Source: Hippasteria phrygiana (lineage: Eukaryota; Echinodermata; Asteroidea; Valvatida; Goniasteridae). From it: a DNA stretch of 64,000 nt. Location of the stretch: positions 1,302,001 through 1,366,000 of the forward strand of contig JAZGUH010000359.1 of assembly GCA_037893225.1 (NCBI GenBank), in the 5' to 3' direction. This document shows positions 1 to 64,000 of the stretch, piece by piece (positions within the stretch are counted from its first letter, which is position 1; each line of letters starts with the position of its first letter). A program made the translations under genes and the position numbers. Below the pieces are notes generated by a model. It had not been told where the DNA came from and ran no database searches. It worked only from the letters and a program-made list of their open reading frames with translations.

Positions 1-288
1 TTTGAAAAAGACCACCTGGCCGGTTGCCACCTATATGCACATTCCTGTGCATACTCAATCCATTCACGCTTCAACTATATTGTTCTTGAACGGAAGTGTA
101 ATGAATAGATGAGCTTTTTCAAACGAAGCTTTCATTCACACGAAAGAGGGGGGGGGGGGGGGGGGGGGGGCTCCCAGTGCGGCGAACAGGAAAACTCTAT
201 TCAGTGTAGTGCCTGTTGTCTGCATTTACAGCACAGCCCGTTCTTGGCATACCAGACCCCATCAATAACAGACGGAGGCAAGGGGTTA
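1..288 (+). repeat. Repeat family A copy 1, with poly-G tract
   Basis: It contains CAACTATATTGTTCTTGAA, GAATAGATGAGCTTTTTC and ends GCAAGGGGTTAA. A run of about 20 G at 149-170 interrupts it. Other copies are at 6061-6404 (plus) and 9512-9758 (minus). The left end is cut by the window. Confidence 0.8.
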
Positions 289-756
289 ATGGCATGGAAA
301 TCAAATATAAACACTGGCTTGATGAGACGTATTGGCTCGCGACTGACTGGACAAGACACAAATATGCCTATTTCCTACAGAGCACTGATCTCTATATAAA
401 AATCCGGATTGCGCTTTGGCCGTTCAAGTTGTAGACGGCCGTCCGCCACATTACCACTCCATCCATAGCCGTATCCCCAAACGTAACGCGAACGTATAGG
501 CCTACTACGTATTCACATGTACACAGGCAGGCACGCGCTATGGCTAGGACTAGAGGCGTCACAATGTTTATTTTGGATGTTCCACACATGCGCGCGTGCG
601 TGCACGCACGGTTATTGAAAAATAACCAATCAGCGTTGGAAATGTGGAGTGGAAATATGGCGGCTGCTGGCGACATCTGTGCGTAAAGCGCGCAGCGGCC
701 AATGCGCAATCCAGATTTGTATACATGGAGATCAGTACTACAGAGTCATTCTTTAC
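289..756. other. Downstream part of a TAF2 intron, no gene seen
   Basis: No coding or repeat feature is recognised apart from CpG-containing stretches around 575-700 (CGCGCGTGCGTGCACGCACG). It lies inside the TAF2 transcription unit, 3' of exon 14. Confidence 0.5.
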
Positions 757-866
757 CGTCTGCTCTTGGAGTGACAGGTGATGTCCCCCTTGGTGACGTT
801 ATCTTCCACCTGCAGTGTGTGCTCAAAGGAGCCATCCAGTTCCTGGACGGTCACCTTGAGTGGTCC
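757..866 (-). CDS. TAF2: TAF2 exon 14 (residues 569-604), last exon inside the window
   Basis: It encodes [20 protein letters not shown] then [16 protein letters not shown] plus two bases. [14 protein letters not shown] is nearly invariant in TAF2. The acceptor is CTTCAG and the donor GTAAAG. No further TAF2 exon is visible in 1-756, so the HEAT-like and C-terminal parts lie beyond the window. Confidence 0.95.
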
Positions 867-3800
867 CTGAAGGACAAACAATGAGTATGTTTTTCGGTAG
901 TCACAACTAATCCACATTTTACACAGCAGACGCGGGGCAATTTCTGCATCTCGGACATTACACATTTCCACATTACAGTTGAACTGGTACCAATCAAAGT
1001 TTCAGAAACTTCTGATTGATGTTAACCCTAATCTCACATAAAGCTAAAAATATTATACTAGTAACAAACTGCAGTATTCTCACCTAACTGTATACAATGA
1101 TTGTAGTAATTTTTAGAATTTGGTACTTCACCCCAAAGTATGTAGTAATACTGTTTGTTGCTGGAGTTGGAGAGAAAATGTCTGTTATCATCCAAGGCGG
1201 AAACACAGCATGAACTACTGGTTTTCAGAGACGATACAATTCTATATTTATCTTAGCCATCCAACTAATTAGAACAAAAATACTTTTAAGTAAATGGTAG
1301 TACCAAGTAAGTTGCAAGTATCTTGACTGCTGTCATGATACACTCAATCATCAAGGACAGAGAGACTCAGTGTTACAGATATATTCATGCCAAGGGGGGT
1401 TAGGGTTCAGAAATGGTTTGATTCAGTATATATTACAATTAGCTCCGAAGTCATTGCAAACAATTTCTGTCAACAGTGTTGTAACATCACTGCAGCTGAA
1501 ATCAAATAAGGAGTCTAATAAGTGTGATATTCATGTCGTTGGAATTGCCCCGCCCATTTTTTTAAATTTTTACTTTTTAATGTTCCTGAACAAAGTATGT
1601 CATCTGTTTGAGGAAAATGTTTTCTCTCTTGAGACAAAACTTAATAAAAGCCTGTAATATACAGAATATATTATCTTACTGAACAAAGGAAGGTCATTTT
1701 AAATTGCAGGTTGAAAAAGTCTTTCAAATAGAAAATCAGTTCAAGAATTTATCGGTTATGGATATACATTGCAATTAACCCCTTGAGTACGGTTATTACA
1801 GTGAGGCGCCGGGGTGCCGTGTCGGCTGTGCAGCCAAGCGAAACGGACACAAAAAGCTTGTGCAGCCAAGCATAACGAACACAATAATCCAACAATGGAT
1901 TGAAAATGCAGAAAATTGTGTCTTTGGCCTCCGGCCTGGTGGCAATTTTGTTTTTGCGCCATGATAGTATAATATAAGAAATAACAAATATGTAAAGTAT
2001 AAAATAATGAAATCAACAGATTCCAATTCAGACCAACGGTACAAATATAAAATACCGAAATATATAACGCAAAATGGACGTCAAACCAGCATTTACACTC
2101 ACGACATATTTCAGGATTCCCTTCCGGCCTGGGTCCTGCCTCAACTCCAGCTCCACGATGTTCCGTTTCCGGTTGAAGTTGAAGCTGCCGTTGAACTGCA
2201 CGATGCCTCCCTGATACACCCACTGGTCCAGGAATAGCGACAGGTCCTTACCGGACACAGTGGAGAGAGACTTCAGGAACTGCCGAAACAGACAACAAAT
2301 AACAGGATTCACACAGAAATCTTACATTGAAAACAAATTTTTTTTCCATAATCATTCTTGATGTGAAGCTAAGTGATACATCAACATTTAGACCCAAGCA
2401 TGCTCTTTCTAATGCGAATAAAACTAACAAGTAAAAAAGATTCATTTCATAAGATGTGGACGCATATGTGATGTCGTCTGGGAAAACCCTTTACTTGGTG
2501 AAATTTATCATTCCTGTGTTATATGCATAACATTAATGAAGGCACTGTGTTGTTTTCAAAACCGTTTTATTCATGATTCTAGGATGTCTGTTACTTGAGT
2601 TATGACGTCAGGAAATTAAGAAACCCAGCTGACTTCATTTTGAGAAATCAAGCTTTAAACTTCTGCGTAACTCATTGAGTTTGCACAAAAAGTGACTGAA
2701 AGATTGCAAATTGTTACATTTAAAATGATGGAATTTTAGTTCATATTTTCAGGAATGATAATTTAGATATTAATCATTTAATTGGTAGCAGAAACTCAAA
2801 TTGTAAAAACAAAAAAATCTAGGGGACTATTGTGCCATTATCTTCAATGCAGGTTCGGCGACATGTAAGGGTTTTTCCCAGACCACATCACATATGTTGG
2901 CATAGGGAACTGGGACTCTTCAATGCCGTTAACGGTTATAATGACTATGAAGAAACTAGGCGTAACTCACCCCACTTGTGGACAGCAGCATGTTCCTCCA
3001 GGAGTTACTGATGAATTTGAGCGTTGCGGCCGAGGCAGCCAGAGACAGCAGCTTGTTGAACACCTAGGGATTATGGGAATGACATGGGTGACAGCCAGTG
3101 ATGTAGTCGAGTCCATCACAAGTCCCTGCAAGTCCCTGCAAGTGCATCACAAGCCCTCCAGTCCTAATCCCAATCACAATCTATTCAAATGAGCTTTGAC
3201 AAAGGCATTCCTTTGTTACTGTTCATCCAGTTACTTGTGACCGGCTTTATGAAAGGATTTCCTACTGGAATTGCGAAAAGACTTGTGAAAGGACTTTCAG
3301 GGACTCGACTACAGCTCTGGTGACAGCATCAATATCAAATTACTATTTGCGAAACTCATTCCCTCGCAATAAGATAAAAAGGTTCGCGGTAACACCATGT
3401 GAAATTGTTTCTCTTTTCTGAGTTTGTGTGGTTCTGAAAAGAACCGGGGAAACTCAAGGTTTCGGACAGTATGCTCTGCCCCTCGTCAGGAGTCTCCGTG
3501 TTGAACACCGTTACGAAATACATTCGATGAGATATCATTTTTCGGAGTTGTGGGACAAAAAAATAGAGAAAAGTAGGAGCGATGTAAAAAAAATAGAGAA
3601 AAGTAGGAATACTTAAAAGTCTGTAATATGCAAATAGTCGTAACGAAACATTCCAATTTTTGAGCTTTCGCAGGGTTTGTGGTAAAAACATTGATGCGCC
3701 CACAGGTTTCACTCTGTACAATAAATTATCTACTAATTTAACCCTTACCCCCCACGAGGTATTCTCCGAGCACCCTGCCAAATGCAACAGAATGCAACAC

Positions 3801-6800
3801 AGCTGAAATAAGAACCCTGGCAAATGCAATGTTGCACTGTGCAGTGAACTCATCTGTACCAGCCTTGTTGCTGGAGGCTTATACATGTATATTACTAAAT
3901 ACAAAAGAATGCATCAGACCAGAAGACATGCCTTGACTGCTAAATGCAACAACTTTTTACCATTGGTGCATTATGTTGCATTCAGCAGGGTTCGGGTTAG
4001 GGGTGTGTATTTACGGGTAGTAAAAGAACCGGGTACCCGATTGAAAAAATACGGGTACCCGTTAAAGAAACCCAACCCAAAAACTTCCAATCCCGCAAGT
4101 TGCAATAATGTCTTTCTCTGAGATTAAAAAGTCTGATTTCAGACAAAAGTCTGAAAAATCTCATGCCTGTCCAGTAAACATGATCACTACTCCGCCATTA
4201 CATGTTCCAGCACGTGTATGCGCCGGCATATCACAAAAGACAGAAGCTTTATACAGTTGTATTTATTGTGGAATGAGGCATGCTATTATGTCTCGTCGAG
4301 CCTACAAAAAACCGCAACCGGTAAATTCCCCTTTATTGTCAATTTTCGTGAGCGTCATAAACATGAAATCTGTGCTGGTTTCCCATGTAGTTGGGTTTTA
4401 ATTTTGAAAATTCCCTACAAATAACATTTATAACCTTTCCTTTTTCATTGTCTGGGAAGTTACTGTGCGATAATGTAAAGTTGTACGGGTACTCGATTCC
4501 ATAATCTGGAACCGGTTCCTGACATGAACCATCGGGTACTCTGGTACCCGGTTCCGATGCACACTTCTAGTTAGGGTTAATACAGCTCTATGGGCGAGAG
4601 TAGGATCTAGTCTGTCTGTCCGTCAGTCTGTCTGTGTATCTATCTCTTACCTGCAACAGCAGCTCTTGCCCTATCCTGAGCTCAATCAGCCTCATGACTA
4701 GATGCGCCTTCACCTTTAACATCTCATGGTATCGCCAGGAGACCGTGTGGGGGTTACGGATGGGGAAGTAAGCCCCACTCTCCCCAGGCTTGGGGACGGC
4801 TTGGGTCGGGTTCTTCTCCGGTTCGTCCGAGTCGGTATTTTGGACGGTGGGTGGATCGGGGTGGAGAATGACGCCGCCGATCCCCTGCTCATACTTACAG
4901 AGTGATGTCAGTTCCTAAAGAAAGTCGAAACATTTTGGCATATGTAGTTTACTTTCTCAAAAAATATATGCCTATGGATATAAACAAAATCACAGACGTA
5001 CAATACTACACGTTTGTAAATGGAAGTTTATTGTTCCCGTCCGTAAATTTCTTTGACACTTTAAAAATAATTACAGAAAAAACGCAGGCTGGAGTTTGCT
5101 TTCTTGTTATCAGAATGTTATACGTACCCGTAATATCTTGATACAACAGGCGCATGCAAAACAAATGTCGATGAGGCGGTACGTGGTCCATAATATCGAT
5201 CACTGCAGGTAAAACACCGACGTGCTTTGTGTGCAACATTTTTACCGGCGCGGCATGCAGTTGCAGGTGACGCATGAAAACATTTATCGGCAGGTATCAA
5301 ATATTCAAATATTCGGTCAAACCCAGTTTCGAATAATTGAATACTAAATTATTCAAGAATAAACAGCCCGAAAAGATAAGAAAGAGACAGTTTGGGAAGA
5401 CAGACTGTCAATTTGTTTAACCTTGTGTATGTGGTAACGGTATTCGTTGACTCCAAACATTCTCTTCAGGAGAAGGCCGGTCAGGTACTTGGAGATACCC
5501 TTGGGAAGCCACAGGTCAGACCAGCTCTGCGAGCCCACGAAGCAACCGAAGAACTGCTCCGCGAGCGACTGGGCCATCAGCCGACGAGTCATGAAGGTCT
5601 GATTGATGATGCGCTGGGAGTGCAGCAGGTTGGTACTGTTGGGATAAAAAACATGGATGGGGGAAATGTTTCTAAACATTCAGAGCTAATGCCGCCTTTG
5701 TATGGCATAACTAAACGTCCCTTATGGAGTACTGTTCCCACATCAGGGCTGGTGCTTCTGCTTGTCACATATATTTATTTGATGTAGTACAGGAGCACAT
5801 TGTTAATTTGGTTGGAGAAGAGTTGGGCTCATCCTTACAATCACTCTCTCACCGGTGATCTGTTGCTACTCTTAGTCTGTTCTTAGCCTGTTTTCCTTCA
5901 TCTTACGATCTCCTATCTTCAAGAAGAATCTCAATTCGTACATTCTGCATCTTTCATTCTTTTTCTTTTTGTAACTCTGTACCCCGAGTGGATTTCAGCC
6001 TTACTCATGGTTAACTTGCAAAACAATTTTTTAAATAAGAAATTATGCAACTCAAATATGCCCTTTACCTCTTGAATACGCGCGACGGCCACAGCCGTAG
6101 TTTGAAAAAGACCAACCGGCTGGTTGTCATCTGTACACACATTCCTGGGCGTACTAAATCCATTCATGTTTCAACTATATTGTTATTGAATGGGAGTGTA
6201 ATGAATAGATGGATAGATGGAGCTTTTTTAAACAAAGCTTTCATTAACATGAAAGGGGGGGGGGGGTTCCAAGCGCGATGAATAGGACCACTATATTTAG
6301 TGTGGTGCCTATTGTTTGCGTAATTGTTTGCGTTTGTGTACTTGGCATACCAGTCCCACCCCCACCCCCACCCCCATCAATGACAACCAGACACAAGGGG
6401 TTAAAGCAAATTTACTTTAATCATAATCCTAAAGAAGTTCTGCCAGAAACTTTGCTAAAATGTTTTGCCTCCAAGATCCAGAAATGCAGTGCAAATAGAT
6501 GGAGCACAAACTCCAAGTATTTTAATCCGGGAGCAATGCAACTTACCAAGAGCATAGACCCCTTACCTCAAATGGCACAATTTTTTAATAATCACCGCAA
6601 GACATGCATACCTTAGGATGGAGAGCGTAGCATAGGAGGCGTGGTCTTTGTAAGCCTCGTCAACAAACACTTGTTTGTAGTTACTGTAGGGATATCTAGT
6701 ACCCAGACACTCCTCAAAGAAATCAAACGCCTGCCAAACAAGTATAAACAAGGTTCCTGTTTCATCAAGACATAAATATCATTTTGAGTTGGAAGTCAGG

Positions 6801-9800
6801 GTATTGGGTTCAACATATCTATTAACCATAACCCTGCTAAATCAAACAAAATCCAACAATGGTAAAAAGCTGTAAATTTGTTGGATTTAGCAGTCAACTC
6901 AAACTACATGGTGTGCTGGATTTTGTCATATTTTATTAGCAGGGTGGTGGCAGACTTCTAATAAAATTTTTGTTGGATTTTGTTGAATTTGGAGGGCTCA
7001 TACAAACAAATACCTGTTGTATTTTGTTGGATTCAGCAGGGTACGTAACTACAAAATGAAAAGGCTGGGGTGTAGGTGGTACACTGCAGAATCCAACAAA
7101 ATTTACTATTGGATTTTGCTGTATTTAGCAGGCCTCTCATTTCAGTTTGGTTCAGAATTGTTGGATATAGCAGGGCCATATCAAAAACACTGAAGGAGGG
7201 CTAAAATAAATGGTCTGATGGTAAATTATAGTTTTACAATCAACCCTCTTGTGTTGAGGTCGACTTTTCTGCAATACAGACTTGAATAACATGAAACTAC
7301 TTCTTTTAAAACTGGAGAGAGGAATTTATGATTGCTCAATCTAAAATGAGCGATGCATGCCTAGCGTGTCATGTTTTTGAGCTAAATTGTAACAACGGGG
7401 GACCAGTGACGCAATACATGGACTACAGTCAATCGCAAGTGGGAGTTACTGTGCGTGCATGTGTGTGGTTAAGCAGTGACTAACTGTTGTTGTTCCAAAG
7501 GCTAGTACTGTGAGATACTCTTGAAGTTTTTTTCCCCTCATACTGCCTTCCTTTGAAACTCATTTAATTAAGCCAACCCTCCAGGGTATTTTGGCTAGAA
7601 CCCTGTCAGACACATCAGATTGCAAAATGTGTCACATTGACTTGTGTGCAGAGTGCAGCAAGGTCAAGCTGTCAGCACAGATGCACTGTGCCGCGTCTGG
7701 CAGGGTTTGGGTTAACCTACTTCCCTTCCACCTCATGATCTTTCACAATTCAAACTAAATGTGAATACATACATTTTATCCCTGTGATTTCTCGAGTGGC
7801 CTTTTGGCCTTGTGTTGGGCGATACCCATAAGAAACCTACTAGTCTGGTTTCCCGAACTTGTTCCAGTCTGCCTACAAAGTGCTCTGTATGACAAAGTCC
7901 TAACACGCTTAATAATGGTTCAACAGCAAAGTTTACTACACCAATGTATCAACACAGATATTGGTGTTTGATCAACTCACCTCGTGCAGAAAAGCTGTTG
8001 AGTGTTCAAGGAGCGGCTTGAGCTGAGGCAAGCAGAAGTGGGTGACCTCTGGCATGACTGGGTCAACTAGAATCTCAAAGGGTCTGAGTATAAGGAATAC
8101 AGCACAAAATGAGTAACGCTGTTATATTATAAGTGACTTAAAAAAAATAATAATAATAATAATCAAAGGATAGCATGGGCTTCATTCCAATCCCAGTCTT
8201 TCAACCAGTCTTCCAAGAATGAATTGGAATATATGAGTTGCCGGCTGCCCCTTGTAATTATAGCACTTTCTGTAGGTGATGGAATTTGTGTATGCAATTC
8301 AAGTGGATGAAAATCAGCCAGTTGACCCTAGCAAGCTCAATGGTCGAGTGATTAGAAGAATAACAGCACTAGCAAAGACGAAGTTGTGTGAGAAGTAATG
8401 TTACTGCTTTGGGTGAACTTTCGTTAGCCGTTTGGTTGTGTGTTTTTTTTTGTTTTTTTTTCCAGTAACTGTCATTTACGTTTTTCAATCTCATTTGTCT
8501 TTTTAAATCTGGAATCCCAAGAAATGATCTGACACATTAATTCAAACGTTAACGTGAATGAAACCATTCAAAAATATATAACTCGGGAATCAGGTTGGCC
8601 GAGTGGTACTTTCCTCGCCTTCCACCACTGTGACCCGGGTTTGAAACCAACCGGGGCAGACATGTGGATTGGGTTTTCAGTCCTTACCTGATTCCGTTTG
8701 TTTTCCCAGAATATCATTCTGAGGTTTTCCTCCCACTTCTAAAACTGAACATCATCTTGGTCGTCTTCCTACAGGTTTGGTCGGGTTTTCGAGCTACAGT
8801 GCGATATGCGCTTTTGAGGAATCCTTGGTTTCAGTGCCAGAAAGAATTAAACTAAATAAACAAGCACTTGATGTTTTTTTCGCAGGCTCTCAGAAAGCAT
8901 CGAGCACGCAGTGCTTCTAAAACTGCATTGCAAGGGTGAGATTGGCCAAAAATAAAAAATGCACGAAATCCAGAAAAAATCCACAAGGACCCCAGATCAA
9001 CATTGTATTTGCCTTAAGGCACCCCCTTCAAATGTCAATTGTTATTGGTCTATATCCACTTTTACAGGTAAAAACACCTTTGGGACACACCTTAGGAATT
9101 CCAGATTGCAAAAAAGATTCTTTAAAAATTCTGAAATCCCGACAAAAAATCCTAAAATCAGAAACAAATCATGAAATCTCACCCCTGGCATTGGGAAAAA
9201 GAAAATTCAATTATATAAAACTTACCCTACTGCCAGTGCGATATTGGGAGCCGACGTGGGTAGATTCAGAGCATAGTGGAACGTTTTCTTCCTCATGTCC
9301 GGCGTGTAGACCGTCTCCATCAGGTCACCTGAGGAGATCGCGGTCATGGCCTTGTCCACGGTGAACTCCAACTTCCACGTACAGGGCTCAGAGTATGTGT
9401 CGATGCAAGGGAACCAGGCACGGGAGGAAGTCTCATGGCTGTAGGTGAACATGTGTGCTGCTCTCTGTGGTGGGGGAGGGAGAATTACCAGCTAAAAATT
9501 CATACAAATATTTAACCTCTTCTGCCCGGCTGTTAATGACGGAGGCTCGTATGATAAGAACCGACTGTGTAGCCAAGGTGTACATGCAAACAATACGCAC
9601 CACACTGAATAGGGTGGTCCTATCTATCGCACCTGGAGCCCCTCTTTCGGGTGAGTGAAAGCTTTGCTTGAAAAAGCTCCATCTATTCATTACACTCCCA
9701 TTCAAGAACAATATAGTTGAAACATGAATGGATTGAGTGAGCACAGAAATGTGCGTACGTGACTAAAGTTCCTGTACATGAACACCTATTAGTATTATGC

Positions 9801-12800
9801 TTGACAATGGCGTAAAGACCAACGGGAACGATGCGATCATTTTCTGTACAAAGACATTGGCTGCGTGGAATAAGACTGAAGTGGACATATCTCACCTCTG
9901 CCATGGAACCTTCCATATCCGGGACAACAAAGTGAATTCCTCCCTGGGGCCTCTCGAGGGAGAACTCGATGCTGACCCGCAACATCTTCTGATCTGTAGA
10001 AGACAAAGATGTCAGAATTCCTGATCAATTTCAATGTAATATACAACGTCAAAAAACAAAACTACTCAATTCTGAAATACCTCACTTGACTTAAATTCTA
10101 CTTTTTTGTGCTAATATTACCTCGGACTCGGACCAGGACTTGACTACAAGACTACAGTGTAGAGGTGCACACATTTATACCCACGTGCATAGTGGGCGAC
10201 GCTTATTGGATCAGCGTTTTGAGAACCTACCATTTACAAGGTGCATAGCATCCTGGGGGATCTTGATGAGCAGCTCTCCGTTGGCCTGATCTGGATCCAC
10301 AGAGTTCATGGCAGTGTTGTGGCACCCAGAGAAGAAATCAAGATTACGTCTGACCAAAAAAATTGAATAAAACAGAATTCAAAGTATGGAAGGTTTGTGG
10401 TTTGGGGTAACAACATTTGAAATTGTTATCTCTTTTGATTTATGTGGTTCTGAGAAGGGACTGTCTTCTTGCGTATGGCAATCACATTATCTAAATACCA
10501 ATTATATAAATAAATACATACAAAGCAAAAATACAAGACTTACAATGTATCTACGACTAACAACTACTACTTGAATATAAACATCAAGATCTGTGAGCCA
10601 CTGAACTGCTATACGATGCCTCCCATACCTCATTGATACAGATTCTGTAGATTCGTGGCGGGTACCGGTTAAGGTCTACCAAGGACTAAAAATGTCGGTA
10701 AAAATGTCAAAACAAGGGCTCAATTTCACTGTCTTCTGATGGCGAATAGAGCATATTGTTTGAAAATTTCACATATTTCACATATTCCATATTTTACTCA
10801 TGTCCACCATGCAAACCCACAAGTCTCATATAAAAAAGAGTTCACAAAAAAATATTAATTTTCAAGTGAACAAAGAAAACTGGCAGGAGTGGGATTTGAA
10901 CCTGCAACCTCCGAGTTACTCAACCAACTGAGCTATCTTGCCTTAACAATAATATTGAATAGTAAGTAAAGTTCTCATATTATTCTTCTGACTTACTGTT
11001 TAGTTTCATTTTGGCAGATGGCCAGGGTGGGGTCGCTGTACATGAACGATGCCTCCCATACCTCGTTGATACAGATTCTGTAGATTCGTGGCTGGTACCG
11101 GTTAAAGGTTTACAAAGGACTAAAAGTTTTGGTTTAAAATGTCGAAACCAGGGCCCAATTTCACGGAATCCGTAACACTCAATTCTGTGCTAGCAGCCTG
11201 CAATTCTGTGCTATTTATGAGCTGGCAGAGAAATTCCGTACTAACCCCTAAGCAGGGGTCGAATTTCAGGTAAAAATCTACTAGACAGCTGGGCTAGTAG
11301 CACAATTTTTTTACTAGACCGGAAGGTATTTCACAAGACTAATGGTAAAAATAAGAGTGTTTTGAATGAGTGTGTTTCGATTTCTTTCCCTTTGCCGACC
11401 TTGTTGGGGGAGGGGTTAGAAATGCTGTTTTGATTGAAACTCCCTGCCTCAAAAAAAAAAATGGCCATTCCAGAAATTATGGGGCTTTTTCAGTTCACCA
11501 GATTTAGAAAAAAATCTTTAGTGATAGCATTTCACGCAGTTTATGAAGAAAAAAAACCAGACCACCGGACTAGTTCGGTCAAGAGTTCACTAGACCAACG
11601 CTCAAATCACTGGACTCAGTCCAGCGATCCAGTAGATATTTTGATCCCTACTAAGCACAAAATCCTTAGTTACAGAATGTACTCATATACGAGCCAAAAT
11701 TCCTCGCTACCTTGTAAAATACACTGACCACTAGTTGCCTTTTTCTCGCTAACCGTTACAGATTTCTCTGTTCAGTATATGGCCTCAACTATAAAAGGAT
11801 ATTGCACTGCTTGCTGTTGAGAAAGATGCGGTTGACCCCTGACCTGAGCGGGAGAAGATGCAGCTCAACATAGCCCTAGAGATCAAAGGTAACAAATGAT
11901 TTAAGGTCAAGTGTCACATACTGACTCAGTTAATCTGTACTCTAAACTGGTGTTAGAGCAAAACACTATTTTCAAGGCGAATTTACATATAAACCACTAC
12001 TGTGATGATGATCAAAATCCTGGTGCTCAAATCACATCATTTTTTTACTTTTTAGGCTACGCAAGAACAGCTGTCACAGTACAGTTAAAAAATTCAAGTT
12101 ACGAAATTCAACTTACGATAATGGACTTTCTCTGAAAGTTAACTCCAGTTATACACAATACCTGGTGATTCGTAAAGAAAAGAAAACAAACCACTATCAT
12201 CATTGGACACATGTGCATGTAATCACCATGGATACAATGAACCTCTTCAACATTCACAATGCATTATTTCTTAGTCACTTTTAACCCAGGATGCAATACA
12301 AAAAAAAATGATTTTGCAATTAACGCAAGCAATTAACCCTAACCCTCCAGGGTATTTTGGCTAGAAACCCTGCCAGACGTATCAGATTGCATACTTTGTC
12401 ACATTGACTTGTGTGCAGAGTGCAGCAAGGTCAAGCTGTCACCACAGATGCATTGTGCTGCGTCTGGCAGGGTTAGGGTTAATTCAATGGAATAGCCCTA
12501 AACCTCATCCTATTATAAACCCCAACCTCCCAACCCCTACCCTTACCCTGTTTCTCATTGTTTTAGTGTGAGGGGGCCTGGTGAGATTGCACACTGAATC
12601 AATGAGTTGGATTTTCATGAAAACTTATTTTATGTACCACCGGCTATGAACGACCAATTCAATAAACCAGCACTTGCATCCAAGTTACTTGGAATAATTA
12701 TGTCTATGGATGACAAATGATGCACCCCACAATTCAACCCTATCAGCATGATCAGCAACAGAAGTGCTGGCACATTGAACGGCGCTAAATTAGCAATTCT

Positions 12801-13510
12801 TATGCACTAGCCACGGTATGCTTGGCCTACAGAGCTTTCTGACAGTACGTATGGCCAGAAGCAGTTAGGCAGAAAGATGGTACTTTGATTACCCCCACCA
12901 AAATCGGTCAGGAACAGCAAAATCTTGTAAATTTTGCGTTCAGAAAAAATTTGCAAAAACAGTTAGTACAATTGTTAATTTTGTGACTTTCGTCAGAAAA
13001 TTTCCATGCAATATTGAAAGAAAGTTTGTGTTTTCTGTGTTAAATGTTCTTGGCACTGTGTGTGGTCACTCAAACCAGAGGTCAGCATGGTCAGTGATTT
13101 CTGCTTGAGTGCTTCAATATATGCTGACATAAATTTTGAAATAACAGGTTGTGCCAAATGTTTAGACTCAAGGAGCGTTGCCTATTTTCCAAGATTTTGC
13201 TGTTCCTGACCGATTTTTGTGGGGTATTGAAGTAAACTCTTTCCCTGGGGTCTCATTCCTTCCTCCATGGGTCTCCCAGGACATTTATATATGGGACCGT
13301 ATATAGGTGGAGTACTATCAATGCCAGGCATGGGGGGTACACAAATATTTAACACCGTTCATCGTTACGTTTCTTCAACCATAGTTCAACCAGTCCATGC
13401 TTCACAACAACATTGATACTTTTACAAGAAACGAATGAAGGAAATACTTATAATCTGAAAGGACGAGGCGTCTCAAAAGCCTTTTCCCCTTTTTTGAAGA
13501 TTTTTGACAT
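757..13510 (-). CDS. TAF2: TAF2, transcription initiation factor TFIID subunit 2 (5' part, 14 exons, runs off left edge)
   Basis: TAF2 is a nuclear TFIID subunit that helps the complex recognise core-promoter initiator DNA. Coding exons, in transcript order, are 13452-13510, 12117-12171, 11803-11875, 10997-11087, 10231-10349, 9896-9993, 9226-9464, 7981-8083, 6612-6730, 5422-5635, 4651-4914, 2971-3063, 2103-2279 and 757-866. Phases agree at every junction and give 1,814 nt (604 codons plus 2 nt). Recognisable segments include [14 protein letters not shown] (exon 7), [13 protein letters not shown] (exon 8), [14 protein letters not shown] (exon 9), STNLLHS (exon 10) and NRKRN (exon 13). The M1 zinc motif position reads QSLAEQFFG (residues 341-349), so HEXXH is lost, as known for TAF2. 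The C-terminal half lies outside the window. The start is the methionine that best matches the family N-terminus; the frame is open upstream to 13672. Confidence 0.95.
1775..1950 (+). repeat. Repeat family B copy 1 (TTAA MITE-like)
   Basis: It starts TTAACCCCTTGAGTACGG and contains CAGCCAAGCGAAACGGACAC, ATGGATTGAAAATGCAGAAA and GGCCTGGTGGCAATTTT. It matches copies at 16757-16954, 20984-21155, 32488-32645 (inverted) and 50717-50933. It lies in TAF2 intron 13. Confidence 0.8.
2103..2279 (-). CDS. TAF2: TAF2 exon 13 (residues 510-568)
   Basis: It encodes [40 protein letters not shown] and ends LKYV. The VSGKD…QWV and SFxFNRKRN motifs fit TAF2. The acceptor is TCGGCAG and the donor GTGAGT. Confidence 0.95.
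2971..3063 (-). CDS. TAF2: TAF2 exon 12 (residues 479-509)
   Basis: Thirty-one whole codons encode [20 protein letters not shown] then [20 protein letters not shown] is conserved in TAF2. The acceptor is CCCTAG and the donor GTGAGT. Confidence 0.94.
3395..3625 (+). repeat. Dispersed repeat (GGAGTTGTGGGAC family) copy 1
   Basis: ATTCGATGAGATATCATTTT, CGGAGTTGTGGGAC and AAAAGTAGGAATACTT are shared with 25815-25955 in the same orientation. It lies in TAF2 intron 11. Confidence 0.6.
3738..4580 (+). mobile_element. TTAACCC...GGGTTAA element with TGCAACA words, split by a hAT-like MITE
   Basis: It begins TTAACCCTTACC and ends TTAGGGTTAA (4571-4580). Inside are repeated words in both orientations: CCCTGCCAAATGCAACAGAA, CCTGGCAAATGCAATGTTGC and TTGCATTCAGCAGGG. 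The 3' terminus is interrupted by the insertion at 3998-4569. Confidence 0.65.
3998..4569 (+). mobile_element. hAT-like MITE family D copy 1
   Basis: Its ends are TAGGGGTGTGTATTTACGGG and CCGATGCACACTTCTA, flanked by near-identical 8-bp repeats GTTCGGGT / GTTAGGGT. Inside it carries ACCGGGTACCCG words. It is closely similar to the inverted copy at 48663-49272. Two shadow frames (97 and 68 aa) lie in it; their conservation between copies reflects repeat identity, not coding. Confidence 0.75.
4651..4914 (-). CDS. TAF2: TAF2 exon 11 (residues 391-478)
   Basis: It begins [20 protein letters not shown], continues with an acidic/Pro-rich insert ([13 protein letters not shown]), then [20 protein letters not shown] and [15 protein letters not shown]. 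The block PHTxSW…[10 protein letters not shown] is conserved in TAF2. The acceptor is CTTTAG and the donor GTAAGA. Confidence 0.94.
5422..5635 (-). CDS. TAF2: TAF2 exon 10 (residues 319-390), degenerate catalytic segment
   Basis: It encodes [49 protein letters not shown] and [12 protein letters not shown]. In active M1 enzymes this region reads HELAHQWFG…WLNEGF; here the two His, the first Glu and the distal Glu are Q341, E345, S342 and K. The acceptor is CCAACAG and the donor is the weak GTTAAA. Confidence 0.94.
6061..6404 (+). repeat. Repeat family A copy 2, with shorter poly-G tract
   Basis: It shares TTGAAAAAGACCAACCGGCT, CAACTATATTGTTATTGAA and the end ACACAAGGGGTTAA with copy 1. The G run is about 12 here, and a CCCACCCCCACCCCC stretch is expanded near the end. 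It lies in TAF2 intron 9. Confidence 0.8.
6612..6730 (-). CDS. TAF2: TAF2 exon 9 (residues 280-318)
   Basis: It encodes [20 protein letters not shown] then [19 protein letters not shown]. The motif [13 protein letters not shown] is a TAF2 hallmark in the region where active M1 enzymes carry GxMEN. The acceptor is TTGGCAG and the donor GTATGC. Confidence 0.95.
6822..7175 (+). mobile_element. TTAA-type element with TTGGATTTTGTTGG words
   Basis: It starts TTAACCATAACCCTGCTAA. The word TGGATTTTGTTGGATTNAGC occurs in both orientations at least five times (for example AAATCCAACAATGG, ATTTTGTTGGATTCAGCAGG, TTGCTGTATTTAGCAGG). Related copies are at 17208-17393 and 44533-44675. It lies in TAF2 intron 8. 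Confidence 0.6.
7567..7715 (+). mobile_element. TTAA-type element with CAGGGTATTTTGGC word, copy 1
   Basis: It runs from AACCCTCCAGGGTATTTTGG to CTGGCAGGGTTTGGGTTAA with internal TGACTTGTGTGCAGAGTGCA. It is nearly identical to 12333-12482. Confidence 0.75.
7981..8083 (-). CDS. TAF2: TAF2 exon 8 (residues 245-279)
   Basis: It encodes [20 protein letters not shown] then [14 protein letters not shown], with GGA-Gly completed across the junction. The acceptor is ACTCAG and the donor GTGAGT. Confidence 0.94.
8589..8866 (+). mobile_element. tRNA-derived SINE in TAF2 intron 7
   Basis: The head resembles a tRNA with an A-box-like TTGGCCGAGTGGT and a B-box-like GGGTTTGAAAC. It is followed by a body with GGGTTTTCAGTCC and GGTTTTCCTCCCAC and an A-rich end (AAACTAAATAAACAA). 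The tRNA part is too degenerate to be a functional gene. It lies antisense to TAF2. Confidence 0.65.
8934..9184 (+). mobile_element. MITE family H copy 1
   Basis: The inverted ends are GGGTGAGATTGGCC and AATCTCACCC-like. The interior contains TATATCCACTTTTACAGG and CAAAAAATCCTAAAATCAG. An inverted copy is at 18484-18776 and a fragment near 42295-42415. It lies in TAF2 intron 7. Confidence 0.7.
9226..9464 (-). CDS. TAF2: TAF2 exon 7 (residues 166-244), M1-like N-terminal domain
   Basis: It begins [20 protein letters not shown] and includes [40 protein letters not shown] and ends NIALAVG. The WFPC(I/V)D motif belongs to the M1 aminopeptidase superfamily fold. The acceptor is CCACAG and the donor GTAAGT. 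Confidence 0.95.
9512..9758 (-). repeat. Repeat family A copy 3 (inverted, no long G run)
   Basis: It starts TTAACCTCTTCTGCCCGGCT and includes AATAGGGTGGTCCTATC, GCTTGAAAAAGCTCC and CAAGAACAATATAGTTGAAA. The poly-G tract of other copies is reduced to a few bases at this position. It lies in TAF2 intron 6. Confidence 0.8.
9896..9993 (-). CDS. TAF2: TAF2 exon 6 (residues 133-165)
   Basis: It encodes [19 protein letters not shown] then [14 protein letters not shown]; the GGxHFVVP…EGSMAE block is characteristic of TAF2. The acceptor is TTCTACAG and the donor GTGAGA. Confidence 0.94.
10231..10349 (-). CDS. TAF2: TAF2 exon 5 (residues 93-132)
   Basis: It encodes [20 protein letters not shown] then [19 protein letters not shown]. 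The family signature is RNLNYF…AVDPD..NGEL. The acceptor is GTCAG and the donor GTAGGT; phases agree with both neighbours. Confidence 0.93.
10613..10729 (-). pseudogene. Partial duplicate of the TAF2 intron 3 end and first half of exon 4
   Basis: This segment matches 11047-11164 in the same orientation with few differences. It carries a branch-like ACCTTAAC, an AC acceptor, and coding for [13 protein letters not shown], then diverges, so the second half of the exon (including its donor) is absent. It sits in intron 4, between exons 4 and 5. It is an exon relic rather than a needed exon, because exon 4 joins exon 5 in phase without it. Confidence 0.8.
10851..10945 (-). mobile_element. tRNA-like SINE fragment in TAF2 intron 4
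   Basis: The minus strand reads GGCAAGATAGCTCAGTTGG then GCAGGTTCAAATCCCACTCC and TGCCAG, with tRNA-like A and B boxes. The anticodon arm is shortened and the T stem is mismatched. The downstream tail TTTTCTTTGTTCACTTGAAA recurs next to a second fragment at 54011-54095. Confidence 0.55.
10997..11087 (-). CDS. TAF2: TAF2 exon 4 (residues 63-92)
   Basis: It starts GA after an AC acceptor, completing Arg63, then [20 protein letters not shown] and LAICQNETK. The donor is GTAAGT. An acceptor at the upstream TTTTAG (11120-11122) would put TAA in the required frame, so the AC acceptor is preferred. The first half of this exon is duplicated at 10613-10729. Confidence 0.92.
11088..11802 (-). other. 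TAF2: TAF2 intron 3: U12-type AT-AC intron
   Basis: The donor is ATATCCTTTT, a perfect minor-spliceosome 5' site. The branch-point-like ACCTTTAAC (about 11100-11108) lies about 14 nt before a terminal AC, inside the normal U12 spacing. Splicing here gives SKQC-R-IYRI, exactly the family sequence. Confidence 0.88.
11803..11875 (-). CDS. TAF2: TAF2 exon 3 (residues 39-62)
   Basis: It encodes [18 protein letters not shown] then LNSKQC, plus one base. LNSKQC is strongly conserved in TAF2. The acceptor is CTCTAG. The donor is ATATCCTTTT, the U12 AT-AC consensus. Confidence 0.92.
12117..12171 (-). CDS. TAF2: TAF2 exon 2 (residues 20-38)
   Basis: One base completes Leu20, then [18 protein letters not shown] follows, a clear TAF2 segment (family: THQVVCINNINFQRKSVV). 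The donor is GTAAGT. The upstream boundary is an AC rather than an AG. Confidence 0.88.
12333..12482 (+). mobile_element. TTAA-type element with CAGGGTATTTTGGC word, copy 2
   Basis: It has clean ends TTAACCCTAACCCTCCAGGG and GGCAGGGTTAGGGTTAA and is about 150 bp. It is nearly identical to 7567-7715, in TAF2 intron 1. The ends define the TTAACCCTAACC signature used for the whole group. Confidence 0.75.
12889..13227. mobile_element. MITE with about 37-bp terminal inverted repeats in TAF2 intron 1
   Basis: The left end TACCCCCACCAAAATCGGTC (continuing AGGAACAGCAAAATCTTG) is mirrored at the right by CAAGATTTTGCTGTTCCTGA (continuing CCGATTTTTGTGGGGTA). No coding frame is seen. Confidence 0.8.
13452..13510 (-). 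CDS. TAF2: TAF2 exon 1 (residues 1-19 plus 2 nt)
   Basis: It encodes [19 protein letters not shown] plus the first two bases of a Leu codon, matching the TAF2 N-terminus (…ESPRPYKL in vertebrates). The exon ends directly before ATAAGTATTT. No GT donor restores the frame, because extension to the next GT adds an in-frame TAA. See the intron 1 entry. Confidence 0.85.
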
Positions 13511-14265
13511 CTTTCTTTGCTCTGAATAAATATGGTGTCCATTCCCGAATAAATCTGAAGACGGCGCCGCGGCGGTCACAAGAAATTTGACCTCACTTGA
13601 CCCACTAAAATATAATATAGGTCTTTGTATAGACAATTTTATTTTAAAATATCCTCTAATAATTATTGACAAAAATAGCTACAGTAGTTAAAATATTTTG
13701 TTGGTTTATTTTATTGATTTAATTAATTAATTTGAAATGATTTATAAATAGAGGTATATATTTTTGGTTCGGCCCCATGTCCCGCTTCCGCATGAAGCCC
13801 GCCCTCTTTACATGTGGCTTCTGTGCTCGCGCGAACCATCGGTAAATCGCTGTATATAATCTTATTTTATGTTCACATAAAAGCAAATTTATGCAAGAGT
13901 TTGTTGTTTGTGATAAACTTTGGTCATCAGTGAATGCCATGTTTTGAGAGATATGGGCCAAATGCTGTTTAATTAGTAAAAAGTCGAAGTAATTGGAGGT
14001 TGAGATATTTGTCATTGACATTGCTTTGATCATGTAACGTAAGGCCCTACATCATTAACGTACGGTCGGTTATGTACGTGAAATGAGGGCGGCATACATG
14101 TACATACAGTCGACTCTAGTTAGTACGAAAACGGATAGGACGAAATTCCGGTTATAACGAACACATATCCTTGGTCCTGGCAAAGCTGCACATTTCTAGA
14201 ACTGAACAGCTAAAGGAGAGAAATAAAAGTGCAGAAAAGCTGGGTCAACGTTGATGGTAATGGGT

Positions 14266-15400
14266 CAACTCATACCCGAGTCAACTCGTACCCCAAAATT
14301 TACACCCAAGTCAACTCGTACCCAAGTCAACTCATACTAAGCCTGTTCGATATGACGATATTTCCCGATATTTCGATATTTTTTTCATATCGAAAATCGT
14401 ATCGGCCCCTTTAAAAAACAAACGGAATATCGGGGAATTCGATATACCGAAGAATATCGCGATATATGTTCCTTTTGGCCGCATTACGTGTGGATTTGTC
14501 CAGTTTACTTTGCTCAAAATTCCAGTTATTTCCAATTATTGGATGGTAGAATAGTATATAATGTATCATGATGTACCATGGAGAAATAAAAAATACATAC
14601 ATGCACTAAATGTGTCGTTTCTTTGACCGTTTTCTAAACCCCGACATAACATCTCCGCTCCGCACGATTTACCCTCCGCGTCGTACGTTGTCAAGTGCAA
14701 ACAACGTCTTATTCCCAGTCTTGAGATCGAGGGGTATGGCAATTGTTTGCAATAAGGTCAACCCTGTAGCGCATCTGCGCGTGCGCGTTGCTTTGTTGCT
14801 AGCCTTGGTCAAGTGCAAGCAACCGCACTGAATGCCACCGTCTTTCCCCAGTGTACAAGGCACACGTAGGTGTAGTTACGTGTAGCGAACTGCGTCTTGA
14901 GAAAAGATTAAAACACGTGCCGCGTATCCATTGTACATTGTGCAATGTCATGCCGTCTTCACAAAATATACGACACGATCGTTTGTTGACAGCTCGCATG
15001 TGATCGTCCATGGTATTATCATCTGTGTTACTAATCAACAATGCTGAAATAGAAACAAACGCTAGTCTTTCTGGAGTGCCATAAAGTAGCCAACTGAAGG
15101 TAAATGTCGTAAAACTGCAAATACTCAACGAGCGAAGGGAAGCCTTGTCAAACCGGCCCCCTGTTCCTGCCGCTCAATCCCGGCGGGCCCGATCCCGGTG
15201 GCCCCGATCCTGGTGGCCCCGATCTCATGATGCCGTGGTGACTTCCGTCATGTATTTTTTTTATTCCTCCGTTCTTTCGGTTATGAAAAAGTGACGTCAT
15301 CACGATAATATCAAATATCGCGATATTTTTTGGACGATATTTCGGTATCAAAATAAATGGATATCGAACAGCCTTAACTCATACCCGAGTCAACTTGTAG
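14266..15400. repeat. GTCAACTCGTACCC minisatellite split by an insertion
   Basis: Repeats of the word CAAGTCAACTCGTACCC run over 14266-14337. They resume as AACTCATACCCGAGTCAACT at 15378-15400, after the Harbinger-like element. Confidence 0.65.
14341..15374. mobile_element. Harbinger-like non-autonomous element (GCCTGTTCGATAT ends, TAA target duplication)
   Basis: The ends GCCTGTTCGATATGACGATA and TCAAAATAAATGGATATCGA-ACAGCCT are inverted repeats flanked by TAA on both sides (14338-14340 and 15375-15377). The interior has GATATTTC words at both ends and no recognised transposase. A diverged copy spans about 43066-43963. It occupies most of the TAF2-RPS21 divergent intergenic region. Confidence 0.7.
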
Positions 15401-15403
15401 TAG

Positions 15404-15448
15404 GCCTACCCATGGAGGAAGGAATATAGCCTTCCTCCATGGCCTACC
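15404..15448. mobile_element. Hairpin insertion 1: 31-bp perfect hairpin with 7-bp direct repeats
   Basis: GCCTACC (15404-15410) and GCCTACC (15442-15448) flank a hairpin at 15411-15441. The arms are CATGGAGGAAGG and CCTTCCTCCATG with a 7-nt loop. Three similar hairpins are at 48519, 58510 and 58609. Function is unknown. Confidence 0.8.
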
Positions 15449-15842
15449 CAACCTTTAGGTTCGTTTTTCTTTTTACAGATTAAAAAACGATATTATGGAC
15501 CGCCCGATCGACTTTTTTTAATGCACCTGTTGTATCAAGATCATTACGGTTACAAGAAACCAAACTCCAGCCTGCATTAGGAAAATAATTTTTTTTAAAG
15601 TTTATTTTAAAGAAGTGTTAGAGGAAAATGGCCTGAGAAAAATTTAACAAGAAAAATACGGGAGAGAAAAAAGTGTTCAGTAGGCTCGATGCGGAGTCAA
15701 ACGTGCACAACCATCCAACCCTATCCACTAGGCTACGGCACAGCTTGACGGAAGGGGGTCAATAGCAATCGCATACACTTGCCCCAATCCGATTAGTGAA
15801 TATGTCATTGATATTAATCAATCAGAGAAGATAAGTGAAGTA

Positions 15843-15910
15843 TCGTTTCCGGTCGTTTTGCTGTCGCAGGCTTAATAGCTCCTTCCAAAACTTTTTCTTT
15901 CAATCTGCAG
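15843..15910 (+). promoter_or_regulatory. RPS21: Candidate RPS21 promoter: ETS-like site and pyrimidine initiator
   Basis: TTTCCGGT (15846-15853, an ETS site on the minus strand) lies about 40 nt before the pyrimidine run CTTTTTCTTTC (15891-15901), which fits the TCT/5'-TOP initiator typical of ribosomal protein genes. The alternative is that TTTCTTTCAATCTGCAG is a 3' splice site following an untranslated exon. The sequence does not decide between them. Confidence 0.4.
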
Positions 15911-15924
15911 AGAAAAACGGCAAA

Positions 15925-15974
15925 ATGCAGAACGAAGCCGGTGAAAACGTGGATTTGTACACCCCCCGTAAATG
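15925..15974 (+). CDS. RPS21: RPS21 coding exon 1
   Basis: It encodes MQNEAGENVDLYTPRK plus TG of Cys17. The start context is CAAAATGC. The donor is GTAAGT. Confidence 0.96.
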
Positions 15975-18900
15975 GTAAGTTGTGCGCCATTTGTGACCCG
16001 CTCTGCAAAAAGGGCACATAAGTCGCTGTATGCTTTTACGAGTTATGGGCCGTTCAATGTGAAGAGGGTGGAAAATTCTTCAAACAAGTGATTTTGAAGG
16101 GAGGGAATTTTTTGCATCTTTGATACCTATATTTTTCTATTGCATAACCAAAATCTTTGATTTCAGTGAATAAAGTTGGAAAAAGAATGTGTTTTTGTCG
16201 AGTGCTTCCATCTATTGCTTTGCTTTTTGTTTTTTTAAATGGCTTGTTTCTCCTTAAGCCTTATCCTTAAAGTCATTTCAACAAATTCCCTAAAACAAAC
16301 ATGCAAATTTCCAAATATCTCGTGATTGCAAAAATGCTAGAGACCTCAGACATATACCATATGAAAGCTTATAAAATGGCCTTTCCAGCTATATATTAAA
16401 CACTATTTTTAAATTTTGCAACATAAGTGCCCTTTTTGCAGAGCGGGTCACATTTGTTCTTAATAGACTAAAAGATTTAATCACTGCTCTACTAATTGTG
16501 TAATTGCCAAATTTTAGGCCAAACAAAAAATACTTGTACATGTAGTTGTGTTGCCCTCCGCGACCGAGCCTAAGTCACAAAAGTCAGGGCTTTTTGTGTC
16601 CAAAATCTCACTTTTAAATAAGCTTACTTTTTGCCTCCTGACTTTCCTAGTCACACGACATGTGGAATTGCTTTAATGGAGGGTTTAAAAAAACTTTAAA
16701 AAACACCCTCCCGATTTTTCCCATTCAAGGGCAACAATTTTTATTTGTTTTGCCTGAACCCCTTGAGCCCAGGTGTTATTTGGGGGCGCTGGGGTGAAAT
16801 GGAAACAAGAGGCTTGTGCAGCCAAGCATAATGTACACAATACCCCAATAATGGATTGAAAATGCAGAGATTGGTGTGTATAGATGTCAACCGGCCAGGT
16901 GGCAATTTTCAATCCGCACATATATATGTGTCAACCGGGTGGCAAGGGGTTTAATCGATGAGTATAGTACAAACTCACCACATCCTTGTTTGGAAATCTA
17001 ACAAAATAGAAAGCAGGTTTAGTTCTGTAAAGTCGCTAATAATTTAAACCTGGCCTCAATGAGTAATAACTCTTACATTTGATTTCATGTTTTACCCAAA
17101 CAGCTCAGCCAGCAACAATATCATTGGAGCCAAGGATCATGCTTCAATCCAGGTCAACATAGCTGAGGTACAGAGTCGCTACTTCTCGACTGAAATTAGG
17201 TTTCCCCTTTAACCCTAAACCCCCTTCGGTGTTTATTTCATATGGCCGTGATAAATCCAACAATTTCCCACAAACCTGAAATAGGAAGCCTGCTAAATAC
17301 AACAAAATCAAACGGCAGATTTTGTCGGATTCTGCAGTGTACCACCTACACACCAGCCGCTGCTTGTACGTATGCTTATCCGAATGCACAGCAGCATTTG
17401 TTAGGGCTGAGTCAAATCAAATTAATTGAATGTTCGACCTCCCATTCGATTGAGTATTCGAATATTCGGTTGTCCGGATGGCTGATTTTTGGGTAAACAT
17501 AGCACGAAACTGCTTGACTATCGCCAGCACCAAGGAATGATTTAACCCTAACTCCCTACATCATTTTCCCCCCATGTAACCTGAATCCTCCAACATCCTC
17601 TGATTTCAAAGTGTTAAAACTCCATATAACCTGAATCCTCCAAAATCCTCTGATGGGGACCATAGCATGAATCCTCCAAAATCCTCCAGGTTTTTTTTGC
17701 ATACCCCTAGTAACCTCAATCCTCCAAAATCCTCATGTATCACATTGAGCCTGATAACCTGGATCCTCCATATTCCTGCAGGGGCAAAAACCCCTAGTAA
17801 CCTCAATCCTGCAAAATCCTCCGATGCATCAACTTCCAAGTGCCCTCAATCCTCCAAATTCCTCTATTTTGCAAAGAGGATTTTGGAGGATTTGGGATGG
17901 TTAGGGTTAATAAAGGTTTAGCACACATGCAAAAATGCAGAAATAATTTTGTGCCCTGTTAAGAACATTTTATTTTCCAGACAAAAAGTAGAAACAGGTA
18001 CATTCATCATTACATGTACGTGTTTGTAACACAGATAGATAGCCTGCTGTCATGCAAATATTCAGACATTAACCAGCCACGGATGCAATTTCGTAAACAA
18101 AAAAAAATTGAACTTTTCCCTTATATTCCTTTGCATTTCACCTTCGAATATTCAAACTCGGAAATAAATACATGTATTAGAATATTCAATAATCGATCGA
18201 ATATTCGGCACAGCCCTAGCATTTGTGAAACTTTGGTTCCAGTCGGGCTGATGATTGTCATTTTTCTAATCTTTTCAGGTGGATCCAAACACCGGTCTGT
18301 ACACTGGCAGCTTCAAGACCTACGCCATTTGTGGGTCCATCCGACGAATGGTACGAACCTCTCTCCGGCACATTCACCCTAGGGAGTATCTCAATAATTA
18401 TAAGCGTTTCCGTTCCTGTTCAATGGTTTTTTTTTATGCAATGCTACGGGAAACATGCAGTAAAAGTATGTATACAACCAAACGGGGGTGAGATTTCTCA
18501 GAATTTTTGTAAGGATTTTTCCTGATTTCAAGATTTGTTGTCGGGATTTTTACTGATTTCAAATTTTTTAAAGAATCTCTTTTGAAATCTGGAATTCTTG
18601 AGGTGTTACCCCAAAAGGGTTTTTACCTGTAAAAGTGGATATGGACCAATAGAAACGGGTATTTTAAGGGCAAATAACCAAGCATAGACCCTACGTTGCT
18701 CTGGGGTCCTCGGCAATTCAACCTCCAAACGCTGCAAATTTTGTGGATTTTTAATTTTTGGCCAATCTCACTCCTGAACCACGTTTTTGCAATAGCTACC
18801 TAGAATTGACCTATTGCCATTGTGCGTTTTCTCAGACGACTTTGCACACGTGCATACGCGCAATAGCATATAATGGTGCACCTACGTACACAAGGACAAG

Positions 18901-20613
18901 CCTTTGCTTCTCTGACCGGAGCTGCCTTGGATTTCCATCATTTTTACGTGCATGAATGTACGGAAACACTTTTATGTCACGTGCTTGTAGTTGATGAATA
19001 ACTTGCGTTTTAAAGGTGGAATACAACATTTGCTTTTGCTGTAATTTTCAGAAATGAATGGATTTCGGGGTTAGTATTTTATAGCCTGCTAGCAAATACT
19101 GTAACACTGACCTGTATAAAGTTTTGTGTGCATAGATGCTGGGAAAGAAAAAAATTCTGTTCTGGTAGTCTGGTTCCCTGACCCTGCTTTAGAAAAAATC
19201 GGAGCAATTTATAGAGAATTTAGGGAATTATCAGGTCGGAGAACTAGATTTTTGTCAGCCGATAAGTGTTGGAAAAACGATATAAATTTCCTCTTTTCTT
19301 GAAAACGACAGCACACCAGGTGCCATGATTTCACAGGATGCTCGAGGCTGCTATTTACTTAAAGTCTAGTGCGGTATTTCGTAATAATTTAGTAGTTTTG
19401 TTTTTTGATGTTTGCAAATGTATATTACATGTACTTGTAACAAAGTTAACAAACAAGTTGCACATGTGGCTGCTTGCGCATGCATGTAAGTTTTTTGCTT
19501 GTCAACGATTTAGAATGTCACGTGATATTCAACAGACACTGTGATTGGCTAATGCTTACGAATCGCGGTAGGTCAAATGCTAGAGGTTCCTTGCAGTTAA
19601 TACTAAGATGGAACATAACACTGTAGTTGAAAAATGTTATTGCATGCTCCTATTGAATATGACTTCTTTTTTATGTCTCAGGGTGAATCGGATGACAGCA
19701 TCAACAGACTGGCGACGACGGACAACATGATAGCCAAGTAAGTCCCCTGTATATAAATAGGGGTGTGCATTTACGGGTAGTGCGGGAATCCGGTACCCAG
19801 TTGAAAAACAAGCATGGGTACCAATCGCAAAAGTTAAATCTCGGAAATTGCTGTTCATATTGTTCGTAAAGGTCCGTACGTTAAGACTACCACATCGGTG
19901 CATAAATGCAGGAAGATGCAAGTGCATACAAGTGAGCTCTATAGCTTTACGGTGTAAATTCCATTTTCGCAAGCATCATCGACGTTAATTTTTGTTTTTC
20001 CATGTACCCTGGTCTTCATTTTGAAAATTCCCCACAAAAAAATATCTTTTTTCATTGTCTGAGAAATTACTAAGTAATATGTTTAATCAGTTACGAGTAC
20101 TCCGTAATCTGGAACCGGTTCCCGACATTAGCGGTCGGGTACTTGGTTCCGATGCATAGCCCTAACTATAAGCAGCGGTCTCATCGGGGTGGCACTAAAT
20201 TTAAATTTGATAATTTCGAAAATATTTTAAAATAGTTTCTCAAAAAGTTATTAACTTCCTCATAATTTGTGTAAGCCCCACCCCCCCCCAGCCAGCCCTA
20301 CCTTAAGTGGAGATACCTGGCTAAGAAGTTCATTATTAATTTGGTTAAACACTGTGCATCAGGTATAGTCAATGCAATGTTTGGAACCAGAATACTTTTG
20401 TCTATTTTGTGTCAATGTGTTTGCATGACTGGCTGTTAACAGAGGAACAGTCAAAATCTCCATTTGTTTGAAGCCAGTTGTCGTGCCAACTGACGTCAGA
20501 CTTCGGTACTCTATTAGGTTCATATTGCATGAGGTCTGTATCACTCTTACATTTTTCCTCTCCCGTTTCCTGTCCCCCCCCCCCCCCCCCCCAGGAACTT
20601 CAACCAGTTTTAG
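15925..20613 (+). CDS. RPS21: RPS21, 40S ribosomal protein S21 (eS21), complete, five coding exons
   Basis: This small-subunit ribosomal protein acts in the cytoplasm. Exons 15925-15974, 17104-17167, 18279-18350, 19682-19737 and 20595-20613 join in phase to 86 codons plus TAG. The protein begins MQNEAGENVDLYTPRKC and includes [37 protein letters not shown] and ends MIAKNFNQF. Length and blocks match eS21 (about 83 aa in vertebrates); the last three residues extend past the usual NF end. All introns are GT-AG. The introns hold several repeats. The last acceptor directly follows a long C tract. AATAAA lies about 280 nt after the stop. The gene is divergent from TAF2. Confidence 0.97.
16757..16954 (+). 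repeat. Repeat family B copy 2 (RPS21 intron)
   Basis: It runs from AACCCCTTGAGCCCAGG to TCAACCGGGTGGCAAGGGGT-TTAA and shares CAGCCAAGCATAATGTACAC and ATGGATTGAAAATGCAGAGA with the other copies. Confidence 0.75.
17104..17167 (+). CDS. RPS21: RPS21 coding exon 2
   Basis: It completes Cys17 then [20 protein letters not shown] and E. The acceptor is CCAAACAG and the donor GTACAG. Confidence 0.96.
17208..17393 (+). mobile_element. TTAA-type element fragment with AATCCAACAA words
   Basis: It starts TTTAACCCTAAACCCCC and contains GATAAATCCAACAATTTCCC, GCCTGCTAAATACAACAAAA and GATTTTGTCGGATTCTGCAG, the word family of 6822-7175. Confidence 0.5.
17402..18218 (+). mobile_element. hAT-like MITE with exact 8-bp target duplication, hosting a nested TTAA element
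   Basis: The ends TAGGGCTGAGTC and TTCGGCACAGCCCTA are inverted and flanked by exact GCATTTGT repeats (17394-17401 and 18219-18226). CGAATATTCG words lie near both ends. The element at 17542-17910 is inserted inside, leaving about 450 bp of host MITE. It lies in RPS21 intron 2. Confidence 0.8.
17542..17910 (+). mobile_element. TTAA-type element with AATCCTCCAAAATCCTC words, copy 1
   Basis: It has clean ends TTAACCCTAACTCCCTACAT and GGGATGGTTAGGGTTAA. The word CTCAATCCTCCAAAATCCTC and its reverse recur about ten times. An inverted copy about 50 bp shorter is at 36514-36832. The open frames in it (84 and 77 aa) follow from the repeated word and are not a gene. Confidence 0.8.
18279..18350 (+). 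CDS. RPS21: RPS21 coding exon 3
   Basis: It encodes VDPNTGLYTGSFKTYAICGS then IRRM, 24 whole codons. The acceptor is CTTTTCAG and the donor GTACGA. Confidence 0.97.
18484..18776 (-). mobile_element. MITE family H copy 2 (inverted)
   Basis: It is the reverse complement of 8934-9184, for example CCTGTAAAAGTGGATATGG and GGCCAATCTCACTCC. Confidence 0.7.
19018..19446 (+). repeat. Repeat family F copy 1 (RPS21 intron)
   Basis: AAATACTGTAACACTGACCT, ATAGATGCTGGGAAA, AAAACGACAGCACACCA and TTTTTTGATGTTTGCAAATG are shared with 59060-59625 and in part with 32083-32275 and 38530-38665 (inverted). Confidence 0.75.
19682..19737 (+). CDS. RPS21: RPS21 coding exon 4
   Basis: It encodes [18 protein letters not shown] plus AA of Lys81. 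The acceptor is GTCTCAG and the donor GTAAGT. Confidence 0.97.
19758..20163 (+). mobile_element. hAT-like MITE family D copy 3
   Basis: It starts TAGGGGTGTGCATTTACGGG and ends TTGGTTCCGATGCATAGCCC with internal GGAACCGGTTCCCGACATTA. It is related to 3998-4569. It lies in the last RPS21 intron. Confidence 0.65.
20374..20508 (+). repeat. Dispersed repeat E copy 1
   Basis: GTTTGGAACCAGAATAC, GCATGACTGGCTGTTAAC and GCCAACTGACGTCAGACTTC are shared with 50966-51092. Confidence 0.7.
20595..20613 (+). CDS. RPS21: RPS21 coding exon 5 (terminal)
   Basis: It completes Lys81, then NFNQF and TAG. The acceptor CAG directly follows an uninterrupted C run (about 20574-20592), which acts as the pyrimidine tract. 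Confidence 0.92.
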
Positions 20614-20890
20614 ATGGGATGATCTTGAGGCCATTTCACTGCTGAGACTATGGGTACGATAGGGCTGACCTACACAGAAGCCTGCAAGAATCTTTCAGAT
20701 GGACCTGTTCATTTTTAGCATCTCTGCCTGAAGACCTTGGGTGGCAGTGTGGGGAAAAAAGAGGACAAGTGGGATTGTCTTAAAGCATGTAGCAATTTTC
20801 ATGTGTTGGCATTTAATCATGAAAGTCTCTGAAGATTTTATTTTTTAATGTACCATCAAGGAATGAACCTCTCCATGTTGTGTTATAAAA

Positions 20891-20896
20891 AATAAA
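20891..20896 (+). terminator. RPS21: RPS21 polyadenylation signal AATAAA
   Basis: This is the canonical AATAAA, about 280 nt after the RPS21 stop; a second one (GAATAAAT) follows within 25 nt. Cleavage is expected 10-30 nt downstream. Confidence 0.55.
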
Positions 20897-20983
20897 TTTT
20901 TCGTTGGCGATGAATAAATACGAGTCTCGGTTGTGAAATTGGTCCGACCTCTACAGTCGTCTTTCTTTGTATCCAAAGTTACT

Positions 20984-21155
20984 TTAACCCCCTGAGTATA
21001 GTTGTTTATAATGAGGCGTCGGGGCGGCCTGTACAGCCGAGCGTAACGTACACAATAATCCAACAATAGATGCAAAATGCAGAAAATGGTGTGTATAGAC
21101 GTCATCCGGCCTGGTGGTGAATTGTTTTGGCGTCTACAGACGTCATCCAGCTTCA
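20984..21155 (+). repeat. Repeat family B copy 3
   Basis: It starts TTAACCCCCTGAGTATAG with CAGCCGAGCGTAACGTACAC and GATGCAAAATGCAGAAAATG. Confidence 0.7.
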
Positions 21156-21159
21156 AACA

Positions 21160-24100
21160 TGATTTGAGCACTTAAACTAGAAATTCATTGATAACTACTT
21201 TTTTTTTTCCCAGTTCTTTGGGGAACAAATACAAATAGCTCGGAAACCAATTTCATGGAGCTACTTGGCATGCTGTCTGCAGTGAATACAACACACACGG
21301 TCAAGCACACTTGTGCATTTTCCTGTACTTGGGCCAAGTACAAAAAAAAAGCTAGATTTTTCATGTATTTTGCTTCATCTTGGCACCATTCTTTTGATGA
21401 TCAATTTCATTTCCTGATATTTTGACTTCTACAAAGCCAGCGAGGGCAGTAGTTTACTGGCATTTGTGATTAGTTTGTTGAAATTGAAAAGAACATGCAT
21501 AAACAATTGGGTACTTTTAAATAATCAAATACGTTGAATAACTAATAAGAAGCTGGCAACCATTTTTTATTTAAATGCTTTGCGGCCATCTTGGGAAAAA
21601 AACAGCAAATAAATAAAAAGGCCCTCATCCTCTTTTTGAAAAAACCTGGACATCAACTGGTATTTTTTTTTCTGCTCAGCCTTATGACTTGGGGTGTTCT
21701 CTTCCATTGTTCCCTTTGTACTTTTTCACAACCTGCCCCATAAAGGTTTGTACATTAATTCTACCGAGCCTAAGTTGTATTGTTATCACTAATCCCCAAG
21801 TCCTCAGTAGTACACCAAATTATGGGGACATACACTGGTCGTACGATAGACTATGCGCAGTTAATGCCTACTCACTCAAACACATGGAGCTTGTGGGGTC
21901 CTTGAATTTCTTCTGTGGGTACCATTGCTCCCATTGTGCGAGTACCCCACAAGGCTACTCCCTACAAAAACACACATTGGAAACGGCTCAACTCGGTACG
22001 TAACACTTACTAGACTGTCGGAATAGCATTTCACTGGGGCCGAAAGAAAAGTCAGTTTCTCTTATTTATATGTTTTAGCATGGTAGAATATTTCTGCTGG
22101 AAAGTGAAAGATAGAGAAACATACTGCACTCAAGATAACTAATGACAAACGTTGCTTTATTTCTGAATGAGCAGTACAATCCAGGCACCATTTAGTAATA
22201 GGTTAGAATGTGTTGTAGCTTCCATAACAGCTTGAATAAATGGCAACATCAGGCACCCACAGTACAAGTCTCATGATTGGGTAAAGGCTTGCAGATGTTT
22301 TCTGCCCTGTTCTGGTACTGCACTTCAAAGCAAAGAAATTGGAGGGAGGGTCATTTCGACAACCCTGAATCCATTCCTGGCTTAATCCTACGGTGTGCCA
22401 TGGGACTAAATTTTTCAGTCCGTTTGTAAACTTTTTTTGTTTACGCCGCCGTGTTGTGGTCAAAAATTTTCAAACTCCACAAGTTCCCTATGGAAACACA
22501 CCCACACAGCCTAGTAAAAGTTGCTATAGCCTGGATTTTGTCATCAAAACTTATGGCCAATGTGAAATCTTATAAGGATTGTACTGGCTAGGTAGGCAGA
22601 CCACAGGCTGACCTTGTGTGCACCTGATAATGGTTCTCCAGCGGCTTTGATCTTCAAGTGCTGTTTGAGTTTGACCATAGGTTGAGGTTGGTGGTGGGGC
22701 TAAGTGGCTTTTTTTTGCTTTTCATAAGATGGAATTTGCCTCGGGATGATGTAAATTCAATATTTTTTTTTTTTCCTTGGGTCTGGAGGGCTTTTATCTG
22801 TCTGTTTAGACCTTGTGTTCACCAAAACAAACGTATTACACACTAGCTATTCACACCTGAAAAATTTAGTACGATGGTGTGACAGTGTGCATAAAAAGGT
22901 GATGGTGAACCACAAGGTTTAAAGAATAGAAAGTTGCTTTTGGACATCACATTACCCAAACATCTTTGACCATTGTGTACTGGTAAGAACTACAGTAGAC
23001 ATTAAACTGGCCATCAAGTATATCTTGTCCACATTTACAGGCTGCATGTTAAGGCAATTTCTATTTAATTAATGACTGGCATGATCATTTCTATTTCACT
23101 CATGGAGCATCAACAATAGAACAATGCATTAAGTCCCACCCCTTCAGATTTTGACTAAAGTCTAACATGCATACTCCTGTTGTGTGTAGATGTAAATACA
23201 TGTATTAGTCAAAACATTAAGGGGCAGACCTTACTGGCTCTATAGAGGAATTTCACATTAGCCCCTTCTGCGCACTTCTGGGTTGAAAGCAAGAATGTCA
23301 GTGGCAAACAAAACAACGCTTTTCAGCGCATTCATTCATGCATGAATTAATCATGCATTGAGATCCTCGTTTTCAAACGCGGAAGTGCGCAGATCGGCGC
23401 TAAACTCATCGTTGTGGGATTCCTCTATTGCAACATGAGCTTGGAAAGAAAAGCTACAGCATAATGCCAAATCTCAAAATGGCATCAGTACAAAGCGTCC
23501 CGATTACCACCCCCCTCACAAATTTATTTTAAAAATAAACATTTTGTTTTAAGCTAAACTGCACCTTTAAACATGAATCACCACCAGCAAGGGCCGTAAA
23601 TACAGTTTCTGCAAATACAAAAACAGCGCCCTCAACAGTTTGTACACCGAGCAGATAGAATTTTGTTTATCCATTTGTGTTGTGACAATACTATCTCATG
23701 AGTTTCTCAAAGTTATACAACAGGGATCTTACAAACCCCAGCCCGGGCCAATTTCAAGAAACTGCTAAGCAAAAAAAAAAGTTGCTTATCCAAAACGGGT
23801 TACTAGCCAAAATGCCATGTAATGTGTATTGTTTGTGACCAATTCTCCACAGATTTTTGCTTAGCACATAAATTTGCTAACTATTTTGCCCCCACTTGGG
23901 AGCTTCACAAAAATAGCCTTTATATACATGCATAGCCGCCAACACTGGTGCAGTGATGAATAGTTTATGTGTGTATAATATAGGAGGCATAAACGCAAAA
24001 GTTTTGTCTCATTTGGTTGATGCTCTGCAATATTGATACATGTACTGTACTTGATGAAAATCCAAGTATCGATTCATATTTTCATATTTCCTGAATTCTT

Positions 24101-24590
24101 AATAAATTTTTATTTTAACAGTTGGCAGCTATGTACATTGTACATGTATGAACGGTCCGCGTACCACAATAAGAAAACCTAACAATATTTAGACAAAAAA
24201 ATTTAATGTGTTTCCCTGCTTTAGTAATGTTAATCTGCAACTATTGGCAAACTTATTCAAGGCATCCCGTATAAAATGTCTTCAGGCTTTACAGACGTCC
24301 ATCTCTGATAAATTATTCCATACAAAACCAAATATATCTATAAACGCTTTACGCAGTCAAAATCTTCGCTATTATGTATAAGTACTCTTCAATCATTTTT
24401 TTAATGTACAAACTGTCCACACCCGAGGATTACAATCCCCAATAAAGCCTTATGCCCTCTTTTCTACAAATTTTACAAATTTATTATTGGCAACCAGATA
24501 GGTCCAGTTTCATGTAATCTCTAATGGTAATAGCGAATAACTGTCACTACCTTTAGCAGAAAATACTGTGCTAACGGTAAGTGTATTTCA
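21160..24590. other. Intergenic DNA downstream of RPS21, no gene recognised
   Basis: It is AT-rich with short, unconvincing frames. One MITE-like unit (23241-23428) is annotated separately. I see no conserved coding segment on either strand. Confidence 0.5.
23241..23428. mobile_element. Short MITE with TAGAGGAAT ends
   Basis: TATAGAGGAATTT and GGGATTCCTCTATTG form inverted ends about 190 bp apart. Internal GCGCACTTCTGGG and GGAAGTGCGCAG add a second inverted pair. Confidence 0.5.
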
Positions 24591-24598
24591 GTGTTATA

Positions 24599-25489
24599 GC
24601 CCGTTCTCACTTGGAACGATTTTCTACGCAAATGCCGTGCGACTGCCAAATCGCACAGGGCGTACGGGAGTCGCACGGCAGTCTGTTGATGATTCGCACA
24701 GGTTGTAGGGGTGTCGTGTGTAATTCGGACGGGTCGCATGCCCGTGCAAGTTTTTTCAAATGTTAAAAATGTCCATACGGCAGTCACATGGCAGTCTGAA
24801 GAGAGTCGCATGGCTCGGCCGTACAACTTCCAGCAGACCCTGTGCGACTCCCGTGCGACATCCATCAGACTGCCGTGCAACTACCGTGCAACCTGTGCGA
24901 ATCTCATGAGAGCCTGGTTCGACTGCTATCAGACTGCTGTACAAGCTGTAGGAATCTCATGCAAGTGCGGTGCGACCCCATGCGAGCGCGGTGCTACTGC
25001 CATCCAACCTGGACGGATCTCACCAACAAACATAAAAAGCGGCCTCAGCGGCCTGAAAATCATTCGCTACCTGATGTTCAAGCTGTCCACATCAAGATGG
25101 CAGACAAGCAGAGAAGATCGACGTCAAAAGGCCCTGCTTTTATGCGATTCGCGCGGATTGAACGGCGCTTGTACGGCGGTCGCACGGCGCTCTGATTGGT
25201 TGTACAGCGGTTGTACCGCATGCGCACAGGTCGCACGCGAGTTGAACAAAAATCGCACGGCGCTTGCGCGGGACTCATACAGGTTGTACAGCAGTCGCAC
25301 GGAACTTGAACCGTTATTGGATGTTTCGGGAGAAAAAGTCGCACGAGAGTTGAACGGCAGTCGCACGGCAGTTGTACAAGTGAGACTGCACGGGAAAGAA
25401 ACAGGGAAAGTCGTACGGAAATCGCACAGCTGTACGATTTTTTTAGTCGCACTGCAGTTGTACAAAAAATCATTCAAGTGAGAACAGGC
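24599..25489. mobile_element. 0.9-kb inverted-repeat element built of GTCGCACGG words
   Basis: The ends GCCCGTTCTCACTTGG and CAAGTGAGAACAGGC are inverted and flanked by TATA on both sides. The interior is packed with GTCGCACGGCAGT-like words and their complements (CCGTGCGACT). All six frames read repeated Arg/Ala/Cys-rich strings (up to 256 codons) that I regard as non-coding. Confidence 0.7.
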
Positions 25490-25814
25490 TATATTAGTAA
25501 GGGATTTTGGCTTGCGTGCATGCATGCATACATACATCACTTAACTAAGAATTCTGTGCTTACAGGGGTTTACAGGCTTTCAAGCAGACCCATGTGTAAA
25601 AGTACATGTAGGTGAATAGTTGTATCAAAATGAAGACAAAAACGTAGGACGACAAAATCACGCTAAAAGTAGGACTTTTGCAGGATTTCTGGAGTAGTTT
25701 TCGTTGATACTCACCCATGTCCACAGCATCACAAGCCTCATTTGGCATGTTTTGTACTTGGCAGTAAAGTTGCAGTACTCCTGCACCCAAGCCCTTGATT
25801 GTGTGATTTCCATG

Positions 25815-25955
25815 ACAGTGTGTAACACTGCTATGAAAAACATTCAATGAGATTTCATTTTCCGGAGTTGTGGGACAACAAAAGTAGGAAAAAGAAGGGA
25901 AACAAATAGGGAATAAAAAGTGGGAAATGTAGGAATACTTGAAAGCCTGGAGTTA
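25815..25955 (+). repeat. Dispersed repeat (GGAGTTGTGGGAC family) copy 2
   Basis: It matches 3395-3625, including ATTCAATGAGATTTCATTTT and GTAGGAATACTTGAAAG. Confidence 0.6.
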
Positions 25956-25959
25956 CCGC

Positions 25960-28030
25960 ACAATTTCTTTGGTAACTCGATTAGCACAGAATTGCTGGCG
26001 GTTATCACAGAATCCGGCATTAGGAATTCCATGAAATTTGGGCCCTGAGGTTGAATACAGATTGCTAACAGCTTCAACCACTTTAAAATACCATATATTT
26101 TGTGCACAGCTACTAACTACTTTTTAACTACTTTTAAAGAAATTTTACAGGAATCTTCTTTTAAATGTAAACTTTCATTATTAAAAAAAAAAATTTACGT
26201 TTAATAATACACTCAAGATCAACTCATCTCAATTTGTATGGCACTCCAACAAACCAAGAAGTTGGAAAAAAAACATTTAAATATGTATTTCACTGGGACA
26301 AACCTTTGCAGTACATGTACTGAACAATTACATTTTGTACATAGGTCTACATGTATTCTCAAACGAAGTCTTCTACTCGTACAGTGGTTGAGCTTGTGGG
26401 ATTCATTAAAATGCTCCTTGCTGGAGCAATATTTCAAATCTTAGTGTGTCAGTGTCCATTCTGATGGGCAAGATTGTCCAATATGACAATAGTCGAGTGA
26501 CACGGTACACCCACATTTTTTTATTATCTTCAAGCAAACTTGAATCCTCGATCCTGATTGGTCAATTCATGGTGGCAACAACAGTGAGATATTATACCTA
26601 ATCGGATGGTCCATATCGCACAATGTGTATTACGCTGTTCTAACTCTACGCAAAACGTAAAGCTGCACAATCCACTGGAAATTCAATGATGGCGCGCTTG
26701 CGTCCTATGTAAATCGCGGAAACTGTTACTGTGTTGTACATTTTGGTTGCGTGTACAACGTGCATGTTCTATCTTTAGTGCGAGTGAAGTTTGCTCAAAG
26801 ATAAATTCGTTATTCCACTTGCACTCGTGGACCACGGAATAATGTAATGTGTCTGCGTCCCACATACGTGCAACAAGTCACATAATCAGTAGTGTAGCCA
26901 AAACAAATTTCATTGGAAGGGTGGTTACCAGGAAAACAATCTTGAGATTTTCAGAGCGGGGGAAATTCATTCCAAACAAGGTGATCCGCGGATCACATGT
27001 GATCACACGTGGTCACTGCATCTATGCCACATACATACCATACCAACATACTAATGACCCCTAATGACCCCTACATGACCTTTGACCTCAGCATTCCGAA
27101 GAAGAATTGCATCTTCCCACCCAAGGGTCACTGCGTATAAGTTTCATCAAAATCCATGAAAGCATGTAGAATGTTATAAACTTTCTCCCAAAAACTTCAC
27201 CTGAAACTAATAGACATACATACGTACGTACATACATACGGAGCTACAGGGCTACGGTCACACAGAATTTAGGACTGGTAAGTGCCCCCCAACAAAAATT
27301 AGGTGACACAAAAAGGGAATGGGTGCTGAAGGAAATTTCTACAAATTACAGTTTTTCTGGAATATGAGTAGAGTTGCAGGTCCTACATTGCCCCTGCCTG
27401 AGCGATCAACAGTTTCTTTCAGGATCCTCCATGGACGTCCAGATTGCAGCTTGTCTGCAGGACAGAGAGAGCGAAAAATACTGATAAATGATGGAGTCCT
27501 TAACTAGCAGACAGTGAATTCTAGCAAAGATCGTTCTGCTTTGTTTACATCGAGTATGCCATGAATAAACAATGTGGCATAATGTGCAGAAATGATCCCA
27601 GGACACAAGGCTCTATTTAAAGATAGATTAGGAAGTGTTTTTTAAATTACACAACACGGTCGTCACCCATGCAAATTGCTCATATGGTAGAACTTTGCTA
27701 TAAGGAACACCACTATATATGTACCAAACATCTGGCTATAACGAACATCCTCTTTGGCTTCCAAATTGTTGTATTTAATACATACATGTACCATTATTCA
27801 CTATAACGAACGACTGCTCCCATGACGTTTGTTATAATGGTGTTTTACTGTATTATATTTGTGATGTTACATGTACATGTCATCCAGTATATTTATATTT
27901 CTTTCTTCAGAAACTAGCCTGATGTGAAATCCTTGGTTTTGATGCCAACTCATCAGGCTGAATGACTTTTTACAGTTAACCCTTTAGGTAACCGGGTTAT
28001 ACTACAGATGCCTTCTCATATCCCTTGCCC
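25960..28030. other. Intergenic DNA, no gene recognised
   Basis: It contains TACGTACGTACATACATACG microsatellite-like sequence near 27220-27240 and the DR1 site. No coding segment is recognised. Confidence 0.45.
27076..27088 (-). promoter_or_regulatory. Perfect DR1 nuclear-receptor half-site pair
   Basis: TGACCTTTGACCT is the reverse complement of AGGTCA-A-AGGTCA, the DR1 site bound by HNF4/RXR-type receptors. It sits in a stretch with ATGACCCCTAATGACCCC, so it may be a property of a repeat rather than an enhancer. Confidence 0.35.
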
Positions 28031-28032
28031 AG

Positions 28033-28463
28033 TATATCCCGCATTGTGCCACACCCCTTCAGATCCCACACCTAGGACATCCCAGGTTATGCCACACAAG
28101 TTCAGACCCTACACCCAGCATATCCCGGGTTCACACACACACCTTAAGATCCTGCAACAAGGATATGCCAGGTTATATGCCACACTGCACACCCAAGATA
28201 TCCCAGGTTACACGTGTCACACACTTCACACCCGGGATATCCCAGGTTATGCCACACACCTTCAGATCTTGCGCCCAGAATATCCCAGGTTATGCTATAC
28301 ACCTTCAGATCCCGCACCCAGGATATCCCAGGTTGTGCCACACACCTTCAGATCCTGCACCCAGAATATCCCAGGTTATGCTATACACCTTCAGATCTTG
28401 CGCCCAGGATATCCCAGGTTGTGCCACACACCTTCAGATCCCACACCCAGGGTATCCTAGGCT
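28033..28463 (+). repeat. 43-bp minisatellite, about 10 units
   Basis: The unit contains ATATCCCAGGTTATGCCACA then CACCTTCAGATC and CACCCAGG. Later units are regular at 43 bp; earlier ones are diverged or shortened. Because 43 is not a multiple of three, three units cycle through all frames, giving long frames (150, 134 and 105 codons) that are artefacts of repetition. Confidence 0.85.
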
Positions 28464-28603
28464 CTGTGGATGTGTACTCAAAGTATGTGGGATCTGGAGG
28501 TCAATTGTGTGTTCAAGAACTGAGCCCATAATATCCTGGGTCAAGGCATTAAAAAGACAAGTCTTTTGAGTTAACTATTCTGACATTCTGCCCATTCCTA
28601 CGC

Positions 28604-29046
28604 CAGAGCTGCCAACCTTTTCAAACTCATTTAAGTTTTCAGAAAGCAAAAAAATCAGCATTTTGCTCAGAAAATCTGTATTTTTCATGAAATTTAAACT
28701 ATACCTGAAAATCAGATTTTTTCGCACAGCATATCTGCACCACTGAAACAGCATAATTAGTTCTTAATAGTGAGAATGAAATTCGGCATGGATCTCATTA
28801 AAAAAAAGGGAAAACAGGTTATTTCTTCTGTTAAAGCTAAAGTTGCATCAATTCAGTTCGGATCGCAATAATGAGCCAGTACACGTGCAGTATATAATAG
28901 CATAATATGCATGACAAAACATTATAATGGTTGGGGATTTCACAAAATCCATATTTATGAACAAAAATTCATACTATTCATAATTCATGTGTTTTTCGTG
29001 AATTTCCGTATGAAATCCGGAAAATCCCTACTGGTTGGCAGCTCTG
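28604..29046. mobile_element. MITE with CAGAGCTGCCAACC inverted ends
   Basis: CAGAGCTGCCAACC (left) and GGTTGGCAGCTCTG (right) are perfect inverted repeats about 440 bp apart. TTTCATGAAA and AAAATC words recur inside. A partial copy in the opposite orientation is at about 43780-43915. Confidence 0.75.
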
Positions 29047-29485
29047 CAACACATTCTATGAAAAATGAGTTAATGGGGAAAAAAATAAGCGAAGCAAGGC
29101 AGCTTTAGCTTTGATGTTCCTGTGTCACAATCTACCTACTCAAACACAATAGCTGATGAATGATGGGTACAAGAGAGCCGTAAATTAGAATGTGACATGA
29201 AGCGAGACAAACTAATATCAATTTGTGAAATTAAAGCGACGTGGTAACCGCAGACCATGACGTCAACAAGACTTAATCATTCATAATAATATTGTGTCAC
29301 GGATAACAGCCAATAGACTCGGAAACTCCCTACTGATTCTGCATGAACGCATTCTACCTTCATTACGTTTGTAAATGTATTCAGTTAGCAAACCATAAGA
29401 TGTGCATTATCGGATGCATACTATAGGAACAGGTGTTATTGACTGGCTGATGTCCATTTACAAATGTATTTATAATTTATGATTA

Positions 29486-29755
29486 GGGTCATTCTATAAA
29501 TTTGGCGTCCAATTTTGGCGTCCAATTTTGGTGTCCCTGTTACATCTGACATACATATTTTGCAATTCACGACACATTCTTTCATGCCTTCTTCTATCTC
29601 CAAGAGTGATTAAGTAAAGCAAAGTTCCTGCCAAACAAGTACAAAATAGTGTGAAGTCCATTTTAATGATACTTGAAGGGAAATTACACAGGTCAAGTGT
29701 AACAGGGACACCAAAAAATGTCCCTCTTTTGGACCCCAAATTTATAGAATGACCC
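29486..29755. mobile_element. MITE with GGGTCATTCTATAAATTTGG ends
   Basis: The 20-bp inverted ends are perfect, with a second inverted pair GGTGTCCCTGTTAC / GTAACAGGGACACC inside. It is about 270 bp. Confidence 0.85.
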
Positions 29756-30563
29756 ATAGGCCATTAGCCATTAATTATATTCAGCACATTACAAGGTTTA
29801 GGATTGTTATCTTCATATCAAAATGGGGTGCAGGAATGGTAAACTACATGTACCTCACTAACTGCCTGTACAAGTACATGTATTACATGTAATAACCATT
29901 TTCGGAAGAAAAGAAAAGGCATTTTCTCGGTAATAAGCAGATTAAAAAAAAAAACGTGTCTTCATGGAACACAGAAACACCTGCAGTTCAAGGTCCTACA
30001 CACCCTCTGTGTTAATGTGAATGGCATGCGTGAGTCGGCAAGTTCATTCACAGACATACATGTACATGTACATGTACACAATATAACTTTGATATTAATC
30101 ATACAGCAAAGCTGACGATAATGCATCGTTTCGAGTACACGTAATCAGTAAATATTTTGCCCAGTAATTGTACTGTTCAGAGTACATGTATTCATTAAAT
30201 ATTTTGTACAGTAATGGCTTAAAATGTACTGCTATTATCCATATAGTATTAAACTATTTTTTCACTAAGAAAATAAGATCACCTCTATTATTTTAGAAGT
30301 GTACATTTTACATAAATGTGCACGTTCAATTACTAAAGTCAGAAGTCACTTTGGTTTGAAGACCTCATTGTTGTACAATGAAAATGTACATAAATGTACA
30401 TATGTATGCAGTTTTAGAAAGTGTACGTGCACTGTATATATCTCCGAGGACAAGAGAAGAAAGAAAACACAAAGAAACCTTTCAGTCCTCGAACGTAGAG
30501 TCTTTTGTTGAAATCGGTCCTCGAACGTAAGGATACGTGCTTAGTCTATGGGGGTTGGTTATA

Positions 30564-30784
30564 TTAACCCTAACCTTCCCTAACCTGCCAAAATCAAACA
30601 CCCCATTTGTGTTGAATTTTGTGTGATTAGGTACTGTAGAGCCTTGGCACCATCACTTTGCATGGGACTTGATGCCCTGATTTTGTCTAAGTACAAAGAA
30701 TGTGCCATTGGTTTACTACACAGTGTTGGAGTTTGTGTGGTTAGGGAAGGATTCTAGTAAAAAGCCTTGGGCTGTTAGGGTTAA
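30564..30784 (+). mobile_element. TTAA-type element with TTGAATTTTGTGTG word
   Basis: The ends are TTAACCCTAACCTTCCC and GGGCTGTTAGGGTTAA. Internal words are CCAAAATCAAACACC, GTTGAATTTTGTGTGATTAG and GTTGGAGTTTGTGTGGTTAG. Confidence 0.65.
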
Positions 30785-32082
30785 AGGAACAATAAGAAAC
30801 ACAAAGCATTGTCCTCGGACATATTGGGGAAGTACGACTACGTGCTCACACACGTGCATGTGACCAGTGCAAGTGGAATTTGGGGCATTTTTCACATCAT
30901 TTCCGGAAAAATAACTTTCTTTTTTGAAAGAATTAAACAAATATTTCATGAAAGGAGTAAAAAGAAAATTATACTCTTCACACATTGATCACGTTTACAC
31001 CACTATAGCTCAACAAAATTTTGATCAGCTCAACTAAAATAAACCTGGAAATGTCAGAGATTTATATGCAATTATTTTAAACAAATTTCCGCATTTCATC
31101 TCAAATTTCACAAATTTGTTCCTTTCCAGGTAATATACATGTATATATATATTTTTTTTTAAAACAATTTTAGTACTGGTTCTATCTGTCAAACAGGAAT
31201 TTAATCCTAAATGGAAAGACTACAAAATACAATGTATTAAAAAACATGCATTTGATAAATAATGATGTGCATGTACAATGTACAAGTATTTGGCCTGCAG
31301 GCACATTTTAGTGTCCACTCCAAATCTGCGGGCATGAGTGACAACATTGATTTGATTCAATCTTTCCCTTCATCGTTGGGGTTCACTGACAAGCATTCCG
31401 CTGAAATCAAGGCGTACGGTATGCACGGCATCTTATAAATATTATTTCAGGTTTGTAGCAGGCAAGACTTGAATTCTTTTGGGAATTGCAACTGTTGAAG
31501 ATGTGGGATTTGTTGATTTTTTGTTTTCTCTGCATCCGAGAGAAGTGCTAATATCAAACGCTTGGATGGTGAAAATGCATGTACATGTATGTGCAATTCC
31601 ACAGCAATAGGGGCAAAACTAAAAAAAATTAAATGTTTTTTTTGTTTTAAGTTTGGATTTCATTCTGTATTGTGGATAACAAATCTCTATGTTTTACTAA
31701 ATTAGCTCTCAGTGTTTTGTAAAATGATATTTTTGAACATAGGACTTTTGGGGTGATTTTGGTGAAAGTCTTGCCTAGATTGCTAATTGATTTGAATTCA
31801 TGTTAATTTAAATATTCAGCTCTGGCCCCTACGTGTTTAAAAAGACAGGAACGTTTGAAGTGACCTCAACCAGTTTAGAAGACAATCGGTGTTAACAGAA
31901 CCCGTAAATACACCATGTCCTTTTTTTTGGTAACGTTAGTGATGACCAATAAACTGAATGTTCAGAAAGCAGGAACTTTCTGAGTGGTCAAAATAGACTT
32001 CGAAGCTGTGAGGGATGAAAGTGCCAAACAAAATGTGGACTAAAAGTTGGTAAATTTTGGAGTATTTGAAAAAGTCAGTTTT

Positions 32083-32275
32083 TTCCAACAATGGTCGGCC
32101 GACCATTGCTGGAAATTGATACAAAAAATTCAACTTTTCTTGAAACTGACAGCACACCATATGCCATGATTTCACAGGATGCTAGAAACTATGTACATGT
32201 ACTAACAGTCAAGTAAGTTATTTCATAATAAAACAGTAGTTATATTTGTTTGATGTTTGCAAATGTTATTACCTT
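32083..32275 (+). repeat. Repeat family F copy 2
   Basis: It contains CTTGAAACTGACAGCACACC, GCCATGATTTCACAGGATGC and GTTTGATGTTTGCAAATG. Confidence 0.65.
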
Positions 32276-32487
32276 TACGTTAAATCTATACTATACCCTG
32301 TAGCTTTGGTAATGTAAAAAATAAATCATCTGAAAGTTTACTGTTGCCAATCCTCCTGGGAAATATTTCCATCTGAAATGCCGTCATCTTCGAGAAAATT
32401 GTATCTGAAGACCTCCCAAAATGCCTGCGCTTATTTTGATTTCAACACTACCGAAATAAGCACATATGAACTTGCACAAAAAAAACA

Positions 32488-32645
32488 CACCAGTGCCACC
32501 AGGCCGGATGACGCCTACAGCCGCTATTTGTGCAGTTTCAATCCATTGTTGGATTATTGTGTATGTTACGCTTGACTGCACAAGCACATTGTGTCCATTT
32601 TGCTTGGCTGCACAGGCTGCTGATAATAACCGTACTCATGTACAG
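32488..32645 (-). repeat. Repeat family B copy 4 (inverted)
   Basis: It is the reverse complement of the family core: TTTCAATCCATTGTTGGATT, GTGTATGTTACGCTTG and CTTGGCTGCACAGG. It ends about 50 bp from the FAM110 stop codon. Confidence 0.75.
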
Positions 32646-32697
32646 GTTTGAAAATGTGCACTTACTCAACACCAGCAGCAGAAATCATTGCCTTCAA

Positions 32698-35600
32698 TCA
32701 GGAGAAGCTGGCTGCCCGGGCTTTCCTCATCTGACACAGCCACTTGATGACCCGAGCGTTCTTGGTGATGATAGACTGAGACGTGTCCGGCAGCTTCTTT
32801 ACCCGATGCAGGCCCTCCTCGCTCACTTTGCTGCCGTGGGAAAGATTGTCCGAGTTCTCGGTACTGAAGGAGCGGCCGTCGTCCTCCCTAATGTGCTTGT
32901 ATTCGTGCATCTCGTGAAAGACCTCGTCCTCGTCGCTGAGCTGCAATGGGGAGAACTGATTCTTGAAGCTCTCATTCAGCCCCATTTGGTTAAAGAAGCG
33001 CTCCATGTCTGAGTGGGCACTGGAAACAGAGCACAGGGGGCTCATACCCAGGTCCGACTTGGAGCGGCGACGTGGAAAATCTCGTCGGGTGGGGGAAGTC
33101 AGTGACTCCGGAGGAGATATACATGTAGTGTCTTCAGGTTTCACTGCTCGGTTGTTGATGCTCTCTTTGAGGTTCAAATTCAGGAGGGGTTTGCGGGCAA
33201 TTGGCTGAAAATTTGTGTTGTACTTCTTTGGCACGGACTTCTGTTGTGTGGCAAAGACATGATCCATCCTCGCTTCATTTTTAGATTCACAGGTGCTTAT
33301 ATTGCTGCCCTTATCTCTGCTTGACTTGCGAGTTGTCTCCGGTTTGGGATCCTCAGGAGGTCTGATTTTCTGTCCTCTCTTGAGGGTGTTCAGCTCATCT
33401 TCGGGATTTATTATCCGAGACAGCAAGTGCTGAAGGGATTTATCCTCCTTCTTGGTTTGGACATGCCTCCGAGGCTTTTTCGCTCGCATAACTTTACTCT
33501 GTTGAAGATCCACATCACTGTCTGTCTCCGAGTCATTCCCATGACTTCTGTTAGGCCTTTGGGGTGCAGACCACTTGGAATCCACTTCTTCTCGGCTGGA
33601 TTTAGTCGCCTCAGCTCTTTTGAGCTGATCGGTCCTATCAGATGATACAGTTTCTCCCAGCGGGGCATCTTTAAGCAGTTCAGAGAGGCTCACTTTCTTA
33701 TCTCGCGACTGTTCTGCATTGGAGGTTTCCCTAACTGTATGACCCAGATATGGTTTATCGTATCTTGACAAAGATATGTCTGAGTCCTGACTGACCTTTC
33801 TCCTCTTGTCCAATTCACCTCTGCTCTGTTCCTCGACAGAATGTTCCAGGGTTACCTTGCTTCTGCCATAGTGTTTAATGTACATCCTTCCAGGTCCGGC
33901 ATCAGCTTCCATGTCCCTACTGACAGATGCCTTTCTTTCATTTCGGTCTCTTTCATCACAAAGTTCTGTTATATGTAGTTCCACATCCTTCCATGGGACA
34001 TCAGCAGGCTTGTTCAGATTCTGGACTGCAGGATAGACATTTGAATTTACTTCATCACTGACGTCTGCCCGATACGCCCAATGGGTTTCAGCAATATTTG
34101 TTTTGCCACACGCTGGCTCTGATGGCATTTTGGTAGCCGAGGATCCTACTGTAATGCGATTACCGTTGCTATCATTTTGTAGTTGCTTAGGACGGAGATT
34201 TTCATTAATTCTGTTGGTATCATTCTTTGACCGCTTGACAGGTATTTCGCTCCCTTCTGGAGTGCTCATGATTCCACTGAGGAAACTTTGTACTCTTGAT
34301 TTTGCACTGTCGTGGATGTCTTCTGGTGAGAAGATTTTTCTGGGTGTGTTCTGATGATGTACGTGCCTCCATGGAGTCTGCAGCTCTACATCATCTTTGT
34401 GAGATTTGGAGGCATCGGGGGATAAGGCTCTACCACTATGAGATAGGTTTCCTTGAGTATCTCTTTTGCTATCATCATTCCTGTTTTTGTTATGGCTGAA
34501 ATTAACAGGTGCCCAAGACTTCTTTTGAAAGTCCCCAATGGAGTCGGGAGTGGTCTTGGCAGGCTCGAAGGACACAAGCGGTGCAGAGATTTTTGGTATG
34601 GACACCGGAATTAGAGGGTCTCCCTGTAACTGGTCATCATGACTGTGTTGTCTCAATTGAACAGGGTCTGCTTCTTTAGTTGAGATTAGAACTGCATTGC
34701 TGTGATCCAGATCTGACTTGGCTCTACTGTGTATGACATCCTGATGGGAATCCTGCTGGATGGAATCTTCTGGTTGCAGCCTTGTCTGGAAGCCATTGCC
34801 GCTGACATAATGCTTTGTCGGGAATAAGCTGCCACTCACCTGCACTAGGACCCTGTCACCAGCATGATGTACGGAATGTTCGGGCACAGACCTTTGGTCC
34901 TTAATTCTTTCTTCAGGATCCCCCCAATGCTCAGGTGACTTCCCACAAATGTTGTGCTCCTTGGTTCGCCTCAGTCTCCTTACATCCGCAGACGTTACAG
35001 TCATGTCTTGGTTCATCATTCCCACCTTACTGCTGCTCTCCCCATGATTTGTTAGAGACATAATCTGAGAGGTGCCATCCCTTCTACTTTTATCAGAGGT
35101 TTTTCTATCCCCGTCTGGATCTGGTCTGGTGTTGAAAAGGGCTTGAGGTCTGGCAATTTGGCCTTTCTGAAAGGCAGTATCTGCAAGCTGATCAGAACTA
35201 CATGTACCATCTTTGGAAGTGTGCAATCTTGGCTGGACAAGACTGGAGGATATTTTACGAGACTGGTCTTTCACGGAATTACTCCTTTCCTTACTATCCG
35301 CTGCCTGGTTCGGCGGTTTGAGGACAATCTTGCTGATCTTCCGCTCTTGGCTGATCTCCTTTACAGCATCAGTAGCATGCATAGCTTTAAAGCGCTCTAT
35401 TTGTCTTCTGGTCTGCTCATCAAGAATATCTGAAGAAGCTGTTGGAACTTTCATCTCCATCTCACTGCCTGGACTTTGATCATCTTCACTGGAAGTTCCT
35501 AGACTTTTTTCAGGGTTCACTGCTTCGACATCGCCTCTCACAGACAATTCCGTTAGCTCAGAAAAAGTACTCCCCGACTTAATGGCATCTGCATCTGCTG

Positions 35601-36369
35601 GCTCCTGGAACTCAAACTTGTGGAAGTCTTTCTGAGGGAAAGTAAAGCTTGTGTTTTTCAATGTGGAAGGAAAACTGGACGAGCTGTCTGGCTTCTGCAA
35701 TTCGGTCGGCGACACTTTATCTGGACTGGTTTCGCTTTTGCTCTTAGGGGACCCAATGTTTAGAAACTGTTCTTTCAGCCTTTGGACACGGCTACCAGCA
35801 CTTATGTTCTCTTTTGCACTCAGAGGGGAATTAGAATTGGAAGAGTCCGTACTTACAACAGCTGTATGGAGAGAGACGAGGCCATCATTGACGGCTGTAT
35901 TTTGCTTTGTACTATGCGCAAGTGAAGCCGCCACAATCTCAAGTGTCCGATCCCTACTGCCTTTCCGCATACCAGTTGGTCCAGATTGTGAGGGTTTGTC
36001 GGGGACAGGAGGTGGCTGCCGGGGACGGGATTTTTTAGTCGGTTGGTGTCCCTTGTCGCCATCGTAAACATAAGGCACTGCTCTGAACACGTAGCCCTGT
36101 GAGTCATTGTGGGTGGGTGTTACATGTATCTGACGAGCTCTGTATCTGTCGGTTTGATTCCTTTGGTTCTCCTCTCCCCAATTGTCATCCAGCTCGTCCT
36201 GACTTTCTCTTCGGATAAATTTAGAACGGCTTTCTGTTAGTCTCTCTGCAGCCGATTTCTTCCCCAGCTGTTGATCTTTATCAGGTGCTTCTCTTAAAAA
36301 GCCAGGCCCCGTGTTGAAGGTGCGAAGAGGGAGGTTTATGACAGTGGATGCTTTAGAGGTTACAGCCAT
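32698..36369 (-). CDS. FAM110 family protein, 1,223 aa, single coding exon
   Basis: FAM110 proteins are small vertebrate proteins reported at centrosomes and spindle poles. The N-terminus has TGPGFLRE (residues 20-27) and KKSAAERLTESRSKFIRRE (37-55), matching the family N-terminal block. The C-terminus has RRRSKSDL (1100-1107), DMERFFNQMGL (1121-1131) and KNARVIKWL (1203-1211), matching the C-terminal block. Between them lie about 1,000 residues of low-complexity, Ser/Asp/Lys-rich, probably disordered sequence with a proline patch (RPRQPPPVPDKP). Vertebrate members are about 300-370 aa, so the centre is expanded. The start chosen is MAVTSK: the frame is open 34 codons further, but a splice acceptor lies 11 nt before this ATG. 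I cannot assign it to FAM110A, B, C or D. Confidence 0.9.
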   Translation of the reverse strand: MAVTSKASTVINLPLRTFNTGPGFLREAPDKDQQLGKKSAAERLTESRSKFIRRESQDELDDNWGEENQRNQTDRYRARQIHVTPTHNDSQGYVFRAVPYVYDGDKGHQPTKKSRPRQPPPVPDKPSQSGPTGMRKGSRDRTLEIVAASLAHSTKQNTAVNDGLVSLHTAVVSTDSSNSNSPLSAKENISAGSRVQRLKEQFLNIGSPKSKSETSPDKVSPTELQKPDSSSSFPSTLKNTSFTFPQKDFHKFEFQEPADADAIKSGSTFSELTELSVRGDVEAVNPEKSLGTSSEDDQSPGSEMEMKVPTASSDILDEQTRRQIERFKAMHATDAVKEISQERKISKIVLKPPNQAADSKERSNSVKDQSRKISSSLVQPRLHTSKDGTCSSDQLADTAFQKGQIARPQALFNTRPDPDGDRKTSDKSRRDGTSQIMSLTNHGESSSKVGMMNQDMTVTSADVRRLRRTKEHNICGKSPEHWGDPEERIKDQRSVPEHSVHHAGDRVLVQVSGSLFPTKHYVSGNGFQTRLQPEDSIQQDSHQDVIHSRAKSDLDHSNAVLISTKEADPVQLRQHSHDDQLQGDPLIPVSIPKISAPLVSFEPAKTTPDSIGDFQKKSWAPVNFSHNKNRNDDSKRDTQGNLSHSGRALSPDASKSHKDDVELQTPWRHVHHQNTPRKIFSPEDIHDSAKSRVQSFLSGIMSTPEGSEIPVKRSKNDTNRINENLRPKQLQNDSNGNRITVGSSATKMPSEPACGKTNIAETHWAYRADVSDEVNSNVYPAVQNLNKPADVPWKDVELHITELCDERDRNERKASVSRDMEADAGPGRMYIKHYGRSKVTLEHSVEEQSRGELDKRRKVSQDSDISLSRYDKPYLGHTVRETSNAEQSRDKKVSLSELLKDAPLGETVSSDRTDQLKRAEATKSSREEVDSKWSAPQRPNRSHGNDSETDSDVDLQQSKVMRAKKPRRHVQTKKEDKSLQHLLSRIINPEDELNTLKRGQKIRPPEDPKPETTRKSSRDKGSNISTCESKNEARMDHVFATQQKSVPKKYNTNFQPIARKPLLNLNLKESINNRAVKPEDTTCISPPESLTSPTRRDFPRRRSKSDLGMSPLCSVSSAHSDMERFFNQMGLNESFKNQFSPLQLSDEDEVFHEMHEYKHIREDDGRSFSTENSDNLSHGSKVSEEGLHRVKKLPDTSQSIITKNARVIKWLCQMRKARAASFS

Positions 36370-36398
36370 CTTGAATTGGTCTGGAATAAAAAAATAAA
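36370..36398 (-). other. 3' splice site in the FAM110 5' leader
   Basis: The coding strand reads TTTATTTTTTTATTCCAG then ACCAATTCAAG directly before ATG, a strong pyrimidine tract and CAG acceptor. It implies at least one upstream untranslated exon, which I cannot place. Confidence 0.65.
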
Positions 36399-36513
36399 TA
36401 AATAAACATATAGAACAGCACCACATGGACCTTTTGGTGTAAAGTACATAAGATGCATGTACAGTACACATGTATACTGTACATAGGAGTATAATAGGAG
36501 CTTTGGAACTGCT

Positions 36514-36832
36514 TTAACCCTAACCTTCCCAAATCCTCCAAAATCCTCTTTGCAAAATGGAGGAATTTGGAGGATTTAGGGCACTTGGAAGTTGATGCAT
36601 CAGAGGATTTTGCAGGATTGAGGTTACTAGGGGTTTTTGCCCCTGCAGGAATATGGAGGATCCAGGTTATCAGGCTCAATGTGATACATGAGGATTTTGG
36701 AGGATTGAGGTTACTAGGGGTATGCAAAAAAAACCTGGAGGATTTTGGAGGATTCATGCTATGGTCCCCATAAGAGGATGTTGGAGGATTCAGGTTACAT
36801 GGGGGGAAAATGATGTAGGGAGTTAGGGTTAA
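36514..36832 (-). mobile_element. TTAA-type element with GGATTTTGGAGGATT words, copy 2 (inverted)
   Basis: It is nearly identical to 17542-17910 in opposite orientation, with ends TTAACCCTAACCTTCCC and GGGAGTTAGGGTTAA. It lacks about 50 bp (one extra word block) present in copy 1. It lies just upstream of the FAM110 coding exon, probably in its leader intron. Confidence 0.8.
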
Positions 36833-38529
36833 AGAATATCACAATTTCAAAGAAAAAAAATATGCATATAATAAATAATCAATATAAAGTTTTAAAAAAT
36901 GTAAATTTTCCAATGGAATTTTTAAAAACATCCAACCTGTTTAAAACATCTAGAGCTTCAAAAAGTGTCTCAAAAGTTACTAGTTTTTCAATGTAATTGA
37001 TTGCAAAGTGAATTTATTGAGTACATGCATTAACAAATTAAACACAATGGGACATTTTTCATCAACTTTTTTTAATATCAATTATTGTTCAATCTTGTCA
37101 AGCTTCTTTGTTCACTCTCAGCCTTTCAAGTGTAACAAAGGAAATGTTTTTGTCACATACAGAAATTCTTTACCAGTTACTTGGTAGGGGTTCTCTTCAC
37201 AATTAAAAATTGGAAAGCGGTCAACTTAACCCAATACTAGTGGTGGGATATAAATCCAGATTTTTTAACATTTGATTTGAATTCCACTATTCGGTTTCGA
37301 TCTTGGAAACCGGATATTTGAGAGCAACGTTAGAAAATTTAAGCCTTCCATTTTTAGCCGCGTCGCATTGCAGACAGGGCTCTAGAAGCACTTAGTGTTG
37401 TTCTTCTTCTTGTACCAAATTCGTCACGTGACAGTCACGTGACAGTTTTCCTTGACGAAACTCTCACACACGCAAAGTCTATGAGACCGCAGGCTGTACT
37501 GTGCAAGTGTCTATGATGAAACTATCACACACGCAAGTCACCAACGACGCGGCTCCTGCACGAATTCGTGCTCGTTTATGACACAGGCTAAAGAGAACAA
37601 CTGGAACATCCTCCAATTTGCTCTACAGTCTCTGATTGTAACTGCATTCACTCGTTACTGGTCTGATTGGTATATTAATAGCCTGCCCAAAGAGTACAGC
37701 TCTGAGGTGTTTTTGTAAAGGCCCAGTGGTCACTGAATCCTGCAAACTATATCCAGTCATTGGGCGGGCTCTTCTTGGGGGCACCTCACCTGTCACTTTT
37801 TGTTGGCATGACTATGATCCTGATAGAAACTTCCGGTGAAAACAGATAACCGTTATTTGGTTTAAATTGAATAAGGATAACTGCATTTTGAAATCTCCGA
37901 TTTCTCCCACCATCACCCAATACTTCTAATTGTATTTACGTGTACTGACAAACACTCCCTCTCTCATCAGGGCCAAAATGGAGCCAACTGCCCTATATCA
38001 AAACCTATCAAGTGACAGGTTGAAACACACACAAGCTGTGAGAGTTGGTGAGTAGATTTGTTGATAGGCTGTGATAGTTATAACTATAGGAGGGTTTTTA
38101 TTTATAGGAAGGTGCATGTATTTCCAGCAGAGTTAATATGAAATTCGGGGGAAGTCTTCCATTCCAAAAGACTCACCACTGGGAGAACATTGACGAACAT
38201 TGTTCAGCCGCTAGTCACTGTAAAGTTGCACCAAAGTCAATGTATCACAGCAACTCTACATGGCGATGAGTCATCCCAAAGTTATCCCAAAGTCTCTGGC
38301 ATTGTTGTGCTGTACGAAGTCTACTCTTTCTGCACTGTAGATGTATGTGGTTGTACGTACATGTACTCTTCAAAACTGGCAAGGCTCTGGAAAGACAAGT
38401 AAGGGACACCTTACTTTTTAGAAAATAAGGTTAACAAATTTTCAACAATTCAAATTTCCAAATGGCAGCAATGGCATTAAAATAAATATGTACATCATTT
38501 GCAAACATTCAAAAAAACAAAACTACCAA

Positions 38530-38665
38530 ATTATTATGAATGACCTTACTTGACAGTTAGTCTCAAGCATCCTGTGAAATCATGGCACATGGTGTGCTGT
38601 CATTTTCAAGAAAAGTGGAATTTTGTATCAATTTCCAATGATGGTCAGCCGGCCATCATTAAAAA
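38530..38665 (-). repeat. Repeat family F copy 3 (inverted)
   Basis: CATCCTGTGAAATCATGGCA, TGTGCTGTCATTTTCAAG and CCAATGATGGTCAGCCGG are the reverse complement of the copy at 32083-32275. Confidence 0.65.
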
Positions 38666-39302
38666 AAGATACCCAGATATCGTGATATGGGGCATAGGGG
38701 TACCCCCCTTTTTGTCCCAATACCCTATACACACTCCAGACTATTGTTACCTAACACATCCCCCCTAGATTTCTTAAAAGAATTCCTGAGATTCCGGGAA
38801 CACAATGACGAACACAAAAGAGGGGGGGACGGTCCCTTTGCCCCATATCATGCTTCATATGTAAAAAGTATTTTCAAATACTGCCCCAAATTTACAAAAT
38901 CTTTACATACATCATATTCTTTGCAATCATTTATACATCCAGTGAATTAAGCCAGCTCGTCTGGTTCTCTGACCTGACAATTCCCCGATGTCTATAAATT
39001 GCTGTTTTGTTTGAAGTACATGTAGGCCCCCCTACATGCAGGTCAGGATACCAGAACAGCATTTTTTTTCTTGGTTTTTCCCAGCTTGTATGAATGTAAA
39101 ACTTTAAACAGGTCATTGCAATAATATTTGCTTGCGTTTACCTGAAGTAAACAGAAGTTGGCAGTTTTTAATACTTTCATAATAATTTGAATTTAATCAT
39201 GTGCATCAGGGTGCTGTAATAGGGTGCTCTAATTATAATTGTTCATTCCATCTGAATGTAAAAGAAGGTAGTAGTTGTTAATAATTTTAAAACATTTCTG
39301 TA

Positions 39303-39465
39303 AAGGCCAATTTACACATACGCGACATAGTCGCGCGACAATTTTCTAAATTCACGCAAATCAATTGGTGCTTTTTTATTTACGCGACAGAGTCGTGCGA
39401 TGAGACGCTCCTTGATTTGTGCGTATTTAGAAAAAAGCACGACAAAGTATGTGTAAATTGGCCTT
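39303..39465. mobile_element. Short MITE with AAGGCCAATTTACACAT ends
   Basis: The left end AAGGCCAATTTACACATA is mirrored by TATGTGTAAATTGGCCTT. CGCGACA-N-GTCGCG words lie inside. It is about 163 bp and non-coding. Confidence 0.8.
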
Positions 39466-41896
39466 AAGAGGGTGCTATTTTTCTTAGGTAAATTCTTTGA
39501 TTAAAGTGCATAACAACATAAGACAACCCAGCAACAATGTTTTAAGAAATATCGGTTAGGAATGGATTGTAAATGAGCTTTTTGACATGGAAATCGATAA
39601 CACGTAAAACATGGCACCTTATGTACAAGAAGGTGTAAAATAAGCATTTTTAAAACACAATGCTATGGGGAGACATCACATCATGCTGTACAATTTCTTT
39701 TTTAAATTGCATTCACAAAAATAATTGCAGGAATTACTCCCTAGAACTGCTACAAAAGACCGGAACAAATTGCTGCACTGCATGTATTCATGAGCGAGGT
39801 GAGATAATTCAGAGTGGAAATGGCTAACTCTTTTTTTCCAGTGAGCCTGTAGACACTATTCAATGAACTGCATCAAACGGCATTCCATTAACCAGTCCGG
39901 GAGACTGAGATTCACTTGTATTCATTATTCAAGCTTTGCGATCGAACCTCGATGCTTTTAGTTACAGCAGTATACTGCACGTACATGACCCTGTATCTCC
40001 GGCATTGAACATCTCAAACAGAACCCGTGGGGTCTACAAAAAAAACAAACACAAACTGTGTTTAACACAATCTACCTTTTTTTAGGTATTATTGTAGTCC
40101 CTGAACAGGTATTGTGCGCTATGCGTCAGTGAAAACCGACACCGTTTTTTTGACAGACATGTCAGCCCTTGTGCTTTCAATTGCTATTCAAGACCAGAGC
40201 CTTGAGGGACAAATAAACAACGACCCTCAGCCAAAAACACATCCAACCTTTGGACAAAAGCAGGCAGACAGTCCTTGACAGCAGATATAATAGTGTACAT
40301 AGTGTACATGTATGTCTAGGTACAATCAGGATGTAGTTTCTCCATCATTCAGTGGTGCAGGGGGAGGGGGGTGGGGGTGGTAACTTGCCCCTGTGGGATC
40401 TCTTGCCGCCTCTCGCCCCTCCCCTTGAAAATTATGGATTTTTGTATTTTGTTTCTTCATTTCCATTTTAGTTTTGGTTTTTAAAAAACAAAATTTTAAG
40501 GGGCCATTGCCATGCCATCTATAGTGTGTTGTTTGGACATATACATGTACATGTAGGCCTATGTAAAGGCTCCTGAAAGCACTGCCCGTTAAAAACTGTG
40601 CCCTTCCTATTTTTCAAATTATTTTGCCAGGCCCCCAAAAATTCTTGACACTCTTTTACGGAAAAAACAATTTGGTCCTTAAAATCTGGGGGAAAATATC
40701 ACTTACCCCCCCCCCTCAAAAATAGCCGTGCCTATTCTTTTCCCACCAGCACCCTCATCTCCCTCCCATCCCCACCCCCAAACAGAACCCAGACCAGAAA
40801 CGGAACCTGCACAATTTCAACCACTAACGTACAGTGCACACATGCAGACATGTACATGTACATATTTCTCAGTACTGCTATTAGAAAACAACTTCAAATC
40901 ATCCAATGTACAGTACATACATCATTGTACACACTCAGCAATCTCCAAATTCACTCTGCTTAATTTGCAAGGAATTTTGCATCCAAATGTGTTAACGGTC
41001 TGAAAACCACAAACACGTAGCACTTACATGTACCTGTTCATACATGTGTAATACCAGTTTCCGTGTTTAAATTCACTACAGATACGTGTACATGTACCGA
41101 TTCGTCTGGTTTTTGTTTGACTAAGTTTCACATTTCTGAAGGAAAGGAGGTAAACCATGTCCGATGGTTTTAGTTTTGTTACGTGAATAAACTGCTGACT
41201 GAACACAAGAAAGATGCCGTTTTTCAAAAAAAGAAAAACATTTATAATGCCCTGCGGCAATGATTTGGCATTGAAAGAATGCTCCCTCAAATTCTGAATA
41301 TTAACTGAATAATTTGAATATTATTTTTAAAAGCTTCATTTTAAAAATGGTATATTTCACCCTGTACGTGTATTTTAACTGGTTAATTTTATTATTCCAA
41401 TCACTATGACTATTGTACCCTCGACAAGTATCACACTATTAACTTATCACACTCGCCCAAAAACTAATCTGGAATTGGCAGTATAATATGGGGCGTGACG
41501 CGTGGGATGACCCAGTTCAAATGACCAGTTTAAATCAGTATAATCTATTGGGCTTGCACTATTCTCACACAACTAAGTTATAAAGTGAACTCTGGGCTGT
41601 ACTGTGATGGTTCTAAAGCATGCATTTATTTTTGTCCCAGGCATAAATTACATTTTGGTAAAGTCAGCTGAGAAATTTTGTCAATGGTATTTGTAGCCAT
41701 TATACATGTGTATTTTTTGTTAGCACAACATGATTCATGATATTTGTTTGCCTACATTTCATATAACAGGTGCAAAGTGTTTCCGTTGGTGAACTTTGGA
41801 AATGCATACATGTATCATTGTTACTCATGTTAGCCCAAGATTACTGGCTCCTGTGTCCTTACTACACGAATGAGGGTCAACGACAACATTAAATAT

Positions 41897-42137
41897 TTAA
41901 CCCTAACCTACCTGAATCCATCAAAATCGGCGGATTCAGGATACCTCCATATTGAAAACTGGGGGATTTTGATGGATTGAGGATTGTAAGCCTATCGGTA
42001 CTGCAGGATTTTGATGGATTCAGGATACCTCCATATTGAGCAGTCACCAAAACCAACTTTTTGTGCATGACAAAATAGGTGAATTTTGGCAGATTCAGGA
42101 TATTTTTTAGTAAAGTTACCCAAGGGGTTAGGGTTAA
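41897..42137 (+). mobile_element. TTAA-type element with GGATTTTGATGGATTCAGG words
   Basis: The ends are TTAACCCTAACCTACCTG and AAGGGGTTAGGGTTAA. The word TTTTGATGGATTCAGGATAC and its complement recur with CTCCATATTGA. It is a word variant of 17542-17910. Confidence 0.7.
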
Positions 42138-43065
42138 TTCAGCCATGAATGTAATCTGTACACATGACATAAAGGTGCACTACTATTTTCAAAATGGTAA
42201 TTAAATCTCCATTCTGAAAATTCTTTTTCTACCAAAAGATACGTTTCAAAATAGCATCATTGGAATTTAAAGAAGACCATTTCAGGCTGATGTCATTTTG
42301 GAATGATAAAAACATTTAAAGGACCCCAAAAAAATTGATTTCCGGAAATCTAGAAAACGTCTCACCAAAAATCCTGAAATCAGGAACAATTCAGAGAAAT
42401 CTCACCACTGATCATGGTTATTTACTGCAGCATGCTAAAAGCCGAAAGAAGCCTCATCAATGAGCCACGGCAGGCTTGACCATGACCTACAATAATCCGA
42501 GTTAATTTTTCTAAATTCGTTCTGATTCCCGATTCCAAATTCTGAATACCACATTGTGTATTTTAGACAGTTTTCTCAGAATGCTAAAGTGCAAACTCAA
42601 ACTTTCAAAAGTGTCTTTATACATATTCAACATTGTGTTCATTCTGTTTAATACACAAGAACAAATTACCATGGTGTCAGTCCGTGTTCAACTGAGTAAT
42701 GTACATTTATTTATGGAGCACAGTGGAAATCCTGTAAAAACACAACCTTGGTTTAACATTTTACTAAAATGCTTACATTCAAACATTTTACACATTCTTT
42801 ACTTGCATGTGTGCATCTTTTATACCTCAATTCTAAAAATATGTCACAATTTGACAATCATTAAGGCCTAACAGAAAAAATTGTGTTTTTCCGGTAACCC
42901 GACCGACCTGGAATTTTTGGGGCCAAATAGCCGACCTCAAACTTTTTATTGCCATTTTGCTAGTTGCAAATTTTTAATGAGCACTATTTGCAATTATTTG
43001 CAACGAACATAGCCATTTTCCATACTTGAAACCTCCCATAATTTGAAACAAACATACCTGTGTTA

Positions 43066-43963
43066 AAACAGAGGAATAAAAAATACATACTTCATGTGTA
43101 AATGTGTCGTTGCTTTGATCGTTTTCTAAACCCCGACATAACTTCTCGCTCCGTCATATCTCTCCAAGCTCCACACCATAAAGCGCACGTGCGTGCGTGC
43201 TATTTTTGAATCCGTGTCTGAATCACTTGGTATACACAAAGATCGTGTACGTCTTGTCGATGTTCGGCTGGTGGGGAGTACATGCGCATGCAGCAAAGCA
43301 TGGACTCATGTGGGAAAAAAACTTTTCATCTATTTCAATCAAAACTTTCGACAAATTGCAACAAGAAGTGGACCAGAGGTGGAGTGTGTGATAAATGGCT
43401 GTGTGGATAATTCTACGTGTGGCCAACGTGTTACGGTAACGCACCGTGCATGGGAGCTGCCAGTTGGCCGGGCACACCGTTGTATGTACGGCATGGAATA
43501 CTTTATCGTACCACGGCACAGCAGTTTGTGATATGATATGGTGACCGCAAAAACAAGTCAGTTTCATATTTATTTTGTTTAGTTTATTGGTTTTGCTGAT
43601 AAATAGGCTATCAGTCATGCATGCTATTTTACTATGTTCATTCTTTGTTCTGAATAAAACATTGCGATCCCAACTGAACGGATGCAACTTTACCTTTGAA
43701 AATAAAAAAATAAGCAAACGGTCCATCCAGCAAGTGGTTAAACCATTGCCGTTACAGCGGTGTGGACTATCCTGCACGAAAAAAATACAGATTTTCAGGT
43801 AGCCTAATGTTTTAATACATTTCATGAAAAATACGGATTTTCTTAGTAAAATACTGATTTTTTGCTTTCTGAATACTGAAATGAGTTTTAAAAGGTTGGC
43901 AGCCCTGCAATATATTTTTGCTGATATTTCGGTATCAAAATGAATGGATATCGAACAGCCATG
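43066..43963. mobile_element. Diverged copy of the GATATTTCGG element, interrupted by another MITE
   Basis: AATAAAAAATACATACTTCA and CGTTTTCTAAACCCCGACAT match 14585-14650. The right end TTTCGGTATCAAAATGAATG-GATATCGAACAGCC matches 15340-15373. A partial copy of the CTGCCAACC MITE lies at about 43780-43915. Frames here (up to 269 codons on the minus strand) cross these junctions and are not a gene. Confidence 0.6.
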
Positions 43964-44532
43964 TTCACATTGAAAACATTGCACTGATCTATGGAGGATT
44001 TTGACCCCTTTGACCCCTTTCTGTATTACCATGTTATGATTTTTTAAGAATCAGTTCAACTCTGATTTCACCAGTTTTCATCATTCTTTATGAGGTATGA
44101 GTACAACAGATAAGAACACGTACATGTTTAGTGAGTTTGCGAAAGAACGTGCAAATGAGTACTAATGCAAACGCATGCAGAACTGAAATGAAAAAAAAAA
44201 AAAGACTAACAATTTTTTTTTCCTACCTACCTACCTGGATTTTTTCAGACCGGCTTGGAAAAACACAATTTATTTTGCTCGGCCAAACTGACTTTTGTTT
44301 TTTGTCTATTTTAATTTGGAATGCAACCGAACATTTTCAGTTTTGTTGGGCTTGGAAATACTTCCTGTTTGATGATATTAAAAGAAATAGTTATATATTC
44401 TGAGCACACAGTGTGTTTCTGGTGTCAACTGCGAGGTTGGGGTGATTGTTGTCATAAGTGCTAAAAATGCTAGACTTCAAATTTGAAATACAAACATCAT
44501 CTTTTGCTCCTAAACTATTGCATCCATCATTA

Positions 44533-44675
44533 TCCTGACCGTGCTGAATCCAACAAAATCCAACAGTGGGTACTTCCTGTTGGATTTTGTTGGGTGTGGT
44601 CAGTGAACAAAAGATCTTTTGTTCTAGCTGTTGAATTCTGTTGGATTCAGCAGGGTGCCTAGGGAAGGATTAAAT
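44533..44675 (+). mobile_element. Fragment of the TTGGATTTTGTTGG word element
   Basis: GCTGAATCCAACAAAATCCA, CTGTTGGATTTTGTTGGGTG and GTTGGATTCAGCAGGGTGCC share the word of 6822-7175. Confidence 0.5.
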
Positions 44676-44692
44676 GACTGCTTTGCTGAGCA

Positions 44693-44780
44693 TTATATAT
44701 AATAATAATAACAACTTTATTTAAAGATGGTAGCCATGTCACCATGAAGGTGATTTTCAATGGGCCATCATACATAAAAT
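44693..44780 (-). mobile_element. Retroposon 3'-end-like fragment
   Basis: The minus strand ends AAATAAAGTTGTTATTATTA, the form of a LINE or SINE 3' end with a short tandem tail. The body (GGTGACATGGCTACCATC) has no recognised coding. Confidence 0.35.
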
Positions 44781-44979
44781 CAAAATATACAAGAAATTAA
44801 AACAGAAGTACATTTAGCAACAAATTACAATAAAAAGCTAAGGCAATATTTGAAACAAATTACAGATAAAAAAAAGAATAATAATAAAAAAAAATAAAAA
44901 CTAGGACTCTGTCTCTTCGCTGAACAGAACATAGGGCTTTTCCGCATTATTTTTTTATAATGTCACTGCTTCAGGACAA

Positions 44980-46690
44980 TTGGACCTACTAATTTACATG
45001 TCTTTCGAGAAATTATGCCTTTGATGACGTCAATATGATGGTGCACATATTTTGCATTTTTTTTTACATATGTAGTACCTATTAAACCTAATACAAAAAG
45101 AATTTCGATATTAGCATGTTCTGTTGATGAGATATGGCTTAAAGAAAATGTTAAGGTAAAAAACTTTAAAATTACTATAATTTCGTATGATGATGTCATT
45201 GTGACGTCATCTTAATTTTTATCAACAACAAATGCTTGCCTACCAACATACTAAGTTTGAGCGTAATCGGACCTACCGTTCTCTAGATACGGGCCATTGA
45301 AAAATGCACATTTAAGATGACATCACGTGACACGTGATGACGTCATCACCCCGTCACTCTTCGGCATACAATTTCAGCTTAGGGTCTATGTTTGTGTTAA
45401 GTCTGATTAAGATCTGAGGTCGTTTAGTGACCAAAGTGTCACTTACAAAATTCGAGTACAAAGTCTATGGGATTTTGGATAGAACTAAAAATTCATAGAA
45501 AATCAGCTGATGACGTCATCATGACGTCACTTCGGATTTTACATTCTAGTGGCACTATCTACCTACCTACCAATTTTTATGATGATCGGACGTACCCTTA
45601 TATGTGTTTCCAAAAAGCACATTTTTGATGACGTCATAATGACGTCACACATTTTTTACATTTATGTGAAAGAATATGGAAGCTAACAAAGCTATTACAA
45701 AAATACTTTTGAATTTAGCATGTTCTGTTGATGAGATATGGCTTTAAGAAACTTTAAAGTTCAAAAACTTTAATATTACTGTAAAATCGTATGATGACGT
45801 CATCATGACGTCACCTCAATTTTCATCTAGACACGAGCTACACTACCAACATACCTGGTTTGAAGGCAATCGGACGTACCGTTCTCTAGATATGGGCCCT
45901 TGAAAAATGCACCTTTAAGATGACGTCACATGACACGTGATGACGTCACGTTTCGGCATACATTTTGAGCTTAGAGTCTATGTTTGTGTTAAGCCTGATT
46001 AAGATCTGATGTTGTTTAGTGACCAAAGTGGCTCTTACAAAATTTGTGTACAAAGTCTATGGTATTTGGGATATAACTAAAAAAATCATAGAAAATCAGC
46101 CGGTGACGTCATCATGACGTCACCTCGGATTTAACATGCTAGTAGCACTATCTACCTGCACACTAATTTTTATGACGATCAGACCTACCCTTATATGTGT
46201 TTCAAAAAAGCATATTTTTGATGACGTCATGATGACGTCACACATTTTTTACATTTATGTGAAAGAATATAGAAGCTAACAAAGCTATTACAAAAATACT
46301 TTTGAATTTAGCATGTTCTGTTGATGAGATATGGCTTTAAGAAACTTTAAAGTTCAAAAACTTTAATATTACTGTAAAATCGTATGACGTCACCATGACG
46401 TCACCTCAATTTTCATCTATAACACGAGCTAGCCTACCAACATACCAGGTTTAAAGGAAATCGGACATACCGTTTTCTAGATATTGGCCCTCGAAAAACG
46501 CACCTTTAAGATGACGTCACGTGACACGTGATGACGTCATCATGACGTCACTCTTCGACATGCAATTTCAGCATAGGGTCTATGTTTGAGTTAAGTTTGG
46601 TTAAGATCTGAGGTTTTTTAAGACCTAAAGTGCCGCCGACAAAATTCGTGTGCAAAGTCTATGGGATTTTGGTCAGAACTAAAAGAAGAA
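44980..46690. repeat. Tandem array of about 600-bp units rich in TGACGTCA
   Basis: The phrase GCATGTTCTGTTGATGAGAT recurs near 45115, 45718 and 46311, giving about 600-bp spacing and nearly three units. TGACGTCA (CRE/ATF palindrome) occurs 20 times: 45025, 45202, 45338, 45511, 45522, 45629, 45640, 45795, 45806, 45921, 45941, 46104, 46115, 46222, 46233, 46385, 46396, 46512, 46532 and 46543. Seven pairs are exactly 11 bp apart. No coding is recognised. Confidence 0.85.
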
Positions 46691-47281
46691 GAAAAAAGAA
46701 AATCAGAACAAAAACAAGGCCTTTTCCGACTGGAAGTGTCGGAAAAGCCAAAAATAAAAAAAATAAAAAAATCTTTGTGGATTTGATGATGTTCAGTATA
46801 CAGTTGGAGGTGTTCAACTGTATCTGGTTGGTCACCAACTTTACCCAAAAAAATAATATTCACGAACGAGGGAGACAACTGCAACAGAATCTAGAAACTA
46901 CAGCAGTGAACATACCTGTACTAGTTGCATGCAAATGTTGTGCCTTTTTTAAACTTAAATTCTACAGGCAATAATAAAAATCTAAACAGGAAAAGACATA
47001 CATTTTCAGTCAGACAAGCTGATACCACAGAGGGCAGATTGTAGGGCAGAGTGCCATTCAGTGATATTTTTTTCAAATTTCTATTAAACTTTGCACAAAG
47101 ACTTCGTAAACTAAACTTCTTACAAGTACCTTGTTTCAATTCCCATTTCAGTTGTTTTTTCATCCCTTATTCTTGAAAAATACACGCGGTACAGATATAC
47201 ACAAATGCAGCGTGGTCACTCATCAAATTTCAAATTCCCAAGATTCATCCTGTAAAATTCCCAAGAATTCACAAGGCGTCG

Positions 47282-47854
47282 TATGGCGTCCTAGCGCCCA
47301 ATACTGCAAAACAGTTCCATGCTAGAGAAAGAGGTTCAGAAATCACACTTTACCTGCATAAATATTCTTGGTATCATCTCTGTCCCACAGTTCAACAGCC
47401 CATCTCCCCGGTAGGATAATAACATTCCTCCAAGAAGGTTAAGAACAGGAGATATTTGCAGCGCAAAATCGTCTCCACGCGACGCTGACTTCACAAACAA
47501 GAGGAGCAATACCCACATCTGGAATTTTCATCAACAGAGGGCGCAATTTACAGGTAGTCACCGCGCGGCACGCGCGCCGTGGCCGGCCTTGCACGGCGAC
47601 TGTAAATTGCGTTCCAGATGTGGGTATTGCTCCTCTTGTTTGTGAAGTCAGCGTCGCATGGAGACGATTTTGCGCTGCAAATATCTCCTGTTCTTAACCT
47701 TCTTGGAGGAATATTTCTATCCTACCGGGGAGATGGGCTGTTGAACTGTGGAACAGAGATGATGCCAAGAATATTTATGTAGGTAAAGTGTGATTTCTGA
47801 ACCTCTTTCTCTAGCATGGAACTGTTTTGCAGTATTGGGCACTAGTACGCCATA
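47282..47854. repeat. Foldback palindrome 1 (about 570 bp, arms about 250 bp)
   Basis: The left arm from TATGGCGTCCTAGCGCCCAA is mirrored by the right arm ending TTGGGCACTAGTACGCCATA. The arms include AGGAGCAATACCCACATCTG and its complement. The loop holds a CpG-rich GTCACCGCGCGGCACGCGCG stretch. Arm identity is high but imperfect. The mirrored frames in it (for example 60 codons at 47336-47518) are shadows. Confidence 0.85.
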
Positions 47855-48511
47855 TCATGGCGTCCTTTTAAGTTCTAGAGCTAGGTTGAATTCTGATGTT
47901 TTTGTTGGGACTTTAGACGTATTAAATTAATAATGAATAGAAAATCATCGTACACGGACTTGGACCCTACTATCGCCAGATCATGTCCAAATGTTAAAAA
48001 AGGCGATAAACATGATAAAGGGTCCAAACTCCGGCCATTGTGTATTGTAGCTGTAGGGCCCCCTCTTTAGTTTCGATCAAATTAGAGTCAATGGTATTTT
48101 TTCTCATTCCAAAATGACTTTTTTAAACCTAAAGCAGACTTCTCTTAATTCTATTGACATCATTTTTTTGTAATTTTGAACAGTTTATTGCGGTAGAAAA
48201 TGCAATTTTCCTACGCGCTTTACGGCAGTTGCCATTCGAATCAATGCGGTTTTGCGTGTTTACTGTACGTCGCGGTGATCGCCATCTTTGTTTTCGCTTT
48301 GCATTTTGTCGTCCTTTACCCTAAAACTACCCTCAAAAACTAAAACCCTGCCCTTTATCTACGACATACCTGTTGGTTTGTAATGTCGCTAACTAGTTTG
48401 GTAATTCCAATAACCTAAAAGTGGATTTTTGTTCCCTATAGGGAACAGGGCCCTACACTACATGTATACACAATCGCCCAAACTCCAAGTCCAACTCCTA
48501 AGTCCAAGTTA

Positions 48512-48558
48512 CTCGGACCATGGAGGAAGAAAGGTGTTTTCTTCCTCCATGCTCGGAC
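48512..48558. mobile_element. Hairpin insertion 2: 33-bp perfect hairpin with 7-bp direct repeats
   Basis: CTCGGAC (48512-48518 and 48552-48558) flanks a hairpin at 48519-48551 with arms CATGGAGGAAGAAA and TTTCTTCCTCCATG and loop GGTGT. The sister arm of the palindrome at about 50127-50150 reads AAGTTACTTGGACTAGGCTA without the insertion, which gives the empty site. Confidence 0.88.
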
Positions 48559-48662
48559 TAGCTTCAGATTAGCCCTACAAATAGGGCTGTAAATGGTTCC
48601 TTTTTTAACTTCTGGCTTTTTACTGTCACCATTGAAGCCAGAAGTTAAAAAAGGAACCATTT

Positions 48663-49272
48663 TAGCGGTGTGCATCAGAACCGGGTACCCGAGTGCCCGA
48701 TCGTTCATGTCAGGAACCGGTTCCAGATTATGGAATCGAGTACCCGTACAACTTTACATTATTGTATAGTAACTTCCCAGAAATTAAAAAGGAAAGGTTT
48801 TGAATGTTATTTGTCAGGAATTTTCAAAATTAAAACCCGACTACATGGGAAACCAGCACATATTTCATGTTTATGACCGTGACGCTCACGAAAATTGACA
48901 ATAAAGGGAATTTACCGGTTGTGGTTTTTGTAGTCTGGGTATGGATAAAGAGCCTCGACCAGACATGATAGCATGCCTCATTCCACAATAAATACATGTA
49001 CAACTGTATAAAGCATCTGTCTTTTGTGATATGCCGGCGCATGCACGTACCGGAACATGTAATGGCGGAGAAGTGATCATGTTTACTGGACAGGCATGAG
49101 ATTTTTCAGACTTTTGTCTGAAATCAGACTTTTGAATCTCAGAGAAAGACATTATTGCAACTTCCCGGATTGGAAGTTTTGGGGGGTTGGGTTTCTTTAA
49201 CGGGTACCCGGGTACCCGTAGTTTTTCAATCAGGTACCCGGTTCTTTAACTACCTGTAAATGCACACCCCTA
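48663..49272 (-). mobile_element. hAT-like MITE family D copy 2 with exact 8-bp target duplication
   Basis: AACCATTT (48655-48662) and AACCATTT (49273-49280) flank ends TAGCGGTGTGCAT and ATGCACACCCCTA. The interior is the inverted version of 3998-4569, including ACCGGGTACCCG words at both ends. Confidence 0.85.
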
Positions 49273-49307
49273 AACCATTTACAGCCCTATTTGTACTTGT
49301 AGGGCTA

Positions 49308-50150
49308 GCTTTAGTCCGAGTAACTTGGACCCTTTATCGCCTTTTTTAACATTTGGACATGATCTGGCGATAGTAGGGTCCAAGGCAACGTTAGACGATG
49401 CTCTATTCATTAATTCAATACGTCAAAAATCCAATCAAAAAAATCATAATTCAACCTTACAACGGCCACCAAAATACTAGATACCCCACCATCTTAACAA
49501 GTGGAGTTTCATGATCAGAATGTACCAAGGTTTACTTAACATCCAAATAAAAAGTGAAATTTTACCGTTTAATTCCCAGAGACCCCCGCAGAACATGTCT
49601 TTTCGCTTTCTTGGAGTTCAAATAGTGCTCCTCGACCTTGATGCGCAGCGACCGCATGCACCGCGCGACAACCTGTTTATGCCGGCGACTGTTTCGTGAA
49701 GAATTCCCTCCCCCATGACGCGCGTGCAACCTCGAATCAATATACTACATGTATCTACACACGAACACGTACCGCGACCGGTATACCACTCACGAAACAG
49801 TCGCCTGCATAAACAGGTTGTCGCGCGGTGCATGCGGTCGCTGCGCATCAGGGTGACGTCATGCAAGGTCGAGGAGTCACTATTCGAACTCCAAGAAAGC
49901 GAAAAGACATGTTCTGCGGGTGTCTCTGGGAATTAAACGGTAAAATTTCACTTGTTAAGATGGTGGGGTATCTAGTATTTTGGTGGCCGTTGTAAGGTTG
50001 AATTGTGATTTTTTTGATTGGATTTTTGACGTATTGAATTAATGAATAGAGCATCGTCTAACGTTGCCTTGGACCCTACTATCGCCAGATCATGTCCAAA
50101 TGTTAAAAAAGGCGATAAAGGGTCCAAGTTACTTGGACTAGGCTAGCTTC
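49308..50150. repeat. Foldback palindrome 3 (about 840 bp, arms about 370 bp)
   Basis: The left arm GAGTAACTTGGACCCTTTAT… is mirrored by …ATAAAGGGTCCAAGTTACTT. Both arms contain GCGATAGTAGGGTCCAAGG, CTAGATACCCCACCATCTTA and GAACATGTCTTTTCGCTTTC or complements. The centre holds CGCGCGACAACCTGTTTATG and its complement. A third copy of the outer arm lies at 47880-48010. Confidence 0.85.
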
Positions 50151-50159
50151 AGATACGGT

Positions 50160-50313
50160 AGACCTTATATCGCAAATACCGCCTGGATGAGACGTCACAA
50201 TGGTTACTAGGGATTCTGAAAAGAAACGCGTACAAAAATCTATCCCAATTCCTTCCCACAATCCCTTGTGACCATTGTGACGTCTCATCCAGGCGGTATT
50301 TGCGATAAGGTCT
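50160..50313. mobile_element. MITE with about 45-bp terminal inverted repeats
   Basis: AGACCTTATATCGCAAATAC…GAGACGTCACAATGGT is mirrored by ACCATTGTGACGTCTC…GTATTTGCGATAAGGTCT. It is about 154 bp in total. Confidence 0.85.
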
Positions 50314-50716
50314 GAGTATGAGTATTAAGTATTATTAAACGGTGGACTCCCTAGTAATCACACTACGACTACCCCTAGAACTATGGGGCTCCTACCTCTT
50401 TAGAGAATCAAACATCATAATTGTAACCGTACCACGAATACATCATTATTTTTGCGGATTGTAAATGAAAAACTAATACACTTACGCTCACAACTCCGTC
50501 TCCGGTTCGAACTTCGAAGTGCAACGGGACGAATTACCTATCAAAACGACTCATCATGCAAAATGAATGCGCGGTATCGCGCGTCAGATCTATCGTACTC
50601 TCAGTCTCACGTTCACATTGCATAGTCAAATATCAGTTGAGGCACCCGACTATGGCATTTTTAAACAAGAGATGGCGCTGCTTAAGTTTGACAGTTACGA
50701 GTTTTGTAATTTTTCT

Positions 50717-50933
50717 TTAATAACCCCCCTTGCCACCGGGTGGCGCCGGGGCACCAGGCCGGGTTATGCAGCCAAGCGAAACGGAAACAAGAGGCTTGTG
50801 CAGCCAAGCATAACGTACACAATACCCCAATAATGGTTGAAAATGCAAAAATTGGCGTGTATTTGTGTCAACCGGCCAGGTGGCAATTTCAATCTGCACG
50901 TATTTGTGTCAACCGGTGGCAAGGGGTTATTAA
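50717..50933 (+). mobile_element. Repeat family B copy 5, with clear terminal inverted repeats
   Basis: The left end TTAATAACCCCCTTGCCACC is mirrored by GGTGGCAAGGGGTTATTAA. It is the most complete copy and defines family B as a TTAA-ended inverted-repeat element. Confidence 0.8.
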
Positions 50934-50965
50934 GGATAGGCCAGGTAGCACCGAAGTGATGACGT

Positions 50966-51092
50966 CAATGGAATGTTTGGAACCAGAATACTGTTGTTAT
51001 GTGTTTGCATGACTGGCTGTTAACAAAGGAACAGTCGAAATTTACATTTGTTTGGAACCAGTTGTCATGCCAACTGACGTCAGACTTCGGCA
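50966..51092 (+). repeat. Dispersed repeat E copy 2
   Basis: It matches 20374-20508: GTTTGGAACCAGAATACTG, GCATGACTGGCTGTTAAC and GCCAACTGACGTCAGACTTC. Confidence 0.7.
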
Positions 51093-51672
51093 GGTCTATA
51101 GCCAACCACAATGATCAACTGCAAAGAGCGATGAGACCGGATTTTTCCAACTTAAGGGCCTATTCATCAAGCTCATTTGGGGAGTGAAATTTCCGAAAAT
51201 AATACACTAATCTCTATTCAGTTGACACTTTCCCCCTCAAACTAACATTTCTGGGACAAAAAAGAGAATAAGTGTTCTGTTGAATTTTCTTTCCGCTTTT
51301 TGGGGGTTTGTTCTGAGAAACGCGCATGCTGTAACTCGTCTTTTGTGGTTGTTGATGAGTAAGCGTTATGCATTTTTGTGTTTTTTTAAAAAACTTTTCC
51401 CCGATATAAAGTTCCAAAACTTGGAACCGGTGACATGTCGGAGCGCCCTCACCCTCCGCCCAGGAGCAAGTTTTGTTGAGCAACTTGAGTCGACTAGACT
51501 TAAAGGCCGTGTACATGATTGGTCATTGTTGCAATTTTCAAAAATGGGCGGATTTGTGGGTTAGTATGTTATAGAAAATATCGTTCCAATCACCTGTTCA
51601 ACGTTTTGCGTTGTTGGATGGCGAGAAAACCGAGAGAAAAACGGCGCTTGTTTTCAACCGTCGGGCGGATGA

Positions 51673-51787
51673 TAGCCTTTAGTCAAGGCGCGCGTGGCTG
51701 CCAGCTGGACACGTAACGCGCCCTGAATGCCAGCATGTCCAGCGCGCCACTCGTCCGGGTAGCCACGCGCGCCTTGACTAAAGGCTA
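51673..51787. mobile_element. Short inverted-repeat element with 27-bp perfect arms
   Basis: TAGCCTTTAGTCAAGGCGCG (then CGTGGCT) is mirrored by AGCCACG then CGCGCCTTGACTAAAGGCTA. It is CpG-rich, about 115 bp. Confidence 0.85.
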
Positions 51788-51999
51788 CAGGGCAGTTTTC
51801 CAACGATTTCCAGCTGGAAATGATCGTCAGTTAGACCAGTGACATCTAGGGCCTGTTTGTTTCACACGAATCCGGATCGCGATCAGTGATCGGTGCGTTC
51901 CGTAGTCTTGGTTCCAAGACGTCCTTAGCGGTGCGACGTATAGCGCGCACGGCCGGCCGACAGCGCCCTCCTACTACACACACACGCCAAGGCCCAAGG

Positions 52000-52180
52000 C
52001 GCACGCTCCCCCCCCCCCCATACAACCCCCCCCCCCCCCCAGTCGTCGCCCCCCCCCCCCCCCCCAGTGAAAATTCCGCAAACGCAGAAAATAATAGCAC
52101 TATGAAGACAAATCACTGTGAGCGCCCCCCCCCCACCCCCCCACTGTAACATCCAGCCCCCCCCCCCCACCAATCGCATG
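52000..52180. repeat. Cluster of poly-C tracts
   Basis: Four or more C runs of 9-17 bases separated by short spacers lie within 180 bp. Similar runs are at 52499-52520 and 53547-53563, and G runs at 54990-55054. The glycine- or proline-rich frames here follow from the homopolymers. Confidence 0.85.
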
Positions 52181-52712
52181 GAGACAAAAATACACCGCCA
52201 TTCATGACACCTGTTAAAGGCGCTCGGAATGCAACATTAAAATCGCGCCCGGACCCCTTCCCCCGTTTATCAATTATTTTGCAAAACTATGGTGTAAACG
52301 TTTGACCATCGCCACGGGTACGGGTGTAGGGTTAATAGACACTCCCCCTATTCCTATAGTTGATTTTTGTCGGCAAATTGGTGTTGGCAAAATCTCGTCT
52401 CGATCGGCAAAGTGCACGGTGTCCGACAAAGTATTCGAAATACAAATTTAATGGCGCCCTCAACGTCATGACACTCCATTAAAATGGTCTAGCGACTCCC
52501 CCCCCCCCCCCCCCCCCCCCTCCCCCTCCCCCGCATATCGCGGATATTATTTTTCCTTGGTTGTATCCTGTTGTGTTGTGTTGTGTATTTTTAGTCTGGC
52601 CCATTGTATCCGAGTATAGCATTCGCCATTCGGTCTTGTTTTCTTGAGTCTACTCAAGACGCGCAGCAGACAATAATACGGGCTAGAATATAATGTTGCA
52701 GGTCACGTCATA

Positions 52713-52802
52713 CACTATGAACATCTAACAAAAGAAAACCCACGCAGTCCTTTGTTTGTAACAAAGGACTGCGGGGTTTTCTTTTGTTAGATGTTCATAG
52801 TG
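52713..52802. repeat. 90-bp near-perfect hairpin
   Basis: CACTATGAACATCTAACAAA… is mirrored by …TTTGTTAGATGTTCATAGTG, with ACGCAGTCCTTTGT / ACAAAGGACTGCG nearest the 4-nt loop. The arms are about 43 bp with one small mismatch. Confidence 0.85.
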
Positions 52803-52839
52803 ATATGCGCCAGAGAAAGTTTTTGATGGGAAGTTTGTA

Positions 52840-52989
52840 GGCCTGTTTATAGTTTCACACGAATCCGGATCGCGATCAGTGATCCATCCACTGGTGGTTC
52901 GCTCCATCCATAATCTGGTGGAATCTGGTGTGTGAACTAATGTACAGATTACTGATTGCGATCCGGATTCGTGTGAAACAAAACAGGCC
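52840..52989. mobile_element. MITE with GGCCTGTTT…TTTCACACGAATCCGG ends
   Basis: TTTCACACGAATCCGGATCG at the left is mirrored by CGGATTCGTGTGAAACAAAA at the right, inside GGCCTGTTT / AAACAGGCC. A third end of the same family is at 51849-51893 with no matching partner seen nearby. Confidence 0.75.
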
Positions 52990-53099
52990 CCGTGTCTGCA
53001 TTTTGTGCGTCGGGTCGAATGTGAGACTTTTGAGACGTTCTCACCAGTCGCACGCATGCTCAGAACTAGCAAAAAGGACCGGTATGTCTGCTGCCACCA

Positions 53100-55840
53100 A
53101 CATCTCGAAAGTCTCCAATTAGGGCCTGCAATCTATTTGATTTGACATATAGATTCACCATGGAGAAATCGCGAGGTTGTACCTGGATATGTCAGCTGCC
53201 CCTATTAGCTATAATTAGCTTGTCAACATTTAAACTTAGGCCTTTACGTACATATACAAGCATGGCCTTAAGCTTATTGGCAGTGAAGTGGTGCAAACCA
53301 TAAATTCAAAGGGTGAACATGCAAATGTACCCCGGGGGTGACCACCGTCTGTCTCTGAATACCATCTTTTCCTCATTTCCTTTTTCGATAAATTATGACA
53401 AATGTCATGGTCCATCAACATTTTGTTCCTCGGGGAGATGGACCTTATAGCCAAGCCATAGTTATATGGCAATCAAGCCTCATGACACGGATATGCGTCA
53501 CTGTCACCAGAAAGTGACCACATAAAGCATAGCATAATGCCGTAGCCCCCCCCCCCCCCCCCCTCCCCACCCCGTCGCCGTGGCGTCATGAGGACCCGTA
53601 GAAGAGGGGTGCGTTACCCAGCTCCATATTAAAAACATTGAAACCCAGTGTTAAACTTTTTCGATTTATTTGTTGGGTTCTAACAGTTCGAATTAGAACC
53701 CATGAAGACGAATTTCTCCCTCATCGTGAATATGCGTTCAAAGGTTATGTGCAGCTGCCATCTTCGAGGTTTATTGTCATTCAAATTTTTGTATCAATAA
53801 AGCAGAAAATGTTTACCCATTCATGTTCAAGGGTAACAAAGACATTAATCTCTAATTAGCATCGCTATTTGCTCTGCAAATAGTGTTTCGCCCTTCTCCC
53901 TCCTGCTTTTCAAAATATGTTGCCAGCTACAGGCAAAGAAAGGTTCCATAACTTTAAAATTGTTCTTCGTCAAACAAACCACAAGGAAAACTGACTCGGT
54001 AAATTCGCATACATTTTCAAAGTGAACAAAGTAAACTGGGTCGCGGGTTTGAATCCCACTCCTGCCAGTTTTCTTTGTTCCCTTTGAAAATTTAAAATTG
54101 TTCTGCTAATAAACTTTAGAGTCTCCCATCCAACAAAGAAAGTTGCGATTTTGTTTCCACTACATATCGACAGAGCAAGGTTGACAAAACAAAACGAATT
54201 ACATCCAGAATAATGGCGCGTTCGACTTTTTAAAAATCAGTTTGATGAAAAGGTTCCTAGCCTTAAAAAACACTATTATTAGTACAAACGATCCTATAGC
54301 TAGCCCCGAAAGCTACCCTTCAGCCTTTTATAGGCCAGTCAATGCGGGGAGCTTTTGTTTGTTCTGTAAAGATGCGGCCTTTATCTATTTTCCTAAGCTA
54401 ATATCATCCGTTCTATGTCACTTTTAACACCATGAAATAATTGATGGCCACGTCAATGACCAGACAGTACAATAGACTGCGTAAGAATTAAGACAGAAAT
54501 AACTGTCTCAATGCAAGCATTCTGGCGCATATTTGTGTTTGTTTGTTGGGGTGTTGGGGTGTTTGTTTGGTTGTTTCTCAGTAATTTTAATTGTTCAAGT
54601 TATTTACAACGGGCTTTGGTTGTAACCATGGAGGTAGTAATGAACGTTGGTTCCATGTATTCCACCATGGTTTCCCCCACTGCACAAAACCCAGATCCAG
54701 AATTTACGGAGGAAAACACTGAGATTTGAGCCTGCAGGAAAACAGTCAAACTTGCATCGTCTAAGTTCTATATATAGTCAAATGTGACTACTTTTTAAAA
54801 GTGTATCTGCAGCGGTTTCGTCAGCTCTATATATCTTTGCTTTATGTAGGCCTACTCGGTTTCTGTATAGGCCTAGTATCCTGGGAAATTGAAAATGTGT
54901 GCTGATCTGTGTGTATTCTGGTGCGTATATATACTGGTGCATGTAAAAACCAATGACCCATACAATGCACATGACCATGGGGAAATTATTGGGGGGGGGG
55001 GGGGGGGGGCACTGCCAAGCCGTCCCCTACCCAAAAATATTGGGGGGGGGGGGGGGACATCCCCCCCCCCGAATCGCCACCCATGGTTACTGCATTTCTA
55101 TGGAACATAATGATAGCGGTTTTCTCCCGTTTTTGTTCGGCGCTTCATGATTTCAGGTTTTTTCAGTTCCCTTGATAAATTTCGAGGTCGGCTCATGATG
55201 TAGGCAGACAGACTGGAATATAACATTATTAGGCCTTTTACAAAAACCCACAAACAACTTGAAAAGATAGGATTTGTTTCTCAATCAGTATCGAGTAGGC
55301 CTACATAGTGGGTAAATCAAGTCAAATCAGCGTGTTCGAACGATATTGAATGTAGACAGCATCATTGCAACATCGGAAAACAACATTATATCCTCCTTGA
55401 TAATAGCATGTTCCTTGCTCTATGATGATAGTATGGCATGTATGCTCTTTCGTTGACCGTCGTAGTGGCTCAAATTAGTGATGCGAGCTAATAGTACTTA
55501 TATTTTATTTGCATACAATAAAGCTTGTCGCTATTTATTTATATCCATTTACAATTGCCAAACTCGCGTGTGGAGGAGCGCCGGGATGGCTGCCAGTGCC
55601 AAATACAACCATGTTTATATTCATTTCTTTCGATTACAATATGCAGCATATGATTAGTAGGCCTACACTTGACGTTGGCAGCCTAAATATAAAGTTGTAG
55701 ACAGCGGATCCACGAACTTTGCAAATTGTCCTCGTGTATACAATGGACATTGTCCTTGTCGGTGGAGCATAAGCACCATGGTGCAGAGCTATAAGGCTAT
55801 TTGAAATATTATTTTAGAGGTAAAAATAGCACCGCAAGTC
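53100..55840. other. Intergenic DNA between the repeat cluster and the SLC16-like gene
   Basis: No gene is recognised. It holds poly-C at 53547-53563, the SINE fragment at 54011-54095, and two G runs around 54990-55054 separated by a CCCCTACCCAAAAATATTGG spacer. Confidence 0.45.
54011..54095 (+). mobile_element. tRNA-like SINE tail fragment
   Basis: GCGGGTTTGAATCCCACTCC then TGCCAGTTTTCTTTGTTC matches the tail of the 10851-10945 copy. An inverted match TTTTCAAAGTGAACAAAG lies just upstream, making a small foldback. Confidence 0.55.
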
Positions 55841-55849
55841 CATTCACAT

Positions 55850-56340
55850 GATCAGAAAGGAGATGCTGGGTCGATCCAGCCCGAACCAGTTCTTGTCCAA
55901 AACCGGTTCCAGCCGCTTCTCCCCCTGTCGCTTTTGTTGTTTGCATTGCCTCGCCTCCTCCTCGCCTCGCCTCGCGGCGCCATGCATGTGCTACCAGCAC
56001 GTTTTATTACAGGTATCGTGCAAGTCATAGAGAACTGCCCTGGTGATAAGGGCAGGTCGGGGAAGCCCTTGCGTGACGTCACGCCGATCCAAAGTCCTGA
56101 TTGGCCAAAGCGCGCTGTCAACCCGACAACGGATCCCCGTTGCCGATCAGAGGAGCCTGGCCGGCTGTTGCAACTTACACAACAGAATGATGCAACAGTA
56201 TGCGATTTCCTGCCGCTGCTCATATAGCAAATAGGAGATTGCTGCAAAGCAGGCCCAGGTCAATATTTCGCCAACTCCGATACCTTCACGGCCCAGATAG
56301 CTCTCTCGTCGTATTTTTTAGGCTGTAAAAAACAAAACAA
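55850..56340 (+). promoter_or_regulatory. Candidate promoter and 5' leader of the SLC16-like gene
   Basis: It is more GC-rich than the surroundings, with an inverted CCAAT box (ATTGG at 56100-56104) and several CpGs. GTATTTTTTAG just before 56322 could be a 3' splice site for a leader exon ending at the ATG. The transcription start cannot be fixed from sequence. Confidence 0.35.
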
Positions 56341-56352
56341 CGATCGACAACA

Positions 56353-56539
56353 ATGGAAGCCATGCAGAGAGTAGCGGAGAAGCTGAAGCATTTGGCGGGG
56401 CTGGTCAACGCGAAGTGGGGATGGGTGGTGACCATCGCCACGGCTTTCATATTCTTCACCTGCTTCGGAACGCTCTACTCCTTCGGCATCTTGCTGGTCG
56501 AGCTGCAAGAGGAGTTTGGAAGCGGTACATCTGAAACAT
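56353..56539 (+). CDS. SLC16-like exon 1 (residues 1-62 plus 1 nt)
   Basis: It encodes the cytoplasmic N-terminus and helix 1, ending ELQEEFGSGTSET. The start context is ACAACAATGG. The donor is GTGAGT. Confidence 0.88.
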
Positions 56540-59500
56540 GTGAGTCTTTGAACCTGTTTTTTTTCCTGTTTTTCTGTCAAGTTTCAGACTGCGCTTTATA
56601 TTTCTTGGAGTTATAGGCCCCATCTAATTATTTGTTGCTGACAAGTTGCGAATAGCCCCACCAGCAATGCGTACGGTATCCAGGCAACCGTTATTCAAAT
56701 AATAAAGTTGCATTTTATTTAATGTAATCTTTAAAGAGGGTAATCAGAAAAAAATACTGTTCAAAATTAATGAGCCCTTTGTAGTACAATTCCACACACT
56801 GACCATGCATGCTGGTGGGAGTAGATAACATTTATAGAATCAGAAGATAATTATTTGGACAGTTTATTTGTATTCGCAATAAGGAGCCCAATTTTTGAAG
56901 AAACAAAACCTACGACAAAAGCATGTTATGTTTCCTACCTCCATGACGAGCACGACCAGACCAAAAACAAAAATGGGCTATCGATTAAACATAAACGATC
57001 AACATAAATCTAACCACAAGCCATTTTGTCACAACATGTTATATTTTTAAAACTTCGAATGAATAGTTTTGTGACAATATACTTGTGGCTATACTTTTAA
57101 TTGCGCAGTAATTTGAAATAGAGTATAATGTCATGCAAATTGTTCTGTTGTTCAGCCGAGAAGTCTGCATAATTACCTGCCTGTGTTTGTGCATGATACG
57201 ACTGTATGCTTGTCCAGTTCAATGGTAAAGCCATTGAGCAAGGACGCACAATATTATGCAATACCCGCTTTATTGTCTGAATATTTTTGCGTGGATGTCA
57301 TTTATGGCGGCAGGTGAATAATTCGAGTGAACCGTTATAAAATTACTTGAGACGGATCGATACTTTCAGTTTCGCAATATGGAGGAGACCTTCTGACGTA
57401 GGAGTATTAGTAATTTTATTTAGACATACAGACTGTATACGTAATTTTAAACATAGCGGTAAACCGTTATAATTATAGCTCATGGTGTGAGCATCTACCT
57501 CCTTCCTCCATGATAGAACATACAGAACGTGCATAAGCAGCATGCCTGCGGTTTTGCGGTTTCGTCTCGTGACTGATCAAGAAGCGGCCACCGCCGAGCA
57601 TTGTCTGCAAATCACGGTCCCCTGTCTGTCCTTGGTCAGACCATGGAGCTATAAAAAGGACCATAATCAGGTCATACCCCATAGGTCTATGGCCCAGCAA
57701 TTAGGACTGTGGGGCAAGCAAAGATAATTCCCTCTGAGGTCTGTGACCCCTGGTAGTAATTATACGGTATCATGTGCTGACCAATTTTTTTCAAGAAGGA
57801 ATCATTCTACAACTTTTTTAAAAGCATGAACCAGTTTACATCATGTACAAAGCTGTTGTGCCACTTGATCATTCTCTGTGTAAATGGGATCCCATGTTTT
57901 AATGTTTTCCAACATTATATTACTGGTATTTTTTTAATTAAGTTTCCGGGGGAAAATGTACCGTACACGAAAGATACGATTTTCTACAGTACCCCGGTAT
58001 AGCTGTTGTTAAACAGTTTAAGTAAAGTAAACAGTTTATCCTAAGTAATCATGTAGCGTTTTATTGACAGAGAAAAATGTTTATATTCTTCGTTTATTCA
58101 CCTATCAATTGTTTCCCACACCCTACCCCCAGGCCGCCCGGCGTCGGGATTGGTACATCTGTTTCATGGCCGAGGGCGGGGGCTGTGGTCCTTCTTTAAC
58201 TGGGAATGAAATTTGTCCTATACTTTTGTGCAGGAGAGTTGTGCCCGAGGATGGGGTTTTGGTCACTTCCGAAACGTCAATCCCCACGTCGGGTGGGGTA
58301 GCGCGAGGACGGGGTAGGGAAACAACTCATAGGTGCATTAACTTGGCTGTAAGTCGGGCTGGACATTTTATCAAGGAGTCAAATCACTCAATTCATCAGC
58401 TTTGCAATAACACGATGTTTATTCATGAAAATGAATTAAACTGCTGTTAACTGCTATTATAACTGACTGGATTGACCTGAAATATACAAATCAACAAAAT
58501 TAGCTGGCCCATGGAAGAATAATAACTTATTCTTCCATGGCTGGCCTAAAGGCAAAATTTGATTTTGCCTTTAAGAAAGAGTTCCTTCAGTTCGAAACTT
58601 AGGCCAACCATGGAGGCTTTTCCTACCTCCATGGGCCAACTAATTTTGCTGATGTTTATTTATGATATACTAACAATAAACAGGACATAATTATATTTCT
58701 GTTTGTCAACATACGAAACCATGCACAAGGCAGGTCAAAATACAAGCCCAAAATAGCTCATTCAGCCAATTGCCTACTTCACGATGGCATTCACAGGGTA
58801 CGTGATGCATGCATGCACAATTATGATCCAGCATTTTAATTGGTCCACGTTGTGATGAATTATTTCACAAGTGATCTCATCGCCAGTCTGGAGTCAGGAT
58901 ACTGATTTGAATACAAAGGAATTGTGAAAGCCCAGCCTCGAGTCTAGGGAGTCTCTGGCATTGTCCCTTTCTAAGCTGTTTACCAGGGTCCTCGTAGTCG
59001 TATACGGTAGTGGTATTAAAATCGTATCAAAATCACATCCCATGCGTTCCCAAAAAGGTAGTACAGGTATACAACATTTGCTTTTTCTGTAATTTTTTAG
59101 AAATACTTGGATTTGGGGGTTATTATTGTATAGCGTGCTAGAAAATACTGTAACACTGACCTGTTTAAAGTGCATAGGTGTGTATGCATAGATGCTGGGA
59201 AAACGAGACAACAAATATGTTCTAGTATAGTCTGGTTCAATGATCATATGAACAATTCATAGAGTCAGAGAATTATCAGGTCGGGGAACCATTTCCAACG
59301 ATTGTCGGCCGACAATAGTTGGAAAACGATACAAATTTCTACTTTTCTTGAAAACGACAGCACACCATGTACAAGGGCTGCGTTCCACTCACGCGAACGT
59401 TCGCAAACGTTCGCCAATTTGTTTTGCACATCCAATGGAAGATCGATTGTTCGCGTAGTTGGCAAACGTTGGCAACGTTCGCGTTAGTGGAACGCAGCCG

Positions 59501-62500
59501 TGGTGCAATGATTTGACAGGATGCTTGAGACTGCTATTTACGTTAGAGTCTAGTACGGTACCGGTATTTAATAATAATTCAGTAGTTTTGTTTTTTGATG
59601 TTTGCAAATGTATACTACGTTTAAAGCTGCTATGCCTGACCATGGAGGTAGAGGTGTATCGACTTGAAAAATAAATTTTCCAATTGAATTGCTAATTTAT
59701 TAGCATAAAGCTTCCAGTGAGAAATTCCACTTTAAAGTGGCAGACGATGAGTAACAGATTTAATAAGTTTCAAATTCAGAATTATAGGAGCGGGACCAAT
59801 TTCTCACATTATTGACGGCTTTTACTTACATTCATTTATAGCAGGTTGTGTCATTTGTTTAGACAGTTGTCGATGTCATCAATAAGAGTCATTTCCCCCT
59901 GAATATTCTGTTTCTGTTTCTGATCGTACATGTTGGGCCATCAAATAGGGTACCAGGTGTGCAGTTAGGCTACGGGAAGTACGGGAATCGGGTACCCGAT
60001 TGGAAAAAAGAAAAAACACAAGTGCCTGGGTATTTGTTAAAAGAAAGCCAATCCCCCAACAAATCTCGGAAATTGCTGTTTAATGTGTAAATTGCATTTT
60101 CGCAAGCGTCATGTTAATTTGTTGTTTTTTCCCTTTTACCCAGGTTTTCATTTTGAAAATTCTGCACATAATCTGGAACCGGTTCCTGACATTAGCGGTC
60201 GGGTACTTGGGTACCTAGTGCGGATGCACAACCCCGGTTTAAAATTAAAACCTTTCCTCAACTGCGTAAACGCAGTTCGGGAAATATTTGTCCAATAATT
60301 CGACATGGAGCACACAAGTTCACAGTGTTGTCTAAGGAGCGTGGTCAGGCTCGCAAATGGCGATGAGTAAATTGATCTATTGTTTATGTCCATGATCGGT
60401 ATTGACTTTTGATATCTGTTCACTTGCAGCATGGATCGGATCCATCGCTATTGGCCTCCACGCGCTGGTGACATTTGTCTCGAGCGCCCTCGTGCGGCGC
60501 TTCGACAACAGGCCGGTGGCCATTGCCGGCATATTCATGTGTTTCGGCAGCGTCATCGTGACGTCATTCATGCCCATCCTGGAGGTCTTCTACTTAACCT
60601 TCGGCGTGGTCTACGGAGTCGGGATCAACTTCGTCATCATCTCCTCCATCAACCTCATCCTCCGCTACTTCCCGGCCAAGAACTGCTCACGAGCCACCGG
60701 AATGGCGCTAACTGGCTCTACAATAGGTGTGTACGTTGGGGTATTTTTTCTTTGACATTCTATTATTATAATTTTTCTTTAAAATATCCACTTAGAATAA
60801 ATACATTTTATGTATAATGTATAATTGAATTTTTGTTAACGATATCTGAAAAGCATGCTTTTATCACGAGCGTTCGTTTATCGGTCAGTTATAGCCACCC
60901 GTTTCAGATTAACAAATCTGGAAATAATGAGACTTCAATATGACTAAAGACAACGTGTTGGACAAATTTGATAAGAAAACAGTTATCTTGAGTCTTCCTA
61001 TCAGTCTTCCTATCCCTTGAACATCTCAAAAAGTTGGTGAGCGTTTCTTTCGGCATTCGTTGAAAATAGGCAGAACTCGTGAAGTGGGGAAGATTTGAAT
61101 GCATGAAAGACAACGTGAACTTGTGATAACAAAATGCATTAGCTCTGAAGAATGTAGGAATTTCTCTAATTGTATGGAACATCAGAAGGTTAACTTTCCC
61201 CACGATCAACTTTCGAAACCAAGTTGCGGCACCAATGTTTATTGTGCATACTCCATACTTTATCAACCAAAAGACTAATCCAGTAAACTCAGCCGGGGCA
61301 GGAACACGTCCGTCGGGAATGTCCGACTTGTGCCGCACCATATCGGCTGGGATTTGTTAATACGTTGAGGGCGGGGCTTACTAATGGATAAGCCTATTAG
61401 TGTAAAGGGTATACATGGTATTACTAACACATTGCCACGTGCTAACGGTAGTGCGCTGAATCAAAATGAATAGCCAATCAAATGTCGTGAAACCTTTCCG
61501 CATGCAAGTTTCAGCCAATCGAACTTTTTGCTCTCGTCCACGTGAACAGCAGAAAAGCTATAAAATTATTTTACCGTTTCTGACTTTTAAAAATTACCGT
61601 AACTCAACGTGCAATGAAAATAATTAATGGTTGGAAATAATCTCAGTTCTAATAAAAAAAAGGCGTGTTTATTTTCTGTAAATTGATTTGACACATGCCG
61701 TTTTGGACTACGCATCAGATATTTTCCACTGGTAAGTTTGTATAAGAAGGTACGACGCTTGGTCAGGAAGGGAAAAAATCAACCACACCTAGATGTTTTA
61801 AAATCTTTATTGAATTTGTGGACCTCAGCATTAACTACCCGATGATATTTATACACATTAAAAAATATGACCTTTGTACTCCTTGACTGTTGTAAGAATT
61901 AGATCGAACTTAGTTTCTACAAAGGAAAACGTAATTTTACCATTAGTATCCGGTGGCTATTCCAGCTATCGATATAGAGCTGTAAAAAGTAGACTTTTGA
62001 TACTTCAGATTCCCATCTAAATCCAGCTTTGAAAGGTAGGCACTTGAAAATGAAGATCGAAAAACACCCATTTAAAAAAATAGTTTATGATGGACCAGTC
62101 AATGGTTTGACGACGATAACATGCGATAAAGGTCAAGTCTGTGTCTTATGAAAGGATTGCATGAATTTAGCACAACTTGAAGGCCAAAGTTTTAAGACTT
62201 TTGAGTAAGTTGTTATATAATTAATGAGAATTTGTTTTTATGGCTTGCTCTCATTCGCAGTCGATAAACTACTCCATGTGCCTGTAGAAAAGTCCAATCT
62301 TAGAATATAGACGTGTACCGGTATTAATTGAGAATTATTTGTAAATTATAAATACTTCTTGTTAATGAAATAAGATTTTATCTGTGTAAAAAAAAGTATC
62401 CCGTTTATATTTTAGTGCATTTCGTTTGTAAGTCTGTGGATAAATAAACACCTCATTGATTTTGTTAGTATTATTTTCACATTTCACTCATCGTTAATTC

Positions 62501-64000
62501 TTTGTCAACAAATCCTTTGGTTGAACAGTTATTACAGTGAAAGAACTCTCACTCATTGCTGCCAAATTCTGTAAACCTATTTTCAAAGCTTCAGAGTATT
62601 GTTTGTAGTCTGGCCTTAGGTGTATCTGCAGCGTAAAACCGTATCCACCGAGTATCCGTATATAAGTAGAACCATTAGTAGAATATCAGACCACTATCTC
62701 TAATGTATTTCTTTTATATCGTTCAATTTCTACATTGCTGCTAGAGCCCCACTGCTTCTCAATGGCATGGGTGTCTCGTGTAGCATAGATTATCCGGAGA
62801 CGGAGACTACGGCACGGTAAGAAAAGCATGGCTCATGGGCCGCCGATCCGAAAGAGCGTAGATGGGTATGTCAAGTCTGGACGCGATTCCAGCCTGGACT
62901 GACAGACTACGAAACCAGATGCGGGGGGGTCTGTCTTCATTCAAATGAGCCACACGGATGAAGTCGGGGATCAAGATCTGACGAAAAACTGCCTTCAAAG
63001 GCTCGATGAATGTCCAGATGCAAGACGCTACCTCCGGTCATAGAGCACCCTAACGTGAGGCTACCGACGGGTGTTACCCTATACCTCACATACCCGAGTA
63101 AACCTCGGTTGATCTGGCTTCACTGAAGGCCGCCCAGCCTCACTGGACAGTATCGGTAACCTGCGCTGAAGACGCAACAGACTGAGTTCATCCCATCAAT
63201 CCTTCAATCCATTTTCCACCCCAACTGTAATCTGAGCCATTAACCTCCTCGACAGGAAACCACATGACTTCTGTATCTGTTTAAAAGAGAAGTATAACAC
63301 CGGTATGTATTATGTATGGTAAGCCGTAAGCAGTTGTGTTCCCCGTTGTTCGACTAACCCATTTTGTTCTCCCTCGATTTTAGCCCTATAAACCCTGCCG
63401 TGATGATGGTATCATTGCGATGCCGTAATCATTCAGCATGGTCGTGGCATGACAGGTGTGTGTGCTTAGTGCTTACACATAGTGTGCCTATTCACCCCAC
63501 ATCGTGTGCTCAAAGATCTGGCCAGAAAGAGCACCAGTTGATCGAAACTCATTGTGTTCTCTCTTTTTCTCTCTCCTTCTCTCTCCTTTTCTCTCCTTTT
63601 CTCTCTCCTTCTTTCCCACTATCGTACAGGTTCTCTGGTCATGAACCAAGTTGTACATCACCTCATTGCGGCTTGGGGCTGGCGTAACATGTTGCGCTTT
63701 GTGGGCGGCATCATTCTGATAATCTCGGTACCTTGTGTCAGCACTTTTTCCCAGCCCTTCTCCAAGAACCCCGTCCTTACCGACTCGGTAGCTCCTCCAG
63801 ATGAGGAGGAGGAGAGGAAGGATGCGGTTGAGTCGATAGGAGAGGAGAAAACGGTCCTCCAAGAGGAGAAGCAAAGGCTGAAAGCCAAAGAGGCCGAGGC
63901 TGAGGAGGATAGGGAGGATGACGAGAAGCAAGGAAGGTGCGATCGGCTTCGTAACATCGCCTATCCTGAGCTCTGGTTCATGGCAGTCGGCATCATGGCC
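56353..64000 (+). CDS. SLC16-like (monocarboxylate transporter family) MFS transporter, 5' part, runs off right edge
   Basis: This is a plasma-membrane-type major facilitator; SLC16 members move monocarboxylates, thyroid hormone, aromatic amino acids or creatine, and the substrate cannot be told here. Exons 56353-56539, 60430-60726 and 63630-64000 join in phase to 285 residues. The N-terminus has NAKWGWVVTIATAF, matching the SLC16 first-helix signature (…GGWGWVV…). About six membrane segments are visible: near 23-47, 64-84, 92-110, 115-140, 160-178 and 185-201. An MFS loop RRFDNRP (85-91) follows helix 2, and GWRNMLRFVGG lies between helices 5 and 6. The 6-7 loop (about 203-270) is long and highly charged. 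Helix 7 begins at the window end. Confidence 0.88.
58503..58546. mobile_element. Hairpin insertion 3: 30-bp perfect hairpin with 7-bp direct repeats
   Basis: GCTGGCC (58503-58509 and 58540-58546) flanks 58510-58539, with arms CATGGAAGAATAA and TTATTCTTCCATG and loop TAAC. Confidence 0.85.
58602..58640. mobile_element. Hairpin insertion 4: 25-bp hairpin with 7-bp direct repeats
   Basis: GGCCAAC (58602-58608 and 58634-58640) flanks 58609-58633, with arms CATGGAGG and CCTCCATG and a 9-nt loop. Confidence 0.82.
59060..59625 (+). repeat. Repeat family F copy 4, interrupted by a MITE
   Basis: It matches 19018-19446 over ACTGTAACACTGACCTGT, AAAACGACAGCACACCA and TTTTTTGATGTTTGCAAATG. The MITE at 59376-59499 splits it. 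Confidence 0.75.
59376..59499. mobile_element. MITE with GGCTGCGTTCCACT ends nested in repeat F
   Basis: GGCTGCGTTCCACTCACGCG is mirrored by CGCGTTAGTGGAACGCAGCC. Internal CGAACGTT / AACGTTCG words recur. It is about 124 bp. Confidence 0.85.
59965..60237 (+). mobile_element. hAT-like MITE family D copy 4 (degenerate)
   Basis: It contains GGGAATCGGGTACCCGATTG, AATCTCGGAAATTGCTGTT and GGAACCGGTTCCTGACATTA, as in 19758-20163. The ends are decayed. It lies about 190 bp before SLC16-like exon 2. Confidence 0.6.
60430..60726 (+). CDS. SLC16-like exon 2 (residues 63-161)
   Basis: It covers helices 2-4 and the start of 5: SWIGSIAIGLHALVTFVSSA, NFVIISSINLILRYFPAKNC and ATGMALTGSTI. The acceptor is CTTGCAG and the donor GTGTGT. 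Confidence 0.9.
60740..63629 (+). other. SLC16-like intron 2
   Basis: It is mostly AT-rich with no clear repeat. A GC-richer patch at 62760-63180 holds a 63-codon minus-strand frame (62807-62998) that I do not recognise; it could be a decayed retroelement. The intron ends in a (CTCTCCTTTT)n-like pyrimidine tract at 63555-63620. Confidence 0.5.
63630..64000 (+). CDS. SLC16-like exon 3 (residues 162-285, open at window edge)
   Basis: It begins GSLVMNQVVHHLIAAWGWRN and includes the charged loop PPDEEEERKDAVESIGEEK… and PELWFMAVGIMA. The acceptor TCGTACAG follows a long CTCTCCTTTT pyrimidine repeat. Confidence 0.88.

Follow-up and report, generated by a model that had tools for sequence, protein, structure and literature searches.

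Short hairpins between 7-bp direct repeats in the starfish Hippasteria phrygiana: probable excision scars of P-superfamily DNA transposons

The stretch of the Hippasteria phrygiana genome analysed here (64,000 nt, hereafter the window) contains four hairpins of 25-33 bp that begin with CATGGA, end with TCCATG and are each placed between exact 7-bp repeats (Table 1), which raises the question of whether such structures are mobile in themselves, arise during repair, or are left behind by something larger. An initial annotation had described the same arrangement of 7-mer, hairpin and 7-mer at all four loci, and every one of them reads in this way. In 200 dinucleotide shuffles of the window, CATGG...CCATG pairs occurred at a mean of 2.3 per shuffle, and none was flanked by identical 7-mers. 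The perfect pairing of the arms that had also been claimed is found in their outer parts (8-14 bp) but does not extend throughout the inner part, as the inner 9 nt of the hairpin at 58609 are unpaired. The term scar is used below in anticipation of the reading that we consider probable.

Table 1. Features of the hairpin loci and of two related sites, in window coordinates.
Feature	Position	Strand	Details	Basis
Left target-site copy	15404..15410	.	GCCTACC	read in sequence
Putative excision scar	15411..15441	.	arms 12 bp	read in sequence
Right target-site copy	15442..15448	.	GCCTACC	read in sequence
Left target-site copy	48512..48518	.	CTCGGAC	read in sequence
Putative excision scar (hairpin)	48519..48551	.	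arms 14 bp; left remnant CATGGAGGAAGAAA + 1-nt filler + right remnant, the reverse complement of CATGGAGGAAGAAAACAC	read in sequence; make-up split by eye
Right target-site copy	48552..48558	.	CTCGGAC	read in sequence
Left target-site copy	58503..58509	.	GCTGGCC	read in sequence
Putative excision scar	58510..58539	.	arms 13 bp; different TIR type (CATGGAAGAATAAGTTA)	
Right target-site copy	58540..58546	.	GCTGGCC	read in sequence
Left target-site copy	58602..58608	.	GGCCAAC	read in sequence
Putative excision scar	58609..58633	.	arms 8 bp; left remnant 8 nt (CATGGAGG), right remnant at most 17 nt (reverse complement of CATGGAGGTAGGAAAAG)	
Right target-site copy	58634..58640	.	GGCCAAC	read in sequence
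Possible one-sided scar	13249..13276	-	GGAGACC + 14-nt TIR remnant CATGGAGGAAGGAA + TGAGACC	
Empty copy of the 48.5-kb target	49312..49324	-	GTTACTCGGACTA uninterrupted	alignment and sequence read

Empty targets and surroundings in the window

Empty sites, which the initial annotation had pointed to at 48.5 kb, are present for two of the four loci. In addition to the copy within the window, the 48.5-kb target GTTACTCGGACTA is uninterrupted at 6 places in one fetched sequence (L005), and the 58.5-kb target AATTAGCTGGCCT is uninterrupted in two others (L018 and L024); no empty copy of the 15.4-kb target was found among the fetched sequences, and none was seen for the 58.6-kb target. The same L005 sequence contains, at position 8537, a different, one-ended 10-bp insert between copies of CTCGGAC, the repeat of the 48.5-kb target, and this target has therefore been struck more than once. 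The 7-mers behave as target-site duplications (TSDs), and the hairpins are linked with insertion. At the possible one-sided scar the right-hand TGAGACC has one mismatch to the left 7-mer, and a 6/7 match in the range scanned could be due to chance.

The two hairpins at 58.5 and 58.6 kb occupy corresponding targets in the two arms of a single palindromic repeat (58410-58700), one arm of which is shortened and relatives of which are found in L015, L018 and L024. A long, near-perfect palindrome with arms of about 29 bp (48595-48662) adjoins the 48.5-kb scar. TIR fragments of the CATGGAGG type lie at 54627 and 59641 (+) and at 56945 and 57512 (-), with no clear 7-bp repeat; these are perhaps one-sided or decayed scars. 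The window also encodes an ORF of 1,257 aa (32698-36471, -) with a FAM110 C-terminus, residues 980-1257 of which have their best relatives in Patiria miniata (68%), Acanthaster planci (60%) and Asterias amurensis (58%).

Genome-wide abundance, target motif and anatomy of the joints

The assembly searched (944 Mb in 1,285 contigs) contains 7,640 matches to CATGGA-N10-30-TCCATG compared with 481 for the reversed control pattern, so that the genome-wide excess on which the initial annotation had made its proposal depend is present. Patterns with purine-anchored flanks and a spacer of N8-38 gave 1,938+1,964 sites as against 148+162 in the control. Repeat statistics were drawn from the first 61 listed of these flank-anchored sites, all located on contigs C1-C8 and not a random sample; the arms measure at least 8 bp in 42 of them and are shorter in the other 19. 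The former group, two members of which represent one duplicated locus, comprises 25 hairpins with exact 7-mers, 7 with one mismatch and 10 with a poorer match; hence 32 of 42 have at most one mismatch, compared with 1.5% (0.5% exact) when left and right 7-mers of different sites were paired by permutation. Only 2 of the 19 sites with shorter arms are flanked by exact 7-mers, and the remaining 17 have at least two mismatches. Taken at face value, 34 of the 61 sites would correspond to some four thousand hairpin scars in the genome, a figure that is extrapolated from the first contigs and leaves one-sided scars out. The centres of the hairpins are seldom common to loci: 38 different hairpins are found among the 42 listed, and within this set the same hairpin recurs at loci with different TSDs only in the case of the plain palindromes GGATATCC (3) and GGATCC (2).

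The 27 fetched sites with exact repeats, for which an exact 7-mer was required and which include one paralogous pair (L013, L022), give the target profile TTA-GTYNRAC-TAA, which is palindromic about the 7-mer with symmetry reaching about 3 bases outside it. The core GTYNRAC is likewise obtained from the 27 exact sites among the 61 listed, a set that overlaps with the fetched one. A transposase dimer leaves symmetry of this kind, with its centre on the duplicated bases. All four 7-mers in the window end in C, as had been noted, but this is not general; since C occupies position 7 in only 33 of 54 symmetrised counts (27 exact listed sites), the terminal C reflects a target preference.

The halves of the joints are pieces of a few TIR types, which were grouped by eye: CATGGAGGAAGGAACAC (F1), CATGGAGGAAGAAAACAC (F2), CATGGAGGTAGGAAAAC (F3), CATGGAGAAATAAAACAC and others. 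Exact F1 17-mer ends number 875 genome-wide (424+451) as opposed to 0 in the control. Inspection by eye of 100 listed ends from these 875 revealed 6 opposite pairs of scar size, two being duplicates, and a 147-bp F1 pair on contig C45, together with its duplicate, that represents adjacent scars. We fetched 20 F1-end loci, namely 5 non-duplicate scar-size pairs and 15 other ends from the start of the list, and found an exact 7-bp repeat at 11, a repeat with one mismatch at 4 (including L068, which at 49 bp is doubtful) and none at 5. Two target copies with at most one mismatch therefore surround the joint at 15 of the 20 fetched ends, one doubtful, as they do in the majority of the listed hairpins. 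Joint length ranges from 19 to 43 bp with the exception of L068 and of a nested multiple scar (L062).

The joints consist of length-limited TIR tails whose trimming varies between loci and which are occasionally accompanied by filler; short fillers occur in joints with two long remnants (L061, L062, L064). Many ends run on beyond 17 nt as TAA or AAAC(T) and remnants reach 20-22 nt, so our first prediction of a 17-nt limit, modelled on fly-like tails, did not hold. One-sided scars were found at L005:8537, L023:5585, L036:384, L063, L067 and L073; at L023:5585, for example, the 17-mer plus ATG lies between copies of TTTGGAA, while at L036:384 the 17-mer runs directly into flank lacking bases that are still present in L013, L014 and L022. 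The latter was considered as the start of an intact element and rejected, because the downstream flank aligns with the paralogues. L036 bears three successive scars, the second and third of which are missing at the same place in L013, L014 and L022; the first was inherited, as one identical joint is common to all four paralogues. Another identical joint is common to L019 and L032, and a joint at C7:2691903 combines an F1 end (left) with an F3-like end (right).

More complex arrangements were also encountered. At L010:6838 (-) a joint between copies of CATGTAC contains two TIR starts (CATGGAGGCATGGAGGTATTAAATG) that point the same way, looking as if filler had been copied from a TIR. A 25-bp hairpin without CATGG ends (CCATATCCCACTATGTGGGATATGG) lies between 6-bp TAATTA repeats at L022:2160-2184 and is perhaps the scar of another transposon. 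A 30-bp difference between L049 and L051, tried as a scar, looks like a microhomology deletion instead.

P elements of this genome and the search for a parent

P transposases are present in this genome: profile searches returned 55 matches to PF12017 and 86 to PF21787, and two ORF pieces contain all four P-transposase domains. No THAP domain was matched in these two pieces, and their only relative in the PDB is the fly P transposase (6p5a). An intact P element is located at C854:184272-191608 (L058, L054, L042, L055), with ends CACGGACGTATATAA and CACCGACGTATATAA, the inverted ends being CACSGACGTATATAA, the TIR CACSGACG, an 8-bp TSD (TCAGATCC) and a long P-transposase ORF; its right boundary was set from two copies and its left one from the inverted repeat. 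A second copy on C1079 (L056, L043, L057) is about 98-99% identical over the common stretch and is without a 1.2-kb insertion. The scar predicted for this element, CACSGACGTATA-N0-28-TATACGTCSGTG, occurs at 7 sites of 24-42 bp compared with 0 in the control. The match on C345 resembles the element itself in combining a CACGG end with a CACCG end; that on C117 has two ends of one kind, forms a perfect palindrome and may be something else. With TSDs lying outside the predicted pattern and two of the 7 matches read, these sites may be taken to favour excision scars, as support and not as proof. Two inserts that have inverted ends, about 0.55 kb (L046:2350-2900) and 0.27 kb (L053:1897-2169) in size, sit inside copies of a multi-copy P-like family (L046-L053).

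No intact element with CATGG ends was confirmed. Inward-facing F1 pairs 0.2-20 kb apart were absent, by eye, from 100 listed of the 875 ends, and only one element-size inward pair exists among all 61 F3 ends (CATGGAGGTAGGAAAAC), namely C178:3198502-3202857 (4,356 bp). This pair has no match in the PF12017 and PF21787 lists and is either a parent, intact but non-autonomous or else decayed, or a pair of scars unrelated to each other. No pairing CATGG ends were found around the transposase loci L042 and L059, and none of the listed F1 ends or the F3 ends was seen by eye to overlap a PF12017 or PF21787 match. A preponderance of scars over elements is to be expected where an element leaves a scar at every jump and continues elsewhere, but the CATGG family may also be extinct in this genome.

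Comparison with known systems and alternative origins

P-type excision footprints are already known from laboratory experiments in the fly. The P transposase is described as cutting with an unusually long stagger of 17 nt (PMC7776569), and the repair joints tabulated for Drosophila P{w-a} have the form TSD-CATGATGAAATAACATA|TATGTTATTTCATCATG-TSD with trimming, microhomology, blunt joins and filler (PMC2895639). We re-scored the isolates in Table 1 of that report, the rows of which sum to 66 (68 in the legend), and compared the 44 that bear tails; 37 of these would qualify as hairpins by the criterion of arms of 8 bp or more, the lengths being 7-44. The 22 left out comprise 20 long-microhomology isolates, most without a hairpin, the CA(TGA) row and the "none (T)" row. 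The starfish count likely misses long-microhomology joints too, because such joints keep little tail and escape a hairpin scan. As in the starfish, the P{w-a} joints reported there consist of two target copies and trimmed TIR tails starting with CATG, are formed through microhomology, blunt joining or filler, and are mostly hairpins where tails are retained. The fly joints, however, have 8-bp TSDs and 17-nt tails and were made in the laboratory (PMC2895639), whereas the starfish joints have 7-bp repeats and remnants of up to 20-22 nt, number thousands in a wild genome and have no parent found. On this comparison, the starfish hairpins agree in build, range and variety with fly P excision joints.

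We consider it probable that the micro-hairpins are scars marking the excision of P-superfamily cut-and-paste DNA transposons and not mobile elements themselves. An element with TIRs starting with CATGGAGG, or a near variant, would insert at TTA-GTYNRAC-TAA and duplicate 7 bp; a transposase would later excise it by a widely staggered cut, so that each flank retained about 20 nt of TIR, and these tails would be trimmed by end joining, sometimes supplemented with filler, and fused between the two target copies. The joint would nearly always be a short hairpin because the two tails are inverted copies of one sequence, and its centre would vary from locus to locus because each represents a separate repair event. 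For the same reason of inverted TIRs at the two broken ends, perfect arms need no copying, and the suggestion that arms had been copied from each other becomes unnecessary; the snap-back repair product that the initial annotation had entertained is apt in so far as the joints resemble end-joining products, but not in implying copying between arms. We infer the exact stagger, the repair pathway and the germ line as the general site of repair.

In one alternative, the scars derive from a DNA transposon outside the P superfamily with a long stagger and 7-bp TSDs. No CATGG TIR is tied to a P transposase, and the P element proven in this genome has CAC ends and an 8-bp TSD, unlike the CATG and 7 bp of the hairpins. 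Nevertheless, the fly P terminus is given as CATG (PMC2895639), and Galileo, a member of the P superfamily, is described as having a 7-bp TSD of the GTNNNAC type (consensus GTANTAC) inside a 15-bp palindromic motif (PMC4168063), similar to the GT...AC in a palindromic target motif observed here, although its TIRs are very long and internally repetitive. Hairpins that fit the ends of a proven P family are also present in the same genome. A non-P origin is in our view unlikely, and the CATGG parents were presumably P elements, judging from similarities in terminus, TSD, target and type of scar. Zebrafish Pdre and THAP9 offer a parallel outside insects, being P-like and having a transposase of the THAP9 type, although Pdre is reported to have 8-bp TSDs, 13-bp TIRs and internally deleted copies instead of scars (PMC10983969, PMC7776569).

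It is quite improbable that the hairpins of 19-43 bp are micro-MITEs, mobilised by a transposase and diverging afterwards, although TSDs, fixed termini and empty sites would accord with this. Homogeneous copies with a common internal sequence are lacking among the 42 listed hairpins, with their 38 different forms, and one-sided pieces carry a single TIR end. Mobility of Drosophila P is stated to need 138 and 216 bp of its ends, and the ends of Anopheles P-MITEs, at less than 100 bp, are likewise far above 20 bp (PMC1562414). These P-derived MITEs resemble the hairpins in being short, non-coding P-element products, but are described as retaining both ends, internal sequence and 8-bp TSDs (PMC1562414), whereas the starfish hairpins are shorter and each is different. 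The micro-hairpin as a mobile unit, one of the two suggestions of the initial annotation, is not supported, given the differing centres, the one-sided scars and the match with P excision joints.

Programmed removal, with elements kept in the germ line and cut from somatic DNA so that the assembly records the somatic state, would account for many ends without a confirmed intact element; it is highly unlikely, as the identical joints in L013/L014/L022/L036 and in L019/L032 imply that those joints were inherited, and the others are imprecise and varied, unlike programmed elimination. Template-switch or snap-back insertion without any transposon, which would yield paired arms and varied centres, is scarcely credible in view of the recurrent 17-mer, the fixed 7-bp repeat and the symmetric target, all signatures of a transposase.

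Returning to excision scars of P-superfamily elements, it is possible, and is put forward tentatively, that they record a ghost transposon. This would be a P-like group, duplicating 7 bp on insertion and cutting with a stagger near 20 nt, that made thousands of jumps within a starfish lineage and left several thousand scars, with intact copies absent or nearly so. We found neither a survey of P-type excision scars across a whole genome nor one in starfish in the literature searched, which included few subscription journals and is weak evidence in this respect. A short palindrome between direct repeats need not signify a mobile element, and caution is appropriate in reading such structures. One wild genome seems to hold thousands of scars, each recording an independent and heritable repair of a break whose chemistry is defined. 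If this is true, statistics on the use of microhomology and on filler synthesis would be possible without experiment, and the scars by themselves would allow past transposon jumps to be counted, including those of elements that have since been lost. Should the ghost transposon prove real, its scars would constitute a genome-wide archive of natural germ-line break repair.
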